A stretch of 64,000 nucleotides of DNA from Mycobacterium sp. UM_CSW. Its GTDB lineage: Bacteria; Actinomycetota; Actinomycetes; Mycobacteriales; Mycobacteriaceae. Numbering within the stretch: the first letter of the stretch is position 1; each line of letters starts with the position of its first letter. Positions 1-64,000 of the stretch are shown piece after piece. The stretch spans positions 1-64,000 of the forward strand of contig NZ_AUWQ01000035.1 of the NCBI RefSeq assembly GCF_000455205.1. The letters run 5' to 3'. A model generated the notes under the pieces. The model worked only from the letters and a program-made list of their open reading frames with translations, searched no databases and was not told the origin of the DNA. Both the position numbers and the translations under genes were made by a program.

Positions 1-1
1 G

Positions 2-373
2 GCCGACCTGCGCGCCGCCGGGGTCCGGCTGGCCGTGGCCACCTCCAAGCTGGAGCCGACGGCGCGGCGCATCCTCGCCCACTTTGGCCTGGACGGGTAT
101 TTCGAGGTGATCGCCGGCGCGGCTCCCGACGGCTCACGCAAGAGCAAGGAGGACGTGCTGGCCCACGCGCTCGAACAGCTGCAGCCGCTGCCCGAGCGGG
201 TGCTGATGGTCGGCGATCGCAGCCACGACGTGCACGGCGCGGCCGCGCACGGCATCGACACGGTGGTGGTCGGCTGGGGCTATGGGCGGTCCGATTTCGA
301 GGACGGGTTCAGCCTCACCGGCGTGACGCACGCGGCGACGGTCGAGGAGTTGCGGAGGGCCCTCGGTGTCTGA
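2..373 (+). CDS. ptkA: PtkA-like HAD-superfamily protein, C-terminal part (5' end outside window)
   Basis: The reading frame is open from the first bases, so the start lies upstream of the window. The visible 123 residues form the C-terminal half of a HAD-fold protein. A conserved Lys-containing stretch (KSKEDVL) precedes the acidic motif MVGDRSHDVHGAAAHG, the metal-binding motif IV of the superfamily. The gene overlaps ptpA by 8 bases, the arrangement seen in M. tuberculosis Rv2232-Rv2234. There PtkA acts as a protein tyrosine kinase that phosphorylates PtpA. The kinase role is taken from that orthologue; the sequence alone shows only a HAD phosphatase-like fold. Confidence 0.85.
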   Translation, partial: ADLRAAGVRLAVATSKLEPTARRILAHFGLDGYFEVIAGAAPDGSRKSKEDVLAHALEQLQPLPERVLMVGDRSHDVHGAAAHGIDTVVVGWGYGRSDFEDGFSLTGVTHAATVEELRRALGV

Positions 374-869
374 ACCACTGCACGTCACCTTCGTCTGCAC
401 CGGCAACATCTGCCGCTCCCCGATGGCCGAGAAGATGTTCGCCGATCAGCTGCAGCGACGCGGCCTCGGCGACGCGGTCCGGGTGACCAGCGCGGGCACC
501 GGCAACTGGCATGTCGGCAGCTGCGCCGACGACCGGGCCACCCGGGTGCTGCATGCCCATGGCTACCCCACCGCCCACTGCGCCGCGCAGCTCAACGACG
601 ATCACCTGGCGGCCGACCTGGTGGTGGCCTTGGGGCGCAATCACGTTCGGATGTTGCGTCAGCTGGGCGTCGAGGAAGACCGGATCCGCATGCTGCGGTC
701 GTTCGACCCGCGCTCGGGCGCCCACGCCCCCGACGTCGAGGACCCCTACTACGGCGACCACGACGACTTCGAGGACGTCTTCGCCGTCATCGAGGCCGCC
801 CTGCCCGGACTGCACGCGTGGGTCGACGAACGACTCTCCGAAAACGGGAGAGGCGCGATGCCCCGGTGA
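366..869 (+). CDS. ptpA: Low-molecular-weight protein tyrosine phosphatase PtpA
   Basis: This is a 167-residue low-molecular-weight tyrosine phosphatase. The P-loop CTGNICRS places the nucleophile at Cys11 and the phosphate-binding Arg at residue 17. The general acid is Asp126 in the DPYYG loop, followed by Tyr128 and Tyr129, the residues that PtkA phosphorylates in M. tuberculosis. There the enzyme is secreted into macrophages and blocks phagosome acidification. The GTG start at 366 lies inside the end of ptkA, and the stop overlaps the next gene by 4 bases (GTGA), so the three genes are probably translationally coupled. It is slightly longer than the 163-residue M. tuberculosis protein. Confidence 0.96.
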   Translation: MSEPLHVTFVCTGNICRSPMAEKMFADQLQRRGLGDAVRVTSAGTGNWHVGSCADDRATRVLHAHGYPTAHCAAQLNDDHLAADLVVALGRNHVRMLRQLGVEEDRIRMLRSFDPRSGAHAPDVEDPYYGDHDDFEDVFAVIEAALPGLHAWVDERLSENGRGAMPR

Positions 870-1678
870 AAAGGGGCCTGGCGTTCCTGCTGCGCCCGGG
901 CTGGATAGCCCTGGCGCTGGTGGTGATCGCCTTCACCTACCTGTGCTTCATGGTGCTCGCGCCCTGGCAACTGGGAAAGAACACCAGGACGTCGCGGGAG
1001 AACCACCAGATCGAGTCCTCCCTCAACACCCCGCCGGTGCCGCTGAAAACTCTGCTGCCCCAGCAGGATTCGTCGGCCCCGGGCGCACAGTGGCGGCGCG
1101 TGACGGCGACCGGGCACTACCTGCCCGACGTGCAGGTGCTGGCCCGGCTGCGGGTGGTCGAGGGCGACCCGGCGTTCGAGGTGCTGGCACCGTTCGTCGT
1201 CGACGACGGCCCGACCGTGTTGGTCGACCGCGGCTACGTGCGCCCCGAGCAGGGATCGCATGTCCCGCCGATCGCGCGCCCACCGGCGGAGACGGTGACG
1301 ATCACGGCTCGGCTGCGGGACTCCGAACCCACCGTGGCGGGCAAGGATCCTTTCGTCACCGACGGTGTGCAGCAGGTGTATTCGATTAACACCGAACAGG
1401 TCTCGGCGTTGACGAAGGTGCCGCTGGCCGGGTCCTATCTGCAGTTGGTCGAGGACCAGCCCGGTGGACTGGGCGTGATCGGCGTGCCGCACCTCGATGC
1501 CGGGCCGTTTCTGTCCTATGGCATCCAGTGGATTTCGTTCGGCATCCTCGCGCCCATCGGGTTGGGCTACTTCGTCTACTCCGAGCTGCGGGTCCGGCGA
1601 CGGGAGAAGGGGCAGACGACCGCCACCCCGGTGACCGTGGAGGACAAGCTCGCCGACCGCTACGGCCGCCGGCGGTAG
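866..1678 (+). CDS. SURF1-family membrane protein (Rv2235-like)
   Basis: The protein has 270 residues in the SURF1 topology. One transmembrane helix sits near the N-terminus (about residues 10-30, ending in the PWQLGKN motif), then an extracytoplasmic domain, then a second helix near residues 215-240 with a basic cytoplasmic tail. SURF1 proteins assist assembly of cytochrome c oxidase. The GTG at 866 overlaps the ptpA stop as GTGA, which makes it preferable to an in-frame start at 818 inside ptpA. A hairpin terminator follows at 1721-1746. The position after ptpA matches M. tuberculosis Rv2235. Confidence 0.88.
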   Translation: MKRGLAFLLRPGWIALALVVIAFTYLCFMVLAPWQLGKNTRTSRENHQIESSLNTPPVPLKTLLPQQDSSAPGAQWRRVTATGHYLPDVQVLARLRVVEGDPAFEVLAPFVVDDGPTVLVDRGYVRPEQGSHVPPIARPPAETVTITARLRDSEPTVAGKDPFVTDGVQQVYSINTEQVSALTKVPLAGSYLQLVEDQPGGLGVIGVPHLDAGPFLSYGIQWISFGILAPIGLGYFVYSELRVRRREKGQTTATPVTVEDKLADRYGRRR

Positions 1679-1720
1679 GGCGCTTTCAGTGTGCGTTAAG
1701 GGTTTTCAGTGTGTGCCCAC

Positions 1721-1746
1721 GGCGGGAAAACTTCGTTTTTCCCGCC
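1721..1746. terminator. Hairpin terminator between convergent SURF1 gene and cobD
   Basis: A perfect 10-bp stem (GGCGGGAAAA with TTTTCCCGCC) closes a 6-base loop and gives A- and T-rich flanks on both strands. It lies between the convergent stop codons at 1678 and 1759, so it could end transcription from either side. It is the most canonical intrinsic terminator in the window. Confidence 0.75.
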
Positions 1747-1758
1747 CTACCCGCACAT

Positions 1759-2691
1759 TCATCGCCAGCGATGCACACGTAATGCCCCGACGAGCCCGAT
1801 CGATAAGGCCGCGACCGCCTGCACCGCCCGCGACAGCGCCACCGCGCGGCGCAGGTCAGCCACGTCGGGTGGCCGCCCGTCGCCGAGCGTCGGGCGGATC
1901 TGCAGCTCGTGGCGATACTGCGTCGGCCCGCCGAGCCGAACGCCGAGCGCGCCGGCGAAGGCCGCCTCGACCACCCCGGCGTTGGGGCTGGGATGCCGCG
2001 CCGCGTCACGGCGCCAGGCCCGCAGCGCCGCCAACGGCGATCCGGAGACCAGCGGTGCGCACAGCACCACCAGCGCCGCGGTCACGCGGGCGGGGAGGTA
2101 GTTGGCCGCGTCGTCCAATCGTGCTGCGGCCCAACCGAATCGGGCATAGCGCGGCGAGCGGTGACCGATCATCGAATCCAGCGTGTTGATGCCGCGGTAC
2201 GCCAGCACCCCGGGCGCCCCGCCGGCCGTCGCCCACAGCAGCGGCGCCACTTCGGCGTCCGAGGTGTTCTCCGCGACCGACTCCAGCGCCGCGCGCGTCA
2301 GGCCGGCGGCGTCCAGCCGGGCCGGGTCGCGCCCGCACAGTGACGGCAGCAGTCGTCGGGCGGCTTCGACGTCGCCGCTCTCCAACAGTTGCGACATGTC
2401 CAGGCCGGTGCGCGCCAACGACGTCCCGCCCAGGCAAACCCACGTCGCCGCGATCGTGGCCACCAACCCACCCCGACGGGAGGCCCGCGCGCCCAGCAGC
2501 GTCACCGCGCCGACCAGCACGCCCACGTGCAGCGCACCGGCCCCCTTGGCGTCGCGGTAGGTGGCGCGCTCCAACGCCGCGGCCGCCTTGCCGAACAGGG
2601 CGACCGGATGGCCGCGTGTGGGGTCGCTCAGTGCGAGGTCGGCCAGGTAGCCGGCCAGCACGCCGGCGGCTCGGGACCGAGTCGCACGCAC
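1759..2691 (-). CDS. cobD: Adenosylcobinamide-phosphate synthase CobD/CbiB
   Basis: This 310-residue polytopic membrane protein belongs to the CobD/CbiB family. The family attaches the aminopropanol arm to adenosylcobyric acid in late cobalamin synthesis. Family hallmarks are the N-terminal DPTRGHPVALFG stretch, the SVAENTSDAEVAPLLWA segment near the middle and the YRGINTLDSMIGHRSPRY motif. Several hydrophobic helices lie between them. It corresponds to M. tuberculosis Rv2236c. I saw no cobalamin riboswitch upstream; the only gene there is a small membrane protein in the same direction. Confidence 0.95.
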   Translation of the reverse strand: MRATRSRAAGVLAGYLADLALSDPTRGHPVALFGKAAAALERATYRDAKGAGALHVGVLVGAVTLLGARASRRGGLVATIAATWVCLGGTSLARTGLDMSQLLESGDVEAARRLLPSLCGRDPARLDAAGLTRAALESVAENTSDAEVAPLLWATAGGAPGVLAYRGINTLDSMIGHRSPRYARFGWAAARLDDAANYLPARVTAALVVLCAPLVSGSPLAALRAWRRDAARHPSPNAGVVEAAFAGALGVRLGGPTQYRHELQIRPTLGDGRPPDVADLRRAVALSRAVQAVAALSIGLVGALRVHRWR

Positions 2692-2731
2692 CCCGGCAGC
2701 GTCTCACACCGGCCGCGACCGGGGTCGGCAA

Positions 2732-2872
2732 CTAGATGGCCAAAATGGCCGCCACGATCACCACGAGGATCAGCAGGCCCACCACCCACCACAGCAATGC
2801 GTCGGGGTCGGCCGTCGGTGACAGGCTGGGCGCGCGCGGTAGCGGCCGGATCGGGCCAGGTTGGGTACTCAT
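2732..2872 (-). CDS. Small single-pass membrane protein, 46 aa
   Basis: A 46-residue protein with a proline-rich N-terminal half and one strong transmembrane helix at its C-terminus (about residues 27-46, starting LLWWVVGLLI). The ATG at 2872 is preferred because it gives a compact protein with a normal topology; the longer upstream frame would run across the promoter side of the next gene. It lies 40 bases before cobD on the same strand, so the two may be co-transcribed. Function unknown. Confidence 0.6.
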   Translation of the reverse strand: MSTQPGPIRPLPRAPSLSPTADPDALLWWVVGLLILVVIVAAILAI

Positions 2873-2948
2873 CGCTCTGGTCTGCCCACTTTTCGGCGGA
2901 TATAACGGTTTGCCGTGGTGTACTCGACTCCATGAGGGGTAATCCGCG

Positions 2949-3764
2949 ATGAAGCGGCCCGCAACCCGGATCGCGGATTTGCTGAACCCGGCGGCGATGT
3001 TGCTGCCCGCCGCGAACGTGATCATGCAGCTCTCCCTGCCCGGCGTCGGTTACGGCGTGCTGGAAAGCCCGGTGGACAGCGGCAACGTCTACAAGCATCC
3101 GTTCAAGCGGGCCCGCACCACCGGCACCTACCTGGCCGTCGCGGCCATCGGGACCGAATCGGACCGGGCTTTGATCCGCGATGCGGTGGACACCGCGCAC
3201 CGGCAGGTTCGCTCGACATCGTCAAGCCCGGTGTCCTACAACGCTTTTGACCCCAAGCTGCAGCTGTGGGTGGCCGCCTGCCTGTACCGCTATTTCGTCG
3301 ACCAGCACGAGTTCCTGCACGGCCCGCTGGACGACGCCAGTGCCGAAGCCGTCTATCGCGACGCGAAACGGCTCGGGACCACGCTGCAGGTGCCCGAGCG
3401 CATGTGGCCGCCGGACCTCGCCGCGTTCGACGAGTATTGGAAGCGCTCCCTCGACGAGCTGCGCATCGACCCTCCGGTGCGCGAACACCTGCGCGGCGTG
3501 GCCTCGATGGCGTTCCTTCCGCTGCCGCTGCGGGCGCTGGGCGGGCCGTTCAACCTGTTCGCGACGACGGGATTCTTGGCCCCGGAATTTCGGGCGATGA
3601 TGAAGCTGGACTGGTCGCGGGCCCAGCAGCGCCGGTTCGAATATCTGCTGGCCGCCCTGCGCCTGGCAGACCGGCTCATCCCGCACCGCGCGTGGATCTT
3701 CGGCTATCAGGTTTACCTGTGGGACATGCGTTTTCGGGCTCGGAGGGGCTGGCGGATCGTCTGA
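2949..3764 (+). CDS. MpaB/DUF2236 oxygenase-family protein (Rv2237-like)
   Basis: The protein has 271 residues. The N-terminal part has the DUF2236 pattern: the segment around residue 40 ([20 protein letters not shown]), a [17 protein letters not shown] block and a [11 protein letters not shown] stretch. The family contains latex-clearing protein and MpaB-type haem oxygenases, whose His ligands lie in these helices, so an oxidoreductase role is plausible. The substrate is unknown. Its position between cobD and the ahpE region matches M. tuberculosis Rv2237. It is divergent from the small membrane gene and converges on the epoxide hydrolase. Confidence 0.8.
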
Positions 3765-3780
3765 CGCGGACGCCATTCAC

Positions 3781-3836
3781 CGAGCGTGAATCCAGCGACG
3801 CCCACACGGCGTGTCGCGCCGTGGGATTCACACTCG
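3781..3836. terminator. Nested inverted repeat between convergent genes
   Basis: Outer arms CGAGCGTGAATCC (3781-3793) and GGATTCACACTCG (3824-3836) pair over 13 bases with one mismatch. An inner perfect 7-bp stem, CACGGCG / CGCCGTG, sits at 3805-3811 and 3817-3823. It starts 17 bases after the stop of the MpaB gene and ends 12 bases before the stop of the convergent epoxide hydrolase. A bidirectional terminator or a remnant of a dispersed palindromic repeat are both possible; there is no U-tract. Confidence 0.55.
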
Positions 3837-3847
3837 GCGAAGGTATT

Positions 3848-4981
3848 TCAGCGCACCGTCGCGAAGAACGCGCGGACATCCTCGACGAACAACTCCGGTT
3901 GCTCGAACGCGGCGAAGTGCCCGCCGCGCGGCATGTCGGTCCAGTGCGTGATGTTGTACACCGGCTCGCACCAGCGTCGCGGCGCCTTCAGCAGCTCGCC
4001 CGGGAAAGCGCTGACGCCGGTGGGCAATTCGACCCGGTCCATCTGACCAAAGACCCGGAAGCTTTCCCAATACAGCCGGGCCGACGACGCGCCGGTGCCG
4101 GTCACCCAGTACATCATCACGTTGTCCAGCAGCTCGTCGCGGCCGAACACGTTCTCGGGGTGCCCGTCGCAATCGGCCCACGCCCAGAACTTCTCGACGA
4201 TCCACGCCAGCTGCCCCACCGGCGAATCGACCAGCCCGTAGCCCAGCGTTTGCGGCCGGGTCGACTGCTGCTTGGAATAGCCGGTGCCCCACTTGCGGTG
4301 CTCGGCCATCGACGCCAGCGCGCGCTGCTCCTCCGGGGTCGGGTCGGCCAGCGCCTCCTTGGTGGGCCGCCCGATCGGCATGTTCAGGTGAATTGCCGCG
4401 CAGTGCCCGCCGTTTCGGCCGATCTGCGTGGTGACCGCGGCACCCCAGTCGCCGCCCTGGGCGCCGTAGCGGCCGTAGCCGAGGCGCAGCATGAGCGTCT
4501 CCCACGCGTCGGCGATCCGTTCGACGCCCCAACCCGTCCGGGTGGGCTTGCCCGAGAAGCCGTATCCCGGAAGCGACGGGCACACCACGTGAAACGCGTC
4601 CTCGGCGCGCCCCGACGCCGGATTGGTCAGCGGCTCGATCACCTTGTGGAACTCCACGATCGAGCCCGGCCAGCCGTGGGTGATCACCAACGGGAAGGCG
4701 TCGTCGTGCGGCGAGCGCTGGTGGATTAAATGAATGTCCAGCCCGTCGATTTCGGTGACGAACTGATCGAAGCGGTTGAGCGCCGCCTCACGGGACCGCC
4801 AGTCGTATGTGGTGGCCCAATAGTCGGCCAATTCGCGGGTGTACGCCAGCGGGATGCCCTGGCTCCAGTCGTCGACGCATTCGGCCTCCGGCCACCGGGT
4901 GCGCGCCAGCCGCGAGCGCAGATCGTCAAGATCACGGTCGGGCACGTCGATGCGAAATGGCCTCAAGGATTGCTCGTTCAC
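3848..4981 (-). CDS. Epoxide hydrolase, alpha/beta-hydrolase fold with EHN N-terminal domain
   Basis: The N-terminus (RPFRIDVPDRDLDDLRSRL and the RTRWPE block) is the EHN domain of microsomal-type epoxide hydrolases. The hydrolase core follows: the HGWPGS oxyanion stretch, then the nucleophile elbow GAQGGDWGA with Asp as nucleophile, and a C-terminal His in RGGHFAAFEQPE. The enzyme probably opens epoxides on a lipid or xenobiotic. I chose the GTG at 4981 because the EHN domain begins right after it. An ATG at 5017 is also in frame and would overlap the upstream gene by 11 bases. It is the last gene of the sulfatase operon. Confidence 0.87.
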   Translation of the reverse strand: MNEQSLRPFRIDVPDRDLDDLRSRLARTRWPEAECVDDWSQGIPLAYTRELADYWATTYDWRSREAALNRFDQFVTEIDGLDIHLIHQRSPHDDAFPLVITHGWPGSIVEFHKVIEPLTNPASGRAEDAFHVVCPSLPGYGFSGKPTRTGWGVERIADAWETLMLRLGYGRYGAQGGDWGAAVTTQIGRNGGHCAAIHLNMPIGRPTKEALADPTPEEQRALASMAEHRKWGTGYSKQQSTRPQTLGYGLVDSPVGQLAWIVEKFWAWADCDGHPENVFGRDELLDNVMMYWVTGTGASSARLYWESFRVFGQMDRVELPTGVSAFPGELLKAPRRWCEPVYNITHWTDMPRGGHFAAFEQPELFVEDVRAFFATVR

Positions 4982-5006
4982 GCCCTGAGGTTGCCATACT
5001 GCCGGA

Positions 5007-5900
5007 TCACCCGACAACGGCGCGGGGCCGCACGACGCACCGGAAGCCGATGTGGCTCATGCCGGTATCGATCGGTTGTGGTCGGCGCGCGGCGGGCCGG
5101 TAGCGCTGGCAGTAGCTGTCGGCGCACAGGAACGAGCCGCCCTTGATCACCTTGCGCGGCACCCGGAACTGCGGCTGGGCCGGGTCATAGCTGTCCCCCT
5201 CGGAAGGCTCGCCGGCGCGGGTGCCGGCATACCAGTCGGTGGTCCACTCCCATACGTTGCCGGCCATGTCGAACAGGCCGTAACCGTTGGGCGGGAAGCT
5301 GCCCACCGGTGTGGTGCGCCCGTAGCCGGCGTCGGGGCGCCACGGGAAGTCGCCGTGCCAGTAGTTGGCCAGGCGCTGTCCCGACGCCTCCGGCTCGTCA
5401 CCCCACGTGTACGTCGCGTGGTCCAGGCCGCCGCGCGCGGCGGTTTCCCATTCCGCCTCGGTCGGCAGGGAGCGCCCCGCCCAGGCCGCGTAGGCCCGGG
5501 CGTCTTCGTATGCGACGTGGACGACGGGATGGTCGGCTCGCTTCGCGATCGACGAGTGCGGCCCCACGGGGTGCCGCCACGACGCCCCGGGCGTCCAAGT
5601 CCACCATTGGCTCAGATGGCGGAGGTCGACCGGGCCGCTGGTCCGGGTGAACACCATCGATCCGGGCTGCAGGTTCTCTTTCGGGGCGCCGGGGTAGTCC
5701 GCGGGATCGAGGGCCCGCTCGGCGATGGTGACATACCCTGTCGCGGCGACGAATTCGGCGAAATCCGTGTTCGTGACCTGGCGGGCCTGCATCCAGAAGC
5801 CCGCCACACCGACCGGCCGCGCGGGGGCTTCCTCCGGGTAGTGTTCGTCGGAACCCAGAATCGCGGTCTGCTCGGGAATCCAGATCAGATCGTCAGTCAA
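5007..5900 (-). CDS. Formylglycine-generating enzyme (sulfatase maturase)
   Basis: This is a 297-residue FGE-sulfatase domain protein. FGE oxidises the sulfatase active-site cysteine to formylglycine, using copper and oxygen. Family marks are LPTEAEWE near residue 145, the DMAGNVWEWTTDWY block near 211-224, KGGSF near 253, and the two active-site/copper cysteines Cys259 and Cys264 (CADSYC). HIGFRCV lies near the end. It overlaps the HAD gene by 8 bases and lies two genes downstream of an arylsulfatase, its obvious client. It resembles M. tuberculosis Rv0712 but sits in a different context. Confidence 0.94.
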   Translation of the reverse strand: MTDDLIWIPEQTAILGSDEHYPEEAPARPVGVAGFWMQARQVTNTDFAEFVAATGYVTIAERALDPADYPGAPKENLQPGSMVFTRTSGPVDLRHLSQWWTWTPGASWRHPVGPHSSIAKRADHPVVHVAYEDARAYAAWAGRSLPTEAEWETAARGGLDHATYTWGDEPEASGQRLANYWHGDFPWRPDAGYGRTTPVGSFPPNGYGLFDMAGNVWEWTTDWYAGTRAGEPSEGDSYDPAQPQFRVPRKVIKGGSFLCADSYCQRYRPAARRPQPIDTGMSHIGFRCVVRPRAVVG

Positions 5901-6822
5901 ACACGGCCTTCCAATCGTCGCGCATACTGACGACCGTCCAGGCGTTTCGCTCGGCCAGCTCGAGCGCCCGCTCCGCTCCCCCGGTGTACGCGAACTCGCG
6001 CTCGGCGTCGTCGTGGCGGATCAGCAGCCGCAGCGACGGCGTCGCCGGTGTGCCCGTGAATTCCAGCATCTCGATGTCGCCGTTGGAGTTCCCGGCCGCA
6101 AGGATCGGCCGTCGCCCGATCCGGCTCCACAACCGCACGGGCTTCACCGGTCCCTCGTCGAGGAACTCCGGTTGCTCGGTGGTGAACAGGTGGCCGTCGC
6201 GATAGGTCAGGCCGACCGAGCTGCCCACCACCCGCTCGGGCGGAATGTTGTAGAGCATGCCGGTGACCGGCCGCATGAAGTCCCGCGCGCCGCCCGAGAC
6301 GATGAAGGCGGTGAATCCGTGGGCCTCCAGGTAGCGCAGCAGCTCCACCATGGGCCGGTAGGCACATGACGTGTACGGCCGCCCCAGCGTCGGGTGCGTG
6401 GCGTCGCGAAAGAACGCCTCGACCCGGGCACGGTGTTCCTCGATGGTGATCGCGGCATGGGCGGAAAGTATCGCGGCCACAAGCGGTTTGAGCTCGGAGT
6501 CGTCGCCCAGGTTGTGCTTGGCCATCGCACCGGCCAGCCACTTCAGGTCGCCGTGGTAGGCGCCCTTGTAGGGCTCACGCTCGCGAAGGCTCGGGTCCGC
6601 CGTTGCCTGCTCGGCGAATCGGCGCACCAGGAAGTCGAGCTGGATGTACATCGGCTTCTCGCACCACAGCGTGCCGTCGTTGTCGAACACCGCCACGCGG
6701 GCGTCCCGCTCGACGAAATCGCTTGAGTCCTCACGTGTTATGCGGTGAACGAAGTCGACGATCGCCGATTTCGCCGGCCCGTCGTTCCAGGTGTCGAGCG
6801 TGTGAAGCGTCCCCGACCTCAC
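5893..6822 (-). CDS. HAD-superfamily phosphatase-like hydrolase
   Basis: The 309-residue protein carries HAD motif I as VFDNDGTLW (Asp47 and Asp49), motif II as FIVSGGARDF, and an acidic motif IV in AAGNSNGDIEML. A helical cap lies between motifs I and II. The pattern is that of the SerB-like HAD-IB group, so phosphomonoester hydrolysis is likely; the substrate is unknown. It overlaps the arylsulfatase stop by 4 bases (ATGA) and the FGE start by 8 bases, so it is translationally coupled to both. This suggests it acts on the same sulfated or phosphorylated substrate, which is inference. Confidence 0.85.
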   Translation of the reverse strand: MRSGTLHTLDTWNDGPAKSAIVDFVHRITREDSSDFVERDARVAVFDNDGTLWCEKPMYIQLDFLVRRFAEQATADPSLREREPYKGAYHGDLKWLAGAMAKHNLGDDSELKPLVAAILSAHAAITIEEHRARVEAFFRDATHPTLGRPYTSCAYRPMVELLRYLEAHGFTAFIVSGGARDFMRPVTGMLYNIPPERVVGSSVGLTYRDGHLFTTEQPEFLDEGPVKPVRLWSRIGRRPILAAGNSNGDIEMLEFTGTPATPSLRLLIRHDDAEREFAYTGGAERALELAERNAWTVVSMRDDWKAVFD

Positions 6823-8366
6823 TTACCGCGGGAGGCGAGGAACTCGTTGAGCTGTTCCACCGCGTGGTCGATGGTGAACGAGGCCGGCTTGGCCCGCGGC
6901 GGGAACTCCTTGAACGTCTCGAGGAAACGGTTCACCAGCGCGGCACCGAAAAACGCCAGGTACACGCGGTCGATAACCCACTCCCAGTAGCTGTTCGACG
7001 TGATGTCGGCCTGTTCGAACGGGTCGGTGCGCAGGTTGAACATCTTCGGCGCCCGCAACGGCGTGAACGGCTCGAACCAGATCCGCAGCGTGCCCGCGCA
7101 GCGCTGCTCCATGAACACCAGCTTCCAGTTGTCGTACCGGATGCCCAGCACGTCGCAGTCGTCGGAGAAGTAGATCATGCCCTTGCGGGGGCTTTCGGCG
7201 ACCTCGCCGGTCAGATACGGCAGCAGGTTGTACCCGTCGATGTGGGCCTTGAACCGCTTGTCCCCGACCTGATGGCCCTTCTTGAGCTTGTCCACGATAT
7301 CCGGGTCACCCGCGGCGGCCAGGAAGGTCGGCAACCAGTCGTGGTGCTGGACGATCTCGTTGGATACCACGCCCGCCGGGATCTTCCCGGGCCAGCGAAT
7401 CATTTCGGGCACCCGGAACGCGCCCTCCCAGTTGGTGTTCTTCTCGCTGCGAAACGGCGTGGTGGCCCCGTCGGGCCAGCTGTTGGAGTGCGGACCATTG
7501 TCGGTGCTGTAGATGACGATGGTGTCGTCGGCGATGCCGAGCTCGTCGATGGCATCCAGCAGCTCACCCACGTTGCGGTCGTGGTCGATCATCGTGTCGT
7601 GATACGGCGACTGCCAGCGCCCCGCCTGCCCGAGCGAGTCAGGTTTGGTGTGCGTCCGGAAATGCATGTGGGTGGTGTTCATCCACACGAAAAATGGGGT
7701 GCTCGCACCGTGCTGACGCTTGATGAAGTCGATGCACGCCGCGGTGAACTCGTCGTCGACGGTTTCCATCCGCTTCTTGGTCAGCGGCCCGGTGTCCTCG
7801 ATGCGCTGCTTACCCACCGGCCCGTAACGCTCGTCGGCCTCATCGCTGTCCTGGTCGGTGGCCCAGGAGTGGATCACCCCGCGCGGGAGCAGCGCCTTGC
7901 GCAGCAGCGGCGCCTCCTGCTCGGTGGGGTAATCGGGGTGCTCGGGTTCCTCCTCGGCGTTCAGGTGATAGAGGTTGCCGAAGAATTCGTCGAAGCCGTG
8001 CGCCGTCGGCAGGTGTTTGTTGAGGTCGCCGAGGTGGTTCTTGCCGAACTGGCCCGTCGCGTACCCGAGCGGTTTCAGTAGCTCGGCGATCGTCGGGTCG
8101 TCGGCCGACAGCCCGACGTCCACACCGGGCATGCCGACCTTGGAAAGCCCGGTGCGGTAGACGCTTTGGCCGGTGATGAACGACGCGCGGCCGGCGGTGC
8201 AACTCTGCTCGCCGTATGAATCGGTGAACAGCATGCCCTCGGCGGCGATCCGGTCGATGTTTGGGGTTCGATAGCCCATCAGCCCCTGGCTGTAACAGCT
8301 GAGGTTGGTGATCCCGATGTCATCGCCCCAGATGACGAGGATGTTCGGCTTTCCACCCGGCATCAT
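6819..8366 (-). CDS. Arylsulfatase with Cys-type formylglycine motif
   Basis: This 515-residue type I sulfatase starts with the metal-binding WGDDIG segment (Asp15, Asp16). The modification motif is CTAGR at residues 56-60, so Cys56 is the residue converted to formylglycine. IYSTDNGPHSN carries the later Asp/Asn metal ligands. There is no signal peptide, so the enzyme is probably cytoplasmic, where FGE can reach it. Two adjacent ATG codons follow a strong AGGAGG ribosome site. It is the first gene of an overlapping operon with the HAD, FGE and epoxide hydrolase genes. Confidence 0.93.
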   Translation of the reverse strand: MMPGGKPNILVIWGDDIGITNLSCYSQGLMGYRTPNIDRIAAEGMLFTDSYGEQSCTAGRASFITGQSVYRTGLSKVGMPGVDVGLSADDPTIAELLKPLGYATGQFGKNHLGDLNKHLPTAHGFDEFFGNLYHLNAEEEPEHPDYPTEQEAPLLRKALLPRGVIHSWATDQDSDEADERYGPVGKQRIEDTGPLTKKRMETVDDEFTAACIDFIKRQHGASTPFFVWMNTTHMHFRTHTKPDSLGQAGRWQSPYHDTMIDHDRNVGELLDAIDELGIADDTIVIYSTDNGPHSNSWPDGATTPFRSEKNTNWEGAFRVPEMIRWPGKIPAGVVSNEIVQHHDWLPTFLAAAGDPDIVDKLKKGHQVGDKRFKAHIDGYNLLPYLTGEVAESPRKGMIYFSDDCDVLGIRYDNWKLVFMEQRCAGTLRIWFEPFTPLRAPKMFNLRTDPFEQADITSNSYWEWVIDRVYLAFFGAALVNRFLETFKEFPPRAKPASFTIDHAVEQLNEFLASRGK

Positions 8367-8504
8367 TGCCTCCTTCGCCTTCCGGCGCTGCGTTCAAATC
8401 CTAGGAGGCCAAGCGGTTTCAATCGATATCTGAACACCGATTCACAGGTAAACCCTAAGGGCGCCCGCGAAAAGCGGAAGACAAGCGGCGCGTCACCGAT
8501 GGCG

Positions 8505-9068
8505 TCACGGTTGGCGGCTGGGCGCCGTGGGTTTGGGCCCGGCGGACGGCGCCTGTGGCGTGGTGGTGGGTGCGAGGATCGGGCCGTTGTTGGGGCCAGG
8601 GCGAGGCCCCGTCGGTTGGGGTGTCGCGCATCCAAGCGGCACGTTGCCGCCCCAGTTCGTGATCGGTCCGGGATGCGCCTCGTCAACGGTTGTACCGCGG
8701 GCAAAGCCGTCGGCATCGATGAGGCCGGTGTAGTGACCGCGTGGTCCGCTGCCCCATTGGATGGTGAAGTCGATGCGGGTGCCGTTGATGCCGCCGCTGA
8801 CGGTGCCGGTCATTGCGGTTTTGCCCGTTGAGTCCAACGCACTCGCGCTGCCGCCGGCGTTTGGGCCGGTCGATCTGAATTGCACCGTGAAGCCGTTGGC
8901 TTGATGCAGTGAGTAATCGCCGATGAACTGAAACCGGTCACACGCCGGGTCGAGTGGCACCGGCGGCCAGGCTCGTGCCAGCGCTGGGGACGCCAGGAGG
9001 ACCACCGAGCCGACGGCCGTTGCGGCACAGAGCAATCCAGGCTTCCTCCCGATGCTGACATCCGACAT
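8505..9068 (-). CDS. Secreted mycobacterial protein of unknown function
   Basis: A protein of about 187 residues with a signal peptide (hydrophobic stretch around residues 11-30, ending in ASPALARA). A globular beta-rich domain follows, then a proline-rich, low-complexity tail from about residue 145. Cysteines near residues 40 and 143 could form a disulfide in the exported domain. The ATG at 9068 is chosen because AGGAG lies 5 bases upstream; a longer open frame to 9122 lacks such a site. It follows the CAP-like gene by 58 bases on the same strand. I recognise no specific function. Confidence 0.72.
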   Translation of the reverse strand: MSDVSIGRKPGLLCAATAVGSVVLLASPALARAWPPVPLDPACDRFQFIGDYSLHQANGFTVQFRSTGPNAGGSASALDSTGKTAMTGTVSGGINGTRIDFTIQWGSGPRGHYTGLIDADGFARGTTVDEAHPGPITNWGGNVPLGCATPQPTGPRPGPNNGPILAPTTTPQAPSAGPKPTAPSRQP

Positions 9069-9126
9069 CGCAGCTCCTTGCTTAGGCCGGTGCGAACCGG
9101 TACGGGCGGGTCCGGCGCTCACCTGA

Positions 9127-9942
9127 TCAGAAGGTCACGTTCGTTTCGGAGTGGCCGATCTCCTGGGACTGCTTGCCGCTGGCGTCGTGGCAGGAAACCA
9201 CGACGTGGTAGCTGGTTAGGGTGTTGATACCCGTGAAGGTCTCGTTCGTACTTCCGTGCGGATTAACCGTGAAGTCACGGTGAGTATTGAAGGGGGTCGA
9301 GTCATAGGTGCACTTGGCGGTCAGGTCCGACGAGTTCGAAATCGTCGCCGTGATGCTGCCCAACTTCGGCGGACCGAACGACAATTGGATCGCGTTGGTC
9401 ACCGGCGCCGGCGCCGGTGGGGGTGCCGGCGGGGACACCGGCGCCTGTTGCTGCGCCTGTTGCTGTGGCGGCGGTTGTTGAGCGGGAGCAGGCGGTTGAC
9501 CCAGCACGATGGCGACCCCGGAGAGGTCAACAGAGTCGTAGCGTTGCATGCCCACCCCGAAGTCCTTGAACGCGCAGTCGTGGATGGTGGGATTCGCTTG
9601 GCCCACCGCTTCCGAGGTCGCTTTGGCGGTGGGATCATCCTGCACTTTGAATCCGACGACGCGGCCGACATAGCCGTGCGGGTTCGAACTGGGATTTTCA
9701 CCAAATCCGACATATCTTTGTGCCGCGGCTTCGAGCTGGCCGGAATACGTCAGCGGCTGGCAGGTGGATTGGGCGCGGGCGCCGTTGACGGCGCCGCGGA
9801 TGTTGTCGAGTGGGTCGGCGTGCGCGGTCGGCATCGCCATTGTCGCCGAGGCGAATCCGAGAATGCAGGCCGCGAACACATTGCCAGCAGACCTTGCTTT
9901 CTGACCGACGTTGTTCGATGCGGTCGACGATAGCTTGGTCAT
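9127..9942 (-). CDS. Secreted CAP/SCP-like domain protein with proline/glutamine linker
   Basis: The 271-residue protein has a signal peptide ending near TAHADPLD. A domain of about 100 residues resembles the CAP/SCP fold seen in mycobacterial secreted proteins (VNGARAQSTCQPLTYS, then IHDCAFKDFGVGM, with a Cys pair). A Pro/Gln-rich linker (about residues 145-180) leads to a C-terminal beta domain with two Cys. The ATG at 9942 follows GGGGAGAG, which supports it over upstream in-frame codons. The ligand is unknown. It is probably co-transcribed with the secreted protein downstream, and a palindrome at 10101 lies in its upstream region. Confidence 0.72.
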   Translation of the reverse strand: MTKLSSTASNNVGQKARSAGNVFAACILGFASATMAMPTAHADPLDNIRGAVNGARAQSTCQPLTYSGQLEAAAQRYVGFGENPSSNPHGYVGRVVGFKVQDDPTAKATSEAVGQANPTIHDCAFKDFGVGMQRYDSVDLSGVAIVLGQPPAPAQQPPPQQQAQQQAPVSPPAPPPAPAPVTNAIQLSFGPPKLGSITATISNSSDLTAKCTYDSTPFNTHRDFTVNPHGSTNETFTGINTLTSYHVVVSCHDASGKQSQEIGHSETNVTF

Positions 9943-10100
9943 GCGATCTCTCCCCATGGTTGACGGCTTCCACGCAGTGGCGCTCTGCTCGATCGCGTAC
10001 GTCACGTCCGCAGCCGCGCCGAACCGCATGTGGCCTTCTCGTCGCCCAAAGCCCCAGCTTTGTGGCGGATTCGATGCTATGGCGTTGCCGCGATGGAGGA

Positions 10101-10118
10101 ATCAGGGATTTCCCTAAT
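10101..10118. promoter_or_regulatory. Candidate operator, copy 1 (ATCAGGGATTTCCCTAAT)
   Basis: AGGGA and TCCCT form an inverted repeat around two bases. The first 14 bases, ATCAGGGATTTCCC, recur exactly at 10555-10568 ahead of the next gene upstream. It lies about 160 bases before the start of the CAP-like gene, in a 248-base intergenic stretch that holds no gene I can support. Confidence 0.4.
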
Positions 10119-10190
10119 CTTTTGGCCTCAGCGCCTCCGCTACCAGGGCCGACATGGGCACCGGCGGCGGGTGGCGACGAGCGTGCCCGC

Positions 10191-10520
10191 TTAATCGTTC
10201 CCCGACAAGGTGCTGTCGTCGCGGTGCCAGGTGCCGCGAACACGGTCTTCGACGGCGGGGTTGAGCTGTTGCGGCGCCATTCCCGCGTGTCGGCAGACCT
10301 GCTCAACGGTGTCCGCGGAGTCGGCCTCGAAAATCCCAAACATCCATTCGCCGGCGGGAACCGCCATCGTCATCACGCGTCGCACCGATGCGCCGCCGGC
10401 CGACACCGACTGCGAAGATTCGTCGAGCCTGGCGGCGATGCGATCGATCTCGTCTTGGTCGAGCTCACCGCGGTACCACTCCGCGAGGAAGTACCGCATG
10501 CCGTGCGCGCGACCGCTCAT
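10191..10520 (-). CDS. DUF4242-family small protein
   Basis: The 109-residue protein starts with the MRYFLAEWY-type strand and continues with a DEIDRIAARLDES helix and the SVRRVMTMAVPAGEWMFGIFEADSADTV block. This is the ferredoxin-like pattern of DUF4242, whose members include a nickel-binding Streptomyces protein. It has no signal peptide. The ATG at 10520 is used; an internal ATG at 10499 begins exactly at the conserved domain and may be the true start, since neither has a clear ribosome site. A repeat that also precedes the CAP-like gene lies 35 bases upstream. Confidence 0.7.
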   Translation of the reverse strand: MSGRAHGMRYFLAEWYRGELDQDEIDRIAARLDESSQSVSAGGASVRRVMTMAVPAGEWMFGIFEADSADTVEQVCRHAGMAPQQLNPAVEDRVRGTWHRDDSTLSGND

Positions 10521-10554
10521 CGCTGAGACGCTACGTGTCGATAACCGCGGCTAC

Positions 10555-10572
10555 ATCAGGGATTTCCCCTAT
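10555..10572. promoter_or_regulatory. Candidate operator, copy 2 (ATCAGGGATTTCCCCTAT)
   Basis: It repeats the 14-base core ATCAGGGATTTCCC of the element at 10101. It sits 35 bases upstream of the DUF4242 start, a normal position for a promoter-proximal binding site. Confidence 0.4.
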
Positions 10573-10787
10573 TTCCCGCGGATATTCGAGGGCCGGGTCG
10601 CCGCACAGTGCCTTGAATTCGAGTAACCGGCTACTCAGGTCACCGGTCGACCACACCTGTCAGAGCAAAGGAGACGAATCGCGGAAACGCTGGTCGAGCT
10701 GCCAGCTTAGTCCCATGACCACTCAACCCAAGTCGGGCAACGATTGAACTCGTTGTCCCGCAATGGGTCTCGACGACCCACCGATTC

Positions 10788-13718
10788 CTAACGCGGTTGT
10801 ATCACTCCGCCCGCCGGGCGCTCATCGACGCCACTGAGAATCAGCTCGCGCACGGCGGGACGCGGTCCGTACGGTCGCAGCATGGTGCTGGCCGGCCGCG
10901 GACGCACGTGCTGTGGCCACCAGAACCAGCGCCCGAGCAAGGTGGCCAGCGACGGCGTCATGAACGACCGCACGATCAAGGTGTCGAACAACAGACCCAG
11001 CGCGATCGTCGTACCTACCTGGGCCATCACCAACAGCGGGCTGAACGCGAACGTGGCCATGGTGGCGGCAAACACCAGACCGGCGGAAGTCACCACCGAG
11101 CCCGAACCGGCCATCGCGCGGATCGTCCCCGTTTTGAGCCCGGCGTGGATTTCCTCCTTGAACCGCGATATCAACAGCAGGTTGTAGTCCGAGCCGACCG
11201 CGAGCAGCAGGATGATCGCCATCGCCAGCACCATCCAGTGCAACTTCATGCCCAGGATGTACTGCCATAGCAGCACGGAGAGTCCGAATGAGGCGCCCAA
11301 TGACAGCAACACCGTCCCGACGATGACAACGGCCGCCACGACGCTTCGGGTGATCACCAGCATGATGATGAAAATCAGTGTGGCCGCGGCAATTCCGGCG
11401 ATCAGCAGGTCGATGTCAGAGCCGTCGTGCATGTCCTTGTACGTCGCGGCGGTACCGCCGAGATACACCTTGGAGCCCTCCCAGGGCGTGCCCTTGATCG
11501 CCTCGTGCACGGCCTGCTTGATCGGTTCGATATGGCTGATGCCTTCGGGACTCGCCGGGTCGCCTTCATGGGAGATGATCAACCGCACGGCGTGCCCATC
11601 CGGCGAGATGAAGTTCTTCAGACCCCGCGCGAAATCCGGGCTCTTGAACGCCTCCGGCGGAAGGTAGAAGGTGTCGTCGTTCTTGGCCTTGTCGAAGGCA
11701 TCGCCTTGGGCGGTGGCGTTGTCGGACTGCGCTTTGGCCTGTTCGTTGAGGCCCATCTGGGTCGCGTAGTTCGACATGATGGTGTCGAGGTTGTGCTGCT
11801 GGCTTTCGATCTGCGGCGGTATCAGCGCCACCAGCTTCGGCTGGATCCGATCCAGCTTGTCCAGGTTCGCGCTGAGGTTCACGATGTTCTGCGCCACCTG
11901 GTCGATGCCATCGAGCGCGTTGAAGATCGACCGGATCGCCCAGCAGGCCGGAATGTCGTAGCAGTGCCGCTCCCAGTAGAAGTAGCTGCGAATTGGCCGG
12001 AAGAAGTCGTCGAAGTTGGCGATGTCGTCGCGCAATGATTCGGTTATCTGCACGGTTTCCTTGGTGAGCCTGGTGGTTTCGTGCGTGGTGTTGCTCAGGT
12101 CTTGCGTGACCTGCATCTGCTCATGCAGCGTTGCCATTGTCTTGCGCAGCTCGTCCGCCTGCTTGAGCAGGTTTGCCGCCTGCTCGTCTTGATAGTGCTG
12201 GGTCTGGATCCGCCCTGCGGCTTGCGCACCCATCTGAAAACCGAGGGTGCTGTGGTCGAGCGGCGTGCCCAATGGTCGGGTGATGGTCTGCACCCGTCCG
12301 ATACCGGGGATGTGGAAGACCGCCTTGGCCACCTTGTCCAGGACTAGGAAATCGGCCGGGTTGCGCAGGTCGTGATCGGTCTGGATCATCAACAGCTCGG
12401 GATTGAGCCGAGCCTGGTCGAAGTGCCGGTCCGCGGCGGCATAACCGACATTGGCCGGGGTGTCCGCCGGCAGGAAGTGGCGGTTGTCGTAGTCCGTCTT
12501 GTAACCGGGCAGGGCGAGCAGACCAACCAATGCGATCCCGATGGTCACCGCGAGAACCGGCGCGGGCCAGCGGACGACCGCGGTGCCGATGCGACGCCAG
12601 CCCTGGGTCGCCAGCTTGCGCTTCGGATCCATGAGCTTGAAGAACGAAGCCACGGTCAGCACTGCGGGGCCCAGCGTCAACGCCGCGAGCACCGCTACCA
12701 ACATGCCGATGGCGCACGGTGCACCCAATGACTGGAAATACGGCAATCGGCAGAAGCTCAGGCAGTACATCGCGCCGGCGATGGTCAGGCCCGACCCGAG
12801 CACGACATGCGCGGTGCTATGGAACATGGTGTAGAAGGCTTCTTCGCGAGTCTCGCCCAGACCGCGGGCCTCGTGGTAGCGGCCGACCACGAAAATCGCG
12901 TAGTCCGTTCCCGCAGCGATCGCCATCAACACCAACAAATTGTTGGCGAAGGTGGAGAGTCCGATGATCTCGTTGTTGGCCAGGAAGGCAACGACGCCTC
13001 GAGCGGCAGCCAACTCGATGAACACCATCGCCAGCATGATCAGCATGGTGGTGAACGATCGGTAGACGAACAGCAGCATCACCACGATCACCACAAAAGT
13101 GACGAGAGTGACGAGCGCGACGCCCTTCTCGCCGGCGTGGGACTGGTCAGCGAACAGCGGACCGGCGCCGGTGACGTATGCCTTGATTCCCGGCGGCGCT
13201 GGCACCGAGTCCACGATCTTGCGGACGGCCAGGGCAGATTCGTTCGCCTGCCCGCTGCCCATGTTGCCGGCGAGGTAGACCTGGACGTACGCGGCCTTCT
13301 GGTCGTGGCTCTGGGAACCCGCTGCCGTCAGTGGATCACTCCAGAAATCCTGGACGTGCTGAACGTGTTTCTTGTCCTGCTCGACGCGCCTGACGATTTC
13401 GTCGTAGTAGCGGTGTGCATCGGCCCCGAGTGGCTTGTCGCCCTCCAGCAAGATCATGGCCGAGTTGTCGGAGTTGAACTCCTTGAACGTCGACCCGACC
13501 TTCATCATCGACTGAAAGGACGCCGCGTCAGTAGGACTCATCGACACCGAGTGGTTTTTGGCGACGGCCTCCAGCTGCGGGGCCGCGGTGTTGGTGATGA
13601 ACACGATGGCCAACCACACCAGGACGATCGGCAGGGCGAGCCGGTGAATCATCCGCGGCAGGAACGGCGGGATGAGCGGCTGGTCGACGCGCGGCGGTGC
13701 CTGGGCTGGCTCGCTCAT
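10788..13718 (-). CDS. MmpL-family RND transporter
   Basis: A 976-residue RND transporter of the mycobacterial MmpL family, which moves lipids or siderophores across the inner membrane. Helix 1 lies near residues 28-48 ([15 protein letters not shown]). A periplasmic domain is followed by helices 2-6 with the [16 protein letters not shown] proton-relay motif. A second large periplasmic region, with a long helical hairpin (about residues 490-650), leads to a second helix block with [15 protein letters not shown]. The start overlaps the mmpS stop by 4 bases. Substrate unknown; the paired small MmpS suggests an MmpL4/5-like complex. Confidence 0.95.
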
Positions 13719-14332
13719 GCGGACTTGTCCAGGCAGTAGACGAAGGGGTTCACGGTTTCGTTGGGATCTGATCGGTTCGGAGTCTTGATGACGTCACCGC
13801 TCCCGTCGTGCTTGTTCACCACGAACTGGCAAGCGATCCAACTGCCGTCTCCTTGCGCCACCAGGTTTGCCGGGATGCCGGGCTTGGTTGAACTCAATAC
13901 TTTGCTCCAGGGCAAGGGCACGTTGAGCGCCTGCTGTGGATGGGAATTTTCGTCGAGGTAGTTGATGGTTGCGGTGCTTCCCGGTGAGCCCCAGACCTGG
14001 AGCGTGATCGTCTTGGCGTTGAACTCGTCGAGGACCTCGCCCGAGGTGCCACCACCGAACGAACCCTTGTGAACGCCAAAGACACCGTGCAATCGGAATA
14101 CGACGAAGCCCGACACCGCGACGACGGCTGCGATGGTGAGCACCAACCAGAAACGCCCCAGCAGTCCCCTTTTCTTGGCGCGCCGCGGTGCGACATCGTC
14201 GCCCTCCCGGCCGGCGGAGCCGGCGGCGGGTCGCGCGGTCGGCTCAGGCCCCGAGCGCTCTAGGAGTTCGGGACCGTCTTCACCGGTTGCAGTTCGCCAA
14301 GCCACAGGGTTGCGGCCTCCTTTCAAGTTCAT
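13715..14332 (-). CDS. MmpS-family accessory protein
   Basis: About 205 residues. An unusually long hydrophilic, basic N-terminal region precedes one transmembrane helix (about residues 58-80, [19 protein letters not shown]). A C-terminal MmpS beta-domain follows, with [20 protein letters not shown], the conserved LPWSK segment and a Cys pair (ACQFVV and the C-terminal YCLDKS). MmpS proteins are periplasmic partners of MmpL transporters. The ATG at 14332 overlaps the tetR stop, and its own stop overlaps mmpL, both as ATGA. The N-terminal tail is longer than in typical 140-residue MmpS proteins. Confidence 0.9.
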
Positions 14333-14997
14333 GAGGATCCCGAGATCAGGCCGATGCAGGTGGCCGTCAGCAGGCGGGTGAGGGCGGTTGCGAAGTCCAG
14401 ATTCCACTCGGGCGGAACCACTTCGGGCTCCTCGGCGTAGACGTTCGTCAGGTGCTCCGGGGGGTTCGCGACTTGCCAGAGCGTCGCCGCCAGCGAGTAG
14501 GCGGCCAGCAGGATGTCGAGTGAGCCCGATCGTCCGAGTTCAGGCAGCGCGGATGCGATCGAATCGGCCAGCGAGAGTGTGGCCGCGGTGCTGATCCGCC
14601 TGACCTCGATGACCCGCTCGGCGTTCACCTCGTGTTCCAGGTGCAGGTGCAGATTGGCAAGCAGGTCGCAGAACAACGGGTCCTCGGCCAGGGCTTGGGC
14701 CAATGTCTCGGCGATGCGCGAGGGCGACTTAGCTCCGGGCTCGGTCAGCTTCTCCGACACGGTAGTCGACCATCGCACCCAGCCCTCGGCGGACAGATGC
14801 AGCAGGACTTCCTTGTATGAGGTGAAGTAGCGGCGGACCGCCGAATAGTGAATTCCGGCGCGGCTGGCGAGCGCGGTCAGGGTGACCGACGCGACGCCCG
14901 TTTCCATTGCCAGCGAGCGTGCGGCTTCCACGAGGGCCTCCGCACGTTGGCGCTTCTCTTCCTCGGTGCGAGCGCGTTGGAATGTCAGTTGCGCCAC
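14329..14997 (-). CDS. TetR-family regulator of the mmpS-mmpL operon
   Basis: A 222-residue TetR protein. The N-terminal HTH (about residues 22-68) includes VTLTALASRAGIHYSAVRRYF. The variable C-terminal ligand domain starts near residue 75. It is the first gene of an operon in which tetR, mmpS and mmpL overlap by 4 bases each, so it most likely controls export of a ligand or lipid. Imperfect palindromes lie at 15011-15049, directly before its start, as expected for autorepression. Confidence 0.9.
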   Translation of the reverse strand: MAQLTFQRARTEEEKRQRAEALVEAARSLAMETGVASVTLTALASRAGIHYSAVRRYFTSYKEVLLHLSAEGWVRWSTTVSEKLTEPGAKSPSRIAETLAQALAEDPLFCDLLANLHLHLEHEVNAERVIEVRRISTAATLSLADSIASALPELGRSGSLDILLAAYSLAATLWQVANPPEHLTNVYAEEPEVVPPEWNLDFATALTRLLTATCIGLISGSS

Positions 14998-15010
14998 CGA
15001 CCGAGCCTAA

Positions 15011-15049
15011 CGCACATTGTGTGATTTGCATAACGCACAACGTTTGCGT
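15011..15049. promoter_or_regulatory. Candidate TetR operators upstream of tetR-mmpS-mmpL
   Basis: Two imperfect palindromes stand in tandem: CGCACATTGTGTG at 15011-15023 and ACGCACAACGTTTGCGT at 15033-15049. They share the direct repeat TAACGCACA (15008-15016 and 15031-15039). They lie 14-52 bases upstream of the tetR start. The 275-base gap between tetR and the tRNA gene otherwise shows nothing I can support. Confidence 0.5.
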
Positions 15050-15272
15050 AGGCCGACACTCACGTAGGAGAGCACTGCCTTCTCCGCTTGGTCCGCCCGC
15101 CGCATGAGTAGATGCACCGGCCAAGTGAGAACGTACGCAACCGCTGATCGCTTCAGCCGTCAGCGCCCGCGCGTCAATCGTTGTTCAAATAGGTTTGCAC
15201 TCAACATGATTCGCGATTGTGCTCAGGGCCCGCCACACGGGAGCTCGCCGTTCGAACGTGTCTAAACAGCCG

Positions 15273-15344
15273 TGGGCGCGGACGGTATCGAACCGCCGAC
15301 CGCTGGTGTGTAAAACCAGAGCTCTACCACTGAGCTACGCGCCC
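15273..15344 (-). tRNA. tRNA-Val (anticodon TAC)
   Basis: Read on the minus strand, the 72-base sequence folds as a standard cloverleaf. The acceptor stem is GGGCGCG / CGCGCCC with discriminator A. The D-arm AGCTCAGTGGTAGAGCT is conserved. The anticodon stem CTGGT/ACCAG carries the loop TTTACAC, so the anticodon is TAC (Val). The T-arm contains GGTTCGATACC. The CCA end is not encoded. It marks the boundary between the accessory block and the conserved ahpE region. Confidence 0.95.
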
Positions 15345-15409
15345 TGGACCCCGAGGGGTAACCCGGGTCCGCCGCAGGTTACACGCCTGAAGGCCGTGAA
15401 CCCAAACAT

Positions 15410-15871
15410 TCAGGCGCGCAACGCCGCCAACGCTTGAGTCCACAGCCGCTGGTCGCGCGACTCCCCGGGCTGTTTCATCTCGGCGAATCGGATTATCCCG
15501 GACCGGTCGACCACGAACGTCCCGCGATTGGGGTAGCCGGCGTCGGCGTTGAACACGTCGTAGGCCTGGCTGACCTCGCCGTGCGGCCAGAAATCCGACA
15601 GCACGGGAAACGTGAACCCGCTCTCGAGCGCCCAGATCTTGTGCGTGGGCGGCGGACCCACCGAGATCGCCAACGCCACGCTGTCGTCGTTTTCGAACTC
15701 GGGCAGGTGATCGCGCAGCAGATCGAGCTCACCCTGGCAGATCCCCGTGAATGCCAGCGGGAAAAAGATCAGCAGGACGTTTTTGTCGCCGCGGAAGGAG
15801 CTCAGGGTGACGGGCTGCTGGTTTTGGTCGCGCAATGTGAAGTCGGGGGCGGTAGTGCCGACGGGCAGCAT
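15410..15871 (-). CDS. ahpE: One-cysteine peroxiredoxin AhpE
   Basis: The 153-residue peroxiredoxin reduces hydroperoxides and peroxynitrite. The peroxidatic cysteine is Cys45 in PLAFTGICQGE, with the preceding Thr and Pro of the Prx active site. It is the only cysteine, so this is a one-Cys enzyme; in M. tuberculosis Rv2238c, recycling is by mycothiol/mycoredoxin-1. The ATG at 15871 gives exactly the length of the M. tuberculosis protein, so longer upstream readings are rejected. It overlaps the preceding DUF3052 stop by one base (TGATG). Confidence 0.96.
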   Translation of the reverse strand: MLPVGTTAPDFTLRDQNQQPVTLSSFRGDKNVLLIFFPLAFTGICQGELDLLRDHLPEFENDDSVALAISVGPPPTHKIWALESGFTFPVLSDFWPHGEVSQAYDVFNADAGYPNRGTFVVDRSGIIRFAEMKQPGESRDQRLWTQALAALRA

Positions 15872-16293
15872 CAACGCTTCCCGGTCCGCGACTTCGGCTG
15901 CACCAGCTGGCTGGCGCTCCAATCGCCCAGGTTGACCGACGAGGTCGGCATCAGGCCGGCGGTGGGGGCCGCCTCCGCGATCTCGGCGGGCAGCACGTGG
16001 CCGGGCTTGCCGGTCTTGGGCGTCAGCACCCAGATCACCCCGTCCTCGGCCAGCGGGCTGATCGCGTCCATCAGCGTGTCCACCAGGTCACCGTCCCCGT
16101 CGCGCCACCACAGCAGCACGACGTCAATTACCTCGTCGCTGTCCTCGTCGAGCAACTCGCTGCCGCAGGCCTCCTCGACCGCGGCCCGGATGTCGTCGTC
16201 GGTGTCCTCGTCCCAGCCCCACTCCTGAACAACCTGGTCCCGTTGGATGCCGAGTTTGCGAGCGTAGCTCGGGGCGTCATCCGCCGCGACCAC
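15871..16293 (-). CDS. DUF3052 family protein (Rv2239c-like)
   Basis: A 140-residue acidic protein of the actinobacterial DUF3052 family. Recognisable blocks are ARKLGIQRDQVVQEWGWDED, a DDDIRAAVEEACG helix and the DVVLLWWRDGDGDL strand, then the GVIWVLTPKTGKPGHV segment. It has no membrane helix or signal. Function is unknown. It is directly coupled to ahpE (stop and start share one base), as in M. tuberculosis, so a link to redox defence is possible but unproven. Confidence 0.88.
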   Translation of the reverse strand: MVAADDAPSYARKLGIQRDQVVQEWGWDEDTDDDIRAAVEEACGSELLDEDSDEVIDVVLLWWRDGDGDLVDTLMDAISPLAEDGVIWVLTPKTGKPGHVLPAEIAEAAPTAGLMPTSSVNLGDWSASQLVQPKSRTGKR

Positions 16294-16386
16294 CGTGGAG
16301 CCTCCTTAAGCCGTTCGCGCGCCGTGTGATGGGAATTATCGTCGCATAGCCGCGACGCGGTCCATACCCGTCCCTCACCAGGGGCC

Positions 16387-16947
16387 TCAGTAGGACGCCA
16401 GGCAGAGTTTCAGCGCCTTCGTCTTGGTGTCGTTGAGCTGGTCAACGCGCCTGTTGAACTCCGCGATGGACGCGTGCGTGCCGATGGCGTTGGCCACCCC
16501 GCGGGCCGCGTCGACATAGGCGTTGAACGCGTCCTTCAGCTGCTGCGACAGGGCGTCACTGAAGCTGTTGGAGACCGTGGTGGCGCTGTCGTTGAGCGCG
16601 CCGATCGCCGGGCCCTCGTTGGGGCCGGTGTTGCGGCCCGCGTTAAACGCCGCGACGTAGTCGTTCACCCGGTCGATCGCGTCCTTGGCCGACGTGGCCA
16701 GCGTGTCGCACGAGGTGCGCACCGCCCTGGTCGTCAGCGACTGCTGGCGCTGCGACTCCTTCACGCGCGACGTGGCCGACGAGGCCGACACCGACGCGGA
16801 CACCGACTGCCGGTAGGCCGGGGCGACATTCGTGTCGGGCGTGGCGGTCCCCTTGGTGACGCTGGTACAGCCCACGATCCCGATGGTCACCGCCGCGACA
16901 CAGCCAAGCGCCAGCGCGCCTCGCTTGGGGATCTCCCCCAGGTGCAT
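16387..16947 (-). CDS. Putative lipoprotein (Rv2240c-like)
   Basis: About 186 residues. A basic N-region and hydrophobic core end in the lipobox-like VTIGIVGC, placing a lipidated Cys near residue 27. The rest is mostly helical with two further Cys residues (near residue 78 and SLC near the end). No catalytic motif is visible. I use the ATG at 16947; a GTG at 16977 is also in frame and would lengthen the n-region. The neighbourhood matches M. tuberculosis Rv2240c. It is divergent from aceE, with about 146 bases between the starts. Confidence 0.75.
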
Positions 16948-17093
16948 GCGAGGGACGGCACGCCATCCGATGAGCACGAGTGGAGACGTTACCGGGTCCG
17001 GATCCTCACCGCGGCTACCCGGCCGAAACGTCGGTGCGGCACGATAGGGAGGTACAACGCACGACGTTGCCCCGCCGACTACAGGAGCGGAAG

Positions 17094-19883
<2,790 letters not shown>

Positions 19884-19893
19884 GCCTCTAACC

Positions 19894-19951
19894 CCGAACG
19901 TCACGCCAGCGTGGCACTGGGCACCGAACGTCACGCTGGCGTGACGCTCGG
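19894..19951. repeat. Tandem 20-base repeats with inner palindromes after aceE
   Basis: CCGAACGTCACGCCAGCGTG (19894-19913) and CCGAACGTCACGCTGGCGTG (19924-19943) lie 30 bases apart and differ at two positions. The second copy extends into a 13-bp hairpin (CCGAACGTCACGC / GCGTGACGCTCGG, one mismatch) with a 2-base loop. It begins 10 bases after the aceE stop and may act as its terminator. Confidence 0.6.
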
Positions 19952-20070
19952 CCGTCGCCGCCCGCAAGGCACGCCGGCGCCCCGCCAACCGGGCGCTGGG
20001 CCGCGAATGCCCGGCCAGCCGGGCCCCGACGCACCGAGCCCCCTTTGGCGAATACTTCCAAAAAATGGCG

Positions 20071-20083
20071 TAGGTTTTAGGGG
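20071..20083 (+). promoter_or_regulatory. Candidate -10 element giving a leaderless mabR transcript
   Basis: TAGGTT at 20071-20076 fits the mycobacterial TANNNT -10 pattern. Transcription would start about 7 bases later, at or next to the GTG start at 20083. No ribosome binding site precedes that GTG, which agrees with a leaderless message. Confidence 0.45.
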
Positions 20084-21408
20084 TGAATGACAACCCCTTC
20101 GCCGGCCCGTTCGCCAAGCACCCGCGGTCACCGCTCGAGCTGCTGGACACGGTCCCGGAGTCTTTGCTGCGCCGGCTGAAGCAGTACTCCGGCCGGCTGG
20201 CCACCGAGGCGGTGTCGGTCATGGGCGATCGGTTGCCGTTCTTCGCCGACCTGGAGGCTTCCCAGCGGGCCAGCGTGGCCCTGGTGGTGCAGACGGCCAT
20301 CAACAACTTCGTCGAGTGGATGCAGGACCCGCACAGCGACGTCAGCTACACCGCGCAGGCCTTCGAATTGGTGCCCCAGGACCTCGCCCGCCGCATCGCG
20401 CTGCGCGACAGCGTGGACCTGGCCCGCGTCACCATGGAGTTCTTCGAGGAGGTCGTGCCCCTGGTGGCCCGCTCCGAGGAGCAGCTGACCGCCCTGACCG
20501 TGGGCATCCTGAAGTACAGCCGCGACCTGGCGTTCACCGCCGCCTCGTCTTACGCGAACGCGGCCGAGGCCCGCGGCACCTGGGACAGCCGGATGGAGGC
20601 CAGCGTCGTCGACGCGGTCGTCCGCGGCGACACCGGCCCGGAGCTGCTGTCCCGCGCCGCCGCGCTGAACTGGGACACCACCGCCCCGGCGACGGTCGTC
20701 GTCGGGATCCCGGCCCCGGATCGCGACAGCTCGAACGGCGACGGCGGCACCCGGCGCGCCAGCCAGAACGTCCGCGACATCGCCGCGCATCACGGCCGGG
20801 CGGCGCTCACCGACGTGCACGGCACCTGGCTGGTGGCGATCGTGTCCGGCCAACTATCGCTAACCGACAAATTCCTGGGCGACCTGCTGAACGCGCTGTC
20901 GGACGGCCCGGTGGTGATCGGGCCGACGGCGCCCATGCTGACCGCGGCCTACCACAGCGCCAGCGAGGCGATCTCCGGGATGAACGCCGTCGCCGGCTGG
21001 CGGGGGGCTCCGCGGCCGGTGCTCGCCCGCGAACTGCTGCCCGAACGCGCCCTGATGGGCGACGCGTCGGCGATCGTGGCGCTGCACACCGACGTGATGG
21101 GGCCGCTCGCCGCGGCCGGGCCGACGCTGATCGAGACGCTCGACGCGTACTTAGATTGTGGCGGCGCGATTGAGGCTTGTGCCAGAAAGTTGTTCGTTCA
21201 TCCAAACACCGTGCGATACCGGCTCAAGCGCATCACCGACTTCACCGGGCGTGATCCCACCCAGCCACGCGACGCATACGTGCTGCGTGTGGCGTCGACG
21301 GTCGGCCAGTTGAACTACCCCGCGCAGCCGTCCAGCATCGACAACAACGTCTTGGCACCGGTCCCGCTGCCGGTCAGGACTGGTGTAGCGGGTACCGGCG
21401 AGCGATAG
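20083..21408 (+). CDS. mabR: MabR, PucR/CdaR-type activator of the FAS-II operon
   Basis: A 441-residue regulator whose C-terminus carries the PucR-type HTH (about residues 365-395, GGAIEACARKLFVHPNTVRYR). This is preceded by a GGDEF-like central region and an N-terminal helical sensor. Rv2242 (MabR) of M. tuberculosis binds the promoter of the downstream fabD-acpM-kasA-kasB-accD6 operon and activates mycolic acid elongation; position and sequence match. The GTG at 20083 has no ribosome site and seems leaderless. A TTTTGT/ACAAAA inverted repeat lies between this gene and fabD. Confidence 0.93.
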   Translation: MNDNPFAGPFAKHPRSPLELLDTVPESLLRRLKQYSGRLATEAVSVMGDRLPFFADLEASQRASVALVVQTAINNFVEWMQDPHSDVSYTAQAFELVPQDLARRIALRDSVDLARVTMEFFEEVVPLVARSEEQLTALTVGILKYSRDLAFTAASSYANAAEARGTWDSRMEASVVDAVVRGDTGPELLSRAAALNWDTTAPATVVVGIPAPDRDSSNGDGGTRRASQNVRDIAAHHGRAALTDVHGTWLVAIVSGQLSLTDKFLGDLLNALSDGPVVIGPTAPMLTAAYHSASEAISGMNAVAGWRGAPRPVLARELLPERALMGDASAIVALHTDVMGPLAAAGPTLIETLDAYLDCGGAIEACARKLFVHPNTVRYRLKRITDFTGRDPTQPRDAYVLRVASTVGQLNYPAQPSSIDNNVLAPVPLPVRTGVAGTGER

Positions 21409-21461
21409 TGATTCAGGCAACAGATCGCAGGCCGGTATCAAAACCGTAGCTTACGGGGCGA

Positions 21462-21482
21462 TTTTGTAGGGTGCTCACAAAA
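21462..21482. promoter_or_regulatory. Candidate MabR-binding inverted repeat in the fabD promoter
   Basis: TTTTGT (21462-21467) and ACAAAA (21477-21482) form a perfect 6-bp inverted repeat with a 9-base spacer, about 70 bases before the fabD start. A second TTTTG-complement (CAAAA) lies at 21439-21443. MabR is known to bind the FAS-II promoter; linking it to this exact repeat is inference. Confidence 0.5.
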
Positions 21483-21548
21483 ACCTAAGACGAGGTTCAT
21501 AATCTGTTACACCCGCCAAAACCGTTTCCACAGTGTTCTCTTAAACAC

Positions 21549-22457
21549 GTGATTGCATTGCTTGCGCCCGGACAGGGTTCGCAGACGGAGGGGATGCTGT
21601 CGCCGTGGTTGGAGCTGCCAGGCGCCGCAGACCAGCTGGCCCTGTGGTCCAAGGCCAGCGGCCTGGACCTGGTTCGGCTCGGGACCACCGCATCGACCGA
21701 GGAGATCACCGACACCGCGGTCGCCCAGCCCCTGATCGTCGCGGCCACGCTGCTCGCTCATCAGGAGCTGACTAGGCGTGAGCTGCTCGCCGGTGAAGAA
21801 TTCATCGTCGCCGGCCACTCCGTCGGGGAAATCGCGGCCTACGCCATCGCTGGCGTGCTGGCCGCCGATGACGCCGTCGCGCTGGCCGCCACCCGCGGCG
21901 CCGAAATGGCCAAGGCCTGCGCCATCGAGCCCACCGGCATGTCCGCGGTGCTCGGCGGTGACGAGGCCGAGGTGCTGAGCCGCCTCGAGGAACTCGACCT
22001 GTTCCCCGCTAACCGCAACGCGCCCGGCCAGATCGTCGCCGCGGGCCCGCGGGGCGCGCTGGAGAAGCTCGCCGAAGACCCGCCGGCCAAGGCCCGCGTC
22101 CGCGCCCTCGGTGTTGCCGGGGCGTTCCACACCAAGTACATGGCTCCGGCCCTGGACGGTTACGCCGCCGCGGCGGCCGCCGTCACGACCGCCGAGCCCA
22201 CCGCCACGCTGCTATCCAATCGGGACGGAAAGCCCGTCGCCTCGGCGGCGGCAGCGATGGACACGCTCGTCGCCCAACTGACCCAGCCGGTGCGCTGGGA
22301 CCTGTGCAACGAGACGATGCGTGCGCACGAGATCGCGGCGATCGTGGAGTTTCCCCCGGCGGGGACGCTCACCGGCATCGCCAAGCGCGAACTTCGGGGG
22401 GTTACGGCCCGTGCCGTGAAGTCACCCGCAGATCTGGACGAGTTGGCAAGCCTCTAG
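21549..22457 (+). CDS. fabD: Malonyl-CoA:AcpM transacylase FabD
   Basis: A 302-residue acyltransferase that moves malonyl from CoA to AcpM. It has the N-terminal LLAPGQGSQTEGM loop, the nucleophile elbow in AGHSVGEIAA (Ser near residue 91) and the catalytic His in VAGAFHTKYM (near residue 195). NAPGQIV is the usual family block. The GTG start at 21549 lacks a clear ribosome site. It is the first gene of the FAS-II operon, about 140 bases after mabR. Confidence 0.97.
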   Translation: MIALLAPGQGSQTEGMLSPWLELPGAADQLALWSKASGLDLVRLGTTASTEEITDTAVAQPLIVAATLLAHQELTRRELLAGEEFIVAGHSVGEIAAYAIAGVLAADDAVALAATRGAEMAKACAIEPTGMSAVLGGDEAEVLSRLEELDLFPANRNAPGQIVAAGPRGALEKLAEDPPAKARVRALGVAGAFHTKYMAPALDGYAAAAAAVTTAEPTATLLSNRDGKPVASAAAAMDTLVAQLTQPVRWDLCNETMRAHEIAAIVEFPPAGTLTGIAKRELRGVTARAVKSPADLDELASL

Positions 22458-22537
22458 ACCGCCGGCTTTTCGCCAGGAAATAAAAACTGCAAACGCCAAT
22501 CCGATTTGCACACAACACATTACGAAGGGAATAGGCC

Positions 22538-22885
22538 GTGGCCGTCACTCAGGAAGAAATTATCGCCGGTATCGCCGAGATCATCGAAGAGGTGACCGGT
22601 ATCGAGCCCTCCGAGGTCACCCCGGAGAAGTCGTTCGTCGACGACCTGGACATCGACTCGCTGTCGATGGTTGAGATCGCGGTGCAGACCGAGGACAAGT
22701 ACGGCGTGAAGATCCCCGACGAGGACCTGGCCGGCCTGCGCACCGTCGGTGACGTCGTCGCCTACATCCAGAAGCTCGAGGAAGAGGACCCCGAGGCCGC
22801 CGCCGCGCTGCGCGCCAAGATCGAGTCCGAGAACCCCGAAGCCGTTGCCAACGTCAAGGCGAGGATGGAAGCGGACAGCAAGTGA
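22538..22885 (+). CDS. acpM: Meromycolate extension acyl carrier protein AcpM
   Basis: A 115-residue acidic acyl carrier protein that holds growing meromycolate chains. The phosphopantetheine site is Ser41 in [10 protein letters not shown]. The acidic helical C-terminal extension past residue 80 is typical of mycobacterial AcpM and absent from most bacterial ACPs. The GTG at 22538 follows GAAGGGA. The stop overlaps the kasA start (GTGA), coupling carrier and synthase translation. Confidence 0.98.
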
Positions 22886-24132
22886 CCAAGCCTTCCACTG
22901 CTAATGGCGGTTACCCCAGCGTTGTGGTAACCGCCGTCACGGCGACGACATCTATCGCGCCGGACATCGAGAGCACGTGGAAGGGTCTGTTGGCCGGCGA
23001 AAGCGGCATCCACGTGCTCGAAGACGAGTTCGTCAGCAAGTGGGACCTGCCCGTCAAGATCGGTGGACACCTCAAGGAGCCCGTCGATAACCACATGGGC
23101 AGGCTCGACATGCGCCGCATGTCCTACGTCCAGCGGATGGGCAAGCTGCTGTCCGGTCAGCTCTGGGAGAGCGCCGGCAGCCCCGATGTCGACCCCGACC
23201 GGTTCTCCGTCGTGGTCGGCACGGGCCTGGGTGGCGCCGAGCGGATCGTCGAGAGCTATGACCTGATGAACGAGGGCGGCCCCCGCAAGGTGTCGCCGCT
23301 CGCGGTTCAGATGATCATGCCCAACGGCGCCGCGGCCACCGTCGGCCTGCAGCTCGGTGCTCGCGCCGGCGTGATGACCCCGGTCTCGGCGTGTTCGTCG
23401 GGCTCGGAAGCAATCGCGCATGCGTGGCGTCAAATAGTCATGGGTGACGCTGACGTCGCCGTGGCGGGCGGCGTCGAGGGTCCCATCGAGGCGCTGCCCA
23501 TCGCGGCGTTCTCGATGATGCGGGCCATGTCGACCCGCAACGACGAGCCCGAGCGGGCCTCGCGTCCGTTCGACAAGGACCGTGACGGCTTCGTGTTCGG
23601 CGAGGCCGGTGCGCTCATGCTCATCGAGACCGAGGAGCACGCCAAGGCCCGCGGTGCCAAGCCGCTGGCCCGGCTGCTGGGTGCAGGTATCACTTCGGAC
23701 GCCTTCCACATGGTGGCGCCCGCCGCGGACGGTGTTCGTGCCGGTCGTGCGATGACGCGGTCGTTGGAGCTGGCGGGCTTGTCCGCCAAGGACATTGACC
23801 ACGTGAACGCGCACGGGACGGCGACCCCGATCGGCGACGCCGCGGAGGCCAACGCGCTCCGTGTCGCCGGTTGCGAGCACGCCGCGGTGTACGCGCCAAA
23901 GTCGGCGCTGGGCCACTCGATCGGCGCGGTAGGCGCGCTGGAATCCGTTTTGACGGTATTGACCCTTCGGGACGGCGTCATACCGCCCACGTTGAACTAC
24001 GAAACACCCGATCCCGAGATCGACCTTGATGTGGTCGCAGGCGAACCTCGCTACGGCGAATTCCGTTACGCGATCAACAACTCGTTCGGCTTCGGTGGTC
24101 ACAACGTGGCGCTCGCGTTCGGGCGCTACTGA
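22882..24132 (+). CDS. kasA: Beta-ketoacyl-ACP synthase KasA
   Basis: This 416-residue condensing enzyme carries out early elongation of meromycolate precursors. The thiolase-fold triad is visible: Cys in [12 protein letters not shown], His in [12 protein letters not shown], and the Lys/His pair in [12 protein letters not shown] (171, 311, 340/345 in M. tuberculosis numbering; the length is identical). It starts with GTG overlapping acpM. KasA is the target of thiolactomycin-type inhibitors. About 80 bases separate it from its paralogue kasB. Confidence 0.98.
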
Positions 24133-24213
24133 GGCAGGACGTCCGGCGACGCCGCGGGCCGAAGATGGCCCGCGGAGGAGCCGGACAACACGGAAGGAAC
24201 GATCGCTAAAGCC

Positions 24214-25467
24214 ATGACGGAGCTGGTTACGGGGAAAGCGCTCCCCAATGTAGTGGTTACCGGCGTTGCCATGACGACCGCACTCGCGACAGACGCGGAG
24301 AACACTTGGAAGCTGTTGTTGGACGGCCAAAGCGGCATCCGCACCCTCGATGACCCGTTCGTCGAGGAGTTCGACCTGCCGGTCCGCATCGGCGGGCACC
24401 TGTTGGAGGAATTCGACAGTCAGCTCACGCGCGTCGAGCTGCGCCGGATGGGCTACCTGCAGAAGATGTCCACCGTTCTGAGCCGGCGGCTGTGGGAGAA
24501 CGCCGGCAACCCGGAGCTCGACACCGACCGGTTGGCGGTGTCCATCGGCACCGGGCTGGGCTCGGCCGAAGAGCTCGTCTTCAGCTACGACGAGATGCGC
24601 GCTCGTGGCATGAAGGCGGTCTCGCCGCTGGCGGTGCAGAAGTACATGCCCAACGGCGCCGCCGCGGCGGTGGGCCTGGAACGGCACGCCAAAGCCGGTG
24701 TGATGACGCCGATTTCGGCGTGCGCGTCCGGCTCGGAGGGCATTGCGCGGGCGTGGCAGCAGATCGTGCTCGGTGAGGCCGACGCCGCGATCTGCGGTGG
24801 CGTGGAGACCCGGATCGAGGCGGTTCCCATCGCCGGGTTCGCCCAGATGCGCATCGTGATGTCGACCAACAACGACGACCCCGCCGGTGCCTGCCGCCCG
24901 TTCGACAAGGACCGCGACGGCTTCGTGTTCGGCGAGGCCGGTGCGCTCATGTTGATCGAGACCGAGGAGAGCGCCAAGGCTCGTGGCGCCAACATCCTGG
25001 CCCGGATCATGGGGGCCAGCATCACCTCGGACGGCTTCCACATGGTGGCGCCGGATCCCAACGGCGAGCGCGCCGGGCACGCGATGACGCGGGCGATCCA
25101 GCTCGCGGACCTCACGCCCGGCGACATCGACCACATCAACGCCCATGCCACCGGCACCCAGGTCGGTGACCTGGCCGAGGGCCGCGCCATCAACAACGCG
25201 CTGCGCGGCCACAAGCCGGCGGTGTACGCGCCCAAGTCCGCTCTCGGCCACTCGGTGGGTGCGGTCGGCGCGGTGGAGTCGATCCTGACCGTGCTCGCGT
25301 TGCGGGAGCAGGTGATCCCGCCGACACTGAACCTCGTCAACCTCGATCCGGAGATCGATTTGGACGTGGTGGCGGGCAAACCGCGGCCGGGCAACTACAA
25401 GTACGCGATCAACAACTCGTTCGGATTCGGCGGTCACAACGTGGCGATCGCTTTCGGGCGGTACTAA
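24214..25467 (+). CDS. kasB: Beta-ketoacyl-ACP synthase KasB
   Basis: A 417-residue paralogue of KasA that extends meromycolates to full length; loss in M. tuberculosis shortens mycolates and removes acid-fastness. It has the Cys of [12 protein letters not shown], the His of [12 protein letters not shown] and [12 protein letters not shown]. The protein starts at [11 protein letters not shown]. The longer N-terminal extension annotated for M. tuberculosis KasB (438 residues) is not needed here, because AAGGAACGATC precedes this ATG. It shares many blocks with kasA, including the C-terminal [12 protein letters not shown]. Confidence 0.97.
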
Positions 25468-25511
25468 ACCCGCCCTATAGCCCGGGCACACTCGGAATCA
25501 GGAGACCTGCG

Positions 25512-26933
25512 ATGACAATCATGGCCCCCTCGTCGGTTGGTGAGTCGCTCGACCCCCGAGACCCGTTGCTGCGCCTGAGCAATTTCTTCGACGACGGCAG
25601 CGTGGAACTCCTGCACGAGCGTGACCGCTCGGGCGTGCTGGCCGCCGCGGGGACCGTGAACGGTCTGCGCACCATCGCGTTCTGCACCGACGGCACCGTG
25701 ATGGGCGGCGCGATGGGCATCGAGGGGTGCACGCACATCGTCAACGCCTACGACACCGCCATCGAGGAACAGAGCCCGATCGTGGGCATCTGGCACTCCG
25801 GGGGCGCCCGGCTGGCCGAGGGGGTCCGGGCGCTGCACGCGGTCGGGCTGGTGTTCGAGGCCATGATCCGCGCGTCGGGCTACATTCCGCAGGTCTCGGT
25901 CGTCGTCGGCTTCGCTGCCGGCGGCGCCGCCTACGGACCGGCGCTGACGGACGTCGTCGTGATGGCGCCCGAAAGCCGGGTGTTCGTCACCGGGCCCGAC
26001 GTGGTGCGCAGCGTCACCGGCGAGGACGTCGACATGGCGTCGCTCGGCGGCCCGGAAACGCACCACAAGAAGTCCGGGGTGTGCCACATCGTCGCCGACG
26101 ACGAACTCGACGCCTACGAGCGTGGCCGCCGGCTGGTCGGATTGTTCTGCCAGCAGGGCCATTTCGACCGCGGCAAGGCCGAGGCCGGCGACACCGACAT
26201 CCACGCGCTGCTGCCCGAGTCCGCGCGGCGGGCCTACGACGTGCATCCGATCGTGACCGCGATCCTCGACTCCGACACTCCGTTCGACGAGTTCCAGGCG
26301 AACTGGGCGCCGTCCATGGTGGTAGGGCTGGGCCGGTTGTCGGGCCGCACCGTCGGCGTGCTGGCCAACAACCCGCTGCGGCTGGGCGGCTGCCTGAACT
26401 CCGAAAGCGCCGAGAAGGCGGCACGTTTCGTGCGGCTGTGCGACGCGTTCGGGATCCCGCTGATCGTGGTCGTCGACGTGCCCGGTTACCTGCCGGGCGT
26501 CGACCAGGAGTGGGGTGGCGTGGTGCGGCGCGGCGCCAAGCTGCTGCACGCGTTCGGCGAAGCCACCGTGCCCCGGGTCACCCTGGTCACCCGAAAGACC
26601 TACGGCGGGGCCTACATCGCGATGAACTCCCGCTCGCTGAACGCGACCAAGGTGTTCGCCTGGCCGGATGCCGAGGTCGCGGTCATGGGCGCCAAGGCGG
26701 CCGTCGGCATCCTGCACAAGAAGAAGCTGGCCGCCGCGGCCGACCACGAACGCGAAGCGCTGCACGACGAACTGGCCGCCGAGCACGAGCGGATCGCCGG
26801 CGGCGTCGACAGCGCCATCGAGATCGGCGTGGTCGACGAGAAGATCGACCCGGCGCACACCCGCAGCAAGCTCACCGAGGCGTTGGCCCAGGCGCCGGCA
26901 CGCCGCGGTCGCCACAAGAACATCCCGCTGTAG
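25512..26933 (+). CDS. accD6: Acyl-CoA carboxylase carboxyltransferase subunit AccD6
   Basis: This 473-residue carboxyltransferase works with the biotinylated AccA3 to make malonyl-CoA for FAS-I and FAS-II. It has the two crotonase-like halves. The N-terminal half shows IWHSGGARLAEG and FAAGGAAYGPAL; the C-terminal half shows VDVPGYLPGVDQEWGG, KTYGGAYIAMNSR and the AVMGAKAAVGIL block. It follows kasB by 44 bases in the same operon, as in M. tuberculosis Rv2247. A long palindrome begins 14 bases after its stop. Confidence 0.97.
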   Translation: MTIMAPSSVGESLDPRDPLLRLSNFFDDGSVELLHERDRSGVLAAAGTVNGLRTIAFCTDGTVMGGAMGIEGCTHIVNAYDTAIEEQSPIVGIWHSGGARLAEGVRALHAVGLVFEAMIRASGYIPQVSVVVGFAAGGAAYGPALTDVVVMAPESRVFVTGPDVVRSVTGEDVDMASLGGPETHHKKSGVCHIVADDELDAYERGRRLVGLFCQQGHFDRGKAEAGDTDIHALLPESARRAYDVHPIVTAILDSDTPFDEFQANWAPSMVVGLGRLSGRTVGVLANNPLRLGGCLNSESAEKAARFVRLCDAFGIPLIVVVDVPGYLPGVDQEWGGVVRRGAKLLHAFGEATVPRVTLVTRKTYGGAYIAMNSRSLNATKVFAWPDAEVAVMGAKAAVGILHKKKLAAAADHEREALHDELAAEHERIAGGVDSAIEIGVVDEKIDPAHTRSKLTEALAQAPARRGRHKNIPL

Positions 26934-26947
26934 GTCGCCTTTTTACC

Positions 26948-27007
26948 CGCGAGCAGACGCAGAATCGCACGAGCGCGCGCTGCGCAGTGCGATTCTGCGT
27001 CTGCTCG
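26948..27007. repeat. Long palindrome, copy R1 (downstream of accD6)
   Basis: Perfect 21-bp arms at 26950-26970 and 26987-27007 enclose a 16-base loop; the left arm begins CGAGCAGACGCAGAATCG. Near-identical elements occur at 27958-28017 and 56948-57009. It starts 14 bases after the accD6 stop and ends 57 bases before the DUF559 gene, so it may end the FAS-II transcript. The same arm sequence beside unrelated genes points to a dispersed repeat rather than a private terminator. Confidence 0.85.
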
Positions 27008-27064
27008 GCCGTCTATCCCCAGCGGTGACTCGCCAATACGGCGTGCTCCTCGCATGCTCTGGCG

Positions 27065-27952
27065 GTGCATGCTGGAGCGCTCGCAGTCCTGCAGCAGGCT
27101 GGCGGGTTCGCCACTACCGCACAGTTGCTGACGGTAATGACCCGGCAGCAGCTCGATGTCCAAGTTCGAAACGGTGGCCTCAAACGCGTCTGGTATGGGG
27201 TTTACGCCGCTGAGGAGCCAGATCTTCCAGGTCGCCTGACCGCGTTGGACATGTTTATGGGGCAGCACGCCGTTGTCTGCATGAACACAGCCGCAGCCCT
27301 GTACGGCTTCGACACGGAAAACGCGACCGCAGTCCACATACTCGATTCTGGTGTACGAATGCGTCCCACAGTGGGCCTGATGGTTCATCAACGCACTGGT
27401 GCCCCATTGCAACGGATAGCAGGCCGTCTCGCGACCACACCTGCCTGGACCGCTGTCGAAGTCGCGAGGCAGTTGCCACGTCCTCGGGCAATCGCAACAC
27501 TTGACGCCGCATTGCGTTCGATGCGTTGCAGCCGCGCAGAACTCGAACGTGCGGTTGCCGAGCAGCGGGGCCGTCGCGGGATAGTGGCTGTGCGGGGACT
27601 CCTTCCCTTCGCCGACGGACGTGCGGAATCCGCGATGGAAAGCGAGGCTCGACTCGTAATGATCGACCACGGGCTTCCCCTTCCAGAACTTCAATACCCA
27701 ATTCGTGGTCGCGACGGTGAATTGTGGCGAGTCGATTTTGCATGGCCGGAGATGCGCCTAGCGGCTGAATACGAAAGCATCGAGTGGCATGCGGGACGCA
27801 GCGAGATGCTCCGAGACAAAATAAGATCCGGCATCATCCAGGAACTTGGATGGACGATCATTCCTATCGTCGTCCACGATGTAAGACGCGAACCCGAGCG
27901 ACTTGCCATGCGAATCGCCACCCATTTGGACCGTGCACGCAAAGCCGGCTGA
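27065..27952 (+). CDS. AbiEi-like/DUF559 endonuclease-fold protein
   Basis: The 295-residue protein has an N-terminal winged-helix region like the AbiEi antitoxin type (residues 1-45, GGFATTAQLLTV and RVWYGVY) and a C-terminal DUF559/Vsr-like domain. Candidate PD-(D/E)xK residues are Glu192 or Glu194, Asp224 (WRVDFAWPE) and Glu235/Glu237 (EYESIEWH). Such proteins are common in mycobacteria and of unknown role; the usual EYD is EYE here. The gene is visibly richer in A/T than its neighbours and is bracketed by palindromes R1 and R2. It starts with GTG and has no obvious partner gene. Confidence 0.75.
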   Translation: MHAGALAVLQQAGGFATTAQLLTVMTRQQLDVQVRNGGLKRVWYGVYAAEEPDLPGRLTALDMFMGQHAVVCMNTAAALYGFDTENATAVHILDSGVRMRPTVGLMVHQRTGAPLQRIAGRLATTPAWTAVEVARQLPRPRAIATLDAALRSMRCSRAELERAVAEQRGRRGIVAVRGLLPFADGRAESAMESEARLVMIDHGLPLPELQYPIRGRDGELWRVDFAWPEMRLAAEYESIEWHAGRSEMLRDKIRSGIIQELGWTIIPIVVHDVRREPERLAMRIATHLDRARKAG

Positions 27953-27957
27953 CGATG

Positions 27958-28017
27958 GCGAGCAGACGCAGAATCGCATAAAAGACCGTCGCGCAGTGCG
28001 ATTCTGCGTCTGCTCGC
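27958..28017. repeat. Long palindrome, copy R2 (between convergent genes)
   Basis: Perfect 21-bp arms (27958-27978 and 27997-28017) enclose an 18-base loop. The arm sequence is the same as in R1, including the shared GCAGTGCGATTCTGCG entry to the right arm. It begins 6 bases after the DUF559 stop and ends 10 bases before the stop of the convergent GDSL gene. Confidence 0.85.
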
Positions 28018-28027
28018 GGTGGGCATC

Positions 28028-28771
28028 TCAGGAGTCCAGAAACCGCTGAACCGCCTCGGTGAGGATGCGCCCGCCGTTGGTGTTGAGATGAATGCCGTCG
28101 ATGTGGAATTGCCAGCCGTTGCGCCGAGCGATCTCGTCAAAGCTTTGGCGTAGCACCATCTCCCGCCACAGGTAGTCGCGGTAGAGCGACGCGAAGGAGA
28201 ACCGGGTGAACGGTTTGGTCGTCGCCGCCTCGGTGAGGCGCTCCTGGAATGCTTCGTAGAACGGGATGTAGTCCGTCGACTCCCGGGCGGCCGTTTCGCG
28301 GATAATGCCGTTATACGTGGCGAACAGGGCGTTGAGCCGCGCCTGAACCGGATGGCGTGAACCGGGCGCTTCCCCCACCGGGGCAAGGGAACTCAGCGCG
28401 ACCCGGGCGCTTGTCTCCCGTTGCAGCCGGCGCACGATGACGGCCAGGTTCTCCTCGAACCGCGCCGGTATCGGTTCCTCGCGAAGCCCCTTCCACATGC
28501 GAACGAATCGCCGGAAGTTGGGAAAGACGCTCGCCATGATGTCGTTGCTGCCGATCAGCACGATGACCCGGTCCGGCCGGCGCGCGATCACCCGGTCGAG
28601 GCGCCGGACGGCGTTGACCGACAGATCCCCGCCGACGCCGAGGTTGACGAAGCGAAACCGGTTGTTGCCGGGCCGCTTTTCCAGCTCGTCGATCCATTTG
28701 TAGGTTCCCCTCGACGCGGTGGTGCTCGACCCCAGGCACGCCACCGTTTCGGAACGCGGCGGGTCGGTCAT
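28028..28771 (-). CDS. SGNH/GDSL-family hydrolase
   Basis: A 247-residue esterase-like protein. Block I is ACLGSSTTASRG with the probable nucleophile Ser, block II contains the Gly of NLGVGGD, block III is LIGSNDI, and block V is IDGIHLNTNG with the catalytic Asp and His. No signal peptide is seen, so it is likely cytoplasmic. The ATG at 28771 overlaps the stop of the FAD monooxygenase (ATGA), so the pair is coupled. The substrate is unknown. Confidence 0.85.
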   Translation of the reverse strand: MTDPPRSETVACLGSSTTASRGTYKWIDELEKRPGNNRFRFVNLGVGGDLSVNAVRRLDRVIARRPDRVIVLIGSNDIMASVFPNFRRFVRMWKGLREEPIPARFEENLAVIVRRLQRETSARVALSSLAPVGEAPGSRHPVQARLNALFATYNGIIRETAARESTDYIPFYEAFQERLTEAATTKPFTRFSFASLYRDYLWREMVLRQSFDEIARRNGWQFHIDGIHLNTNGGRILTEAVQRFLDS

Positions 28772-30378
28772 GGCGCGCGGCCGAGGACGCGGCACAGCAC
28801 CCGACCGAGCTCGTCACCCGGTGAGCGCGGGATCACGTCGGCGCACCAGGCGACGAAGTCGTCGGGTCGCACCAACAACACCGCGTGGGGCGCAAGTCCC
28901 GCGGCGGCGGACCACGAGCCGTCGACGTCAACCGCTGTCCCGATGCGCCGCACGGTGATTGGGACGCCGACGGCCTTCGACGCGCAGGCCGCTGCGTCCG
29001 ACCACGCGGCGTCGTCGTCTCCGGTGAGCAGCGTGAAACCGGGACCCAGCAGATCGAGGATCGAGACCCGCTTTCCGCCGTCGACGACCCAGGCGTGCGG
29101 GACGCGGGTGCCGGGCTGCCCGCGCAATTCGTCCACCAGTGACACGGCGTCGGCATCCGGCGGAACCGGATCGTCGGAAACCACTGCGGCAGAACGGTAT
29201 CGGTACCCGATCAGCAGCGCGAACATCGGCGCCTCTTCGTCCGGCGGCAACAGCGGGCGGTCGTCGTCCAACCGCAAGAAGGCCAGCGACGGCCCGGTGA
29301 GCGACTGGCGCGCATTGAAGCGCCCGACCGGGTGCCGCTCGGCATGGTAGGTGCCCAACAACGCCGGGTCGGCGGTCCCGTTCAAGACGCTGGCCAGCTT
29401 CCACGCCAGGTTGTGCGCGCTCTGGATGGCGGTGTTGGCACCGCCGGCCTTGAACGGCGGCATGGTGTGCGCCGAGTCGCCGACGAGAAACACTCGGCCG
29501 CAGCGGAATTGGTCGGCGACTCGCTCGTACGGCTGCCAGGGTGCGACGTCGATGACTTCCATGTCGATCGGCTCGCCGATCGCTTTCGTCAGCATCTCGC
29601 GGCACCGCTGCGCGGTGAACTGTTCGGCGGATTCGCCGCGGGCGGGAAAGTACGTGTTGATGAACATGCCGAAGTCGTCGCGCACCGGCAGAAAGATGCC
29701 CTCCACGTCCGGGTTCTTGACCTGGATGCCGTCGCCCGGCCCGAGGTCGCGGGCGAATTTTCGCCACGGCGCCCGGAAGTAGACGAACACGACATAGATC
29801 GGCAATGCCCCGTAGCCGGAGGTCGTCACGCCCAGCGTGTCGCGGATCGGGCTGTGCACACCGTCGGCGGCGACGAGATAGTCGGCGCGTACCGCCTCGG
29901 TCGCGCCCGATTCGCGATCGCGGATGACCGCGATGACGCCGCTTTCGTCCTGTTCGAACGAGTCCAACTCTGTGTTGTAGAGCGCCTCGCTACCGTGCCG
30001 GCGGATGTGGGTGAGCAGGATCGGTTCGAAGGCGCTCTGCGGGCAGTACTGGCCGCCGGGCTCCGGGCTCAGATCCTTGAACGGTGCGAAGATCGCGTTG
30101 ACGTCGAGCGCCTGGCGCTGTTCGGCGCTGTTGAGCGTCGGCTTGCTCACCATGTCGGAAACGCCGTGGGCGATCGCGTGGACCTCGTCGGCCAATCCAA
30201 GGCCGCGCAGGATCTCCAGGCTGCGGAAGCTCAGGTTGCGCGCCTTCGGGTAGATGAACACCTCACCGCGCTTTTCGACCACCAGCGAGCGAACACCGTG
30301 TTTGGCGAGCAACGCAGAAGTGGCCAGGCCGGCGGCTCCCGCGCCGACGATCAACACCGGGACGTTCTTGACGTTCAT
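28768..30378 (-). CDS. FAD-dependent aromatic-ring monooxygenase (PHBH/RdmE type)
   Basis: The 536-residue flavoprotein has the N-terminal Rossmann motif VGAGAAGLATSALLA, the DG motif in VAADGVHSPIRD and the FAD motif GDSAHTMPPFKAGGANT. A C-terminal thioredoxin-like domain follows, from about residue 400. This architecture is that of phenol and polyketide hydroxylases. The N-terminus lacks a signal, so it acts in the cytoplasm. It is coupled to the hydrolase downstream and has a perfect 18-bp palindrome 19 bases before its start, likely the site of the TetR encoded just upstream. Confidence 0.9.
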   Translation of the reverse strand: MNVKNVPVLIVGAGAAGLATSALLAKHGVRSLVVEKRGEVFIYPKARNLSFRSLEILRGLGLADEVHAIAHGVSDMVSKPTLNSAEQRQALDVNAIFAPFKDLSPEPGGQYCPQSAFEPILLTHIRRHGSEALYNTELDSFEQDESGVIAVIRDRESGATEAVRADYLVAADGVHSPIRDTLGVTTSGYGALPIYVVFVYFRAPWRKFARDLGPGDGIQVKNPDVEGIFLPVRDDFGMFINTYFPARGESAEQFTAQRCREMLTKAIGEPIDMEVIDVAPWQPYERVADQFRCGRVFLVGDSAHTMPPFKAGGANTAIQSAHNLAWKLASVLNGTADPALLGTYHAERHPVGRFNARQSLTGPSLAFLRLDDDRPLLPPDEEAPMFALLIGYRYRSAAVVSDDPVPPDADAVSLVDELRGQPGTRVPHAWVVDGGKRVSILDLLGPGFTLLTGDDDAAWSDAAACASKAVGVPITVRRIGTAVDVDGSWSAAAGLAPHAVLLVRPDDFVAWCADVIPRSPGDELGRVLCRVLGRAP

Positions 30379-30396
30379 CGCCGCCTCCCATCTATA

Positions 30397-30414
30397 CGGA
30401 ACTAATTAGTTCCG
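30397..30414. promoter_or_regulatory. Perfect 18-bp palindrome, TetR operator candidate
   Basis: CGGAACTAATTAGTTCCG is a perfect palindrome 19 bases upstream of the monooxygenase start and downstream of the tetR stop. A partial match lies 15 bases before the tetR start (31101-31115), so the regulator probably controls both promoters. Confidence 0.7.
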
Positions 30415-30456
30415 CATAGGCTCCAATGTGGCACGGCGCGGCGGGATGCGCAACAA

Positions 30457-31086
30457 CTACGGCGCCGGTTCCCCGGCCATCGGCAAGATCACGTCTTCGA
30501 GCATGCGCCGGACGTAGACCCGGTCGATCGGACGCCCGGTGATCACCCGCAACAAGTTGAGGCCCAGCGCGACGTCGGGGATCAGGCTGAGGTCGCGGCC
30601 GGCCGGGATTTCCCCGCGGGCCACCGCATGGTCGAGCACCGCGCGGACCACCTGTCGCGGGGTGGACAGCACCAGGTCGTCGAGCGCGGCCGCCAGGACG
30701 GGGTTGTGCATGGCCGCAGTCGCCACGCCGACAACCACCCGAATCATATGCGTATCAGCGTCATTCAAGTCGGGGGTGGCCGCAACCAGCGCGTCTATGT
30801 CACCGCGAAGACTGCCGGTATTGGGCGGTTCGATGGGTCCCAGCCGCCGCCTCCAATGCGCGATCGCGTCGGCGACGACCACCTCCTTCGACGGCCAGCG
30901 ACGGTAGATCGCCGCCTTACCGACGCCGGCGCGCGACGCGATGTCGTCCATGCTCAACCGGTCATAGCCGACTTCGGCGACGCCCGCCAGCGTCGCGTCG
31001 AGGATGGCCGCGTCCAGCGAGCGATCGAGGCGTCCCGGACTGCGGGTCCGGCTCGACACGCTTGCCTGGCCGCTTTCGCGCTTCAT
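30457..31086 (-). CDS. TetR-family regulator of the monooxygenase
   Basis: A 209-residue TetR protein with a basic, disordered N-terminus of about 20 residues. The HTH contains RLSMDDIASRAGVGKAAIYRRW (about residues 43-65), and a ligand domain follows. It sits directly upstream of the FAD monooxygenase in the same direction, with 78 bases between them. The operator-like palindromes on both sides of the gene suggest it represses itself and the monooxygenase-hydrolase pair in response to a phenolic or polyketide-like ligand; the ligand is inference. Confidence 0.88.
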   Translation of the reverse strand: MKRESGQASVSSRTRSPGRLDRSLDAAILDATLAGVAEVGYDRLSMDDIASRAGVGKAAIYRRWPSKEVVVADAIAHWRRRLGPIEPPNTGSLRGDIDALVAATPDLNDADTHMIRVVVGVATAAMHNPVLAAALDDLVLSTPRQVVRAVLDHAVARGEIPAGRDLSLIPDVALGLNLLRVITGRPIDRVYVRRMLEDVILPMAGEPAP

Positions 31087-31100
31087 ATGCTCCTAACGAT

Positions 31101-31115
31101 ACGGGCTAGTTCCGT
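31101..31115. promoter_or_regulatory. Second, degenerate TetR site before tetR
   Basis: ACGGGCTAGTTCCGT keeps the right half (CTAGTTCCG) of the 18-bp palindrome at 30397 and lies 15 bases upstream of the tetR start, in its promoter. The left half is degenerate. Confidence 0.5.
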
Positions 31116-31127
31116 TCGATGATATCC

Positions 31128-32657
31128 TCAGCCGAAGTTCGTCACGAATTCCTTGGCCACCGACACGACGCGCTCGCGATCGCGCGCAACCAGACCGATT
31201 CGGGTCCGCCGGTCGAGAATGTCGTCGACGTCCAGCGCGCACTCGTGGGTGACGGCGTACTCGAACTCCGCGCGGGTCACGTCGATACCCTCGGCGACGG
31301 GCTCGGTCGGCCGGTCGCAGGTCGCCTGAGCGAGGACCCGGGGCGCCTCGGCGCCGTAGCGCGCCACCAGCGACGCCGGGAGTCCCGCGCCCGAACCCGC
31401 GCCCGGCCCGGGATTGCCCGGCGCCCCGATCAGCGGCAAATTGCGGGTCCGGCACTGCCCCGCCCGCAAGCCCCGCCGGCCAATGGCGAAGTCCAGGACG
31501 TCCTCCGCCATGTAGCGGTATTCGGTCAGCTTGCCGCCGATCACGCTGATGGCTCCCGACGGCGCCTCGACGACGGCGTGCTCGCGCGACACATCGGCGG
31601 TGCGGCCCTCGCCGGTGTCGATCAGCGGCCGCAGGCCCGCGTAGGCGCCGACAACGTCGGCCGCGCCAACCGAAGTGCCCAGCGCGGTGTTCACCGTGTC
31701 CAGCAGGAACGCGATCTCCTGCTCGGACGGCTCCGGCACGTCGGGAATCGGGCCGGGCGCGGCTTCATCGGTCAGGCCCAGATACACCCGACCCAGTTGC
31801 TCGGGCATGGCGAACACGAAGCGATTGAGCTCGCCGGGAATCGGAATGGTAAGCGCCGCAGTCGGATTCCCGAAGGCAACGGCGTCGAAGACGAGGTGCG
31901 TCCCCCGGCTGGGCCGCAGCCGCAACGAGCCGTCGATCTCCCCCGCCCACACCCCGGCCGCGTTGATGACCGCGCGGGCCGACACGTCGAACGACTGTCC
32001 CGTGCGCTGATCGGTCAGCCGCACCGAGGTGCCCGACGCCTCGGAGGCCGCGACGTAGGTCAGGATGCGCGCGCCGTGCTGCGCCGCGGTCCGCGCGACC
32101 GCGGTGACCAGCCGGGCGTCGTCGATCAACTGCCCGTCGTAGGCCAGAAAGCCGCCGTCCAGGCCGTCGCGCCGAACGGTGGGCGCCATCTCCACCGCGC
32201 GCCGCGCCGAGACGCGCCGCGACCGCGGCAGCACCGACGACGGCGTCCCCGCCAGCGCCCGCAGCGCGTCGCCGGCCAGGAACCCGGCCCGCACCAACGC
32301 CCGCTTGGCGTGACTCAGCGACGGCAACAACGGCACCAGCTGCGGCATCGCGTGGACGAGATGGGGGGCGTTGCGCGTCATCAGGATTCCGCGCTCGATG
32401 GCGCTGCGCCGGGCGATGCCGACGTTGCCGGTCGCCAGGTAGCGCAGGCCGCCGTGCACCAGCTTGGAGCTCCAGCGGCTGGTGCCGAACGCCAGGTCGT
32501 GCTTTTCCACCAATGCCACCCGCAGGCCCCGCGACGCCGCGTCCAACGCGATGCCCGCCCCGGTGATGCCGCCGCCGATCACGACGACGTCCAGCGGCTC
32601 GCCGTCGGCCAGGGCCGTCAGGTCGGCCGTGCGGCGCGCCGCGTTCAAGGCGGTCAC
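31128..32657 (-). CDS. glpD1: Glycerol-3-phosphate dehydrogenase GlpD1 (FAD)
   Basis: A 509-residue flavoprotein that oxidises glycerol 3-phosphate to dihydroxyacetone phosphate and passes electrons to the respiratory chain. It has the FAD motif VVIGGGITGAGIALDAASRG near residue 25, the family segment SSKLVHGGLRYL, and GGKLTEYRYMAEDV in the second half. A C-terminal helical domain follows. The GTG at 32657 overlaps the stop of the upstream tetR by 4 bases. It matches M. tuberculosis Rv2249c in sequence and place, beside the ether-lipid-like oxidase. Confidence 0.94.
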   Translation of the reverse strand: MTALNAARRTADLTALADGEPLDVVVIGGGITGAGIALDAASRGLRVALVEKHDLAFGTSRWSSKLVHGGLRYLATGNVGIARRSAIERGILMTRNAPHLVHAMPQLVPLLPSLSHAKRALVRAGFLAGDALRALAGTPSSVLPRSRRVSARRAVEMAPTVRRDGLDGGFLAYDGQLIDDARLVTAVARTAAQHGARILTYVAASEASGTSVRLTDQRTGQSFDVSARAVINAAGVWAGEIDGSLRLRPSRGTHLVFDAVAFGNPTAALTIPIPGELNRFVFAMPEQLGRVYLGLTDEAAPGPIPDVPEPSEQEIAFLLDTVNTALGTSVGAADVVGAYAGLRPLIDTGEGRTADVSREHAVVEAPSGAISVIGGKLTEYRYMAEDVLDFAIGRRGLRAGQCRTRNLPLIGAPGNPGPGAGSGAGLPASLVARYGAEAPRVLAQATCDRPTEPVAEGIDVTRAEFEYAVTHECALDVDDILDRRTRIGLVARDRERVVSVAKEFVTNFG

Positions 32658-33223
32658 GACAGGTATCCGTTCAGCGAGTAGGCGAGTTCGGCGGCCAGCG
32701 CGTCGGCATCGAGGATCGGGCGGACGATCCGCTCGGACTGGATGGTCGACTGGGCGATGAGCAACACCATCGTGGCCATCTGCAGCGGGTCCCCGGCGCG
32801 GACGCTGCCGTGCCGCTGGGCCGCGCGCAGCCGCTCGGCCAGGGCGTCGATCAGCATCTGCTGGCTGGCCCCGAGGCGCTCGGTGATGTAGATCGGCGCC
32901 AGCTCCGAGTGCATCACCGACATCACCAGCTCGTCGTGGCGCAGCAGGTCGGCGACCGTGACGATCTGTCGCACAAGCGATTCCCGGTCGTCGCCCTGCA
33001 GCGGCGCGTCGCGCATCACGCCGACGATGCGCTGGGTCAGCAGCGTCGCGACGATCGACTTGGTGTCCGGCCAGCGCCGGTACACCGTGGGCCGGCTGAC
33101 CCCGGCCCGCCGGGCGATCTCCGCCAGGGTCACCCGGTCCACCCCGAAGTCCACGACGCAGCTGGCCGCGGCCGACAGGATCCGGTCGCGGGTGTCCGGC
33201 TGTGCGTTACTGGTTGACAGCAT
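32654..33223 (-). CDS. TetR-family regulator (Rv2250c-like)
   Basis: A 189-residue TetR protein with the HTH RVTLAEIARRAGVSRPTVYRRW (about residues 30-52). The ATG at 33223 is preferred over a much longer upstream frame, because that frame would cover the whole promoter and start of the divergent oxidase. It is coupled to glpD1 by a 4-base overlap. Only 17 bases separate its start from the oxidase start, with overlapping -10 elements and a GCGTTAC/GTAACGC inverted repeat. It probably controls both directions of this glycerolipid group. Confidence 0.9.
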   Translation of the reverse strand: MLSTSNAQPDTRDRILSAAASCVVDFGVDRVTLAEIARRAGVSRPTVYRRWPDTKSIVATLLTQRIVGVMRDAPLQGDDRESLVRQIVTVADLLRHDELVMSVMHSELAPIYITERLGASQQMLIDALAERLRAAQRHGSVRAGDPLQMATMVLLIAQSTIQSERIVRPILDADALAAELAYSLNGYLS

Positions 33224-33240
33224 GTGTAATACTGTAACGC
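33204..33240. promoter_or_regulatory. Overlapping divergent promoters and operator, 17-bp intergenic
   Basis: GCGTTAC (33204-33210) and GTAACGC (33234-33240) form a perfect inverted repeat with a 23-base spacer. The -10-like TACTGT at 33230-33235 (plus) and TACAGT read on the minus strand at 33236-33231 overlap almost completely. Each places the start of transcription at or next to a start codon, so both messages would be leaderless. Confidence 0.6.
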
Positions 33241-34851
33241 ATGACGCACGCCGAGCAACTCCTCCCGCCGATGAAATGGAACGCGTGGGGGGATCCCGCC
33301 GCCGCGAAGCCGCTCTCCGAGGGCATCCGCTCGCTGCTGAAACAGGCGGTGGGACTGCAGGATTCGGACCGACCCGACCTCGACGCCGACGAGGTGAAGC
33401 TGCGTCCGTCGGCGTTGTCACAAGCCGACAAAGACGCCCTGGCCGGCATCGTCGGCGCCGAGCACTGCCGCACCGCCGACCGCGACCGCCTGCTGCGCGC
33501 CGGCGGCAAGTCCACGCTCGACCTGCTGCGCCGCAAGGACACCGGGGTGCAGGACGCGCCCGACGCCGTGCTGCTGCCCGGGGATGACGACGCCGTCGGC
33601 GCCATCCTGCGCTACTGCTCCGAGCACCGCATCGCCGTGGTCCCGTTCGGCGGCGGCACCAGCGTGGTCGGCGGTCTGGACCCCACCCGCGGCGAATTCG
33701 AGGCCGTGGTGTCGCTCGACCTGCGCCGCTTCGACCGGCTCGTCGAGCTCGACGAGGTGTCCGGCCAGGCCGTTTTCGGGGCCGGGGTCACCGGCCCGGA
33801 CGCCGAACGCCTGCTCGGCGAACGCGGTTTTTCCCTCGGGCACTTCCCGCAGAGCTTCGAGTACGCCACGATCGGCGGCTTCGCCGCGACCCGGTCCTCC
33901 GGGCAGGACTCGGCCGGCTATGGCCGGTTCAACGACATGGTTCGCGGCCTGCGGATGGTCACCCCGGTGGGCACGATGGAGCTGGGGCGCGCGCCGGAAT
34001 CCGCCGCCGGTCCCGACCTGCGCCAGCTGCTGCTCGGCTCGGAGGGGACGTTCGGCGTCATCACCCAGGTGCGCCTGCGCGTGCACCGGGTCCCCGAGGC
34101 CGTGCGCTACGAGGCGTGGTCCTTCCCCGATTTCGAGACCGGGGCCGCCGCCCTGCGCGCCGTCACCCAGAATGCGACCGGCCCCACCGTCATTCGGCTC
34201 TCCGACGAGGTCGAGACCGGGGTCAACCTCGCCACCACCGAGGCGATCGGCGAGAGCCAGATCACCGGCGGTTGCCTGGGCATCACCGTGTTCGAGGGCA
34301 CCAAGGAGCACGTCGAGAGCCGGCATGCCGAGACCAGCGCGCTGCTGGCGGCCCGCGGCGGCACGTCACTGGGCGAAGCGCCGGCGCAGGCCTGGGAGCG
34401 GGGCCGGTTCGCCGCGCCGTACCTGCGCGACTCGCTGCTGTCGGCGGGCGCGCTCTGCGAGACCCTCGAGACCGCCACCGACTGGTCGAATGTGCCGAGG
34501 CTGAAAACCGCTGTCACCGAGGCGCTTACGAGCGCGTTGGCCGAATCCGGCACGCCCGCGCTGGTGATGTGCCACATCTCGCACGTCTACCCCACCGGCG
34601 CGTCGCTCTACTTCACGATCGTCGCCGGGCAGCGCGGCAACCCGATCGAGCAGTGGTGGGCCGCCAAGAAGGCCGCCTCGGACGCGATCATCGCCGCCGG
34701 CGGCACCATCACCCACCATCATTCGGTCGGCGCCGACCACCGGCCCTGGATGCGCGACGAGGTCGGCGAACTCGGCGTGCAGGTCCTGCGCGCGGTCAAG
34801 GCGACGCTCGACCCGGCCGGAATCCTCAACCCCGGCAAGCTGATTCCGTGA
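33241..34851 (+). CDS. FAD-linked oxidase, alkyl-DHAP synthase-like (Rv2251)
   Basis: A 536-residue VAO/PCMH-type flavoenzyme. The FAD-binding part shows VPFGGGTSVVGGLDP and the region YATIGGFAATRSSGQDSAGYG. The C-terminal domain ends with the HHHSVGADHRPW active-site-like segment and ILNPGKLIP. The family contains alkyldihydroxyacetonephosphate synthase, which makes ether lipids, and D-lactate-type dehydrogenases. Lying between glpD1 and a diacylglycerol kinase, a glycerolipid role is plausible. It overlaps the kinase start by 4 bases (GTGA). No ribosome site precedes the ATG. Confidence 0.9.
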   Translation: MTHAEQLLPPMKWNAWGDPAAAKPLSEGIRSLLKQAVGLQDSDRPDLDADEVKLRPSALSQADKDALAGIVGAEHCRTADRDRLLRAGGKSTLDLLRRKDTGVQDAPDAVLLPGDDDAVGAILRYCSEHRIAVVPFGGGTSVVGGLDPTRGEFEAVVSLDLRRFDRLVELDEVSGQAVFGAGVTGPDAERLLGERGFSLGHFPQSFEYATIGGFAATRSSGQDSAGYGRFNDMVRGLRMVTPVGTMELGRAPESAAGPDLRQLLLGSEGTFGVITQVRLRVHRVPEAVRYEAWSFPDFETGAAALRAVTQNATGPTVIRLSDEVETGVNLATTEAIGESQITGGCLGITVFEGTKEHVESRHAETSALLAARGGTSLGEAPAQAWERGRFAAPYLRDSLLSAGALCETLETATDWSNVPRLKTAVTEALTSALAESGTPALVMCHISHVYPTGASLYFTIVAGQRGNPIEQWWAAKKAASDAIIAAGGTITHHHSVGADHRPWMRDEVGELGVQVLRAVKATLDPAGILNPGKLIP

Positions 34852-35762
34852 ACGCTCGGCGCGAGATCGGCAAGGTGACCGCGCTGACCAATCCCGTCTC
34901 GGGTCACGGCGCCGCGATCCGCGCCGCGCAGGTCGCGATCGCCCGGCTGCACGAGCGGGGCGTGCAGGTCACCGAGATCATCGGCGACGACGCCGAGGAC
35001 GCGCGCCACCTGGTTGCCGCCGAACTCGAGCGGGGCACCGACGCGGTGATGGTCACCGGCGGCGACGGCGTCGTCTCCAACGCGCTGCAGGTGTTGGCGG
35101 GCACCGACGTTCCGCTGGGCATCATCCCGGCCGGCACCGGCAACGACCACGCCCGCGAATTCGGCATTCCCACAAAGGATCCCGAGGCCGCCGCGGACGT
35201 CATCGTCGACGGCTACACGCAGACCATCGACCTGGGCCGGATCACGTGGGGTGACACCGAAAAGTGGTTCGGCACCGTCGCGGCCACCGGCTTCGACTCC
35301 CTGGTCACCGACCGCGCCAACCGGATGACCTGGCCGCACGGGCGGCTGCGCTACTACCTCGCGATGCTCGCCGAGCTGTCGCAGTTGCGACTCTTGCCCT
35401 TTCGCATGGTGCTCGACGGCACGCGGGAGATCGACGCCGACATCACGCTGGCGGCGTTCGGCAACACCCGCAGCTACGGCGGCGGCCTGCTGATCTGTCC
35501 CAACGCCGATCCCACCGATGGCCTGCTCGACATCACCATGGCGCATTCGGCGTCCCGCACCAAGTTGGTGCGCCTGTTCCCCACCGTCATGAAGGGCACG
35601 CACGTCGACCTCGACGAGGTGACCACGGCGCGCGCCAAGACGATCCACGTCGAGTGCCCCGGCATCAACGTCTACGCCGACGGCGACTTCGCCTGCGCGC
35701 TGCCCGCCGAGATTTCCGCGGTCCCCGCCGCGCTGCACGTGCTGCGAGGCGCGGTTTCCTGA
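34848..35762 (+). CDS. Diacylglycerol/lipid kinase (Rv2252-like)
   Basis: A 304-residue DAGK-catalytic-domain protein that phosphorylates diacylglycerol; the M. tuberculosis orthologue Rv2252 affects phosphatidylinositol mannoside synthesis. The nucleotide-binding motif is MVTGGDGVVSN (about residue 65), followed by IIPAGTGNDHAREFG. NVYADGDFA lies near the C-terminus. It starts with GTG inside the stop of the oxidase. Its TGA stop is immediately followed by the stop of the convergent Lrp gene (together TGATCA), so there is no room for a terminator. Confidence 0.93.
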   Translation: MNARREIGKVTALTNPVSGHGAAIRAAQVAIARLHERGVQVTEIIGDDAEDARHLVAAELERGTDAVMVTGGDGVVSNALQVLAGTDVPLGIIPAGTGNDHAREFGIPTKDPEAAADVIVDGYTQTIDLGRITWGDTEKWFGTVAATGFDSLVTDRANRMTWPHGRLRYYLAMLAELSQLRLLPFRMVLDGTREIDADITLAAFGNTRSYGGGLLICPNADPTDGLLDITMAHSASRTKLVRLFPTVMKGTHVDLDEVTTARAKTIHVECPGINVYADGDFACALPAEISAVPAALHVLRGAVS

Positions 35763-36773
35763 TCAGCGCGCGGGGCGGGTTGGGCGGGGATTGACGAGCC
35801 GTCCGTGACTCACGAGCGAGCCGTGCTGCTTGAGGCGCTGAGTGCGCACGTTGACCTCGTAGCTGAGGATCTCCGTTACCTGCCCGAGTTCCTCGTTGAG
35901 GTACCGGTACAGATCGTCGCTGTCCCGGCAGATGGCGATGGCCATCACGTTCTTGGACCCGCTGGTGGCGCCCGCGAACGCGATGTTGTCGTGCGCCCCG
36001 ATCCGCTCGCCGACGCTGTGAATATCCTTGGGCGCCACCGTCATCCATAGCATGGCGCTGAGCTGGTATCCGATCCGCTCGGGCAACACGTCGACGTCAT
36101 AAAGCAGCGCGCCGCAGGCCTCCAGCGCCGCAAGCCGCCGACCCACGCGCGTCACCGACCAGCCCGTGCGTGCGGACAGCTGCGCCTGCGGCGTGCGGCC
36201 GTCCTCGGCGAGGGCGTCCAGGAGGGGGCGGTCCTCGGCCGTGATCGCCGGCGGCCGATCGGAGCGCACGGGCCGGGGTCCCTCGGCCAGGATCTCCGCG
36301 GCCTGCCCCTCGGAGAGCCGGTGGCCGTAACCGGTCCAGGGCATGGTCGCCGGCTGGCCGAACGAGTGCAGCATCAGGTCCACGGTGATGTCGGTGACCG
36401 AGGTTGCTCGCGGGAGTAGTTGCAGCAGTAGATCCTCGCGATGATCCCCGAGCGGTGCCCGGATGACGCAGACCAAGTCGGTCCATCCGGCCAGCACGTT
36501 GGCGTGGGACACCTCCTGCCGGCGCACCAGCGCGTTGGCCAGCAGCGGGATGCGGTCGGGGGCGGCGCGCATCCGGCACACCCAACTCGCCTCGCCGTCG
36601 GTCCACCGGTTCTCGAGCCCGACCACGCGCATCACGCCGTCGCGGCGCAACCGGTGATAGCGGCGCGCGACCGTCTGCTCGCTGGCCCCGATCACGGCGC
36701 CGATCCGCCGGAACGACACCCGCGGCGCCAACTGCAACGCATGCAGAATCTGCGCGTCTATCCGATCGATCAC
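35763..36773 (-). CDS. Lrp/AsnC-family regulator, double-domain type
   Basis: A 336-residue regulator built from two AsnC-like halves. The first HTH is at residues 1-45 (IDRIDAQILHALQL, ASEQTVARRYHRLRRDG). The first effector domain follows, then a second HTH near residues 190-230 (ARTGWSVTRVGRRLAALEACG) and a second effector domain. The GTG at 36773 is used because the HTH starts right there; longer frames would run into the divergent LLM gene. It is divergent from that oxidoreductase with 99 bases between starts, which it may control. Confidence 0.85.
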   Translation of the reverse strand: MIDRIDAQILHALQLAPRVSFRRIGAVIGASEQTVARRYHRLRRDGVMRVVGLENRWTDGEASWVCRMRAAPDRIPLLANALVRRQEVSHANVLAGWTDLVCVIRAPLGDHREDLLLQLLPRATSVTDITVDLMLHSFGQPATMPWTGYGHRLSEGQAAEILAEGPRPVRSDRPPAITAEDRPLLDALAEDGRTPQAQLSARTGWSVTRVGRRLAALEACGALLYDVDVLPERIGYQLSAMLWMTVAPKDIHSVGERIGAHDNIAFAGATSGSKNVMAIAICRDSDDLYRYLNEELGQVTEILSYEVNVRTQRLKQHGSLVSHGRLVNPRPTRPAR

Positions 36774-36872
36774 GGTGAAAAGTATCCGACAATCAGGGTT
36801 CAGATGAGGACTTCTCTCCAATCCCGGCGCATCGATCGTTGATTTCCAGCGACCACTGCCAGCCTGGAACCC

Positions 36873-37754
36873 ATGAACCCCACGGGCATGCACACCATGC
36901 GGATCGGAATCGGACTGCCCGGCCATATCGCCCACGTGGCGGGGCCCTTGACCGCCGAGTGGGCCCGCCGAGCCGAGCAGCGCGGGTTCGCCAGCGTGGC
37001 CGCGATCGACCGGCTGGTGTACGAAAGCCTCGACGCGATCGCCGCGTTGTCGGTGGCCGCGGGCGCCACCACCGACATCGGCTTGATGACCAACGTGCTG
37101 CTGGCCCCGCTGTATCCGGCGGTGCTGCTGGCCAAGCAAATCACCACCGTCGCCGCCGCATCCGGTGACCGGCTCACGCTCGGGTTGGGCGTCGGGAGTC
37201 GACCCGACGACTACACCGCCGTCGGCGTCGACTTCCGGCGGCGCGGGCGCATCCTCGACCAGACCGTCGCCGTGCTGCGCGACGCGTGCGACGCCAAGGT
37301 CGTCGCCGGCGATAAGGCGCTCAGCCCGGCACCGGCGCGGATCCCGATCTTGTTCGGTGGACGCGCCGACGCGACGATCCGGCGCGCCGCAACGATCGGC
37401 GACGGCTGGGCCGCCGGAGCGCTGCGCGAGTACGCCAACCAGTCCGCGCTCGCCGACCGGGTGCGTGCGGCGTGGACGCAGGCGGGCCGGTCGGGCCGTC
37501 CCCGGCTGCACGCCAGCGTCAACTTCGCCCTGGGCGACGCCGACACCGTCGCCGCCGGTCGCGCAAACCTGTACCGCTATTACGGGTTCAAACCGGACTA
37601 CGCCGCCCTGAACGTCGACGACATGGTCGCCTCACCCGAGGATGCGGCACAGACCGTGCGCGCCTACCGCGACCTGGGCTTCGACGGGCTGGTGTTCCAC
37701 CCCTTTGTGGCCGATATCGAGCAGGTCGACCGCCTCGCGGACGCGGTCTTGTGA
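36873..37754 (+). CDS. LLM-class (F420-type) oxidoreductase
   Basis: A 293-residue luciferase-like flavin/F420 oxidoreductase. The TIM-barrel signature appears as IGIGLPGH at the start, LGLGVGSRPDDYTAVG near 110, PILFGGRADATIRRAATIGDG near 155, and the C-terminal DGLVFHPF. Mycobacterial members usually use F420; the substrate is unknown. It is divergent from the double-domain AsnC regulator and ends 9 bases from the convergent DUF3145 stop. Confidence 0.87.
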   Translation: MNPTGMHTMRIGIGLPGHIAHVAGPLTAEWARRAEQRGFASVAAIDRLVYESLDAIAALSVAAGATTDIGLMTNVLLAPLYPAVLLAKQITTVAAASGDRLTLGLGVGSRPDDYTAVGVDFRRRGRILDQTVAVLRDACDAKVVAGDKALSPAPARIPILFGGRADATIRRAATIGDGWAAGALREYANQSALADRVRAAWTQAGRSGRPRLHASVNFALGDADTVAAGRANLYRYYGFKPDYAALNVDDMVASPEDAAQTVRAYRDLGFDGLVFHPFVADIEQVDRLADAVL

Positions 37755-37763
37755 CGGAGCCGC

Positions 37764-38276
37764 TTACCCGACGCCGCGGCTGAGCCAGGTCACTTCCCCG
37801 GCGTCGCCGCCGTCGCGATACACCTCGAGCGCCTCGTCCCACGCCGTGCCCAGCACCGAGTCCAGCTCGGCGGCCAGATAGTCGGCGCCCTGCGCCATCA
37901 TCGACCGAAGCCGCATCTCCCCTACCATGACGTCGCCGTTGGCGCTCATCGAGCCGCTCCACAGGCCGAGCTGCGGGGTGTGGCTGAACCGCTGGCCGTC
38001 GACCCCCGGGCTCGGGTCCTCGGTGACCTCGAACCGCAGCACTGACCACGAGCGCAGGGCGTTGGCCAACCGGGCGCCGGTGCCCACCGGCCCGACCCAG
38101 TTGGTGACCGCGCGCAGCTGCCCGGGCATCGCCGGCTGCGGCGTCCAGACCAGGTTGGCCTTCGACTGCAGGGTTGACGACAACGCCCACTCGACGTGCG
38201 GGCATACCGCCGCGGGCGAGGCGTGGACGTACACCACACCGGTCGTCACGTCGGCAAATTGGTTCGACGCACGCAT
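37764..38276 (-). CDS. DUF3145 family protein (Rv2256c-like)
   Basis: A 170-residue protein of the actinobacterial DUF3145 family, nearly uniform among mycobacteria. Marks are ASPAAVCPHVEWALSSTL, the AMPGQLRAVTNWVG strand, TPQLGLWSGSMSANGD and a WDEALEVYRDGGDAGEVTWL C-terminus. No catalytic residues or export signal are evident. The ATG at 38276 follows AGGAGCAGGAG, a strong ribosome site. The function is unknown; the gene heads no overlapping cluster and lies 123 bases from the beta-lactamase-like gene. Confidence 0.88.
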   Translation of the reverse strand: MRASNQFADVTTGVVYVHASPAAVCPHVEWALSSTLQSKANLVWTPQPAMPGQLRAVTNWVGPVGTGARLANALRSWSVLRFEVTEDPSPGVDGQRFSHTPQLGLWSGSMSANGDVMVGEMRLRSMMAQGADYLAAELDSVLGTAWDEALEVYRDGGDAGEVTWLSRGVG

Positions 38277-38399
38277 CTCCTGCTCCTTCGGTTCCACGAG
38301 GGACGTCTTCCCCAACGACCTGGTGGACCCGTACAAGCGGGATGCATGTAAAGTTTTGTGTCCTGCGTGTCTATTGTGCCCTCTGATGCCCCTGTTGCG

Positions 38400-39224
38400 C
38401 TAGTGTGCGGAGTGGTCAATTATGACCGCATCCGAAATCGTCGGCCACGGCTCCAACGCCCACTCGCCGAAATCGCGGTCGGTCAGCACCACCAGCGCCA
38501 GGTCGGCCTCGGGATCGACCCAGATAAACCCGCCCGACTGGCCGAAATGGCCGTACGTCCGCGCCGAGTTGCGCGACCCCGTCCAGTGCGGCGATTTGCC
38601 GTCGCGGATCTCGAAACCCAGGCCCCAGTCGTTGGGCCGCTGCACCCCATAGCCTGGCAGCACGCCGTCCAGGCCGGGAAATTGCACGGTCGTGGCCTCG
38701 GCGTGCAGCTGCGGCGACACGATGGCCGGCCGCAGCAGCTCGCGGGCGAAGGCCGCCAGATCGGCGACCGTCGAGGTGGCGCCGAACCCAGCGGCCGCGA
38801 CGCCGCCGTTCAGCCGGGTAGTGGCCATGCCGAGCGGCTCGCACACCGCCTCGTACAGATAGCGGCCGAACTCGATCGCGGACTCGGCCTCCAAAGTCTG
38901 GGCCAGCACGGTGAAGCCCTGGTTTGAATACATCCGCCGGGTGCCGGGCTTGGCCAGTACCCGATCGTTGTGCATCGCCAGGCCCGACGCGTGCGCCAGC
39001 AGGTGCCGGACCGTGGAGCCGGGCGGGCCGGCGGGGGTGTCGAGCTCGACGACGCCCTCCTCGATGGCGATCTGCGCGGCCCGGGCCACCAGCGGCTTGG
39101 TCACCGAGGCCAGCTCGAAGACCCGCGCGGTGTCGCCGTGGCTGGCCAGGACCCCGGCCGGCCCGACGACCGCGGCGGCCGCATTGGCCACCGGCCAATC
39201 ATCGAGCGCGTCGAGGGCGGTCAC
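38400..39224 (-). CDS. Beta-lactamase/esterase-fold serine hydrolase (Rv2257c-like)
   Basis: A 274-residue class C beta-lactamase-like protein. The SxxK motif is SVTK (Ser40, Lys43), the YxN motif is YSN near residue 127, and a late HFGQSGG near residue 240 may serve as the third motif. No signal peptide is present, so a cytoplasmic esterase or peptidase role is likelier than antibiotic resistance. The GTG at 39224 overlaps the methyltransferase stop (GTGA); longer readings are set aside for that reason. Confidence 0.86.
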
Positions 39225-40291
39225 TTCCTGGCGATGTAGTAGCTGTTGATCGGGTCCCCCTCGATCTCGGTCACCCGGACGTCGGCGAACCCGGCGTCGG
39301 CGAGCATCGACGTGGCCAGCTGCGTCCCCCATGCAGTGCCCAGCCCGACGCCGTCCAGCGCCAACGACACCGTCATGCAGTGCATCAGCGAGACCGTGTA
39401 GAGGTAGGTGCTCATCGGGACGTCGACGTTGTCCTCCAGCCGGCTCGACGCCTTGATGTCGGCCATCAGGAAAACGCCGCCCGGTCGCAGCGCGCGGTAG
39501 ATGTTCTCCAGCACCTTGGCGGGCTGCGCCTGATCGTGAATGGCGTCGAATGTGGTGATGACGTCGTAGGCGTCGGTCTTGTCCAGGTCGGTCAGGTTGT
39601 GCGCCTCGAAGAAGGCGTTGGTCAGGCCGAGCCGGGCCGCCTCCTCAACTCCCGTCGCGATGGCCTCTTTCGAAAAGTCGATGCCGGTGAACCGGCTCGC
39701 CGGGAACGCCTGTGCCATCACATTGATCGCGTGTCCGCTGCCGCAGCCGAAGTCGGCCACGTCCGCGCCGGCGCGCAGGCGGTCGGGCAGGCCGTCGACC
39801 AACGGCAGCACGACGTCGACGAGCGCGATATCGAACACCGCGGCGCTCTGCTCGGCCATCAGCGCGTGGAAGCGCGGGAACTCGCTGTAGGGCAGCCCGC
39901 CGCCGTCGCGGAAGCAGCCGACGATCTTCTGCTCCACCTCGCCGAGCTGCGGGAGGAACAGCGCCACCAACGCCAGATTGTCGGGCCCGGCCGCGCGGGT
40001 CAGAGCGGCCGCCCGGTGGGCGGGCAGCGTGTAGGTCGCGGTGGCCGGGTCGTAGTCGACGACGTGCGCGGTGGTCATGCCGGCCAGCCATTCGCGCACA
40101 TAGCGTTCGTTGAGGCCGGCGGCCTCGGCGATCTGCGCGCTGGTGGCCGGCGGGAGCCCGGCCATCGTGTCCAGCAGGCCGGTCTGGTGACCGATGCTCA
40201 ACAGGATCGTGAGGCTCGCGCCGTCGATGGCCGCGACCATTCGCCCGGCGAATTCCTCTGTGGTCTCGGAGGTTGTCTCAGGTGCCGTCAC
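39221..40291 (-). CDS. SAM-dependent methyltransferase with winged-helix N-domain (Rv2258c-like)
   Basis: A 356-residue methyltransferase. The first 90 residues form a winged-helix domain ([19 protein letters not shown]). The Rossmann part has motif [16 protein letters not shown] near residue 182, the acidic FTGIDFS and the [14 protein letters not shown] block. Its fold resembles O-methyltransferases on small aromatic substrates; the real substrate is unknown. It starts with GTG at 40291 and is coupled to the beta-lactamase-like gene. It is divergent from mscR, with a 12-bp-arm inverted repeat in the 129-base promoter region. Confidence 0.89.
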
Positions 40292-40324
40292 GTTCTGCAG
40301 ACGCTACACCGGGTCCCCTCTCGC

Positions 40325-40381
40325 CGAGTCTGCGCTCAGCGCGTGCGTTTGGCCCAAGTGGGCGATCTCAGCGCAGACTCG
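40325..40381. repeat. Inverted repeat in the methyltransferase-mscR promoter region
   Basis: CGAGTCTGCGCT (40325-40336) and AGCGCAGACTCG (40370-40381) are perfect 12-bp arms around 33 bases. Unlike the other long palindromes here it lies between divergent starts, not after a stop codon. Confidence 0.6.
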
Positions 40382-40420
40382 ACGCAACGACGCGCAAAGC
40401 CCGCCAGTAGGTTGGTGCCC

Positions 40421-41506
40421 ATGAGTCAGACAGTGCGCGGAGTCATTTCACGCAAGAAGGGCGAACCCGTCGAGCTGGTCGACATCGTCGTCCCCGACCC
40501 CGGACCCGGCGAGGCGGTGGTCGACGTCATCGCCTGCGGGGTCTGCCACACCGACCTGACGTACCGCGAAGGCGGCATCAACGACGAGTATCCGTTCCTG
40601 CTCGGCCACGAGGCCGCCGGCCGCGTCGAAGCGGTGGGGCCGGGCGTGACGGCGGTCGAGCCGGGCGACTTCGTGATCCTGAACTGGCGCGCCGTGTGCG
40701 GGCAGTGCCGGGCCTGCAAGCGCGGCCGCCCGCACCTGTGCTTCGACACGTTCAACGCCACCCAGAAGATGACGCTGACCGACGGCACGGAACTCACCCC
40801 GGCGTTGGGCATCGGGGCGTTCGCCGACAAGACGCTGGTGCACTCCGGCCAGTGCACCAAGGTCGACCCGCAAGCCGACCCCGCCGTCGCCGGCCTGCTG
40901 GGCTGCGGCGTGATGGCCGGCATCGGCGCCGCGATCAACACCGGGGCGGTGACCCGCGACGACACCGTCGCCGTGATCGGCTGCGGCGGGGTGGGCGACG
41001 CCGCGATCGCCGGCGCGGCGCTGGTCGGGGCCCGGCAGATCATCGCCGTCGACACCGACAACACCAAGCTGGACCTGGCCCGCAAGTTCGGCGCCACCCA
41101 CACGATCAACGCCCGCGAGTTCGACGTGGTGAAGACGATCCAGGACCTCACCGACGGCTTCGGCGTCAACGTGGCGATCGATGCGGTGGGCCGCCCCGAA
41201 ACCTGGCAGCAGGCCTTCTACGCCCGAGACCTCGCGGGAACCGTTGTGCTGGTTGGTGTTCCGACGCCCGACATGCGCCTGGACATGCCGCTGGTCGACT
41301 TCTTCAGCCACGGCGGCTCGCTGAAGTCGTCGTGGTACGGCGACTGCCTGCCAGAGCGCGACTTCCCCACCCTGATCGACCTGTACCTGCAGGGCCGGCT
41401 GCCGTTGGACAAGTTCGTCACCGAGCGAATCGGCCTCGACGACGTCGAGGAGGCTTTCCACAAGATGCATGGCGGCAAGATATTGCGATCGGTGGTGCTG
41501 CTCTGA
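40421..41506 (+). CDS. mscR: S-nitrosomycothiol reductase / formaldehyde dehydrogenase MscR
   Basis: A 361-residue zinc alcohol dehydrogenase that oxidises the mycothiol-formaldehyde adduct and reduces S-nitrosomycothiol. The catalytic zinc ligands appear in CGVCHTDL and GHEAAGRV, and the structural zinc site as [15 protein letters not shown]. The Rossmann motif is [15 protein letters not shown] with the NAD-selective acidic residue after it. It matches M. tuberculosis Rv2259. Its stop overlaps the next start by one base (TGATG). Confidence 0.95.
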
Positions 41507-42129
41507 TGGTGGACATCGATCGGGTGGTGACCCACGGCACGTTCGAATTGGACGGCGGCAGTTGGGAAGTCGACAATAACATCTGGCTGATCGGCGACAA
41601 TTCCAACGTCGTGGTGTTCGACGCCGCCCACGATGCGGCGCCGATCGTCGAGGCCGTGGCCGGCCGCCATGTCGTCGCGGTGGTGTGCACGCACGGCCAC
41701 AACGACCACGTGACGGTCGCGCCCAAGCTCGGCAAGACACTCGACGCGCCGGTGCTGCTGCATCCCGCCGACGAGGTCCTGTGGCGAATGACGCACCCGG
41801 ACAGCGACTTCCGCTCCATCTCCGACGGCCAGACGCTGAGCGTGGGAGGCACGGAGTTGCGGGCGCTGCACACCCCGGGCCACTCCCCCGGATCGGTGTG
41901 TTGGTATTCGCATGACCTGGGCGTCGTGTTCAGCGGCGACACCCTGTTCTCCGGCGGCCCCGGCGCCACCGGCCGGTCGTACTCCGATTTCCCGACGATC
42001 CTGCAGTCCATCTCGGAGCGCCTCGGCACGCTGCCCGGCGAGACGATCGTGCACACCGGGCACGGCGACAGCACCACCGTCGGCGACGAGATCGTGCACT
42101 ACGAAGAGTGGGTCGCCCGCGGCCACTAG
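41506..42129 (+). CDS. Metallo-beta-lactamase-fold hydrolase (Rv2260-like)
   Basis: A 207-residue MBL-fold protein with the metal-binding motif THGHNDH (near residue 63), the histidine of LHTPGHSPGS, the Asp of FSGDTLFSGGPG and a final GHGD. Being fused in translation to mscR, it probably hydrolyses the product thioester, such as S-formylmycothiol, as in the glyoxalase II and S-formylglutathione hydrolase analogy. That assignment is inference. A repeat-free 93 bases separates it from the next block. Confidence 0.9.
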   Translation: MVDIDRVVTHGTFELDGGSWEVDNNIWLIGDNSNVVVFDAAHDAAPIVEAVAGRHVVAVVCTHGHNDHVTVAPKLGKTLDAPVLLHPADEVLWRMTHPDSDFRSISDGQTLSVGGTELRALHTPGHSPGSVCWYSHDLGVVFSGDTLFSGGPGATGRSYSDFPTILQSISERLGTLPGETIVHTGHGDSTTVGDEIVHYEEWVARGH

Positions 42130-42182
42130 GTCACCCGCTCCACCCAGCTCAACCTCCTTGGTCGATTCCGTCATGTTCCTGT

Positions 42183-42203
42183 ATTGTCACATTTAGTGAT
42201 AAT
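42183..42203. promoter_or_regulatory. MarR operator candidate, site A
   Basis: ATTGTCAC and GTGATAAT are inverted arms around 5 bases (one mismatch at position 4 of the arms). It lies 19 bases before the NmrA-like start. The ATTGTCACAT half recurs at site B before the DoxX-like gene, on the other side of the marR gene. Confidence 0.65.
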
Positions 42204-42222
42204 CATCGCGGAAGGCGGACTC

Positions 42223-42861
42223 ATGAAGATCACGGTATTCGGCGCGACCGGTGGCGTCGGTCGCGAGCTGGTAAAGCAAGCGCTGGGACGCGGTTACGGC
42301 GCGGTCGCCGTCGTACGCGATGCCGGACGGCTGGGCGTGACACACCCAGCGCTGGACGTCGTCACGGTCACCGCGCTCGACGAGCCCGGCACCCTCATCC
42401 CGGCGATCCGCGGAAGCGACGCCGTGCTGTCGGCCCTCGGTCCGCGTGGACGGAAAGACGGGCCCGTCGTGAGCAGCAGCACCCGCGCGATCCTGGCGGC
42501 GATGAACGCCTGCTCGACGAAGCGATTCGTCGCTGTCAGCGCGCTGCCGGTAGGCCCGACGGCCGAAGGCGAGCGTTTGATGACGCGCTGGGTGTTGCTT
42601 CCTGTGCTGAAAACCGTTCTGGGAAACGTCTATGCCGACCTCGCCGACATGGAATCCGTCTTGCAGCACAGCGACGTCGATTGGACCGTCGTGCGTCCGC
42701 CCCGGCTTGTCGACCGGCCCCTCACCGGTGATTACCGCACGGTGGTGGGCGCCAACGTGGCGCGCGGGTCGGCCATCTCGAGGGCCGACGTTGCGCACGC
42801 CATGCTCGACGCCCTGGCGTTGGCACAGACGATCCGGCAGCCAGTCGGCGTGTCGTACTGA
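42223..42861 (+). CDS. NmrA-like NAD(P)-binding reductase
   Basis: A 212-residue protein with an N-terminal Rossmann motif GATGGVGRELVKQAL and no Tyr-x-x-x-Lys pair, so it fits the NmrA/atypical SDR type of quinone or flavin-reductase-like sensors. The ATG at 42223 follows GAAGGCGGA; an upstream in-frame start at 42184 would sit inside the operator. It is followed after 44 bases by the marR gene in the same direction. The likely operator at 42183 suggests control by that MarR. Confidence 0.82.
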   Translation: MKITVFGATGGVGRELVKQALGRGYGAVAVVRDAGRLGVTHPALDVVTVTALDEPGTLIPAIRGSDAVLSALGPRGRKDGPVVSSSTRAILAAMNACSTKRFVAVSALPVGPTAEGERLMTRWVLLPVLKTVLGNVYADLADMESVLQHSDVDWTVVRPPRLVDRPLTGDYRTVVGANVARGSAISRADVAHAMLDALALAQTIRQPVGVSY

Positions 42862-42905
42862 TTATCCTGACCCGTGACAATCCCGGCCGGTGTTAGCCTT
42901 GGCCG

Positions 42906-43382
42906 ATGACTGAACAGGGCTCCGGCATCACCGAACTCGACGAACGGATCCCGTTTCTGCTCTCACAGCTGGGCGCCCACGTCAGCAGCGATTTCCAGCG
43001 GCGGCTGGCGCCGATCGGAACCGACCCGCGCACGTACGCGGTGCTGCTGGCCTTGGCCGCCGCCGACGGCCAGTCCCAGCGCCAGCTGTCCGAACGCCTC
43101 GGCATTCACCGCAACGCCATGGTCATGGTCATCGACAACCTTGAGCAACGCGGGCTGGCCAAACGGTTGACCCATCCCGACGACAGACGGGCGGTGGCCG
43201 TGACCCTTACCGCCAAGGCCCGCCGGCTGCTACCGGCCTTGCACGACCAGGGCCGTGAGCTCGAAGACGAGATCGCCGCACCGCTGTCCGCGACGGAACG
43301 GGCCACGCTGCGGCGACTTTTGCAGCGAGTCGCGGCCGGAGCGGGCCTCATCCCGGGGGTCCACCCGGGCCTGACGCGCTGA
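42906..43382 (+). CDS. MarR-family transcriptional regulator
   Basis: A 158-residue MarR protein. The winged helix spans about residues 45-110, with QRQLSERLGIHRNAMVMVIDNLEQRG and the wing segment RLTHPDDRRAVAVTLT. Helices at both ends form the dimer interface. Palindromes with the half-site ATTGTCACAT lie before the upstream reductase gene and before the downstream DoxX-like operon, so this protein is the probable repressor of both. The signal may be a phenol, quinone or metal, to judge from the targets; this is inference. Confidence 0.9.
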   Translation: MTEQGSGITELDERIPFLLSQLGAHVSSDFQRRLAPIGTDPRTYAVLLALAAADGQSQRQLSERLGIHRNAMVMVIDNLEQRGLAKRLTHPDDRRAVAVTLTAKARRLLPALHDQGRELEDEIAAPLSATERATLRRLLQRVAAGAGLIPGVHPGLTR

Positions 43383-43448
43383 AAGCGTTCTGCAACCACT
43401 CGGCCGAGCTTCACTGAGACCAGCGGGGGTCTGGCACTCCGCATGATT

Positions 43449-43479
43449 GTCACATATGATGATGATCATCATATGTGAC
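43449..43479. promoter_or_regulatory. MarR operator candidate, site B: 31-base palindrome
   Basis: Perfect 14-bp arms GTCACATATGATGA (43449-43462) and TCATCATATGTGAC (43466-43479) flank a 3-base centre. The site is 31 bases before the DoxX-like start. It contains the ATTGTCACAT half found at site A. Confidence 0.7.
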
Positions 43480-43510
43480 TAATATGCCTCTGGCTCGATA
43501 GGAGAGCGCC

Positions 43511-43879
43511 GTGCACACCGCATATCTCGTCATAACGCTCATCGCGATCGCCTTCGATGGATTTTCCGGCGTCGCGGCACTGGTTCACTTCGCACCGATC
43601 CTTCCGGGGATGGCAAGCGCGGGCGTGCCGGTCTCGTGGTTGACGTTTCCCATCGGTACGTTGAAGACGCTGGGCACCGTCGGACTCGTTGTGGGCCTGT
43701 GGGTTCCGGCCATCGGCATCGCGGCCGCCGCGGGACTGGTGATCTTCTTTGTGTGCGCCGTCTACACCCACGTACTTGCCCACGACATCACCGGTCAAAT
43801 GATGTTCGGCGGGTTTCTGCTCGCGCTCAATTGCGCAACGTTGGCGGCCACGATCGCCGCCCACCCGGGGATCTTGTGA
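43511..43879 (+). CDS. DoxX-like small membrane protein
   Basis: A 122-residue protein with four transmembrane helices (about residues 5-25, 45-65, 70-90 and 97-117). The pattern, including the PxG turn and short cytoplasmic loops, is that of DoxX-like proteins found beside thiol and quinone redox genes. It starts with GTG at 43511, after AGGAG. It is the first gene of a three-gene operon with a second membrane protein and a multicopper oxidase, behind the long palindrome of site B. Confidence 0.78.
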   Translation: MHTAYLVITLIAIAFDGFSGVAALVHFAPILPGMASAGVPVSWLTFPIGTLKTLGTVGLVVGLWVPAIGIAAAAGLVIFFVCAVYTHVLAHDITGQMMFGGFLLALNCATLAATIAAHPGIL

Positions 43880-43881
43880 CC

Positions 43882-44289
43882 ATGAAACCGGCCGCGCGTG
43901 CGCCATTGTTGTTGGCGCGCTTCAGCACCGCGTTGATGGTCGCCTGGGCGCTGATACAGGCGATCTTGGCCGGCAATTTCCTCGGCGGCCAGTACGATGC
44001 GCTGCAGCTGCACGCGCTTGGCGCGAGAGCGATCACGGTCACCTCCGCGGTGCAGATCGTGATCCTGGCGTGGGTCTGGCGCAGCACAGGCCGCCGGGGA
44101 CCGTTCTTCGCGGGCGTCGTGCAGACCCTGCTGCTCGTCGCCGAGTTCGCGACCGGCGAACTGCGCCTCACCGCCCTACACGTCCCGCTCGGTGTGCTGC
44201 TGGTCGCCGGGATTGTCCAACTGGTGACGATGATCTGGCGTATCCCCCTGCCGATGCGCGCCGGCGCGGACCTCGAGGCGACACGATGA
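43882..44289 (+). CDS. Four-helix membrane protein of unknown function
   Basis: A 135-residue hydrophobic protein with about four transmembrane helices, no Cys-rich or metal motif, and a short acidic C-terminus. The ATG at 43882 follows the upstream stop by 2 bases; a GTG at 43876 that overlaps that stop is equally possible. Its stop overlaps the multicopper oxidase start (ATGA), so the three genes form one operon. It may be a membrane partner of the oxidase; I do not recognise a family. Confidence 0.75.
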   Translation: MKPAARAPLLLARFSTALMVAWALIQAILAGNFLGGQYDALQLHALGARAITVTSAVQIVILAWVWRSTGRRGPFFAGVVQTLLLVAEFATGELRLTALHVPLGVLLVAGIVQLVTMIWRIPLPMRAGADLEATR

Positions 44290-45827
44290 ACCGCCGCGCC
44301 GTGCTGCGCGCGGGGCTGCTCACCGCGGGCGTCGGCGTCGTCGCAGCCGCGTTGCCGGCGGCGCAGACGGCGCTGGGGCCGGCCGAGCCGGGCACGCTGC
44401 TGCCAAGCCGCACGCCGCTGCCGCCGCGTTATCAGACGCCGCTGCCGATACCAGTTCGCTTGGCCCCCAACGAAACCGACGGCACGACGGACTATTACAC
44501 CATCACCGAGCAGGTCTCCGATTTGGCGATACTTCCCGGCCTGACCACGCGAGCGTGGACCTACGGGGGGACGTTTCCCGGGCCGACGATAGAGTCACGG
44601 TCGGGTCGGCGAACCGCGATCCGCCATCACAATGCCCTGCCCGTACCGGTGGCGGTGCACCTCCACGGCGGTCACACCCCGCCGGACAGCGATGGGTACC
44701 CGCTCGACCTCATCGAGCCGCATGCGCCAGATGCCGCGGCCGGCCACACCGGCATGCCCGGTATGTCACGCAATTCGGTTGTCGGGCAACGTGACTACGT
44801 CTACCCGATGCAGCAGCGCGCGGCCACCCTCTGGTATCACGATCACCGCATGGGGTACACCGGTCAGGCCGTCTGGCGGGGGCTCGCCGGGTTCCACATC
44901 GTGCACGACGACGAAGAGGACGCGCTCCCGCTGCCGCGCGGCCGCCGCGACATACCGCTGATGATCGCCGATCGGTCGTTTGGCGCCGACGGCTCGTTCC
45001 AGTATCCGACCACGGAGGGCGGCGACGTCGCCGATCCCTACATGAACGGTGTGCTCGGTGACGTCGTCTTGGTCAACGGGGCGCCGTGGCCGGTGCTGGA
45101 AACCGACCCCGCGCGGTACCGATTCCGGGTGCTCAATGCCTCCAACGCGCGTCGGTACCGGCTACAACTCGATCCGCCGCCGCCCGGCGGGTCCGCATTC
45201 ACCCAAATAGGAAGCGACGGCGGCCTGCTGGCCGCACCGATCAACCACGACGCGATCGACATCGCCCCGGCCGAACGGTTCGACCTCATCGTCGACTTCT
45301 CTCGCTACCCGTCGGGAACCCGGGTGCGACTCACCAACGCGCTTGGCGCCCAGTCCACCTCGGAGATCATGCGCTTCGACGTCGTCGGCACCGACCGATC
45401 GGACGAAACGACGATTCCCGAGAAACTTGGTGAAAGCTACACCCCGCTAGAGCGTGGTCGCGCCGTGGCCACCCGCACCTTCCTGTTCGGGCAAGGCCGC
45501 GCGGGCATGTGGACGATCAACAACAAGCCCTACCAGCCAGGGGTTCCGCTGGCCACACCACGCCTGGGCGACATCGAAATCTGGCGGTTCATCACAGACA
45601 TCCGGCACCCGATCCATGTGCATCTCAACCACTTCCAGGTGCTCTCCCGCAACAACAGGCCGCCGGGCCGCTTCGATCGCGGATGGAAAGACACCGTCGA
45701 TGTCGCGCCATCCGCGGCGGTGGAGGTCGCCGTCCAATTCACCGACTACCGCGGAACGTATCTCGTGCATTGCCACAACCTCGAGCACGAAGACATGGCC
45801 ATGATGGCGGACTTCGTCACGCTCTAG
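44286..45827 (+). CDS. Multicopper oxidase (CotA/bilirubin-oxidase type), Tat signal
   Basis: A 513-residue three-domain oxidase. A Tat-like signal starts NRRAVLRAG with a hydrophobic core to about residue 30. Copper motifs: HLHGGH (His125, His127), WYHDHRMG (His185, His187), HPIHVHLNHF, and HCHNLEHEDMAM near the end, with type-1 ligands Cys496, His501 and Met506. Such enzymes oxidise phenols, bilirubin-like compounds, Cu(I) or Mn(II) outside the membrane. It is coupled to the membrane gene upstream and probably derepressed through the MarR system. Confidence 0.92.
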   Translation: MNRRAVLRAGLLTAGVGVVAAALPAAQTALGPAEPGTLLPSRTPLPPRYQTPLPIPVRLAPNETDGTTDYYTITEQVSDLAILPGLTTRAWTYGGTFPGPTIESRSGRRTAIRHHNALPVPVAVHLHGGHTPPDSDGYPLDLIEPHAPDAAAGHTGMPGMSRNSVVGQRDYVYPMQQRAATLWYHDHRMGYTGQAVWRGLAGFHIVHDDEEDALPLPRGRRDIPLMIADRSFGADGSFQYPTTEGGDVADPYMNGVLGDVVLVNGAPWPVLETDPARYRFRVLNASNARRYRLQLDPPPPGGSAFTQIGSDGGLLAAPINHDAIDIAPAERFDLIVDFSRYPSGTRVRLTNALGAQSTSEIMRFDVVGTDRSDETTIPEKLGESYTPLERGRAVATRTFLFGQGRAGMWTINNKPYQPGVPLATPRLGDIEIWRFITDIRHPIHVHLNHFQVLSRNNRPPGRFDRGWKDTVDVAPSAAVEVAVQFTDYRGTYLVHCHNLEHEDMAMMADFVTL

Positions 45828-45877
45828 GTCGCCCAGCTCGCTCAGCAGAAACCGCCCCGGCCAACGACAATGAGTAC

Positions 45878-46153
45878 GTGGACGATAGGGCCGAATCCGA
45901 CCTGGCGTGGGAACTGGCTGATGCGGTCAGCCCGCTACTGACCGACCGCGACCGCAGCCGGTTTTACGCCGCGATCGGTTCGGGCGAGTCATACACCGCG
46001 ATCGACACGGCCCTGCAAACCATGGCACGGCAGCGCGCGCCGATATCGTCCGAGCTGATCACCAAGCTCACCGACTGGCTCGGGGCATACACGCACAGCG
46101 CCGACGCACCGCGGCTGCGCAGGCTGCTGCGCGCCATCGAATCAACCTACTGA
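45878..46153 (+). CDS. Small hypothetical protein, helical
   Basis: A 91-residue helical protein with no cysteines and no signal. The GTG at 45878 gives a compact product; the frame is open further upstream but there overlaps the oxidase. Composition (MDDRAESDLAWELADAVSPL) does not point to a family. It follows the multicopper oxidase by 50 bases in the same direction and may belong to that operon. A long palindrome begins 13 bases after its stop. Confidence 0.55.
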   Translation: MDDRAESDLAWELADAVSPLLTDRDRSRFYAAIGSGESYTAIDTALQTMARQRAPISSELITKLTDWLGAYTHSADAPRLRRLLRAIESTY

Positions 46154-46165
46154 TGCGCCGCCGCC

Positions 46166-46225
46166 CGCGAGCGCAACCACACTGCGATATTTCTCGCCGG
46201 ATTTCGCAGTGTGGTTACGCTCGCG
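46166..46225. repeat. Long palindrome with 22-bp arms between convergent genes
   Basis: Arms at 46166-46187 (CGCGAGCGCAACCACACTGC...) and 46204-46225 pair over 22 bases with one mismatch, around a 16-base loop. The size, loop length and CGCGAGC start resemble R1-R3, but the inner sequence differs. It lies 13 bases after one stop and 10 bases before the convergent PE gene stop. Confidence 0.75.
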
Positions 46226-46235
46226 ACGAAGACCC

Positions 46236-47390
46236 TTAGTTCGCGGGCGGTCGAAGACCGAGAGCGCCCAGCAGTTCGTCGCGTCCCCACGGCTTGCTGG
46301 TGGCGGCCTCACGAAGTTCGTCCCGCCATTCGTCCTTGTCGCGCAGCCGCAATCGCAACTTGTCGCGCAACCCCCGAAGGCTTCGCAGCCGTAGCGGCGG
46401 GATGGGCAGGGGCACTGCCGCTTTGTCGCGGTCGGAGTGATCCGGCTGCGCGGCATCGCCCGGGTGCGCCGGGCCGCCCTGGTGCAGCGGCTGCGCCTTG
46501 GGTGCCGTTGGTATGGCCGGGGCCGCGGGCGGGGGTACCGCTTCGACGGAGCCCGCCGGTGCGACCGGCTCCCCCAAGCCGGTGACGGCGGCGGAATGGC
46601 CGCTGACGCCGTCCAACCCCGGCAGCACCGCTGCGGCCGGGTAGGCAGTCGCCGTGACGTGGGGCGCTGGCGGCGGCGTCGCTATGCCCGGCACCAGCGG
46701 CCCGGCCGGCGCAGCCGGCGCCGCCCCCCAGGTAGGTGGGACGGCCGCCGCGGCGGTGCCTCCGCCGACGCTGACGGCACCACCGGCCGGCTGAGGGGCG
46801 TCGCCGCCCCCACCACCGCCACCGCCGGGGCCGCCGCCGTCACCGGTGACCGCGCTGGCGCCGCCGGCATTGCCACCTGGTGGGCCACCGGCCGCGGCCG
46901 CGTGGGCGTCCCCGGTGGATGCGCCGGCGCCGGCGCCCACGTGGTTGGCACTGACGGGCGCTGCGCCGACGCTGCCCGGCACCGGCCCACTGGTTCCGCT
47001 ATGTTGCGCGGCATCCATCGCCCCGTGGGCGGTGTTGCCGATCAGGTGCCCGGCGGGAGACTGGCTGGCCGCGCCGACAAATTCCTGCACCTTCTGCAGC
47101 GGCGACGCGTTGACGGCCTCGGTGCTGGCGTACGTTCCCGCGCTCGCGCGCAGCGCCTGCACAAACTGGTCGTGGTAATAAGCGGCTTGGGCGCCGGCGG
47201 CCTGATAGGCCTTCGAGTGCGCGGAAAACAGCGCCGATACGAACGCCGACACGCCATCGCCGCCCGGGGCTTCCACCCCCGCGGTCCCGGCCGCGGCGGC
47301 CGAATTGGCCGCATTGATCGTCGACCCGACCGAGGCCAGATCCCCGGCCGCGGCCGCCATCAGGTGCGGCGTGGCGGTCACCTCTGACAT
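46236..47390 (-). CDS. PE-family protein with Gly/Pro/Ala-rich and charged C-terminal region
   Basis: A 384-residue PE protein. The first 95 residues are a PE domain (MSEVTATPHLMAAAAGDLASV through QFVQALRASAGTYASTEA), which marks proteins exported by type VII (ESX) secretion. A low-complexity Gly/Ala/Pro region runs to about residue 330. The last 50 residues are unusually charged (RLRDKDEWRDELREAA) and end in LLGALGLRPP. The ATG at 47390 follows GGGAGG. No PPE partner is adjacent, so it may pair with a PPE encoded elsewhere. Confidence 0.9.
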   Translation of the reverse strand: MSEVTATPHLMAAAAGDLASVGSTINAANSAAAAGTAGVEAPGGDGVSAFVSALFSAHSKAYQAAGAQAAYYHDQFVQALRASAGTYASTEAVNASPLQKVQEFVGAASQSPAGHLIGNTAHGAMDAAQHSGTSGPVPGSVGAAPVSANHVGAGAGASTGDAHAAAAGGPPGGNAGGASAVTGDGGGPGGGGGGGGDAPQPAGGAVSVGGGTAAAAVPPTWGAAPAAPAGPLVPGIATPPPAPHVTATAYPAAAVLPGLDGVSGHSAAVTGLGEPVAPAGSVEAVPPPAAPAIPTAPKAQPLHQGGPAHPGDAAQPDHSDRDKAAVPLPIPPLRLRSLRGLRDKLRLRLRDKDEWRDELREAATSKPWGRDELLGALGLRPPAN

Positions 47391-47471
47391 GAGCCACCTC
47401 CCAGCCCCAGGTCGACCTTGTACGGCGGATCGTAACGCGGTCGGAACGGACATCCTAGGGTTCGGGCCGAA

Positions 47472-48197
47472 TCAATGCCCCTCGAGGATCCGGCGCTTCT
47501 CGGCCTCGAACTCCGCCGCGGTCAACGCCCCGGAATCCCGGAGCGCCGCCAGCGTTTTGAGCCGCTCGAGGCGGACCCCCTCGTCGCTGGGTTCCACCGG
47601 GGTGGTCGGGGACACCGGCACCGGCGGGGGGTAGTAGGGGTTGGCCGCCACCACCGCCTTGCGCCGGGTGCGCGACAACCACAGGCCCGACAGGATCGAA
47701 CCGACCAGTCCCGCGACGAACAGACCGACGAACAACCACACCAGATAGCCGTACGAACTCTTGTGGCCGAAGGCCAGTCGCGGGTTGATGTATCCGTTGA
47801 CCTGGCCGTCGGTCGTGATGTTGTAGGTGCCGGCGACGGGAATCTGGGCCACCCACACGCGCACGTGCGCGTCGTTGTTGACCGTCGTTGTGCTGCCGAT
47901 GCTTTCGCTGAGCGCGGGTTGCGCGACCCCGTCGGGCGGCGCGATCGTCACCCCGAGCGGCGGCACCGGCAGGCCGCCGTTGGGACTGCCGACGACGACG
48001 GCGTGCAGGCTGATGGTGACCTCGCCGGCGGGCAGCTTCAGGCTGTTCGACCCCGGGATCGGCACCTCGCCGTAGGCGTTGTACTTGTCCAAAAAGAACG
48101 CGTTGAGCACCAGCGCGACGATGAACCCGGCCACCGACACGACCATCAGCACGACGGCGGTGGACAGCGAAATCTTCGCGAGCCGACGGCTGGTCAT
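47472..48197 (-). CDS. Membrane protein with C-terminal SHOCT domain
   Basis: A 241-residue membrane protein. A helix near residues 9-32 and a second near residues 145-170 enclose an exported beta-rich region with a repetitive Gly/Pro/Val composition. The C-terminus is a SHOCT motif (RLKTLAALRDSGALTAAEFE), a short oligomerisation or cofactor-binding unit common at protein ends. The ATG at 48197 overlaps the lnt stop by 4 bases (ATGA), so it is co-translated with the acyltransferase. Function unknown; a link to lipoprotein maturation is inference. Confidence 0.82.
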   Translation of the reverse strand: MTSRRLAKISLSTAVVLMVVSVAGFIVALVLNAFFLDKYNAYGEVPIPGSNSLKLPAGEVTISLHAVVVGSPNGGLPVPPLGVTIAPPDGVAQPALSESIGSTTTVNNDAHVRVWVAQIPVAGTYNITTDGQVNGYINPRLAFGHKSSYGYLVWLFVGLFVAGLVGSILSGLWLSRTRRKAVVAANPYYPPPVPVSPTTPVEPSDEGVRLERLKTLAALRDSGALTAAEFEAEKRRILEGH

Positions 48198-49684
48198 GCA
48201 CGCAGTGTGGCACCGCGGCCCAGGCGACGCCAGGTAAGCAGCGCGAAGCCGACGAGGATCACTAACGCCAGCACCGGCACCCAGTCCCCCAGCCGTACGT
48301 ACGGCGTGGCGGTCGATCCCATCGGGACGCTGACCACCGTGACGCCCCGGAATCCGGACGGGCACCAGGCCAGGAGGCGACCTCGGGCGTCGAAGGCGGA
48401 GCTGTTGCCGGACAGCCCGACGTGTACCGCCGGGCGGCCCGTCTCGACGGCGCGGACCGCGGGCTGGGCGGCCAGCTGCGGCTGCGCCCAACTGCCCTGG
48501 AACGACGACGTGGAGCTCTGGTACACCAGCAACCCGGCGCCGAGCCGCGCCTCCCGGCGGGCCAGGTCGGAGAACAGGGTCTCGTAGCTGACGAGCGGCC
48601 CGATGGGCAGGTCGCCGGCGTGCAGCAGCACCGGGCCTGTCCCGCGCTGCCGGTCCTGCGCGGCGGCCCGGCTGTGCCGGGTGATCCAGCCGAAAAGCGT
48701 TCGCAGCGGGACGTATTCGCCGAACGGCACCAGCCGGGTCTTGCGGTAACTGCCCAACACCCCGGTCTCCCCGACGAGCACGGCCGACTTGTAGATGCCA
48801 CCGCCCGGCGCGGGCGCGTCGACGTTGACCAGCAGCTCCGCGCCCACCCGCCGGGACAGGTCGGCGAGCCGGGCCAACACCTCCGGGTGGCCCGCGAGGT
48901 CCGAGCCCACGCTGCTTTCACCCCAGACGACCAGGTCGAGCCGCTGGCCGGCGAGCCCCGCGGTCAACGCCTCGCCGGCCGCCAAACGCTGACCGGCGTC
49001 GGCGATCTCCCCGGGCTGCCCCAGCGCCACGCGCACCGTCGCGCCGCCGGACGGCGACGGGCCCAGCCCGTACCACAACGGGCCCACGCCGACGCACACC
49101 ACCGCGCACCCCAGCGCTACCGCACGGCCCAGAGCGTCGCGGTGCAGCAGCACGCCCACCAGGGCCGTATTGCACGCGGCCACAAGGAAACTCGTCAGCC
49201 ACACCCCGCCCAGCGACGCCGACGCCAGCGTCACCGGCTGGGCGGCCTGGGACGCGCCGAGCGGCGCCCACGAACCACCCAGCGGCGGCCAGGACCGCAC
49301 CACCTCGGCCAGCACCCACGCGCTGGGCAGCACCACCACGGCCGCGACGGTGCGCCGAAAGCCGACGGGCGCCGACAACAACCGATGCGCCAGCCAGCCC
49401 CACGGCAGCCACAGCGCACCCAGCCCGACGGCCAACAACAGCAGCAGCGGGCCGGCGCTGGTCACCAGCCAGTACTGGGTGACCAGGACAAACCCGGCCA
49501 CACCGCACCAGGCTCGCGCTGCCCCCGCCCAGGCGGACGGCGCCGCCCGCACCAGCAACAGCAGCGGAACCAGGCCGACCCAGGCCAGCCACCACCACGC
49601 GAGCGCGGGGAAGGCGAGCGCGGGCAGCGCACCGAGCACCAACGCGGCGATCAGATTTCCGCAGGGGTTCGCTGACCGCGACAC
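48194..49684 (-). CDS. lnt: Apolipoprotein N-acyltransferase (Lnt) homologue with Ser at the nucleophile position
   Basis: A 496-residue protein with about six N-terminal membrane helices, a nitrilase domain from about residue 215, and a C-terminal helix. In M. tuberculosis the homologue is split (Rv2261c/Rv2262c); here it is intact. Aligned to E. coli Lnt, the triad Glu267-Lys335-Cys387 corresponds to Glu256 (WGESSVG), Lys315 (YRKTRLVPFGEY) and Ser366 (LVSYETLF, codon AGC at 48587-48589). The nucleophile Cys is therefore absent. It may be inactive or use another mechanism. The GTG at 49684 is chosen from the membrane-helix position. Confidence 0.85.
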   Translation of the reverse strand: MSRSANPCGNLIAALVLGALPALAFPALAWWWLAWVGLVPLLLLVRAAPSAWAGAARAWCGVAGFVLVTQYWLVTSAGPLLLLLAVGLGALWLPWGWLAHRLLSAPVGFRRTVAAVVVLPSAWVLAEVVRSWPPLGGSWAPLGASQAAQPVTLASASLGGVWLTSFLVAACNTALVGVLLHRDALGRAVALGCAVVCVGVGPLWYGLGPSPSGGATVRVALGQPGEIADAGQRLAAGEALTAGLAGQRLDLVVWGESSVGSDLAGHPEVLARLADLSRRVGAELLVNVDAPAPGGGIYKSAVLVGETGVLGSYRKTRLVPFGEYVPLRTLFGWITRHSRAAAQDRQRGTGPVLLHAGDLPIGPLVSYETLFSDLARREARLGAGLLVYQSSTSSFQGSWAQPQLAAQPAVRAVETGRPAVHVGLSGNSSAFDARGRLLAWCPSGFRGVTVVSVPMGSTATPYVRLGDWVPVLALVILVGFALLTWRRLGRGATLRA

Positions 49685-49728
49685 AAAGAGCAGACTAGGA
49701 CCGGGCTCATACGAGAGGAGTGAAACGC

Positions 49729-50685
49729 ATGGCCAACGATCTCGTCGCCACGGTTCCCGACCTGTCGGGCAAGCTGGCAATCGTCACCGGGGCCAACAGC
49801 GGTCTGGGGTTCGGGCTGGCCCGGCGCCTGTCGGCGGCCGGCGCCGACGTCGTGATGGCGATCCGCAACCGCGCCAAGGGGGAAAAGGCGATCGAGGAAA
49901 TCCGCGCCACGGTTCCCGATGCCAAGCTGACCATCAAGGCCCTCGACCTTTCGTCGCTGACCTCGGTCGCCGCGCTGGGCGAACAGCTCAACGCCGAGGG
50001 CCGCCCGATCGACATCCTGATCAACAACGCCGGCGTCATGACGCCACCGGAACGCGACACCACCGCCGACGGCTTCGAATTGCAGTTCGGCAGTAACCAT
50101 CTCGGGCATTTCGCGCTGACCGGACACGTGCTGCCGCTGCTGCGCGCCGCCAAGGGCGCCCGCGTCGTCTCGCTGAGCAGCCTCGCGGCCCGGCAGAGCG
50201 GCAAGATCCACTTCGACGACCCGCAGTTCGAGAAGTCCTACGCCGCCATGTCGGCCTACGGCCAGTCCAAGCTGGCGGTGTTGATGTTCGCCCTCGAGCT
50301 CGACCGGCGCAGCCGCGCGGGCGGGTGGGGCATCGTGTCCAACGCCGCGCACCCCGGCCTGACCAAGACCAACCTGCAGATCGCCGGGCCCTCGCACGGC
50401 CGCGAACGACCCGCCCTGATGGAGCGGCTGTACAAGGCGTCCTGGCGGTTCACGCCGTTCTTGTGGCAGGAGATCGACGAGGGGATCCTGCCGGCGCTGT
50501 ACGCGGCTGCCGCGCCGCACGCCGAGGGCGGCGCCTTCTACGGGCCAAGCGGGTTCCAGGAGCTGGCCGGCGGCGGCGTCGCCCTCGCCCGGGTGCCCAA
50601 GCTCGCCCAGAACGAGGACGACTGCCGGCGCCTCTGGGAGCTTTCCGAGCAGCTCACCGGAGTCAGCTATCCGGGGCCGAACTGA
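49729..50685 (+). CDS. Short-chain dehydrogenase/reductase (Rv2263-like)
   Basis: A 318-residue SDR. The cofactor motif TGANSGLG lies at residues 20-27, followed by the NNAG motif near residue 101 and the catalytic YGQSK near residue 180. The length and C-terminal extension resemble retinol-dehydrogenase/protochlorophyllide-reductase-type SDRs. The ATG at 49729 follows GAGAGGAG; an upstream GTG at 49720 is inside that ribosome site. It is divergent from lnt and stands 13 bases before the SABATH-type methyltransferase. Confidence 0.92.
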
Positions 50686-50698
50686 CTATCGTTGGTGC

Positions 50699-51805
50699 AT
50701 GCGGCCGGAACGTCGACTGCCCGAGTCGAGCATCGTGGTCCGGCCAGAGCCGACACACAGCGCGACCTACACCCCGTCGTCCCGGCTGCAGGCCGCCGGC
50801 CTGGCCCAGGGCATCGCCTTGTTCGAGCGCGCCGCCGAACAGGTGCCGATCCCCGCGGCTCCGCAGCCGATCGTCATCGCCGACTACGGCGCCGCCAACG
50901 GGCACAACTCGCTGAAGCCGATGTCGGCCGGCATCGCGGTGCTGCGCCGCCGCACCCGCCACGACCACGCGATCCTGGTTGCGCACACCGATGTCCCGGA
51001 CAACGACTTCACCACGCTGTTTCGCACCCTGTCCGACGACCCCGACAGCTACTTGCATACGGACACAGCGAGTTTCGCCTCGGCAATCGGGCGGTCGTTT
51101 TACGGCCAGATCCTGCCGTCGAACACGGTCAACCTCGGCTGGACGTCGTGGGCGACGCAGTGGGTGAGCCGGATCCCCTGCGAGCTAGAAGATCACGTGC
51201 ACGTCGGCTACAGCAGCAACGACGCGGCCCGCGCGGCCTACGCGCACCAGGCCGCCGTGGACTGGAACGACTTCGTGGCGTTCCGCGGCCGCGAGTTGGC
51301 TCCCGACGGTCGGCTGGTGGTGATGACATCGGCGGTCGACGAGGACGGCACGTCGGGCTTCCGGCCGCTGCTCGACGCGATCGTCGCGGCGCTGGCCGAT
51401 CAGGCACGGGACGGCCGGCTCGGCGAGGACGAGCTGCGCCGCATGGCCATCCCCACATTCGCCCGCAGCGAGAAGGACTTTCACGCGCCATTCGCGCCGA
51501 GCGGGCGGTTCGAGGGCCTGAGGATCGAGCATCTCGAGACGTTCAACGCCGAGGACCGATTCTGGGCCCGGCTCCAAATTGACGATGACGCAAATGCTTT
51601 CGGGGCGCAATGGGCGGCGTTCGCGCGGGCCGCGCTCTTTCCGGCCCTGGTGGGCGGGCTGAATGGCGGCGCCGGTGACCCGCGAGCGACCGCGTTCGTC
51701 GACCACCTGGAGACCGCCGTTGCTGGACGCCTGGCAACCGCGCCCGAGCCCATGCGGATTCCGATCGCCACGGTGGTTCTGGTCAAGCGCGGCCGATCGC
51801 AGTGA
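50699..51805 (+). CDS. SABATH-type carboxyl/N-methyltransferase
   Basis: A 368-residue protein with the SAM-binding segment IADYGAANGHNSLKPM near residue 64, the HTDVPDNDFTTLFRTL block near 97-112, and the SFYGQILPSNTVNLGWTSWA and WVSRIP segments. These are characteristic of plant SABATH methyltransferases (salicylate, jasmonate, caffeine). The family exists in some bacteria, where substrates are often small carboxylic acids, and here the SDR upstream (13-base gap) may supply or process that acid. The function is inferred from the family only. Confidence 0.82.
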   Translation: MRPERRLPESSIVVRPEPTHSATYTPSSRLQAAGLAQGIALFERAAEQVPIPAAPQPIVIADYGAANGHNSLKPMSAGIAVLRRRTRHDHAILVAHTDVPDNDFTTLFRTLSDDPDSYLHTDTASFASAIGRSFYGQILPSNTVNLGWTSWATQWVSRIPCELEDHVHVGYSSNDAARAAYAHQAAVDWNDFVAFRGRELAPDGRLVVMTSAVDEDGTSGFRPLLDAIVAALADQARDGRLGEDELRRMAIPTFARSEKDFHAPFAPSGRFEGLRIEHLETFNAEDRFWARLQIDDDANAFGAQWAAFARAALFPALVGGLNGGAGDPRATAFVDHLETAVAGRLATAPEPMRIPIATVVLVKRGRSQ

Positions 51806-51877
51806 CGAGAGTTTCGGCGCGCCACCACAGCGGGTAACCCCCGCAGATAGTCGCCGCGACTCCAAAGGGGGTACGTC

Positions 51878-52297
51878 ATGAGCGTGCAGGACGACAAAGT
51901 GGCTGGCCAGGAAGAGGACCAGCGGGCAACCGACCAGGAGTCGGGCGAACAAGACGATCGGCAGCAAACCGAAAAGCCGGAGCCGAACGAGGAGCACAAG
52001 GAAAAGGCCGCCGAGATGATGACGGCCTACGAAGAGCGCCCCACTCTGGTGCTGCCGGGTTCCGGTGCGATGGTGTCGGGCACGGCGGTCAACGATTGGC
52101 TGGACGACGAGGGCAACCCGAAATGCGAGACGCCCGAGGGTGCCGACTCGAACGCCGGCTCGGACCAGCAGGACGACGAAGGCAGGGACCCCGAAGCCTA
52201 CAAAGAGCAAATCGAGAAGGATAAGGCCCTGAACGAAGAGCTGAAGAAGGCCTCGGCCGAGGAGAACAAGGGCGAAAAGCGCCCCAGCGGAAGCTGA
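51878..52297 (+). CDS. Highly acidic, disordered protein of unknown function
   Basis: A 139-residue protein made almost entirely of Asp, Glu, Gln, Lys and Ser, with few hydrophobics, no cysteines apart from one at the middle (KCETPEG), and no signal or helix. It is probably intrinsically disordered. The ATG at 51878 follows AAAGGGGG. Its stop lies one base from the stop of the convergent Hsp70-like gene. I recognise no family. Confidence 0.65.
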   Translation: MSVQDDKVAGQEEDQRATDQESGEQDDRQQTEKPEPNEEHKEKAAEMMTAYEERPTLVLPGSGAMVSGTAVNDWLDDEGNPKCETPEGADSNAGSDQQDDEGRDPEAYKEQIEKDKALNEELKKASAEENKGEKRPSGS

Positions 52298-52298
52298 T

Positions 52299-53999
52299 TC
52301 AGCGGGCGCGCGGAGCGAGCTGGCTCAGTAGGGTCGGGATTTCCGGGAAGCCCGGGATCGGTTCGTTGATCCCCGGGATTGGCGGCAGGGCCGGGATCGC
52401 GGGGATTCGCGGGATCCGTGGGAGCGGCGGGAGCGCCGGCTCGGCGAGTGCCGGCGGTGGCGCGGGCGGCTCGGCCGGTGCGACGGGCTCTTGGGCCGCC
52501 GGCGGCGGCTCGGGGCTCGGCGCATCGCTCGGGGGCGGCGGGCTCGGCTCGGCGCTCGGCGGCGGGGGCGGCGGCTGTGTCACCGGGGCGGGCGGCGCCG
52601 ACGAGGGCGCCGGGGATGCCGGGGTGGTGTTGCCGGCCGGTGCCGGCGCGGGCTTGTTGCTGGACCCCAGGCCGATCGCCAGCGCGGCGCCCACCAGCAG
52701 GAGCGCCAGCAGGGCGCCGATCACCATCAACGGGGCCAACCGCCGCCAGACGGACTTCTTGAATTCCTCGGGCGCGACCGCGGATTCCTGCAACTTCGGT
52801 GCCGGGCTCGCGGACGTGGGGCCGGCGCCGGTGGCCTCCGACCAGGCCATCGCGGGCGCCGTCCCGGGTGAGAGTGCTTCGGCCGTCGCGGTCCCAGCGC
52901 CACGGCGACCCGGCCAGGCTCGCGCCGTCGCCGTCGCCTTCGCCATCACAGAAGCCGGTGCCGTTGCCGGCGCGGCCGGAATCAGCGCGGTCGCGGCGTC
53001 ATCCACCGGCCCCGGCGCGACCCGCAGCGCGGCCCCGATTGCCGCGGTCAGCTGGGGCTGCGGCGTCGTGATGACCGGCACCCGGAAATGTCCCGACAGG
53101 GTCGTGGTGACGGCCGGGATGTTCGCCCCGCCGCCCACCGAAACCACCGCGGCCAGATCGCGAATCCCGTTGCGCCGCAATGCCTCGTCCAGCACTGCCA
53201 CGAAGTTGGTCAGCGGCTGGCGGATGGCGTCCTCGAGTTCGTTTCTGGTGAGCCGGATGTCGCTGACGGCCAGGGAAGTCAGCGTGATCGACGAGAGCTG
53301 CTCCTTGGCGCCGCGGCATCCGCTGCGCAGCGGGCTCAGCGAGCCGATGCCCGGCGCGTCGGCCATGACGGCGGTGAGCAGCGCCTGGTCGATCATGTCG
53401 CCCGAAAAGTCGGGATAGCGCACGGTCGGGGCGAGGGCCTGGTAGTTGCCGGCGGCGTCCATCAACGTGATGCTGGTGCCGCTGCCGCCGAAATCGCACA
53501 CGGCCACGGTGCCGCGCGCGGGGATGCCCGGGTTGGCCCGCACCGCGAACAAGGTCGCGGCGGCATCGGGGATCAGCACCAGCGGCCGCGCGGGATCCTT
53601 CCATTCGGAGACGCCGCCCAGTGCGGCGCCCAGGGCGTGCACGGAGTTGTCGGACCAATGGGCGGGATAGGTCACCGCGATGTTTTCGGGCAGTGGGCGC
53701 CCGCCGGTCACCGCGTACGCCAGCGCGCGCATCGCGTCGGCGATCAACGCGCCGCCGCGGTGCACCGAGCCGTCGGCGGCCCGGATTCCATCCGGATCCG
53801 CGACCCGGTTGACGAAACCGGTGATGACCACGCCCGGCTCGTCGAGTCGAGGGTTTTCCGAGGGGACGCCCACCTCGGGCGGGCGTTCGCGATAGAGCGT
53901 GAGGACCGGCTTGCGCGTGATTACGAGATTGGCGGTCGCGGCCGCGAGGTTGGTGGAACCAATTGACAGGCCCAGCGCGGGCCTCACTCTATCGACCAT
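52299..53999 (-). CDS. Hsp70-like ATPase fused to a membrane helix and proline-rich tail (Rv2264c-like)
   Basis: A 566-residue protein. Residues about 1-340 form an actin/Hsp70-type nucleotide domain with LGLSIGSTNLAAA, the phosphate-binding VAVCDFGGSGTSITLMD and VSVGGGANIPAV. A linker leads to one transmembrane helix (about residues 424-446) and a 120-residue proline-rich exported tail ending in IPGFPEIPTLLSQL. It has no substrate-binding Hsp70 domain. Matching M. tuberculosis Rv2264c, it may couple a cytoplasmic ATPase to the cell envelope; the role is unknown. Confidence 0.87.
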   Translation of the reverse strand: MVDRVRPALGLSIGSTNLAAATANLVITRKPVLTLYRERPPEVGVPSENPRLDEPGVVITGFVNRVADPDGIRAADGSVHRGGALIADAMRALAYAVTGGRPLPENIAVTYPAHWSDNSVHALGAALGGVSEWKDPARPLVLIPDAAATLFAVRANPGIPARGTVAVCDFGGSGTSITLMDAAGNYQALAPTVRYPDFSGDMIDQALLTAVMADAPGIGSLSPLRSGCRGAKEQLSSITLTSLAVSDIRLTRNELEDAIRQPLTNFVAVLDEALRRNGIRDLAAVVSVGGGANIPAVTTTLSGHFRVPVITTPQPQLTAAIGAALRVAPGPVDDAATALIPAAPATAPASVMAKATATARAWPGRRGAGTATAEALSPGTAPAMAWSEATGAGPTSASPAPKLQESAVAPEEFKKSVWRRLAPLMVIGALLALLLVGAALAIGLGSSNKPAPAPAGNTTPASPAPSSAPPAPVTQPPPPPPSAEPSPPPPSDAPSPEPPPAAQEPVAPAEPPAPPPALAEPALPPLPRIPRIPAIPALPPIPGINEPIPGFPEIPTLLSQLAPRAR

Positions 54000-54091
54000 G
54001 TATCAATCCCCACTTCAGCAGCACGGCTAATCGTGCCGGGGGAACCTATAGCCAGTCTCTGCGCCTGCTATGCGTCAGCTGTATAAGCGCG

Positions 54092-55177
54092 TCAGCGAAT
54101 GGAGCCCGCCCCGGCGATCAGCGGAAGGTCGAGCGGGGTGACCCAGCCCGGCCGCAGGTCGTTGACGGCCGGCACGGCGTTGAGCGCCCGCATCCCGGTG
54201 GCCAGGCAGCCGGCCGTGGCCGGGTCCCGGCCCGAGCCGTCGGTGAACCGGAACGCGGTCTCCTGGAAGATGCTCGGGGTGCCCTCGATGTCCACCCGGT
54301 AGACGTCGTTGTCGTGGCCCGACGGCCAGTCGGGGGCGGCGTCGTTCCCGATCCGGTTGACGTGTTCGAGCTGGATGCGCGTCTCGCCCTTGTAGATGCC
54401 GTTGATGGTGAACCGGACGGCGGCGACGTGCCCGGGCTTGATGACGCCCTTGGCCGTCGTGCGCTCGGTGGGCGTCACCCACTTGTCCCAGGTGGTGGTG
54501 ATCTCGTCGAGCATGATGCCCGCCGCGTGCGCGATCATCGGCACGGTGGCGCCCCACGCGAAGATCAGCACGCTGGGGTTTTCCAGCATCGGGCTGAATT
54601 CGGGCTCGCGGCCGATGCCCATCTCGACCTCGTAGTCGCCCTCGTAGTTCGTGTAGTCCAGCAGCTCGGAGGCGCGCACGCGGCGCACCTCCGAGCAGAC
54701 GCCCATCAGGGTCATCGGAAACAGGTCATTGGCGAACCCCGGGTCGATGCCGGTGGTGAAGCACGACGATCCGCCCAGCTCACAGGCCTCGGTGATGGGC
54801 TCGATCCAGTTGGGCGGGTTGAGGTGCATGGTCGGCCAGACCCACGGCGTCATCGCGGTCGAGCAGACGTCGATCCCGGCCCGCAGGAACCGCGTGATCA
54901 GCGCGATGTTGGCGTCGGCGTGCATGGCCGTCGGGCCGTAGTGCACCAGCGCGTCGGGGCGCAGCGCGATCAGCGCGTCGACGTCGTCGGTCGCGACGAT
55001 GCCGATCGGTTCCGGCAGCCCGCAGATGTCGCCGACGTCGCGGCCGATCTTGTTGGGGTTGCTGACGCCGACACCCACCAACTCGAACAGTGGATGCTTG
55101 ACGATCTCGGCGATCACCATGCTGCCGACGAATCCGGTGCCCCAGACCACCACGCGCTTTGGGTCGTGTCCCGACAT
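54092..55177 (-). CDS. DapB-like NAD(P)-dependent reductase (dihydrodipicolinate-reductase fold)
   Basis: A 361-residue protein with the N-terminal Rossmann motif VVVWGTGFVGSMVIAEIVKH and the DapB-like central region including the stretch SSCFTTGIDPGFANDLFP. The mycobacterial family is annotated as dihydrodipicolinate reductase, but it is longer than DapB and probably acts on another imine or amine substrate, as in diaminopentanoate dehydrogenase. The ATG at 55177 follows AGGAAGG, better than the ATGs further upstream. No neighbour fixes its role. Confidence 0.8.
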   Translation of the reverse strand: MSGHDPKRVVVWGTGFVGSMVIAEIVKHPLFELVGVGVSNPNKIGRDVGDICGLPEPIGIVATDDVDALIALRPDALVHYGPTAMHADANIALITRFLRAGIDVCSTAMTPWVWPTMHLNPPNWIEPITEACELGGSSCFTTGIDPGFANDLFPMTLMGVCSEVRRVRASELLDYTNYEGDYEVEMGIGREPEFSPMLENPSVLIFAWGATVPMIAHAAGIMLDEITTTWDKWVTPTERTTAKGVIKPGHVAAVRFTINGIYKGETRIQLEHVNRIGNDAAPDWPSGHDNDVYRVDIEGTPSIFQETAFRFTDGSGRDPATAGCLATGMRALNAVPAVNDLRPGWVTPLDLPLIAGAGSIR

Positions 55178-55272
55178 ACACACCTTCCTGACCATCAGCC
55201 CCCGGTTCACCCTAAGCATGGGCGCGATCGGCATCTAGACCAGGCGATGTTTGTGGTACACGATGTGAAACC

Positions 55273-55620
55273 ATGACCAGTCATCTGCGCGGGCCGTCGA
55301 TCCTGTTCGCGATCGGCGTCGGGCTCGCATCCGGGTGCGGCGTTGCGAACGCCGGGCCCGAAAACCCCAGGGTCACCTACGAGGTGAGCGGCCCGGCCGT
55401 CGCCGAATACATCTCGTATCAAACCGACAACGGTCAGCTGCACGCCGTGAACGCCAAGCTGCCCTGGTCGACGCAATTCACCGGTTACGGCGGCGAGGTG
55501 TTCGTGATCAGCGCCCAGGGGCCGGGTCCCATCTCGTGCAAGATCAAGCTCGACGGCAATGTCGTCAGCGACGCGACGGCTACGACGGGGACGCCGGCCA
55601 GAACCGTGTGTACGCACTGA
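55273..55620 (+). CDS. Secreted MmpS-like protein
   Basis: A 115-residue exported protein. A signal peptide (residues 6-27, ILFAIGVGLASGCGVANA) is followed by an MmpS-type beta domain: VTYEVSGPAVAEYISYQT, VNAKLPWSTQF and a Cys pair (ISCKIK and the C-terminal VCTH). Cleavage after ANA is likely; lipidation at the preceding SGC is possible but its lipobox is poor. Unlike the MmpS at 13715 it has no MmpL partner and lies 13 bases before cyp124. Confidence 0.75.
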   Translation: MTSHLRGPSILFAIGVGLASGCGVANAGPENPRVTYEVSGPAVAEYISYQTDNGQLHAVNAKLPWSTQFTGYGGEVFVISAQGPGPISCKIKLDGNVVSDATATTGTPARTVCTH

Positions 55621-55633
55621 TAGCGGCCCAACC

Positions 55634-56929
55634 GTGTCACTCAAGACAGGCATCGCGACTCGCGCGAACGGCGCGCCGCCGCCCGAGATCCCGCTGGCCG
55701 ACATTCATCTCGAGTCGTTCGAGTTCTGGGGGTACGACGACGACTACCGCGACGGCGCCTTCGCCACGCTGCGCCGCGAGGCGCCGCTCTCGTTCTGGCC
55801 GGCGGTCGAGTATGAGGGGTTCGAGGCCGGAAACGGGTATTGGGCGCTGACCAAGCACGAGGACGTGCACTACGCCAGCCGCCATCCGGACATCTTCAGC
55901 TCCGCCGGCGGCATCACGATCGGCGACCAGATGCCGGAGTTGGCCGAGTATTTCGGCTCGATGATCGTGACGGACGATCCCCGACATCAGCGGCTGCGCT
56001 CGATCGTCAGCCGCGCGTTCACCCCGAAGGTGGTGGCCCGCATCGAGGCCTCGGTGCGCGAGCGGGCGCACCGGCTGGTGTCGTCGCTGATCGCCAATCA
56101 TCCCGACGGCGAGGCCGATCTGGTCAGCGAGCTCGCCGGGCCGCTGCCGCTGCAGATCATCTGCGACATGATGGGCATCCCCGAGGAGGACCATCAGCGC
56201 GTATTCCATTGGACCAACGTCATTCTCGGGTTCGGCGATCCCGACCTGTCGACCGATTTCGGGGAGTTCACGCAGGTTTCGATGGACATCGGCGCCTATG
56301 CCGCCGCGCTGGCCGAGGATCGCCGCGTCAACCACCACGACGACCTGACGACGAGCCTGGTGGAGGCCGAGGTCGACGGCGAGCGGCTGACGTCGCAGGA
56401 GATCGCGTCGTTCTTCATCCTGCTGGTCGTCGCGGGCAACGAGACGACGCGCAACGCGATCAGCCACGGGGTGTTGGCGCTGTCGCGCTACCCCGACGAG
56501 CGCGAGAAGTGGTGGGCCAACTACGAAGGCCTGGCCCCCACCGCCGTCGAGGAGATCGTGCGGTGGGCGTCCCCGGTGGTCTACATGCGGCGCACCGTAA
56601 CCCGCGACACCGAGCTGAGCGGCGTCAAGTTGGCGGCCGGCGACAAGGCCGCGCTGTGGTACAACTCGGCCAACCGCGACGAGTCAAAGTTCGCCAACCC
56701 GTGGATGTTCGACGTGGCCCGCGATCCCAACCCGCATCTCGGCTTCGGCGGCGGCGGCGCCCATTTCTGCTTGGGCGCCAACCTCGCCCGCCGCGAGATC
56801 AGGGTCGTCTTCGACGAATTGCGCCGCGAGATCCCCGACATGGTCGCGGTCTACGAACCCGCCAGGCTGCTCTCGCAATTCATCCATGGCATCAAGAGGT
56901 TGCCGGTCGCCTGGACCCCACCACGCTGA
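55634..56929 (+). CDS. cyp124: Cytochrome P450 CYP124
   Basis: A 431-residue P450. The I-helix is LLVVAGNETTRN, the ExxR motif is in VEEIVRWASP, and the haem-binding loop is FGGGGAHFCLGANLARREI with the proximal Cys. The sequence matches M. tuberculosis CYP124A1 (Rv2266), a terminal hydroxylase of methyl-branched lipids, in nearly every block. The GTG at 55634 gives the same N-terminus (TAIATR/TGIATR type) as that protein; an earlier ATG would overlap the MmpS-like gene. A long palindrome starts 19 bases after its stop. Confidence 0.95.
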   Translation: MSLKTGIATRANGAPPPEIPLADIHLESFEFWGYDDDYRDGAFATLRREAPLSFWPAVEYEGFEAGNGYWALTKHEDVHYASRHPDIFSSAGGITIGDQMPELAEYFGSMIVTDDPRHQRLRSIVSRAFTPKVVARIEASVRERAHRLVSSLIANHPDGEADLVSELAGPLPLQIICDMMGIPEEDHQRVFHWTNVILGFGDPDLSTDFGEFTQVSMDIGAYAAALAEDRRVNHHDDLTTSLVEAEVDGERLTSQEIASFFILLVVAGNETTRNAISHGVLALSRYPDEREKWWANYEGLAPTAVEEIVRWASPVVYMRRTVTRDTELSGVKLAAGDKAALWYNSANRDESKFANPWMFDVARDPNPHLGFGGGGAHFCLGANLARREIRVVFDELRREIPDMVAVYEPARLLSQFIHGIKRLPVAWTPPR

Positions 56930-56947
56930 CGTCCCTCTCCTTTTCCT

Positions 56948-57009
56948 CGCGAGCAGACACAGAATCGCACAATTTCGCGTCGCGGAGTGCGATTCCGCGT
57001 CTGCTCGCG
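56948..57009. repeat. Long palindrome, copy R3 (downstream of cyp124)
   Basis: Arms at 56948-56970 and 56987-57009 (23 bases) pair with two mismatches around a 16-base loop. The left arm matches R1 except for one base. It ends 8 bases before the GTG of the following gene, so it covers the place where a ribosome site would lie. Confidence 0.82.
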
Positions 57010-57017
57010 GGTTTATC

Positions 57018-57566
57018 GTGAACCGCGTGACCATTCCCGCGTTTCCCTCCCCCGACGTGCTGGCCGCCCGCGAGAAGCTGGTGCTCGACCACTTTCACGA
57101 CGAGGTCCGCCAGGCCTGGGACGACGTGCTGGCGACCTTCCCACACCCGCGCTACGAGCTGATCCCGCAGATGATCGTCCACGACGGCGACGAGGCGGTG
57201 CGCGGCTACTACGTCTATACGAGAACCGCGTTCCCCGACCAGGACCACGAGATCATCGCGCTGCGGCACAGCGCCGACGCGGTGATCGTCGAGTTCTGGC
57301 TGATGGGCACCCACCGCGGATACCTCGGCAAGGTCCCGCCCACCGGCAGCCGCTTCCGGGTCCGGATGAACGCCTACTTCGTATTCGACGACACCGAAAC
57401 GCTTGTCTGCGAACGCATTTACTTCGACACGCTGACCATGATCAAGCAGCTGCTGGGCGGGCTGGACATGAAGAAGCCGGGCAACTGGTTGCTCGCCGCG
57501 CGCTGCGTGCGCGGCTTCCTGTCCATGTCCTCGGAAAAGCCGGACCCCGCACTGACTTCCGCATAG
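57018..57566 (+). CDS. SnoaL/NTF2-like protein
   Basis: A 182-residue protein with a SnoaL/NTF2-like fold pattern. A helical N-terminus is followed by a sheet with RYELIPQMIVHDGDEAVRGYYVYT and VIVEFWLMGTHRGYLG, then FRVRMNAYFVFDDTETLVCER. SnoaL-type proteins are polyketide cyclases or unknown-substrate hydratases. The GTG at 57018 is used; GTG at 57027 is also possible and neither has a ribosome site, because palindrome R3 abuts the start. It may depend on a leaderless or hairpin-sensitive start. Confidence 0.72.
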   Translation: MNRVTIPAFPSPDVLAAREKLVLDHFHDEVRQAWDDVLATFPHPRYELIPQMIVHDGDEAVRGYYVYTRTAFPDQDHEIIALRHSADAVIVEFWLMGTHRGYLGKVPPTGSRFRVRMNAYFVFDDTETLVCERIYFDTLTMIKQLLGGLDMKKPGNWLLAARCVRGFLSMSSEKPDPALTSA

Positions 57567-57574
57567 ACCGGCCG

Positions 57575-58282
57575 CTAACAGCCCAGTTGTGCTGCCAGGT
57601 CCAGGAAGTCGGCCGCGTTGACGTCGAACTCGTCGGAGTAGGCCACGTCGGCGTCGCCGTCGGCCCCGAACTCCAACGGGCGCGCGACGAAGGCCGTCGC
57701 AAAACCCAGCCCGGCCGCCGCGCGGATGTCGTACTTGTGGCTGGCCACCATCATGATCTCGGCGGGCTGCAGGCCGAGATAGGTCGCGGCCATGCGATAA
57801 ATCGCCGGGTCCGGCTTGAACACCCCGGCCATCTCGGCGGCGAAGATCGCGTCCCAGGGCAGGCCCGCGCGCTTGGAGATGTTGACCACCGCTGACACGT
57901 CGGCGTTCGACAGGGTGGCCAGCGTGTACAAGCGCTTCAACCGCGTCAGCCCCGGCACCACGTCCGGCCACGGCCTCAGCCGCTGCCAGGCCAGGGTGAG
58001 CTCCTCGCGTTCGGCGTCCGAGAAGCCCGCGATGCCGCCGTCGTCCAGGACGGCATCCAAAGCGCGCCGATACACCGAGTGCACGGACACCCAGCCACTC
58101 CCCTGCGCGCCGTCCAAGGCCGCGAAGTAGCCTGCGCGCCAACGCCGCACAAAGTCGCCCCAGTCCGCGCCCGGGTGCCGGCCCGCGCTGATCCGCGCCG
58201 CCTCGTCGCAGACGGTCGAGTGAAAATCCGTCGCCGTGCCCTGCACGTCGAACAACAGCGCCTTGACCACAAGCCTCATCAT
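57575..58282 (-). CDS. L-2-haloacid dehalogenase-like HAD hydrolase
   Basis: A 235-residue HAD protein of the type II haloacid dehalogenase group. Motif I is FDVQGTATDF (Asp nucleophile near residue 12), motif II is TLSNADVSA, motif III has the Lys of GVFKPDPAIYRM, and motif IV is VASHKYDIRAAAGLG. A helical cap lies between motifs I and II. Natural substrates of such mycobacterial proteins are unknown. Two adjacent ATG codons start the gene; a GTG four codons later is a weaker option. Confidence 0.87.
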   Translation of the reverse strand: MMRLVVKALLFDVQGTATDFHSTVCDEAARISAGRHPGADWGDFVRRWRAGYFAALDGAQGSGWVSVHSVYRRALDAVLDDGGIAGFSDAEREELTLAWQRLRPWPDVVPGLTRLKRLYTLATLSNADVSAVVNISKRAGLPWDAIFAAEMAGVFKPDPAIYRMAATYLGLQPAEIMMVASHKYDIRAAAGLGFATAFVARPLEFGADGDADVAYSDEFDVNAADFLDLAAQLGC

Positions 58283-58340
58283 GCAGGCTAAAATCTGCCA
58301 CGTCGAAACGCTTGACCATCCATGCCGAGGCGGGTAGTCC

Positions 58341-58694
58341 GTGGCCGAACCTGACGAGCGCGAGCCCGACTACCGCTTCACCTTCGCCAACGAGCGAACC
58401 TTCCTGGCCTGGCAGCGCACCGCGCTGGGGCTGCTCGCCGCGGCGGTCGCGCTGGTGCAGCTGGTTCCCGAGTTGACCGTGCCCGGGGCCCGGCGCGCGC
58501 TCGGCGTCGGGCTCGCGGTGCTGGCAACCCTCACCAGCGGAATGGGTCTGGTGCGCTGGCGGCAGGCGGACGTCGCCATGCGCCACGGCGATCCGCTACC
58601 CCGCCATCCCACCCCGGCCTACCTCGCGGTGGGCCTCAGCGTGGTGGGGCTGGTCGCGATCGGGCTGGTGATCGCCAAGGCGGTCATGGGTTGA
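58341..58694 (+). CDS. DUF202 (YidH-like) membrane protein 1
   Basis: A 117-residue protein with three membrane helices (about residues 27-45, 52-70 and 90-113) and the family start [17 protein letters not shown]202/YidH proteins are small inner-membrane proteins of unknown role. It starts with GTG at 58341. Its stop overlaps the start of the second DUF202 gene (TTGA), so the two are co-translated and may form one complex. Confidence 0.85.
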
Positions 58695-59020
58695 GTGACT
58701 CGACGGCGACAGCCCCGCCCAACGAACCGGCCGATCGCACGGTACTAGCGTGGACGCGAACGGCTTTCGCGTTCCTGGCCAACGGCGCGCTGCTGATGAT
58801 CAGGAACCTGCACGGCCCCGTCGGGCCGTGGCAGTTGGTCCCCGCCCTTCTCGCCGCCGTCGTCGCGCTGGGCACCTACCTGATCGCGGCGCAACGCCAG
58901 CGCACGCTGCAGCGGCAACCACTGCCGCCAAAGGTCACCCCGCGCCGGCAGGTGTACGGCATCGGGACCGCCGTGCTGGTGCTCATCGTCGTAACCACTG
59001 TCGCCCAGCTGGTCTACTGA
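58691..59020 (+). CDS. DUF202 membrane protein 2
   Basis: A 109-residue protein with the same DUF202 pattern ([21 protein letters not shown]) and three helices, but diverged from its neighbour. It starts with TTG at 58691 inside the preceding stop. Its own stop shares one base with the ATG of the alpha/beta hydrolase (TGATG). Tandem DUF202 genes are a common arrangement in actinobacteria; role unknown. Confidence 0.83.
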
Positions 59021-59901
59021 TGAAGGCCCTGCCCGTCCCCGCCGGGGTCGAGAAGCGCGACGTCGTCGTTCAGGGAATCCGCACCCGGGTCTTCGAGGTC
59101 GATCCCCACAACGACGTCACCCCGCTGATCCTGCTGCACGGCGGTGGCCTCGACTCGGCGCTGGTGTCGTTTGGTTCGGCGCTGGTTGCGCTCGGCGAGC
59201 GCCGGCGCGTCATCGCTCCCGACCTCCCGGGATACGGCGAAACCGAGTTCCCGGAGTCGTCGTTCTCCATCCCGTGGTACGGCGACTGGGTCGCCGACCT
59301 GATTCGCGCCTACGGCTTCGATCGGGTCGACCTCGGCGGGTTGTCGCTCGGGGGTTGGATCACGCTCGAGCTGGCCATCACCCACCCCGATATGGTGCGC
59401 CGCGTCGTCGCGATCAATCCCGGCGGCATCACCGAGAAGTTCAAGTTCATGCGCACCGCCGAGTGGGTCGCCCACCATCCAGGCCTGGGAAAGCGAATGA
59501 ACAAGCTCGCGGTGAGCCTGGGTCGCGGGCTTGTTCGCGCGCAGTTGCACGCCAGCCTCGGCATGAAGAACGCCTCGGCGCTGTCCGACGACTTGATCGA
59601 CGCGGTCATCATCAGCGGCAAGCTCCCGCATGCGGGCGAAGCGTTCGCCGCCACGCAACGATGGGCATTCGGCGCAGGACCGGAGGGACTGTCGCTGGTG
59701 TCCAAGCTGCCGCGCATCACGGCCAGGACGCTGATACTGGCCGGGCGCGACGACAGGCTTGTGCCGGTGGCCGATTCGATTCGGGCCTCGCGGCTCGTCC
59801 AGGACGGACAGGTGCGGGTCCTCGAGCGTTGCGGGCACTGGCTCGTGCGCGATCGCCCCACGGAATGTGTCCAGGCGGTGAACCAATTCCTCGACGTCTG
59901 A
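59020..59901 (+). CDS. Alpha/beta-hydrolase
   Basis: A 293-residue alpha/beta hydrolase with the oxyanion-hole segment LLHGGGLDSALVSFG, the nucleophile elbow GGLSLGGWI (Ser near residue 110), an acid in AGRDDRLVPVAD and the final His in CGHWLVRDRP. No signal peptide is seen. Coupling to the DUF202 pair by a one-base overlap suggests a common operon; the substrate is unknown. Confidence 0.87.
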   Translation: MKALPVPAGVEKRDVVVQGIRTRVFEVDPHNDVTPLILLHGGGLDSALVSFGSALVALGERRRVIAPDLPGYGETEFPESSFSIPWYGDWVADLIRAYGFDRVDLGGLSLGGWITLELAITHPDMVRRVVAINPGGITEKFKFMRTAEWVAHHPGLGKRMNKLAVSLGRGLVRAQLHASLGMKNASALSDDLIDAVIISGKLPHAGEAFAATQRWAFGAGPEGLSLVSKLPRITARTLILAGRDDRLVPVADSIRASRLVQDGQVRVLERCGHWLVRDRPTECVQAVNQFLDV

Positions 59902-59986
59902 CGGGGTTGCGTTACCAGAGAAATTTCATGAAAGTTCAAGCAAATTCCCAGGTTTGGGGCCCTGCTCAACTGGGCAAAATTTTGGC

Positions 59987-60715
59987 ATGATCGCACGTCA
60001 CTTCACTCGCTTCGCTGTTTCCGCGGCAGCGGCGGTGTCGGGCATTGGCGCCACCGTTGTCGCGCCCGCCATCCCCGTAGCCTTGGCCCAATGTCCGGAC
60101 GTCCAGGTGGTCTTCGCCCGCGGCACCGGCGAGGACCCCGGCGTCGGGCCGACCGGCCAGGCGTTCGTCGACAACCTGCGCTCGCGCATCGGCGGACGCT
60201 CGCTCGACGTCTACCCCGTCAACTACCCCGCCAGCAATGAATGGGCCACCGGCCTCGACGGCATCAAGGACGCCGGCTTTCACGTCGAGGACATGGCGAA
60301 GACCTGCCCGAACACCAAGATGGTGCTGGGCGGCTACTCCCAGGGCGCGGCCGTCATGGGCTTCGTCACCTCGTCGGCGGTACCGGACGGGGTCGACCCC
60401 GCGACCGTGCCGAAACCGATGGACCCCGCCGTGGCCGACCACGTCTCGTCGGTGGTGCTCTTCGGCATGCCGAACGTCCGCGCGATGAATTTCCTCAACC
60501 AGCCCCCGGTCGCCATCGGCCCGCTGTATCAGGCGAAGACCATCAAGGTGTGCGCGCCGGAGGACCCGGTCTGCTCGGACGGGATGAACTTCGCGGCGCA
60601 CAACACCTACGCCTCCGACGGGGAGATGATCGACAAGGGCGCGGCGTTCGCGGCCAGCCATCTCGGCGGCAACGCGGCGACGCCGGGGGCGCCCAGCGGA
60701 GGCTTCGGCACCTGA
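59987..60715 (+). CDS. Secreted cutinase-family lipase/esterase
   Basis: A 242-residue exported cutinase-family protein. The signal peptide ends near AIPVALAQ. The domain begins CPDVQVVFARGTGEDPGVG, with the nucleophile in GGYSQGAAVMG and the Asp/His of the triad in CAPEDPVCSDG and FAAHNTY. Four Cys residues fit the two conserved disulfides. Mycobacterial members act as lipases or phospholipases on host or cell-envelope lipids. The ATG at 59987 is used. It converges on the amidase with 4 bases between stops. Confidence 0.92.
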   Translation: MIARHFTRFAVSAAAAVSGIGATVVAPAIPVALAQCPDVQVVFARGTGEDPGVGPTGQAFVDNLRSRIGGRSLDVYPVNYPASNEWATGLDGIKDAGFHVEDMAKTCPNTKMVLGGYSQGAAVMGFVTSSAVPDGVDPATVPKPMDPAVADHVSSVVLFGMPNVRAMNFLNQPPVAIGPLYQAKTIKVCAPEDPVCSDGMNFAAHNTYASDGEMIDKGAAFAASHLGGNAATPGAPSGGFGT

Positions 60716-60719
60716 GCCG

Positions 60720-61481
60720 TTAGGCGGGGCCTTTGGCGTTCAGGAACGCGACGATCCCCGCCGTGACGGCGGCGGCGTACTTCGCCTGGCCGTCGGGGGT
60801 TTGCATCCGCGCGGCCTCGTCCGGGTTCTTCATGTTGCCCAGCTCGATCAGGACGGCCGGGTATTGGGCCAGGTTGAGCCCGGCGAGGTCGGCGCGGCCG
60901 TAGAGGCCGTCCGCGCCGGCGTAGGTGGACGGGTGAAAGCCCGCCTGCACCAGGGCATCCCGCATCGTGCGCGCGAGCTGGACGGCCGGGCCGGCCTGGA
61001 CGTCGTTCAGGGGCGGGCTGGAGTAGTTCACGTGGAATCCCGAGCCGGAGGCGGGGCCGCCGTCGGCGTGGATGCTCACGATCGCGTCGGGGTGCATCGC
61101 GTTCGCGGCCGCCGCGCGTGCATCGACGCAGGGGCCGACGGAGTTGTCGTCGGCGCGCGACAGCTGCGTGTGGACCCCCATCGAGTTGAGTTGACCGCTG
61201 ATGAGTCCCACCACCGCCCAGGTGAACGCGTGCTCGGGGTAGCCGTCGTCGGCGGCGGCGCCCGACGTCTGGCATTCCTTGGTGCCCCCGCGGCCGTTCG
61301 GAACCTGCTGGCTGATCGAGGCGTCGTTGACGGCGTTGTGGCCCGGGTCGAGGAAGACGCCCATCCCTGCGATGCCGGCGCGTGCCTGTGGCGCGTCCGC
61401 CAGCGCGACCCCGACGAGCGCCGGTGCGACCGCGGCGTATCTCAACACGTCGCGCCGTGAAACGGACCCCGGGGCACCCAC
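60720..61481 (-). CDS. N-acetylmuramoyl-L-alanine amidase (Amidase_3), Tat signal
   Basis: A 253-residue zinc amidase similar to the mycobacterial Rv3717 enzyme, which cuts the peptide from peptidoglycan muramic acid. A twin-arginine signal (SRRDVLRYAA) ends near PQARAG. Catalytic blocks are VFLDPGHNAVNDAS, PEHAFTW, IVSIHADGGP and LIELGNMKNPDEA, which carry the zinc-binding His and the catalytic Glu. The GTG at 61481 has a TACTAT -10 at 61494-61489 ending 7 bases upstream, so the message is probably leaderless. A GTG at 61514 is the alternative. Confidence 0.92.
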   Translation of the reverse strand: MGAPGSVSRRDVLRYAAVAPALVGVALADAPQARAGIAGMGVFLDPGHNAVNDASISQQVPNGRGGTKECQTSGAAADDGYPEHAFTWAVVGLISGQLNSMGVHTQLSRADDNSVGPCVDARAAAANAMHPDAIVSIHADGGPASGSGFHVNYSSPPLNDVQAGPAVQLARTMRDALVQAGFHPSTYAGADGLYGRADLAGLNLAQYPAVLIELGNMKNPDEAARMQTPDGQAKYAAAVTAGIVAFLNAKGPA

Positions 61482-61494
61482 CCGCGCGATAGTA
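61482..61494 (-). promoter_or_regulatory. Candidate -10 element for a leaderless amidase message
   Basis: On the minus strand TACTAT (61494-61489) fits the mycobacterial -10 consensus. The GTG of the amidase begins 7 bases downstream, at the expected start of transcription. No ribosome site is visible before that GTG. Confidence 0.5.
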
Positions 61495-61696
61495 ACAACC
61501 TGTCTCGGCCGCACCCCGTCTCGATGCAGCAAAGATTGACAACCGCCGCGATCGGCCAGCAACTCCGGCTGACAAACTGGGCTATTAGCATCACCGAAGG
61601 GAGTCGAAACAGTCTCCGGGTAAACCCTTTTCGCGGCGACACCGTCACGCAGGCGATCGAACAACGCTGGTGTGAGTTTCAGGAAGGAGAAGCTCC

Positions 61697-62560
61697 GTGC
61701 CCTACTCAACCGAACACGACGGGTTCAAGCTCTACTACGAGCGCTGCGGGCAGGGTGTCCCGATCGTCCTGATCCACGGCAATCCCGGCGACCACACGGA
61801 GTACTCCAGGGTCGTCCCCCAGCTCAAGGCACGGGCGGACATCACCGTCATCGACTTGCGCGGGTACGGCAAGTCGGACAAGCACCTGGAAGACCCGACC
61901 GCCTACGCACTCAATCGCCAGGTCGGCAGCGTCATCGCACTGCTCGAAGAACTGGGTATCAGCAACGCCGTGCTGGGCGGGTACGACATCGGCAGCTTCA
62001 CCGCCCAGACGATCGCGGCCACCCGGCCCGATCTGGTGCGATCGCTGGTAATCGCACCGCCCACCATGGGGGTAGGGAGACGGATTCTCGAAGAGGACGC
62101 GGTGAACGCGTTCGTGCACGCCATCTTCTACAAATCCGAACTGGTCGAGGAAATCATCGACGGGAAGCCCGACGCCGTCCGCGCGGCACTCAAGGAAAAC
62201 CTGGTGAACTGGTCGGCACCCGGATCGACCGTCGTCGACGACCTCCTGGACCACTTGACCGCGAACCACTCCGCACCCGGAGCCTTCCTGGCCGGCGTTC
62301 TGTGGTTCCGCAACGCTGAGGGAAACCCCATCACCTACTACGCCAACGAGACAACACCGGCCCGCGAAGACAGGTTCTCCACGCCCGTGACCATCTTGTG
62401 GCCCGACCAGGATCCGTTGTTTCCGCAGACATGGAGCGACACCCTGGATGACTTCTACGCGGACTTCACCCTCGAATTCCTCGACAACTGTGGCCATTTC
62501 AGCCCACTGGAGTCGCCCGACACCTGGTCCAAGCACCTGCTGGAACACATCAGTCGCTGA
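61697..62560 (+). CDS. Alpha/beta-hydrolase with Asp nucleophile (haloalkane dehalogenase/epoxide hydrolase type)
   Basis: A 287-residue alpha/beta hydrolase. The oxyanion segment is IHGNPGDHTEYSR. The nucleophile elbow is GGYDIGSFTAQ, with Asp in place of Ser, as in haloalkane dehalogenases, epoxide hydrolases and fluoroacetate dehalogenases. The acid lies in WPDQDPLFPQ and the His in NCGHFSPLE. It starts with GTG at 61697 after AGGAAGGAG. There is no signal peptide. Which reaction it performs cannot be told from the sequence alone. Confidence 0.86.
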   Translation: MPYSTEHDGFKLYYERCGQGVPIVLIHGNPGDHTEYSRVVPQLKARADITVIDLRGYGKSDKHLEDPTAYALNRQVGSVIALLEELGISNAVLGGYDIGSFTAQTIAATRPDLVRSLVIAPPTMGVGRRILEEDAVNAFVHAIFYKSELVEEIIDGKPDAVRAALKENLVNWSAPGSTVVDDLLDHLTANHSAPGAFLAGVLWFRNAEGNPITYYANETTPAREDRFSTPVTILWPDQDPLFPQTWSDTLDDFYADFTLEFLDNCGHFSPLESPDTWSKHLLEHISR

Positions 62561-62599
62561 CCGCCGGCCACGACACCTGAGCACCAGCCCACGCCTCTT

Positions 62600-62616
62600 G
62601 TCAGGGCGGCCCTGAC
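62600..62616. promoter_or_regulatory. Operator candidate 1 upstream of the ClpX-zinc-finger gene
   Basis: GTCAGGG and CCCTGAC form a perfect 7-bp inverted repeat around CGG. It is 42 bases before the start codon. Confidence 0.55.
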
Positions 62617-62625
62617 GCCGTAGTG

Positions 62626-62644
62626 TGTCAGGCATAGCCTGACA
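62626..62644. promoter_or_regulatory. Operator candidate 2 upstream of the ClpX-zinc-finger gene
   Basis: TGTCAGG and CCTGACA form a perfect 7-bp inverted repeat around CATAG. Its centre is 27 bases from that of the first site, close to 2.5 helical turns. Confidence 0.55.
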
Positions 62645-62658
62645 ACCAGGGAGTCCCG

Positions 62659-63024
62659 ATGAGCCCCACCAAGCAGACCGCCCAGATCTGGTGTTCGTTC
62701 TGCGGCAAGTCCAACACCGAGGTCGACAAGCTGGTGGCCGGACCGGGCGTGCAGATCTGCAACGAGTGCATCGACCTGTCGCAGGCCATCATCGACGAGT
62801 ACCGGGGCAAGCCGAACGAGCTTCGGATGCCGATCTGGGAGTCGTGGAGCGATCAGCAGATGCTCGACCACATCCCCCGCATGGCGGTGGTGGCCCAGCG
62901 GGTCGAGGCCGACCTGCGCTCGTGGGTGAGCGAGCTGCGCCGGCGCGGGGTCACCTGGGCGAAAATCGGCCAGACGCTGGGCATTACGCGCCAGTCCGCG
63001 TGGGAGCGGTTCGCCGGCGAATAG
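62659..63024 (+). CDS. ClpX-type C4 zinc finger fused to a helix-turn-helix
   Basis: A 121-residue protein. Residues about 10-48 form a ClpX-type zinc-binding domain: [18 protein letters not shown] then ICNECID (four Cys). The AAA+ ATPase of ClpX is absent. The last 35 residues resemble an HTH ([20 protein letters not shown]). The combination suggests a DNA-binding protein that may also contact ClpP-type adaptor or substrate partners. Two GTCAGG palindromes lie in its promoter, consistent with self-regulation. The ATG at 62659 follows GGGAG. Confidence 0.8.
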
Positions 63025-63027
63025 ATT

Positions 63028-63684
63028 TCAGGCGTTGGTCAGCGCCTGCGCCGCGGTGCGGAACATGGTCTGCTTGATCGCGCCGAGCGTGCCGGGGTCC
63101 TTGCCGGACAGCGGGCGCAACAGGTCGGTGGCCGCGGCGGTCACCTCGCCCTCGCCCGCGGCGGCGTCGACGATGCCGAACTCGACGGCCTCGGTCCCGC
63201 CGAAGCGTCGCCCGGTGGTCATCGACGCGATCGCGGCCTGCGGGGTGAGCTTGGCCTGGATCAGCGCCGCCATGCCGTCGGTGAACGGGATCCGGATGTC
63301 GACCTCGGGAAAGCAGAAGTAGCCCCGGTCGGCGCGCATCACGCGCAGGTCGTGGGCCATCGCGAGCATGGCGCCGGCGCCGAACGCGTGCCCGGTGATG
63401 GCGGCGGCGGTCGGCGTCGGGAAGGTTAGGACGCGGGCCAGCAGGGCCTGCACCCGTCCGACATAGGACTGGGTCTGCTCGGCGTGGGCGGAAAGCCAGT
63501 CCAGGTCCAGCCCGTTGGTGTAGAACTTGCCGCGCCCGGTGGTGACCAAGCCCTGGGCGCCGGCATTTTCGATTTCGTCAAGGTGGGCGTTGATGGCGTC
63601 GAGAAACTCCGGCGAGAACCGGTTTTCGTCCTCGCCGAGGTCGACGACGGCAATCTTGTCGTCCCAGGCCAGTGTCGGTGTCAT
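63028..63684 (-). CDS. Enoyl-CoA hydratase/isomerase (crotonase) family protein
   Basis: A 218-residue crotonase-fold protein. The oxyanion-hole segments are GRGKFYTNGLDLDWL near residue 50 and ITGHAFGAGAMLAMAHDLRVM near residue 95. YFCFPEVDIRIPFTDGM is the family block after the second strand. The C-terminus is short for a full hydratase (usually about 260 residues), as in other mycobacterial EchA variants. The ATG at 63684 follows AGGAACAGG. It overlaps the upstream TetR stop by 4 bases, so the two are coupled. Confidence 0.86.
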   Translation of the reverse strand: MTPTLAWDDKIAVVDLGEDENRFSPEFLDAINAHLDEIENAGAQGLVTTGRGKFYTNGLDLDWLSAHAEQTQSYVGRVQALLARVLTFPTPTAAAITGHAFGAGAMLAMAHDLRVMRADRGYFCFPEVDIRIPFTDGMAALIQAKLTPQAAIASMTTGRRFGGTEAVEFGIVDAAAGEGEVTAAATDLLRPLSGKDPGTLGAIKQTMFRTAAQALTNA

Positions 63685-64000
63685 TTCCTGTTCCTTTCTG
63701 TGCTTCTGCGCCGCAACGGCGGTGGGCCCACGGCCAGCACGGCGCGGACCGCGGCGCGCAGGCGTTCCCGCGCGTCTGGATCGTGGATTCGTTTGCGTTC
63801 CAAGAGGATTGCGGTGGGCAGGTCGACGATGCACATGGTGATGACGTCGACGGCCGCGGCGTCCTTGCGGTCCCACAGGGCGCGGGCCAGTCGGATCATC
63901 GCCTCGACCAGCAGCCGGTCCAGGTCGCGCAGCTGCGCGGCGATGTCGGCCGGCGTCTCGGGGCCCAGCAGCTCGTCGCGGCGCACGGTCAGGATCAGCT
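63681..64000 (-). CDS. TetR-family regulator, C-terminal part (5' end outside window)
   Basis: The frame stays open to the window edge, so only the C-terminal 105 residues are visible. They are helical, with the LILTVRRDELLG segment and TMCIVDLPTAILLERKRI, as in the ligand domains of TetR-type regulators. The HTH would lie outside the window, so the family call rests on the helical pattern and on coupling to the enoyl-CoA hydratase, a common TetR target. It overlaps that gene by 4 bases. Confidence 0.55.
   Translation of the reverse strand, partial: LILTVRRDELLGPETPADIAAQLRDLDRLLVEAMIRLARALWDRKDAAAVDVITMCIVDLPTAILLERKRIHDPDARERLRAAVRAVLAVGPPPLRRRSTERNRK

Follow-up and report, generated by a model that had tools for sequence, protein, structure and literature searches.

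Genes of one DNA-cutting family in mycobacteria and other actinomycetes often lie between two palindromes of fixed length, which are seemingly their own and are scattered elsewhere in the genome too. This pairing of palindrome and nuclease resembles a known bacterial repeat system that would have evolved a second time, independently. We consider it probable that it is a REPIN/RAYT-like partnership with a non-homologous enzyme, in which the nuclease acts on its own palindrome family. The computed support comprises the association of gene and palindrome, their family-specific matching, dispersal of the palindrome as a sharp-ended unit, turnover at orthologous sites, changes on both sides of the hairpin, and the nuclease fold.

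The window, a 64,000-nt stretch of the Mycobacterium sp. UM_CSW genome, holds one such gene (27065..27952, + strand, GTG start, 295 aa). A preliminary description had noted two near-identical palindromes with 21-nt arms bracketing one gene of low GC, and both observations were confirmed. The upstream palindrome, R1 (26948..27009, no strand assigned, 56-nt core 26951-27006), has arms at 26950-26970 and 26987-27007 around a 16-nt loop. The downstream palindrome, R2 (27956..28019, also without strand, 56-nt core 27960-28015), has arms at 27958-27978 and 27997-28017 around an 18-nt loop. The 21-nt arms are 100% complementary in each, and the R1 left arm equals the R2 right arm over 24 nt. The R1 stem starts 16 nt past the stop of an accD-like gene and ends 57 nt ahead of the nuclease-gene start codon, and the R2 stem starts 5 nt past the nuclease-gene stop codon, between convergent gene ends. 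The gene has a GC of 0.59-0.62, whereas most adjoining segments lie at 0.63-0.72. Folded as DNA, R1 reaches -35.4 kcal/mol (z -7.6 against shuffles) and R2 a z of -7.5. Compared with intrinsic terminators, these are strong hairpins near stop codons, and no T run was seen after either. A known RNA family was discarded as their identity, since an Rfam search of positions 26500-28500 returned nothing at gathering score and only three sub-threshold microRNA matches.

R1 and R2 are real but belong to a larger set. When both 17-nt arms are required to be exact, the genome contains 14 palindromes, all 14 spanning 56 nt under a pattern that allowed 49-64, with differing loops. The looser pattern GAGCAGAC-N{30,50}-GTCTGCTC gives 28 matches in the same genome. 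Elements with GAGCAGAC/GTCTGCTC ends and a span of 46-66 nt occur in 82 of 98 genomes of the genus, at 0 to 108 per genome, and the reversed control pattern matches in one genome only (G041). Among 75 listed places in eight other genomes the span is 56 nt in 63, 55 nt in nine, and 58, 60 and 66 nt in one each, the 60- and 66-nt places not being palindromic. The element thus consists of two conserved ends, inverted and a fixed distance apart, and lies mainly outside genes. One solo member of the family (GAGCAGACACAGAATCGCA..., 56948..57009, no strand) has no nuclease gene adjoining, and the sequence around it aligns with loci of G098. Two further palindromes lie in the window: one at 19894-19951, likewise of fixed size, with CGTCACGCCAGCGTG arms whose family flanks L013, a homologue that this genome carries on contig C115, and a third type of the same size at 46166-46225, with GCGCAACCACACTGCGA arms and 0 matches in the loci of the genome's ten found homologues. 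Many otherwise unlike families share an off-centre motif, GGCGTGTCG or its complement (many of L065-L075, L113-L128, L146-L179, L198, L199 and L375-L384). The elements may break short-read assemblies: in G099 only five palindromes carry the window arm, arm matches number >20 per strand in G000 and 19-23 in G098, and one G098 site has its two flanks on separate contigs.

We compared the flanks of homologous genes, the check that had been set beforehand, and found strong enrichment of the palindromes beside these genes. One scan for relatives yielded 72 loci, where a hairpin of 46-82 nt was present in 56/67 testable upstream flanks, 57/71 downstream flanks and both flanks of 44/66, compared with 9/314 control windows. 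A second test aligned upstream with downstream flanks and did not assume palindromy (191 loci giving 167 distinct proteins, 162 with both flanks, of which 133 were close and 29 distant). With 260 same-locus controls as reference, 122 of the 133 close and 16 of the 29 distant mycobacterial homologues aligned above the 99th percentile; in the 122 passing close genes the flanks match inverted in 74 and direct in 48. For other actinomycetes (61 loci, two skipped), 32/59 homologues scored >20 against 0/127 displaced control pairs, with at least one passing row (L318) looking low-complexity and some being tandem arrays; lowering the threshold to 18 gave 34/59 against 1/127, and to 15 gave 38/59 against 6/127. 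Homologues that did not pass the flank tests numbered 11/133 close, 13/29 distant and 27/59 in other actinomycetes. The whole pattern recurs, with other arms (CGGTGATCTTGACGTT), in two genomes of another family: the offset is 47 in 18 of 18 two-armed copies, and each genome has a homologue bracketed by two copies. Chance palindromes are ruled out by these flank hairpins, far above control windows, by the 14 exact copies all of 56 nt, and by the excess of arm matches in the window (seven for a 17-nt arm with ≤3 mismatches, one of them unrelated, against 0.29 expected; 0/100 shuffles reach seven). An orthologous gene standing without palindromes, which the preliminary description took as evidence against a link, was not the rule among relatives: nearly all accD loci seen in other slow growers carry them, L038 and L068 being without the downstream one. 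Among non-mycobacterial homologues, the flanking repeats of L286, L288, L293, L294 and L340 share TGATCATGCA and form a differently built repeat type, and L297, L311, L319 and L320 have tandem copies of a short unit at their flanks and no single palindrome.

The palindromes match their own genes. Inner-arm mismatch within a locus is 0.10, against 0.36 when permuted, and arm divergence follows protein divergence (Mantel r 0.74, 82 loci), a statistic from which shared ancestry is not removed. The 82 loci are those of the 133 close genes that have a GAGCAGAC-type element on each side; the finder allowed 55-57 nt, so the lengths carry no proof. Swapping flanks between two homologues of one genome removes the species background, and own flanks won in 52/52 pairs, 31/31 outside the window's genome; 21 of the 52 pairs come from seven genes of the window's genome and are non-independent, and L012, L015 and L018 of that genome, where no flank repeat was seen, were left out. 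Some distant homologues in the window's genome carry other palindrome families. A five-way comparison took 52 elements, not counting the flanks themselves or three listed G057 elements of another type, and used a single flank for G090 and G007; in it, dispersed elements were nearest to the gene flanks of their own genome in 4/5 genomes. All ten G057 elements scored 3.2 to their own flanks and 2.9 to G000 flanks, slightly nearer G000; when all 82 loci compete, only G034 has its own gene in first place.

Gene presence also predicts element number across the 98 genomes. The 51 with a best E<1e-95, a cut picked after the table was seen, have a median of 21 elements and none is at zero; the 17 intermediate genomes have a median of 4, and the 30 without a close gene a median of 0.5, with 15 at zero. 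In five genomes that lack a close gene there are 6-24 elements each, some with excellent arms. A distant homologue maintaining them was rejected as an explanation, since 0 of 30 homologue loci fetched from these five genomes were flanked by GAGCAGAC-type elements. Elements can outlast the gene or arrive without it.

Dispersal is seen in G007, where copies are alike at 54/56 positions in unrelated surroundings (10 of 80 copies, picked for a GACACGCCG interior), with sharp ends at GAGCAGAC and GTCTGCTC and a few weakly conserved adjoining bases. The whole unit was dispersed in this genome. Copies in the window's genome have arms 0.97 identical and loops 0.37 identical (0.32 when shuffled), and with loops so nearly unrelated no recent burst is visible there. 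Many element sites are common to the window's genome and a close relative, and in seven orthologous G098 copies 97.5% of arm and 80% of loop positions are kept. We searched 12 solo sites in four related genomes by their joined flanks, and eight gave 13 continuous element-free junctions. A 12-nt arm end survives in two of the 13, and G101, a more distant genome, has an element in place at four of these eight sites (L230, L233, L234, L249). We therefore withdraw presence and absence as proof of recent insertion; gain is not demonstrated by these sites, which point to loss, and loss of elements is common. Target-site duplications were not resolvable at the element-free junctions because the intergenic sequence has diverged, and inspection of the junctions by eye showed no sequence of the kind expected if the loops were captured target DNA. 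Among five sites compared in G098, three have an element, two of these of another arm type, and two have no recognisable element. Those of another arm type are at L234 and L240, AGAATCG-type in the window's genome, where the close relative G098 has a AAAAGCCCC-type element (L257 ~1449-1504 and L274 ~1442-1497); either the arm type can change, or the site was hit twice.

The hairpins change on both sides. At the accD upstream site, in an alignment of 20 sequences from which L031, L068 and others without the 56-nt upstream element were left out, five pairs changed on both sides, giving 13 two-sided cells against 3.0 in shuffles. Sixteen G007 copies gave 13 such cells against 3.6; these set aside two AGAATCGC-type copies and two of other length, and their ends were set by the pattern. 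The number of two-sided pairs in G007, four, is not unusual (47/500 shuffles), whereas the cell number is. Two-sided change between copies of one genome suggests that one arm may serve as template for the other, which a hairpin intermediate would permit.

The 295-aa protein has an AbiEi-like part at about residues 1-184 and a Vsr/EDxHD-like nuclease part at about residues 187-293. The AbiEi-like fold is present in the N-terminal part, and the re-examined Foldseek list of structure matches shows a Vsr-like catalytic domain fold. Conserved residues in the nuclease part are E192, R196, D224, E235 and D251; as candidates for the EDxHD motif, E192, D224, E235 and D251 are kept in close, distant and non-mycobacterial homologues and H242 is invariant in the close clade only. 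Against Pfam DUF559 (PF04480), the family named in the original label, the protein scores 13.6 bits, below the cut-off of 20.6. It also falls below MTES_1575 (PF18741; 23.5 bits, cut-off 38.2), and of seven other proteins scanned four pass DUF559 and none passes MTES_1575. The two scanned gene neighbours are a carboxyltransferase and a GDSL lipase, and neither is an AbiEii toxin gene. Across 91 fetched close genes of 61 genomes the gene is not multiplied, and the elements are multicopy (0-108 per genome).

We propose that the chromosomal gene encodes a protein whose AbiEi-like part would bind DNA and whose Vsr/EDxHD-like part would act as the nuclease. The protein would recognise one palindrome family of fixed length, 56 nt here and ~55-65 nt in other families, with the two arms as putative half-sites for a dimer, which would explain the fixed spacing and the free loop. 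One palindrome copy lies on each side of the gene and the others are dispersed, mostly just past stop codons between convergent genes. We infer that the protein binds the palindrome and nicks or cuts it, probably as a hairpin or cruciform, and so drives its copying; one arm would then be copied from the other through the hairpin, giving the two-sided changes. An endonuclease that recognises or spreads the palindromes, as a new REP-like element, had been suggested at the outset, and its association, specificity and nuclease fold are well supported, while cutting and spreading are steps that the nuclease may perform. Since the structure result favours the nuclease step and the turnover result tells against the spreading step, our estimate of the whole is unchanged.

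The alternative that survives best involves no mobility. The palindromes would be functional sites of a DNA-binding regulator, at its own gene and at dispersed places, for example as bidirectional terminators, and selection would hold the arms while loops drift. It would account for conserved arms and near-random loops in the window's genome, for strong hairpins, for the shared sites (many with a close relative, some with a genome further off, and loss in others), and for their placement: 13 of 21 sites lie between convergent genes, mostly ≤20 bp from a stop codon, with four left unassigned by the coding-bias heuristic. We nevertheless think it unlikely, because congeners differ in element number (0 to 108), G007 has whole elements at unrelated sites that are near-identical down to the interior, G098 has another arm type at two orthologous sites, and a conserved nuclease fold with its residues would be superfluous in a regulator.

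Also considered, and very improbable, is an autonomous transposon made up of the gene and the repeat on either side, which would serve as palindromic terminal inverted repeats; the dispersed palindromes would be its remnants or MITE-like derivatives. Such a transposon would fit the inverted majority of passing flanks (74/122) and the different loci of homologues in slow and fast growers, but many flanks match directly (48/122), slow growers keep the gene at the accD locus, and plasmid or phage copies are almost absent. Nor did we find near-identical gene units within any one genome, the top identity being 0.68 (32 pairs in 28 genomes, from 91 fetched close genes of 61 genomes, with some listed close matches outside the sample). 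Slightly weaker still, and likewise very improbable, is a gene that is a passenger between REP-like repeats moved by another enzyme, or that was inserted by recombination between two repeats as the preliminary description had also offered: the gene's low GC and the elements without a close gene in some genomes agree with it, but the repeats recur at the different sites of many homologues and follow gene subfamily even within a single genome, element number is predictable from gene presence, and a RAYT passenger was rejected because the window's genome has no Y1_Tnp (PF01797) match, a family that the same search finds in 5/14 control genomes.

If the nuclease and palindrome partnership is correct, it offers a function-level hypothesis for a large, poorly annotated actinobacterial gene family, accounts for one layer of the short repeats that mycobacterial genomes contain, and would be a second, unrelated enzyme adopting the REP lifestyle. 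The many natural enzyme-palindrome pairs of differing specificity would make the recognition code directly testable. If the nuclease multiplies the elements, the system merits a class of its own. More tentatively, and leaning slightly to doubt, we suggest a new selfish-system class widespread in actinomycetes, with several AbiEi-Vsr nucleases per genome, each multiplying a private 55-65-nt hairpin family by dimer recognition and a hairpin intermediate, independently of HUH-based REP elements.

We compared the system to those already described; in the open-licence literature we found no report that ties DUF559-type genes to repeats. RAYTs are usually single-copy. The M. tuberculosis stem-loop families Myt-1 and Myt-8 are catalogued as structured repeats of similar size (72 and 92), which the catalogue's description of them ties to no gene (PMC2267715). 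They too are mycobacterial, a likeness by description. In contrast to AbiEi antitoxins (PDB 6y8q) and AbiE toxin-antitoxin systems, the AbiEi-like part is here fused to a nuclease domain, and no AbiEii toxin gene adjoins it among the two neighbours scanned. EDxHD homing endonucleases such as I-Bth0305I (PDB 3r3p) share the Vsr-like catalytic domain fold, but homing endonucleases are described as driving the mobility of their own reading frames (PMC3943268), whereas in the present case it is the short palindromes, not the gene, that are multicopy, and the N-terminal part is AbiEi-like. The closest likeness is to REPIN/RAYT, as its description in PMC3116915 gives it: the enzyme gene adjoins its own short inverted-repeat family, REPINs have conserved ends at a fixed distance, a less conserved spacer and changes on both hairpin sides, several families in one genome each lie near their own RAYT, and RAYT phylogeny largely tracks species. 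Our system shares the enzyme gene next to its own multicopy family, the fixed-distance ends and the two-sided hairpin changes. It differs in that the enzyme has AbiEi-like and Vsr/EDxHD-like folds where the REPIN enzyme is an HUH Y1 (IS200/IS605-like) transposase, TnpA-REP, in that the arms are ~20 nt and not themselves REP hairpins, and in that one copy lies on each side of the gene. Thus, the palindrome-nuclease system works like REPIN/RAYT but is not a member of it, because the defining HUH enzyme is absent from the genome.
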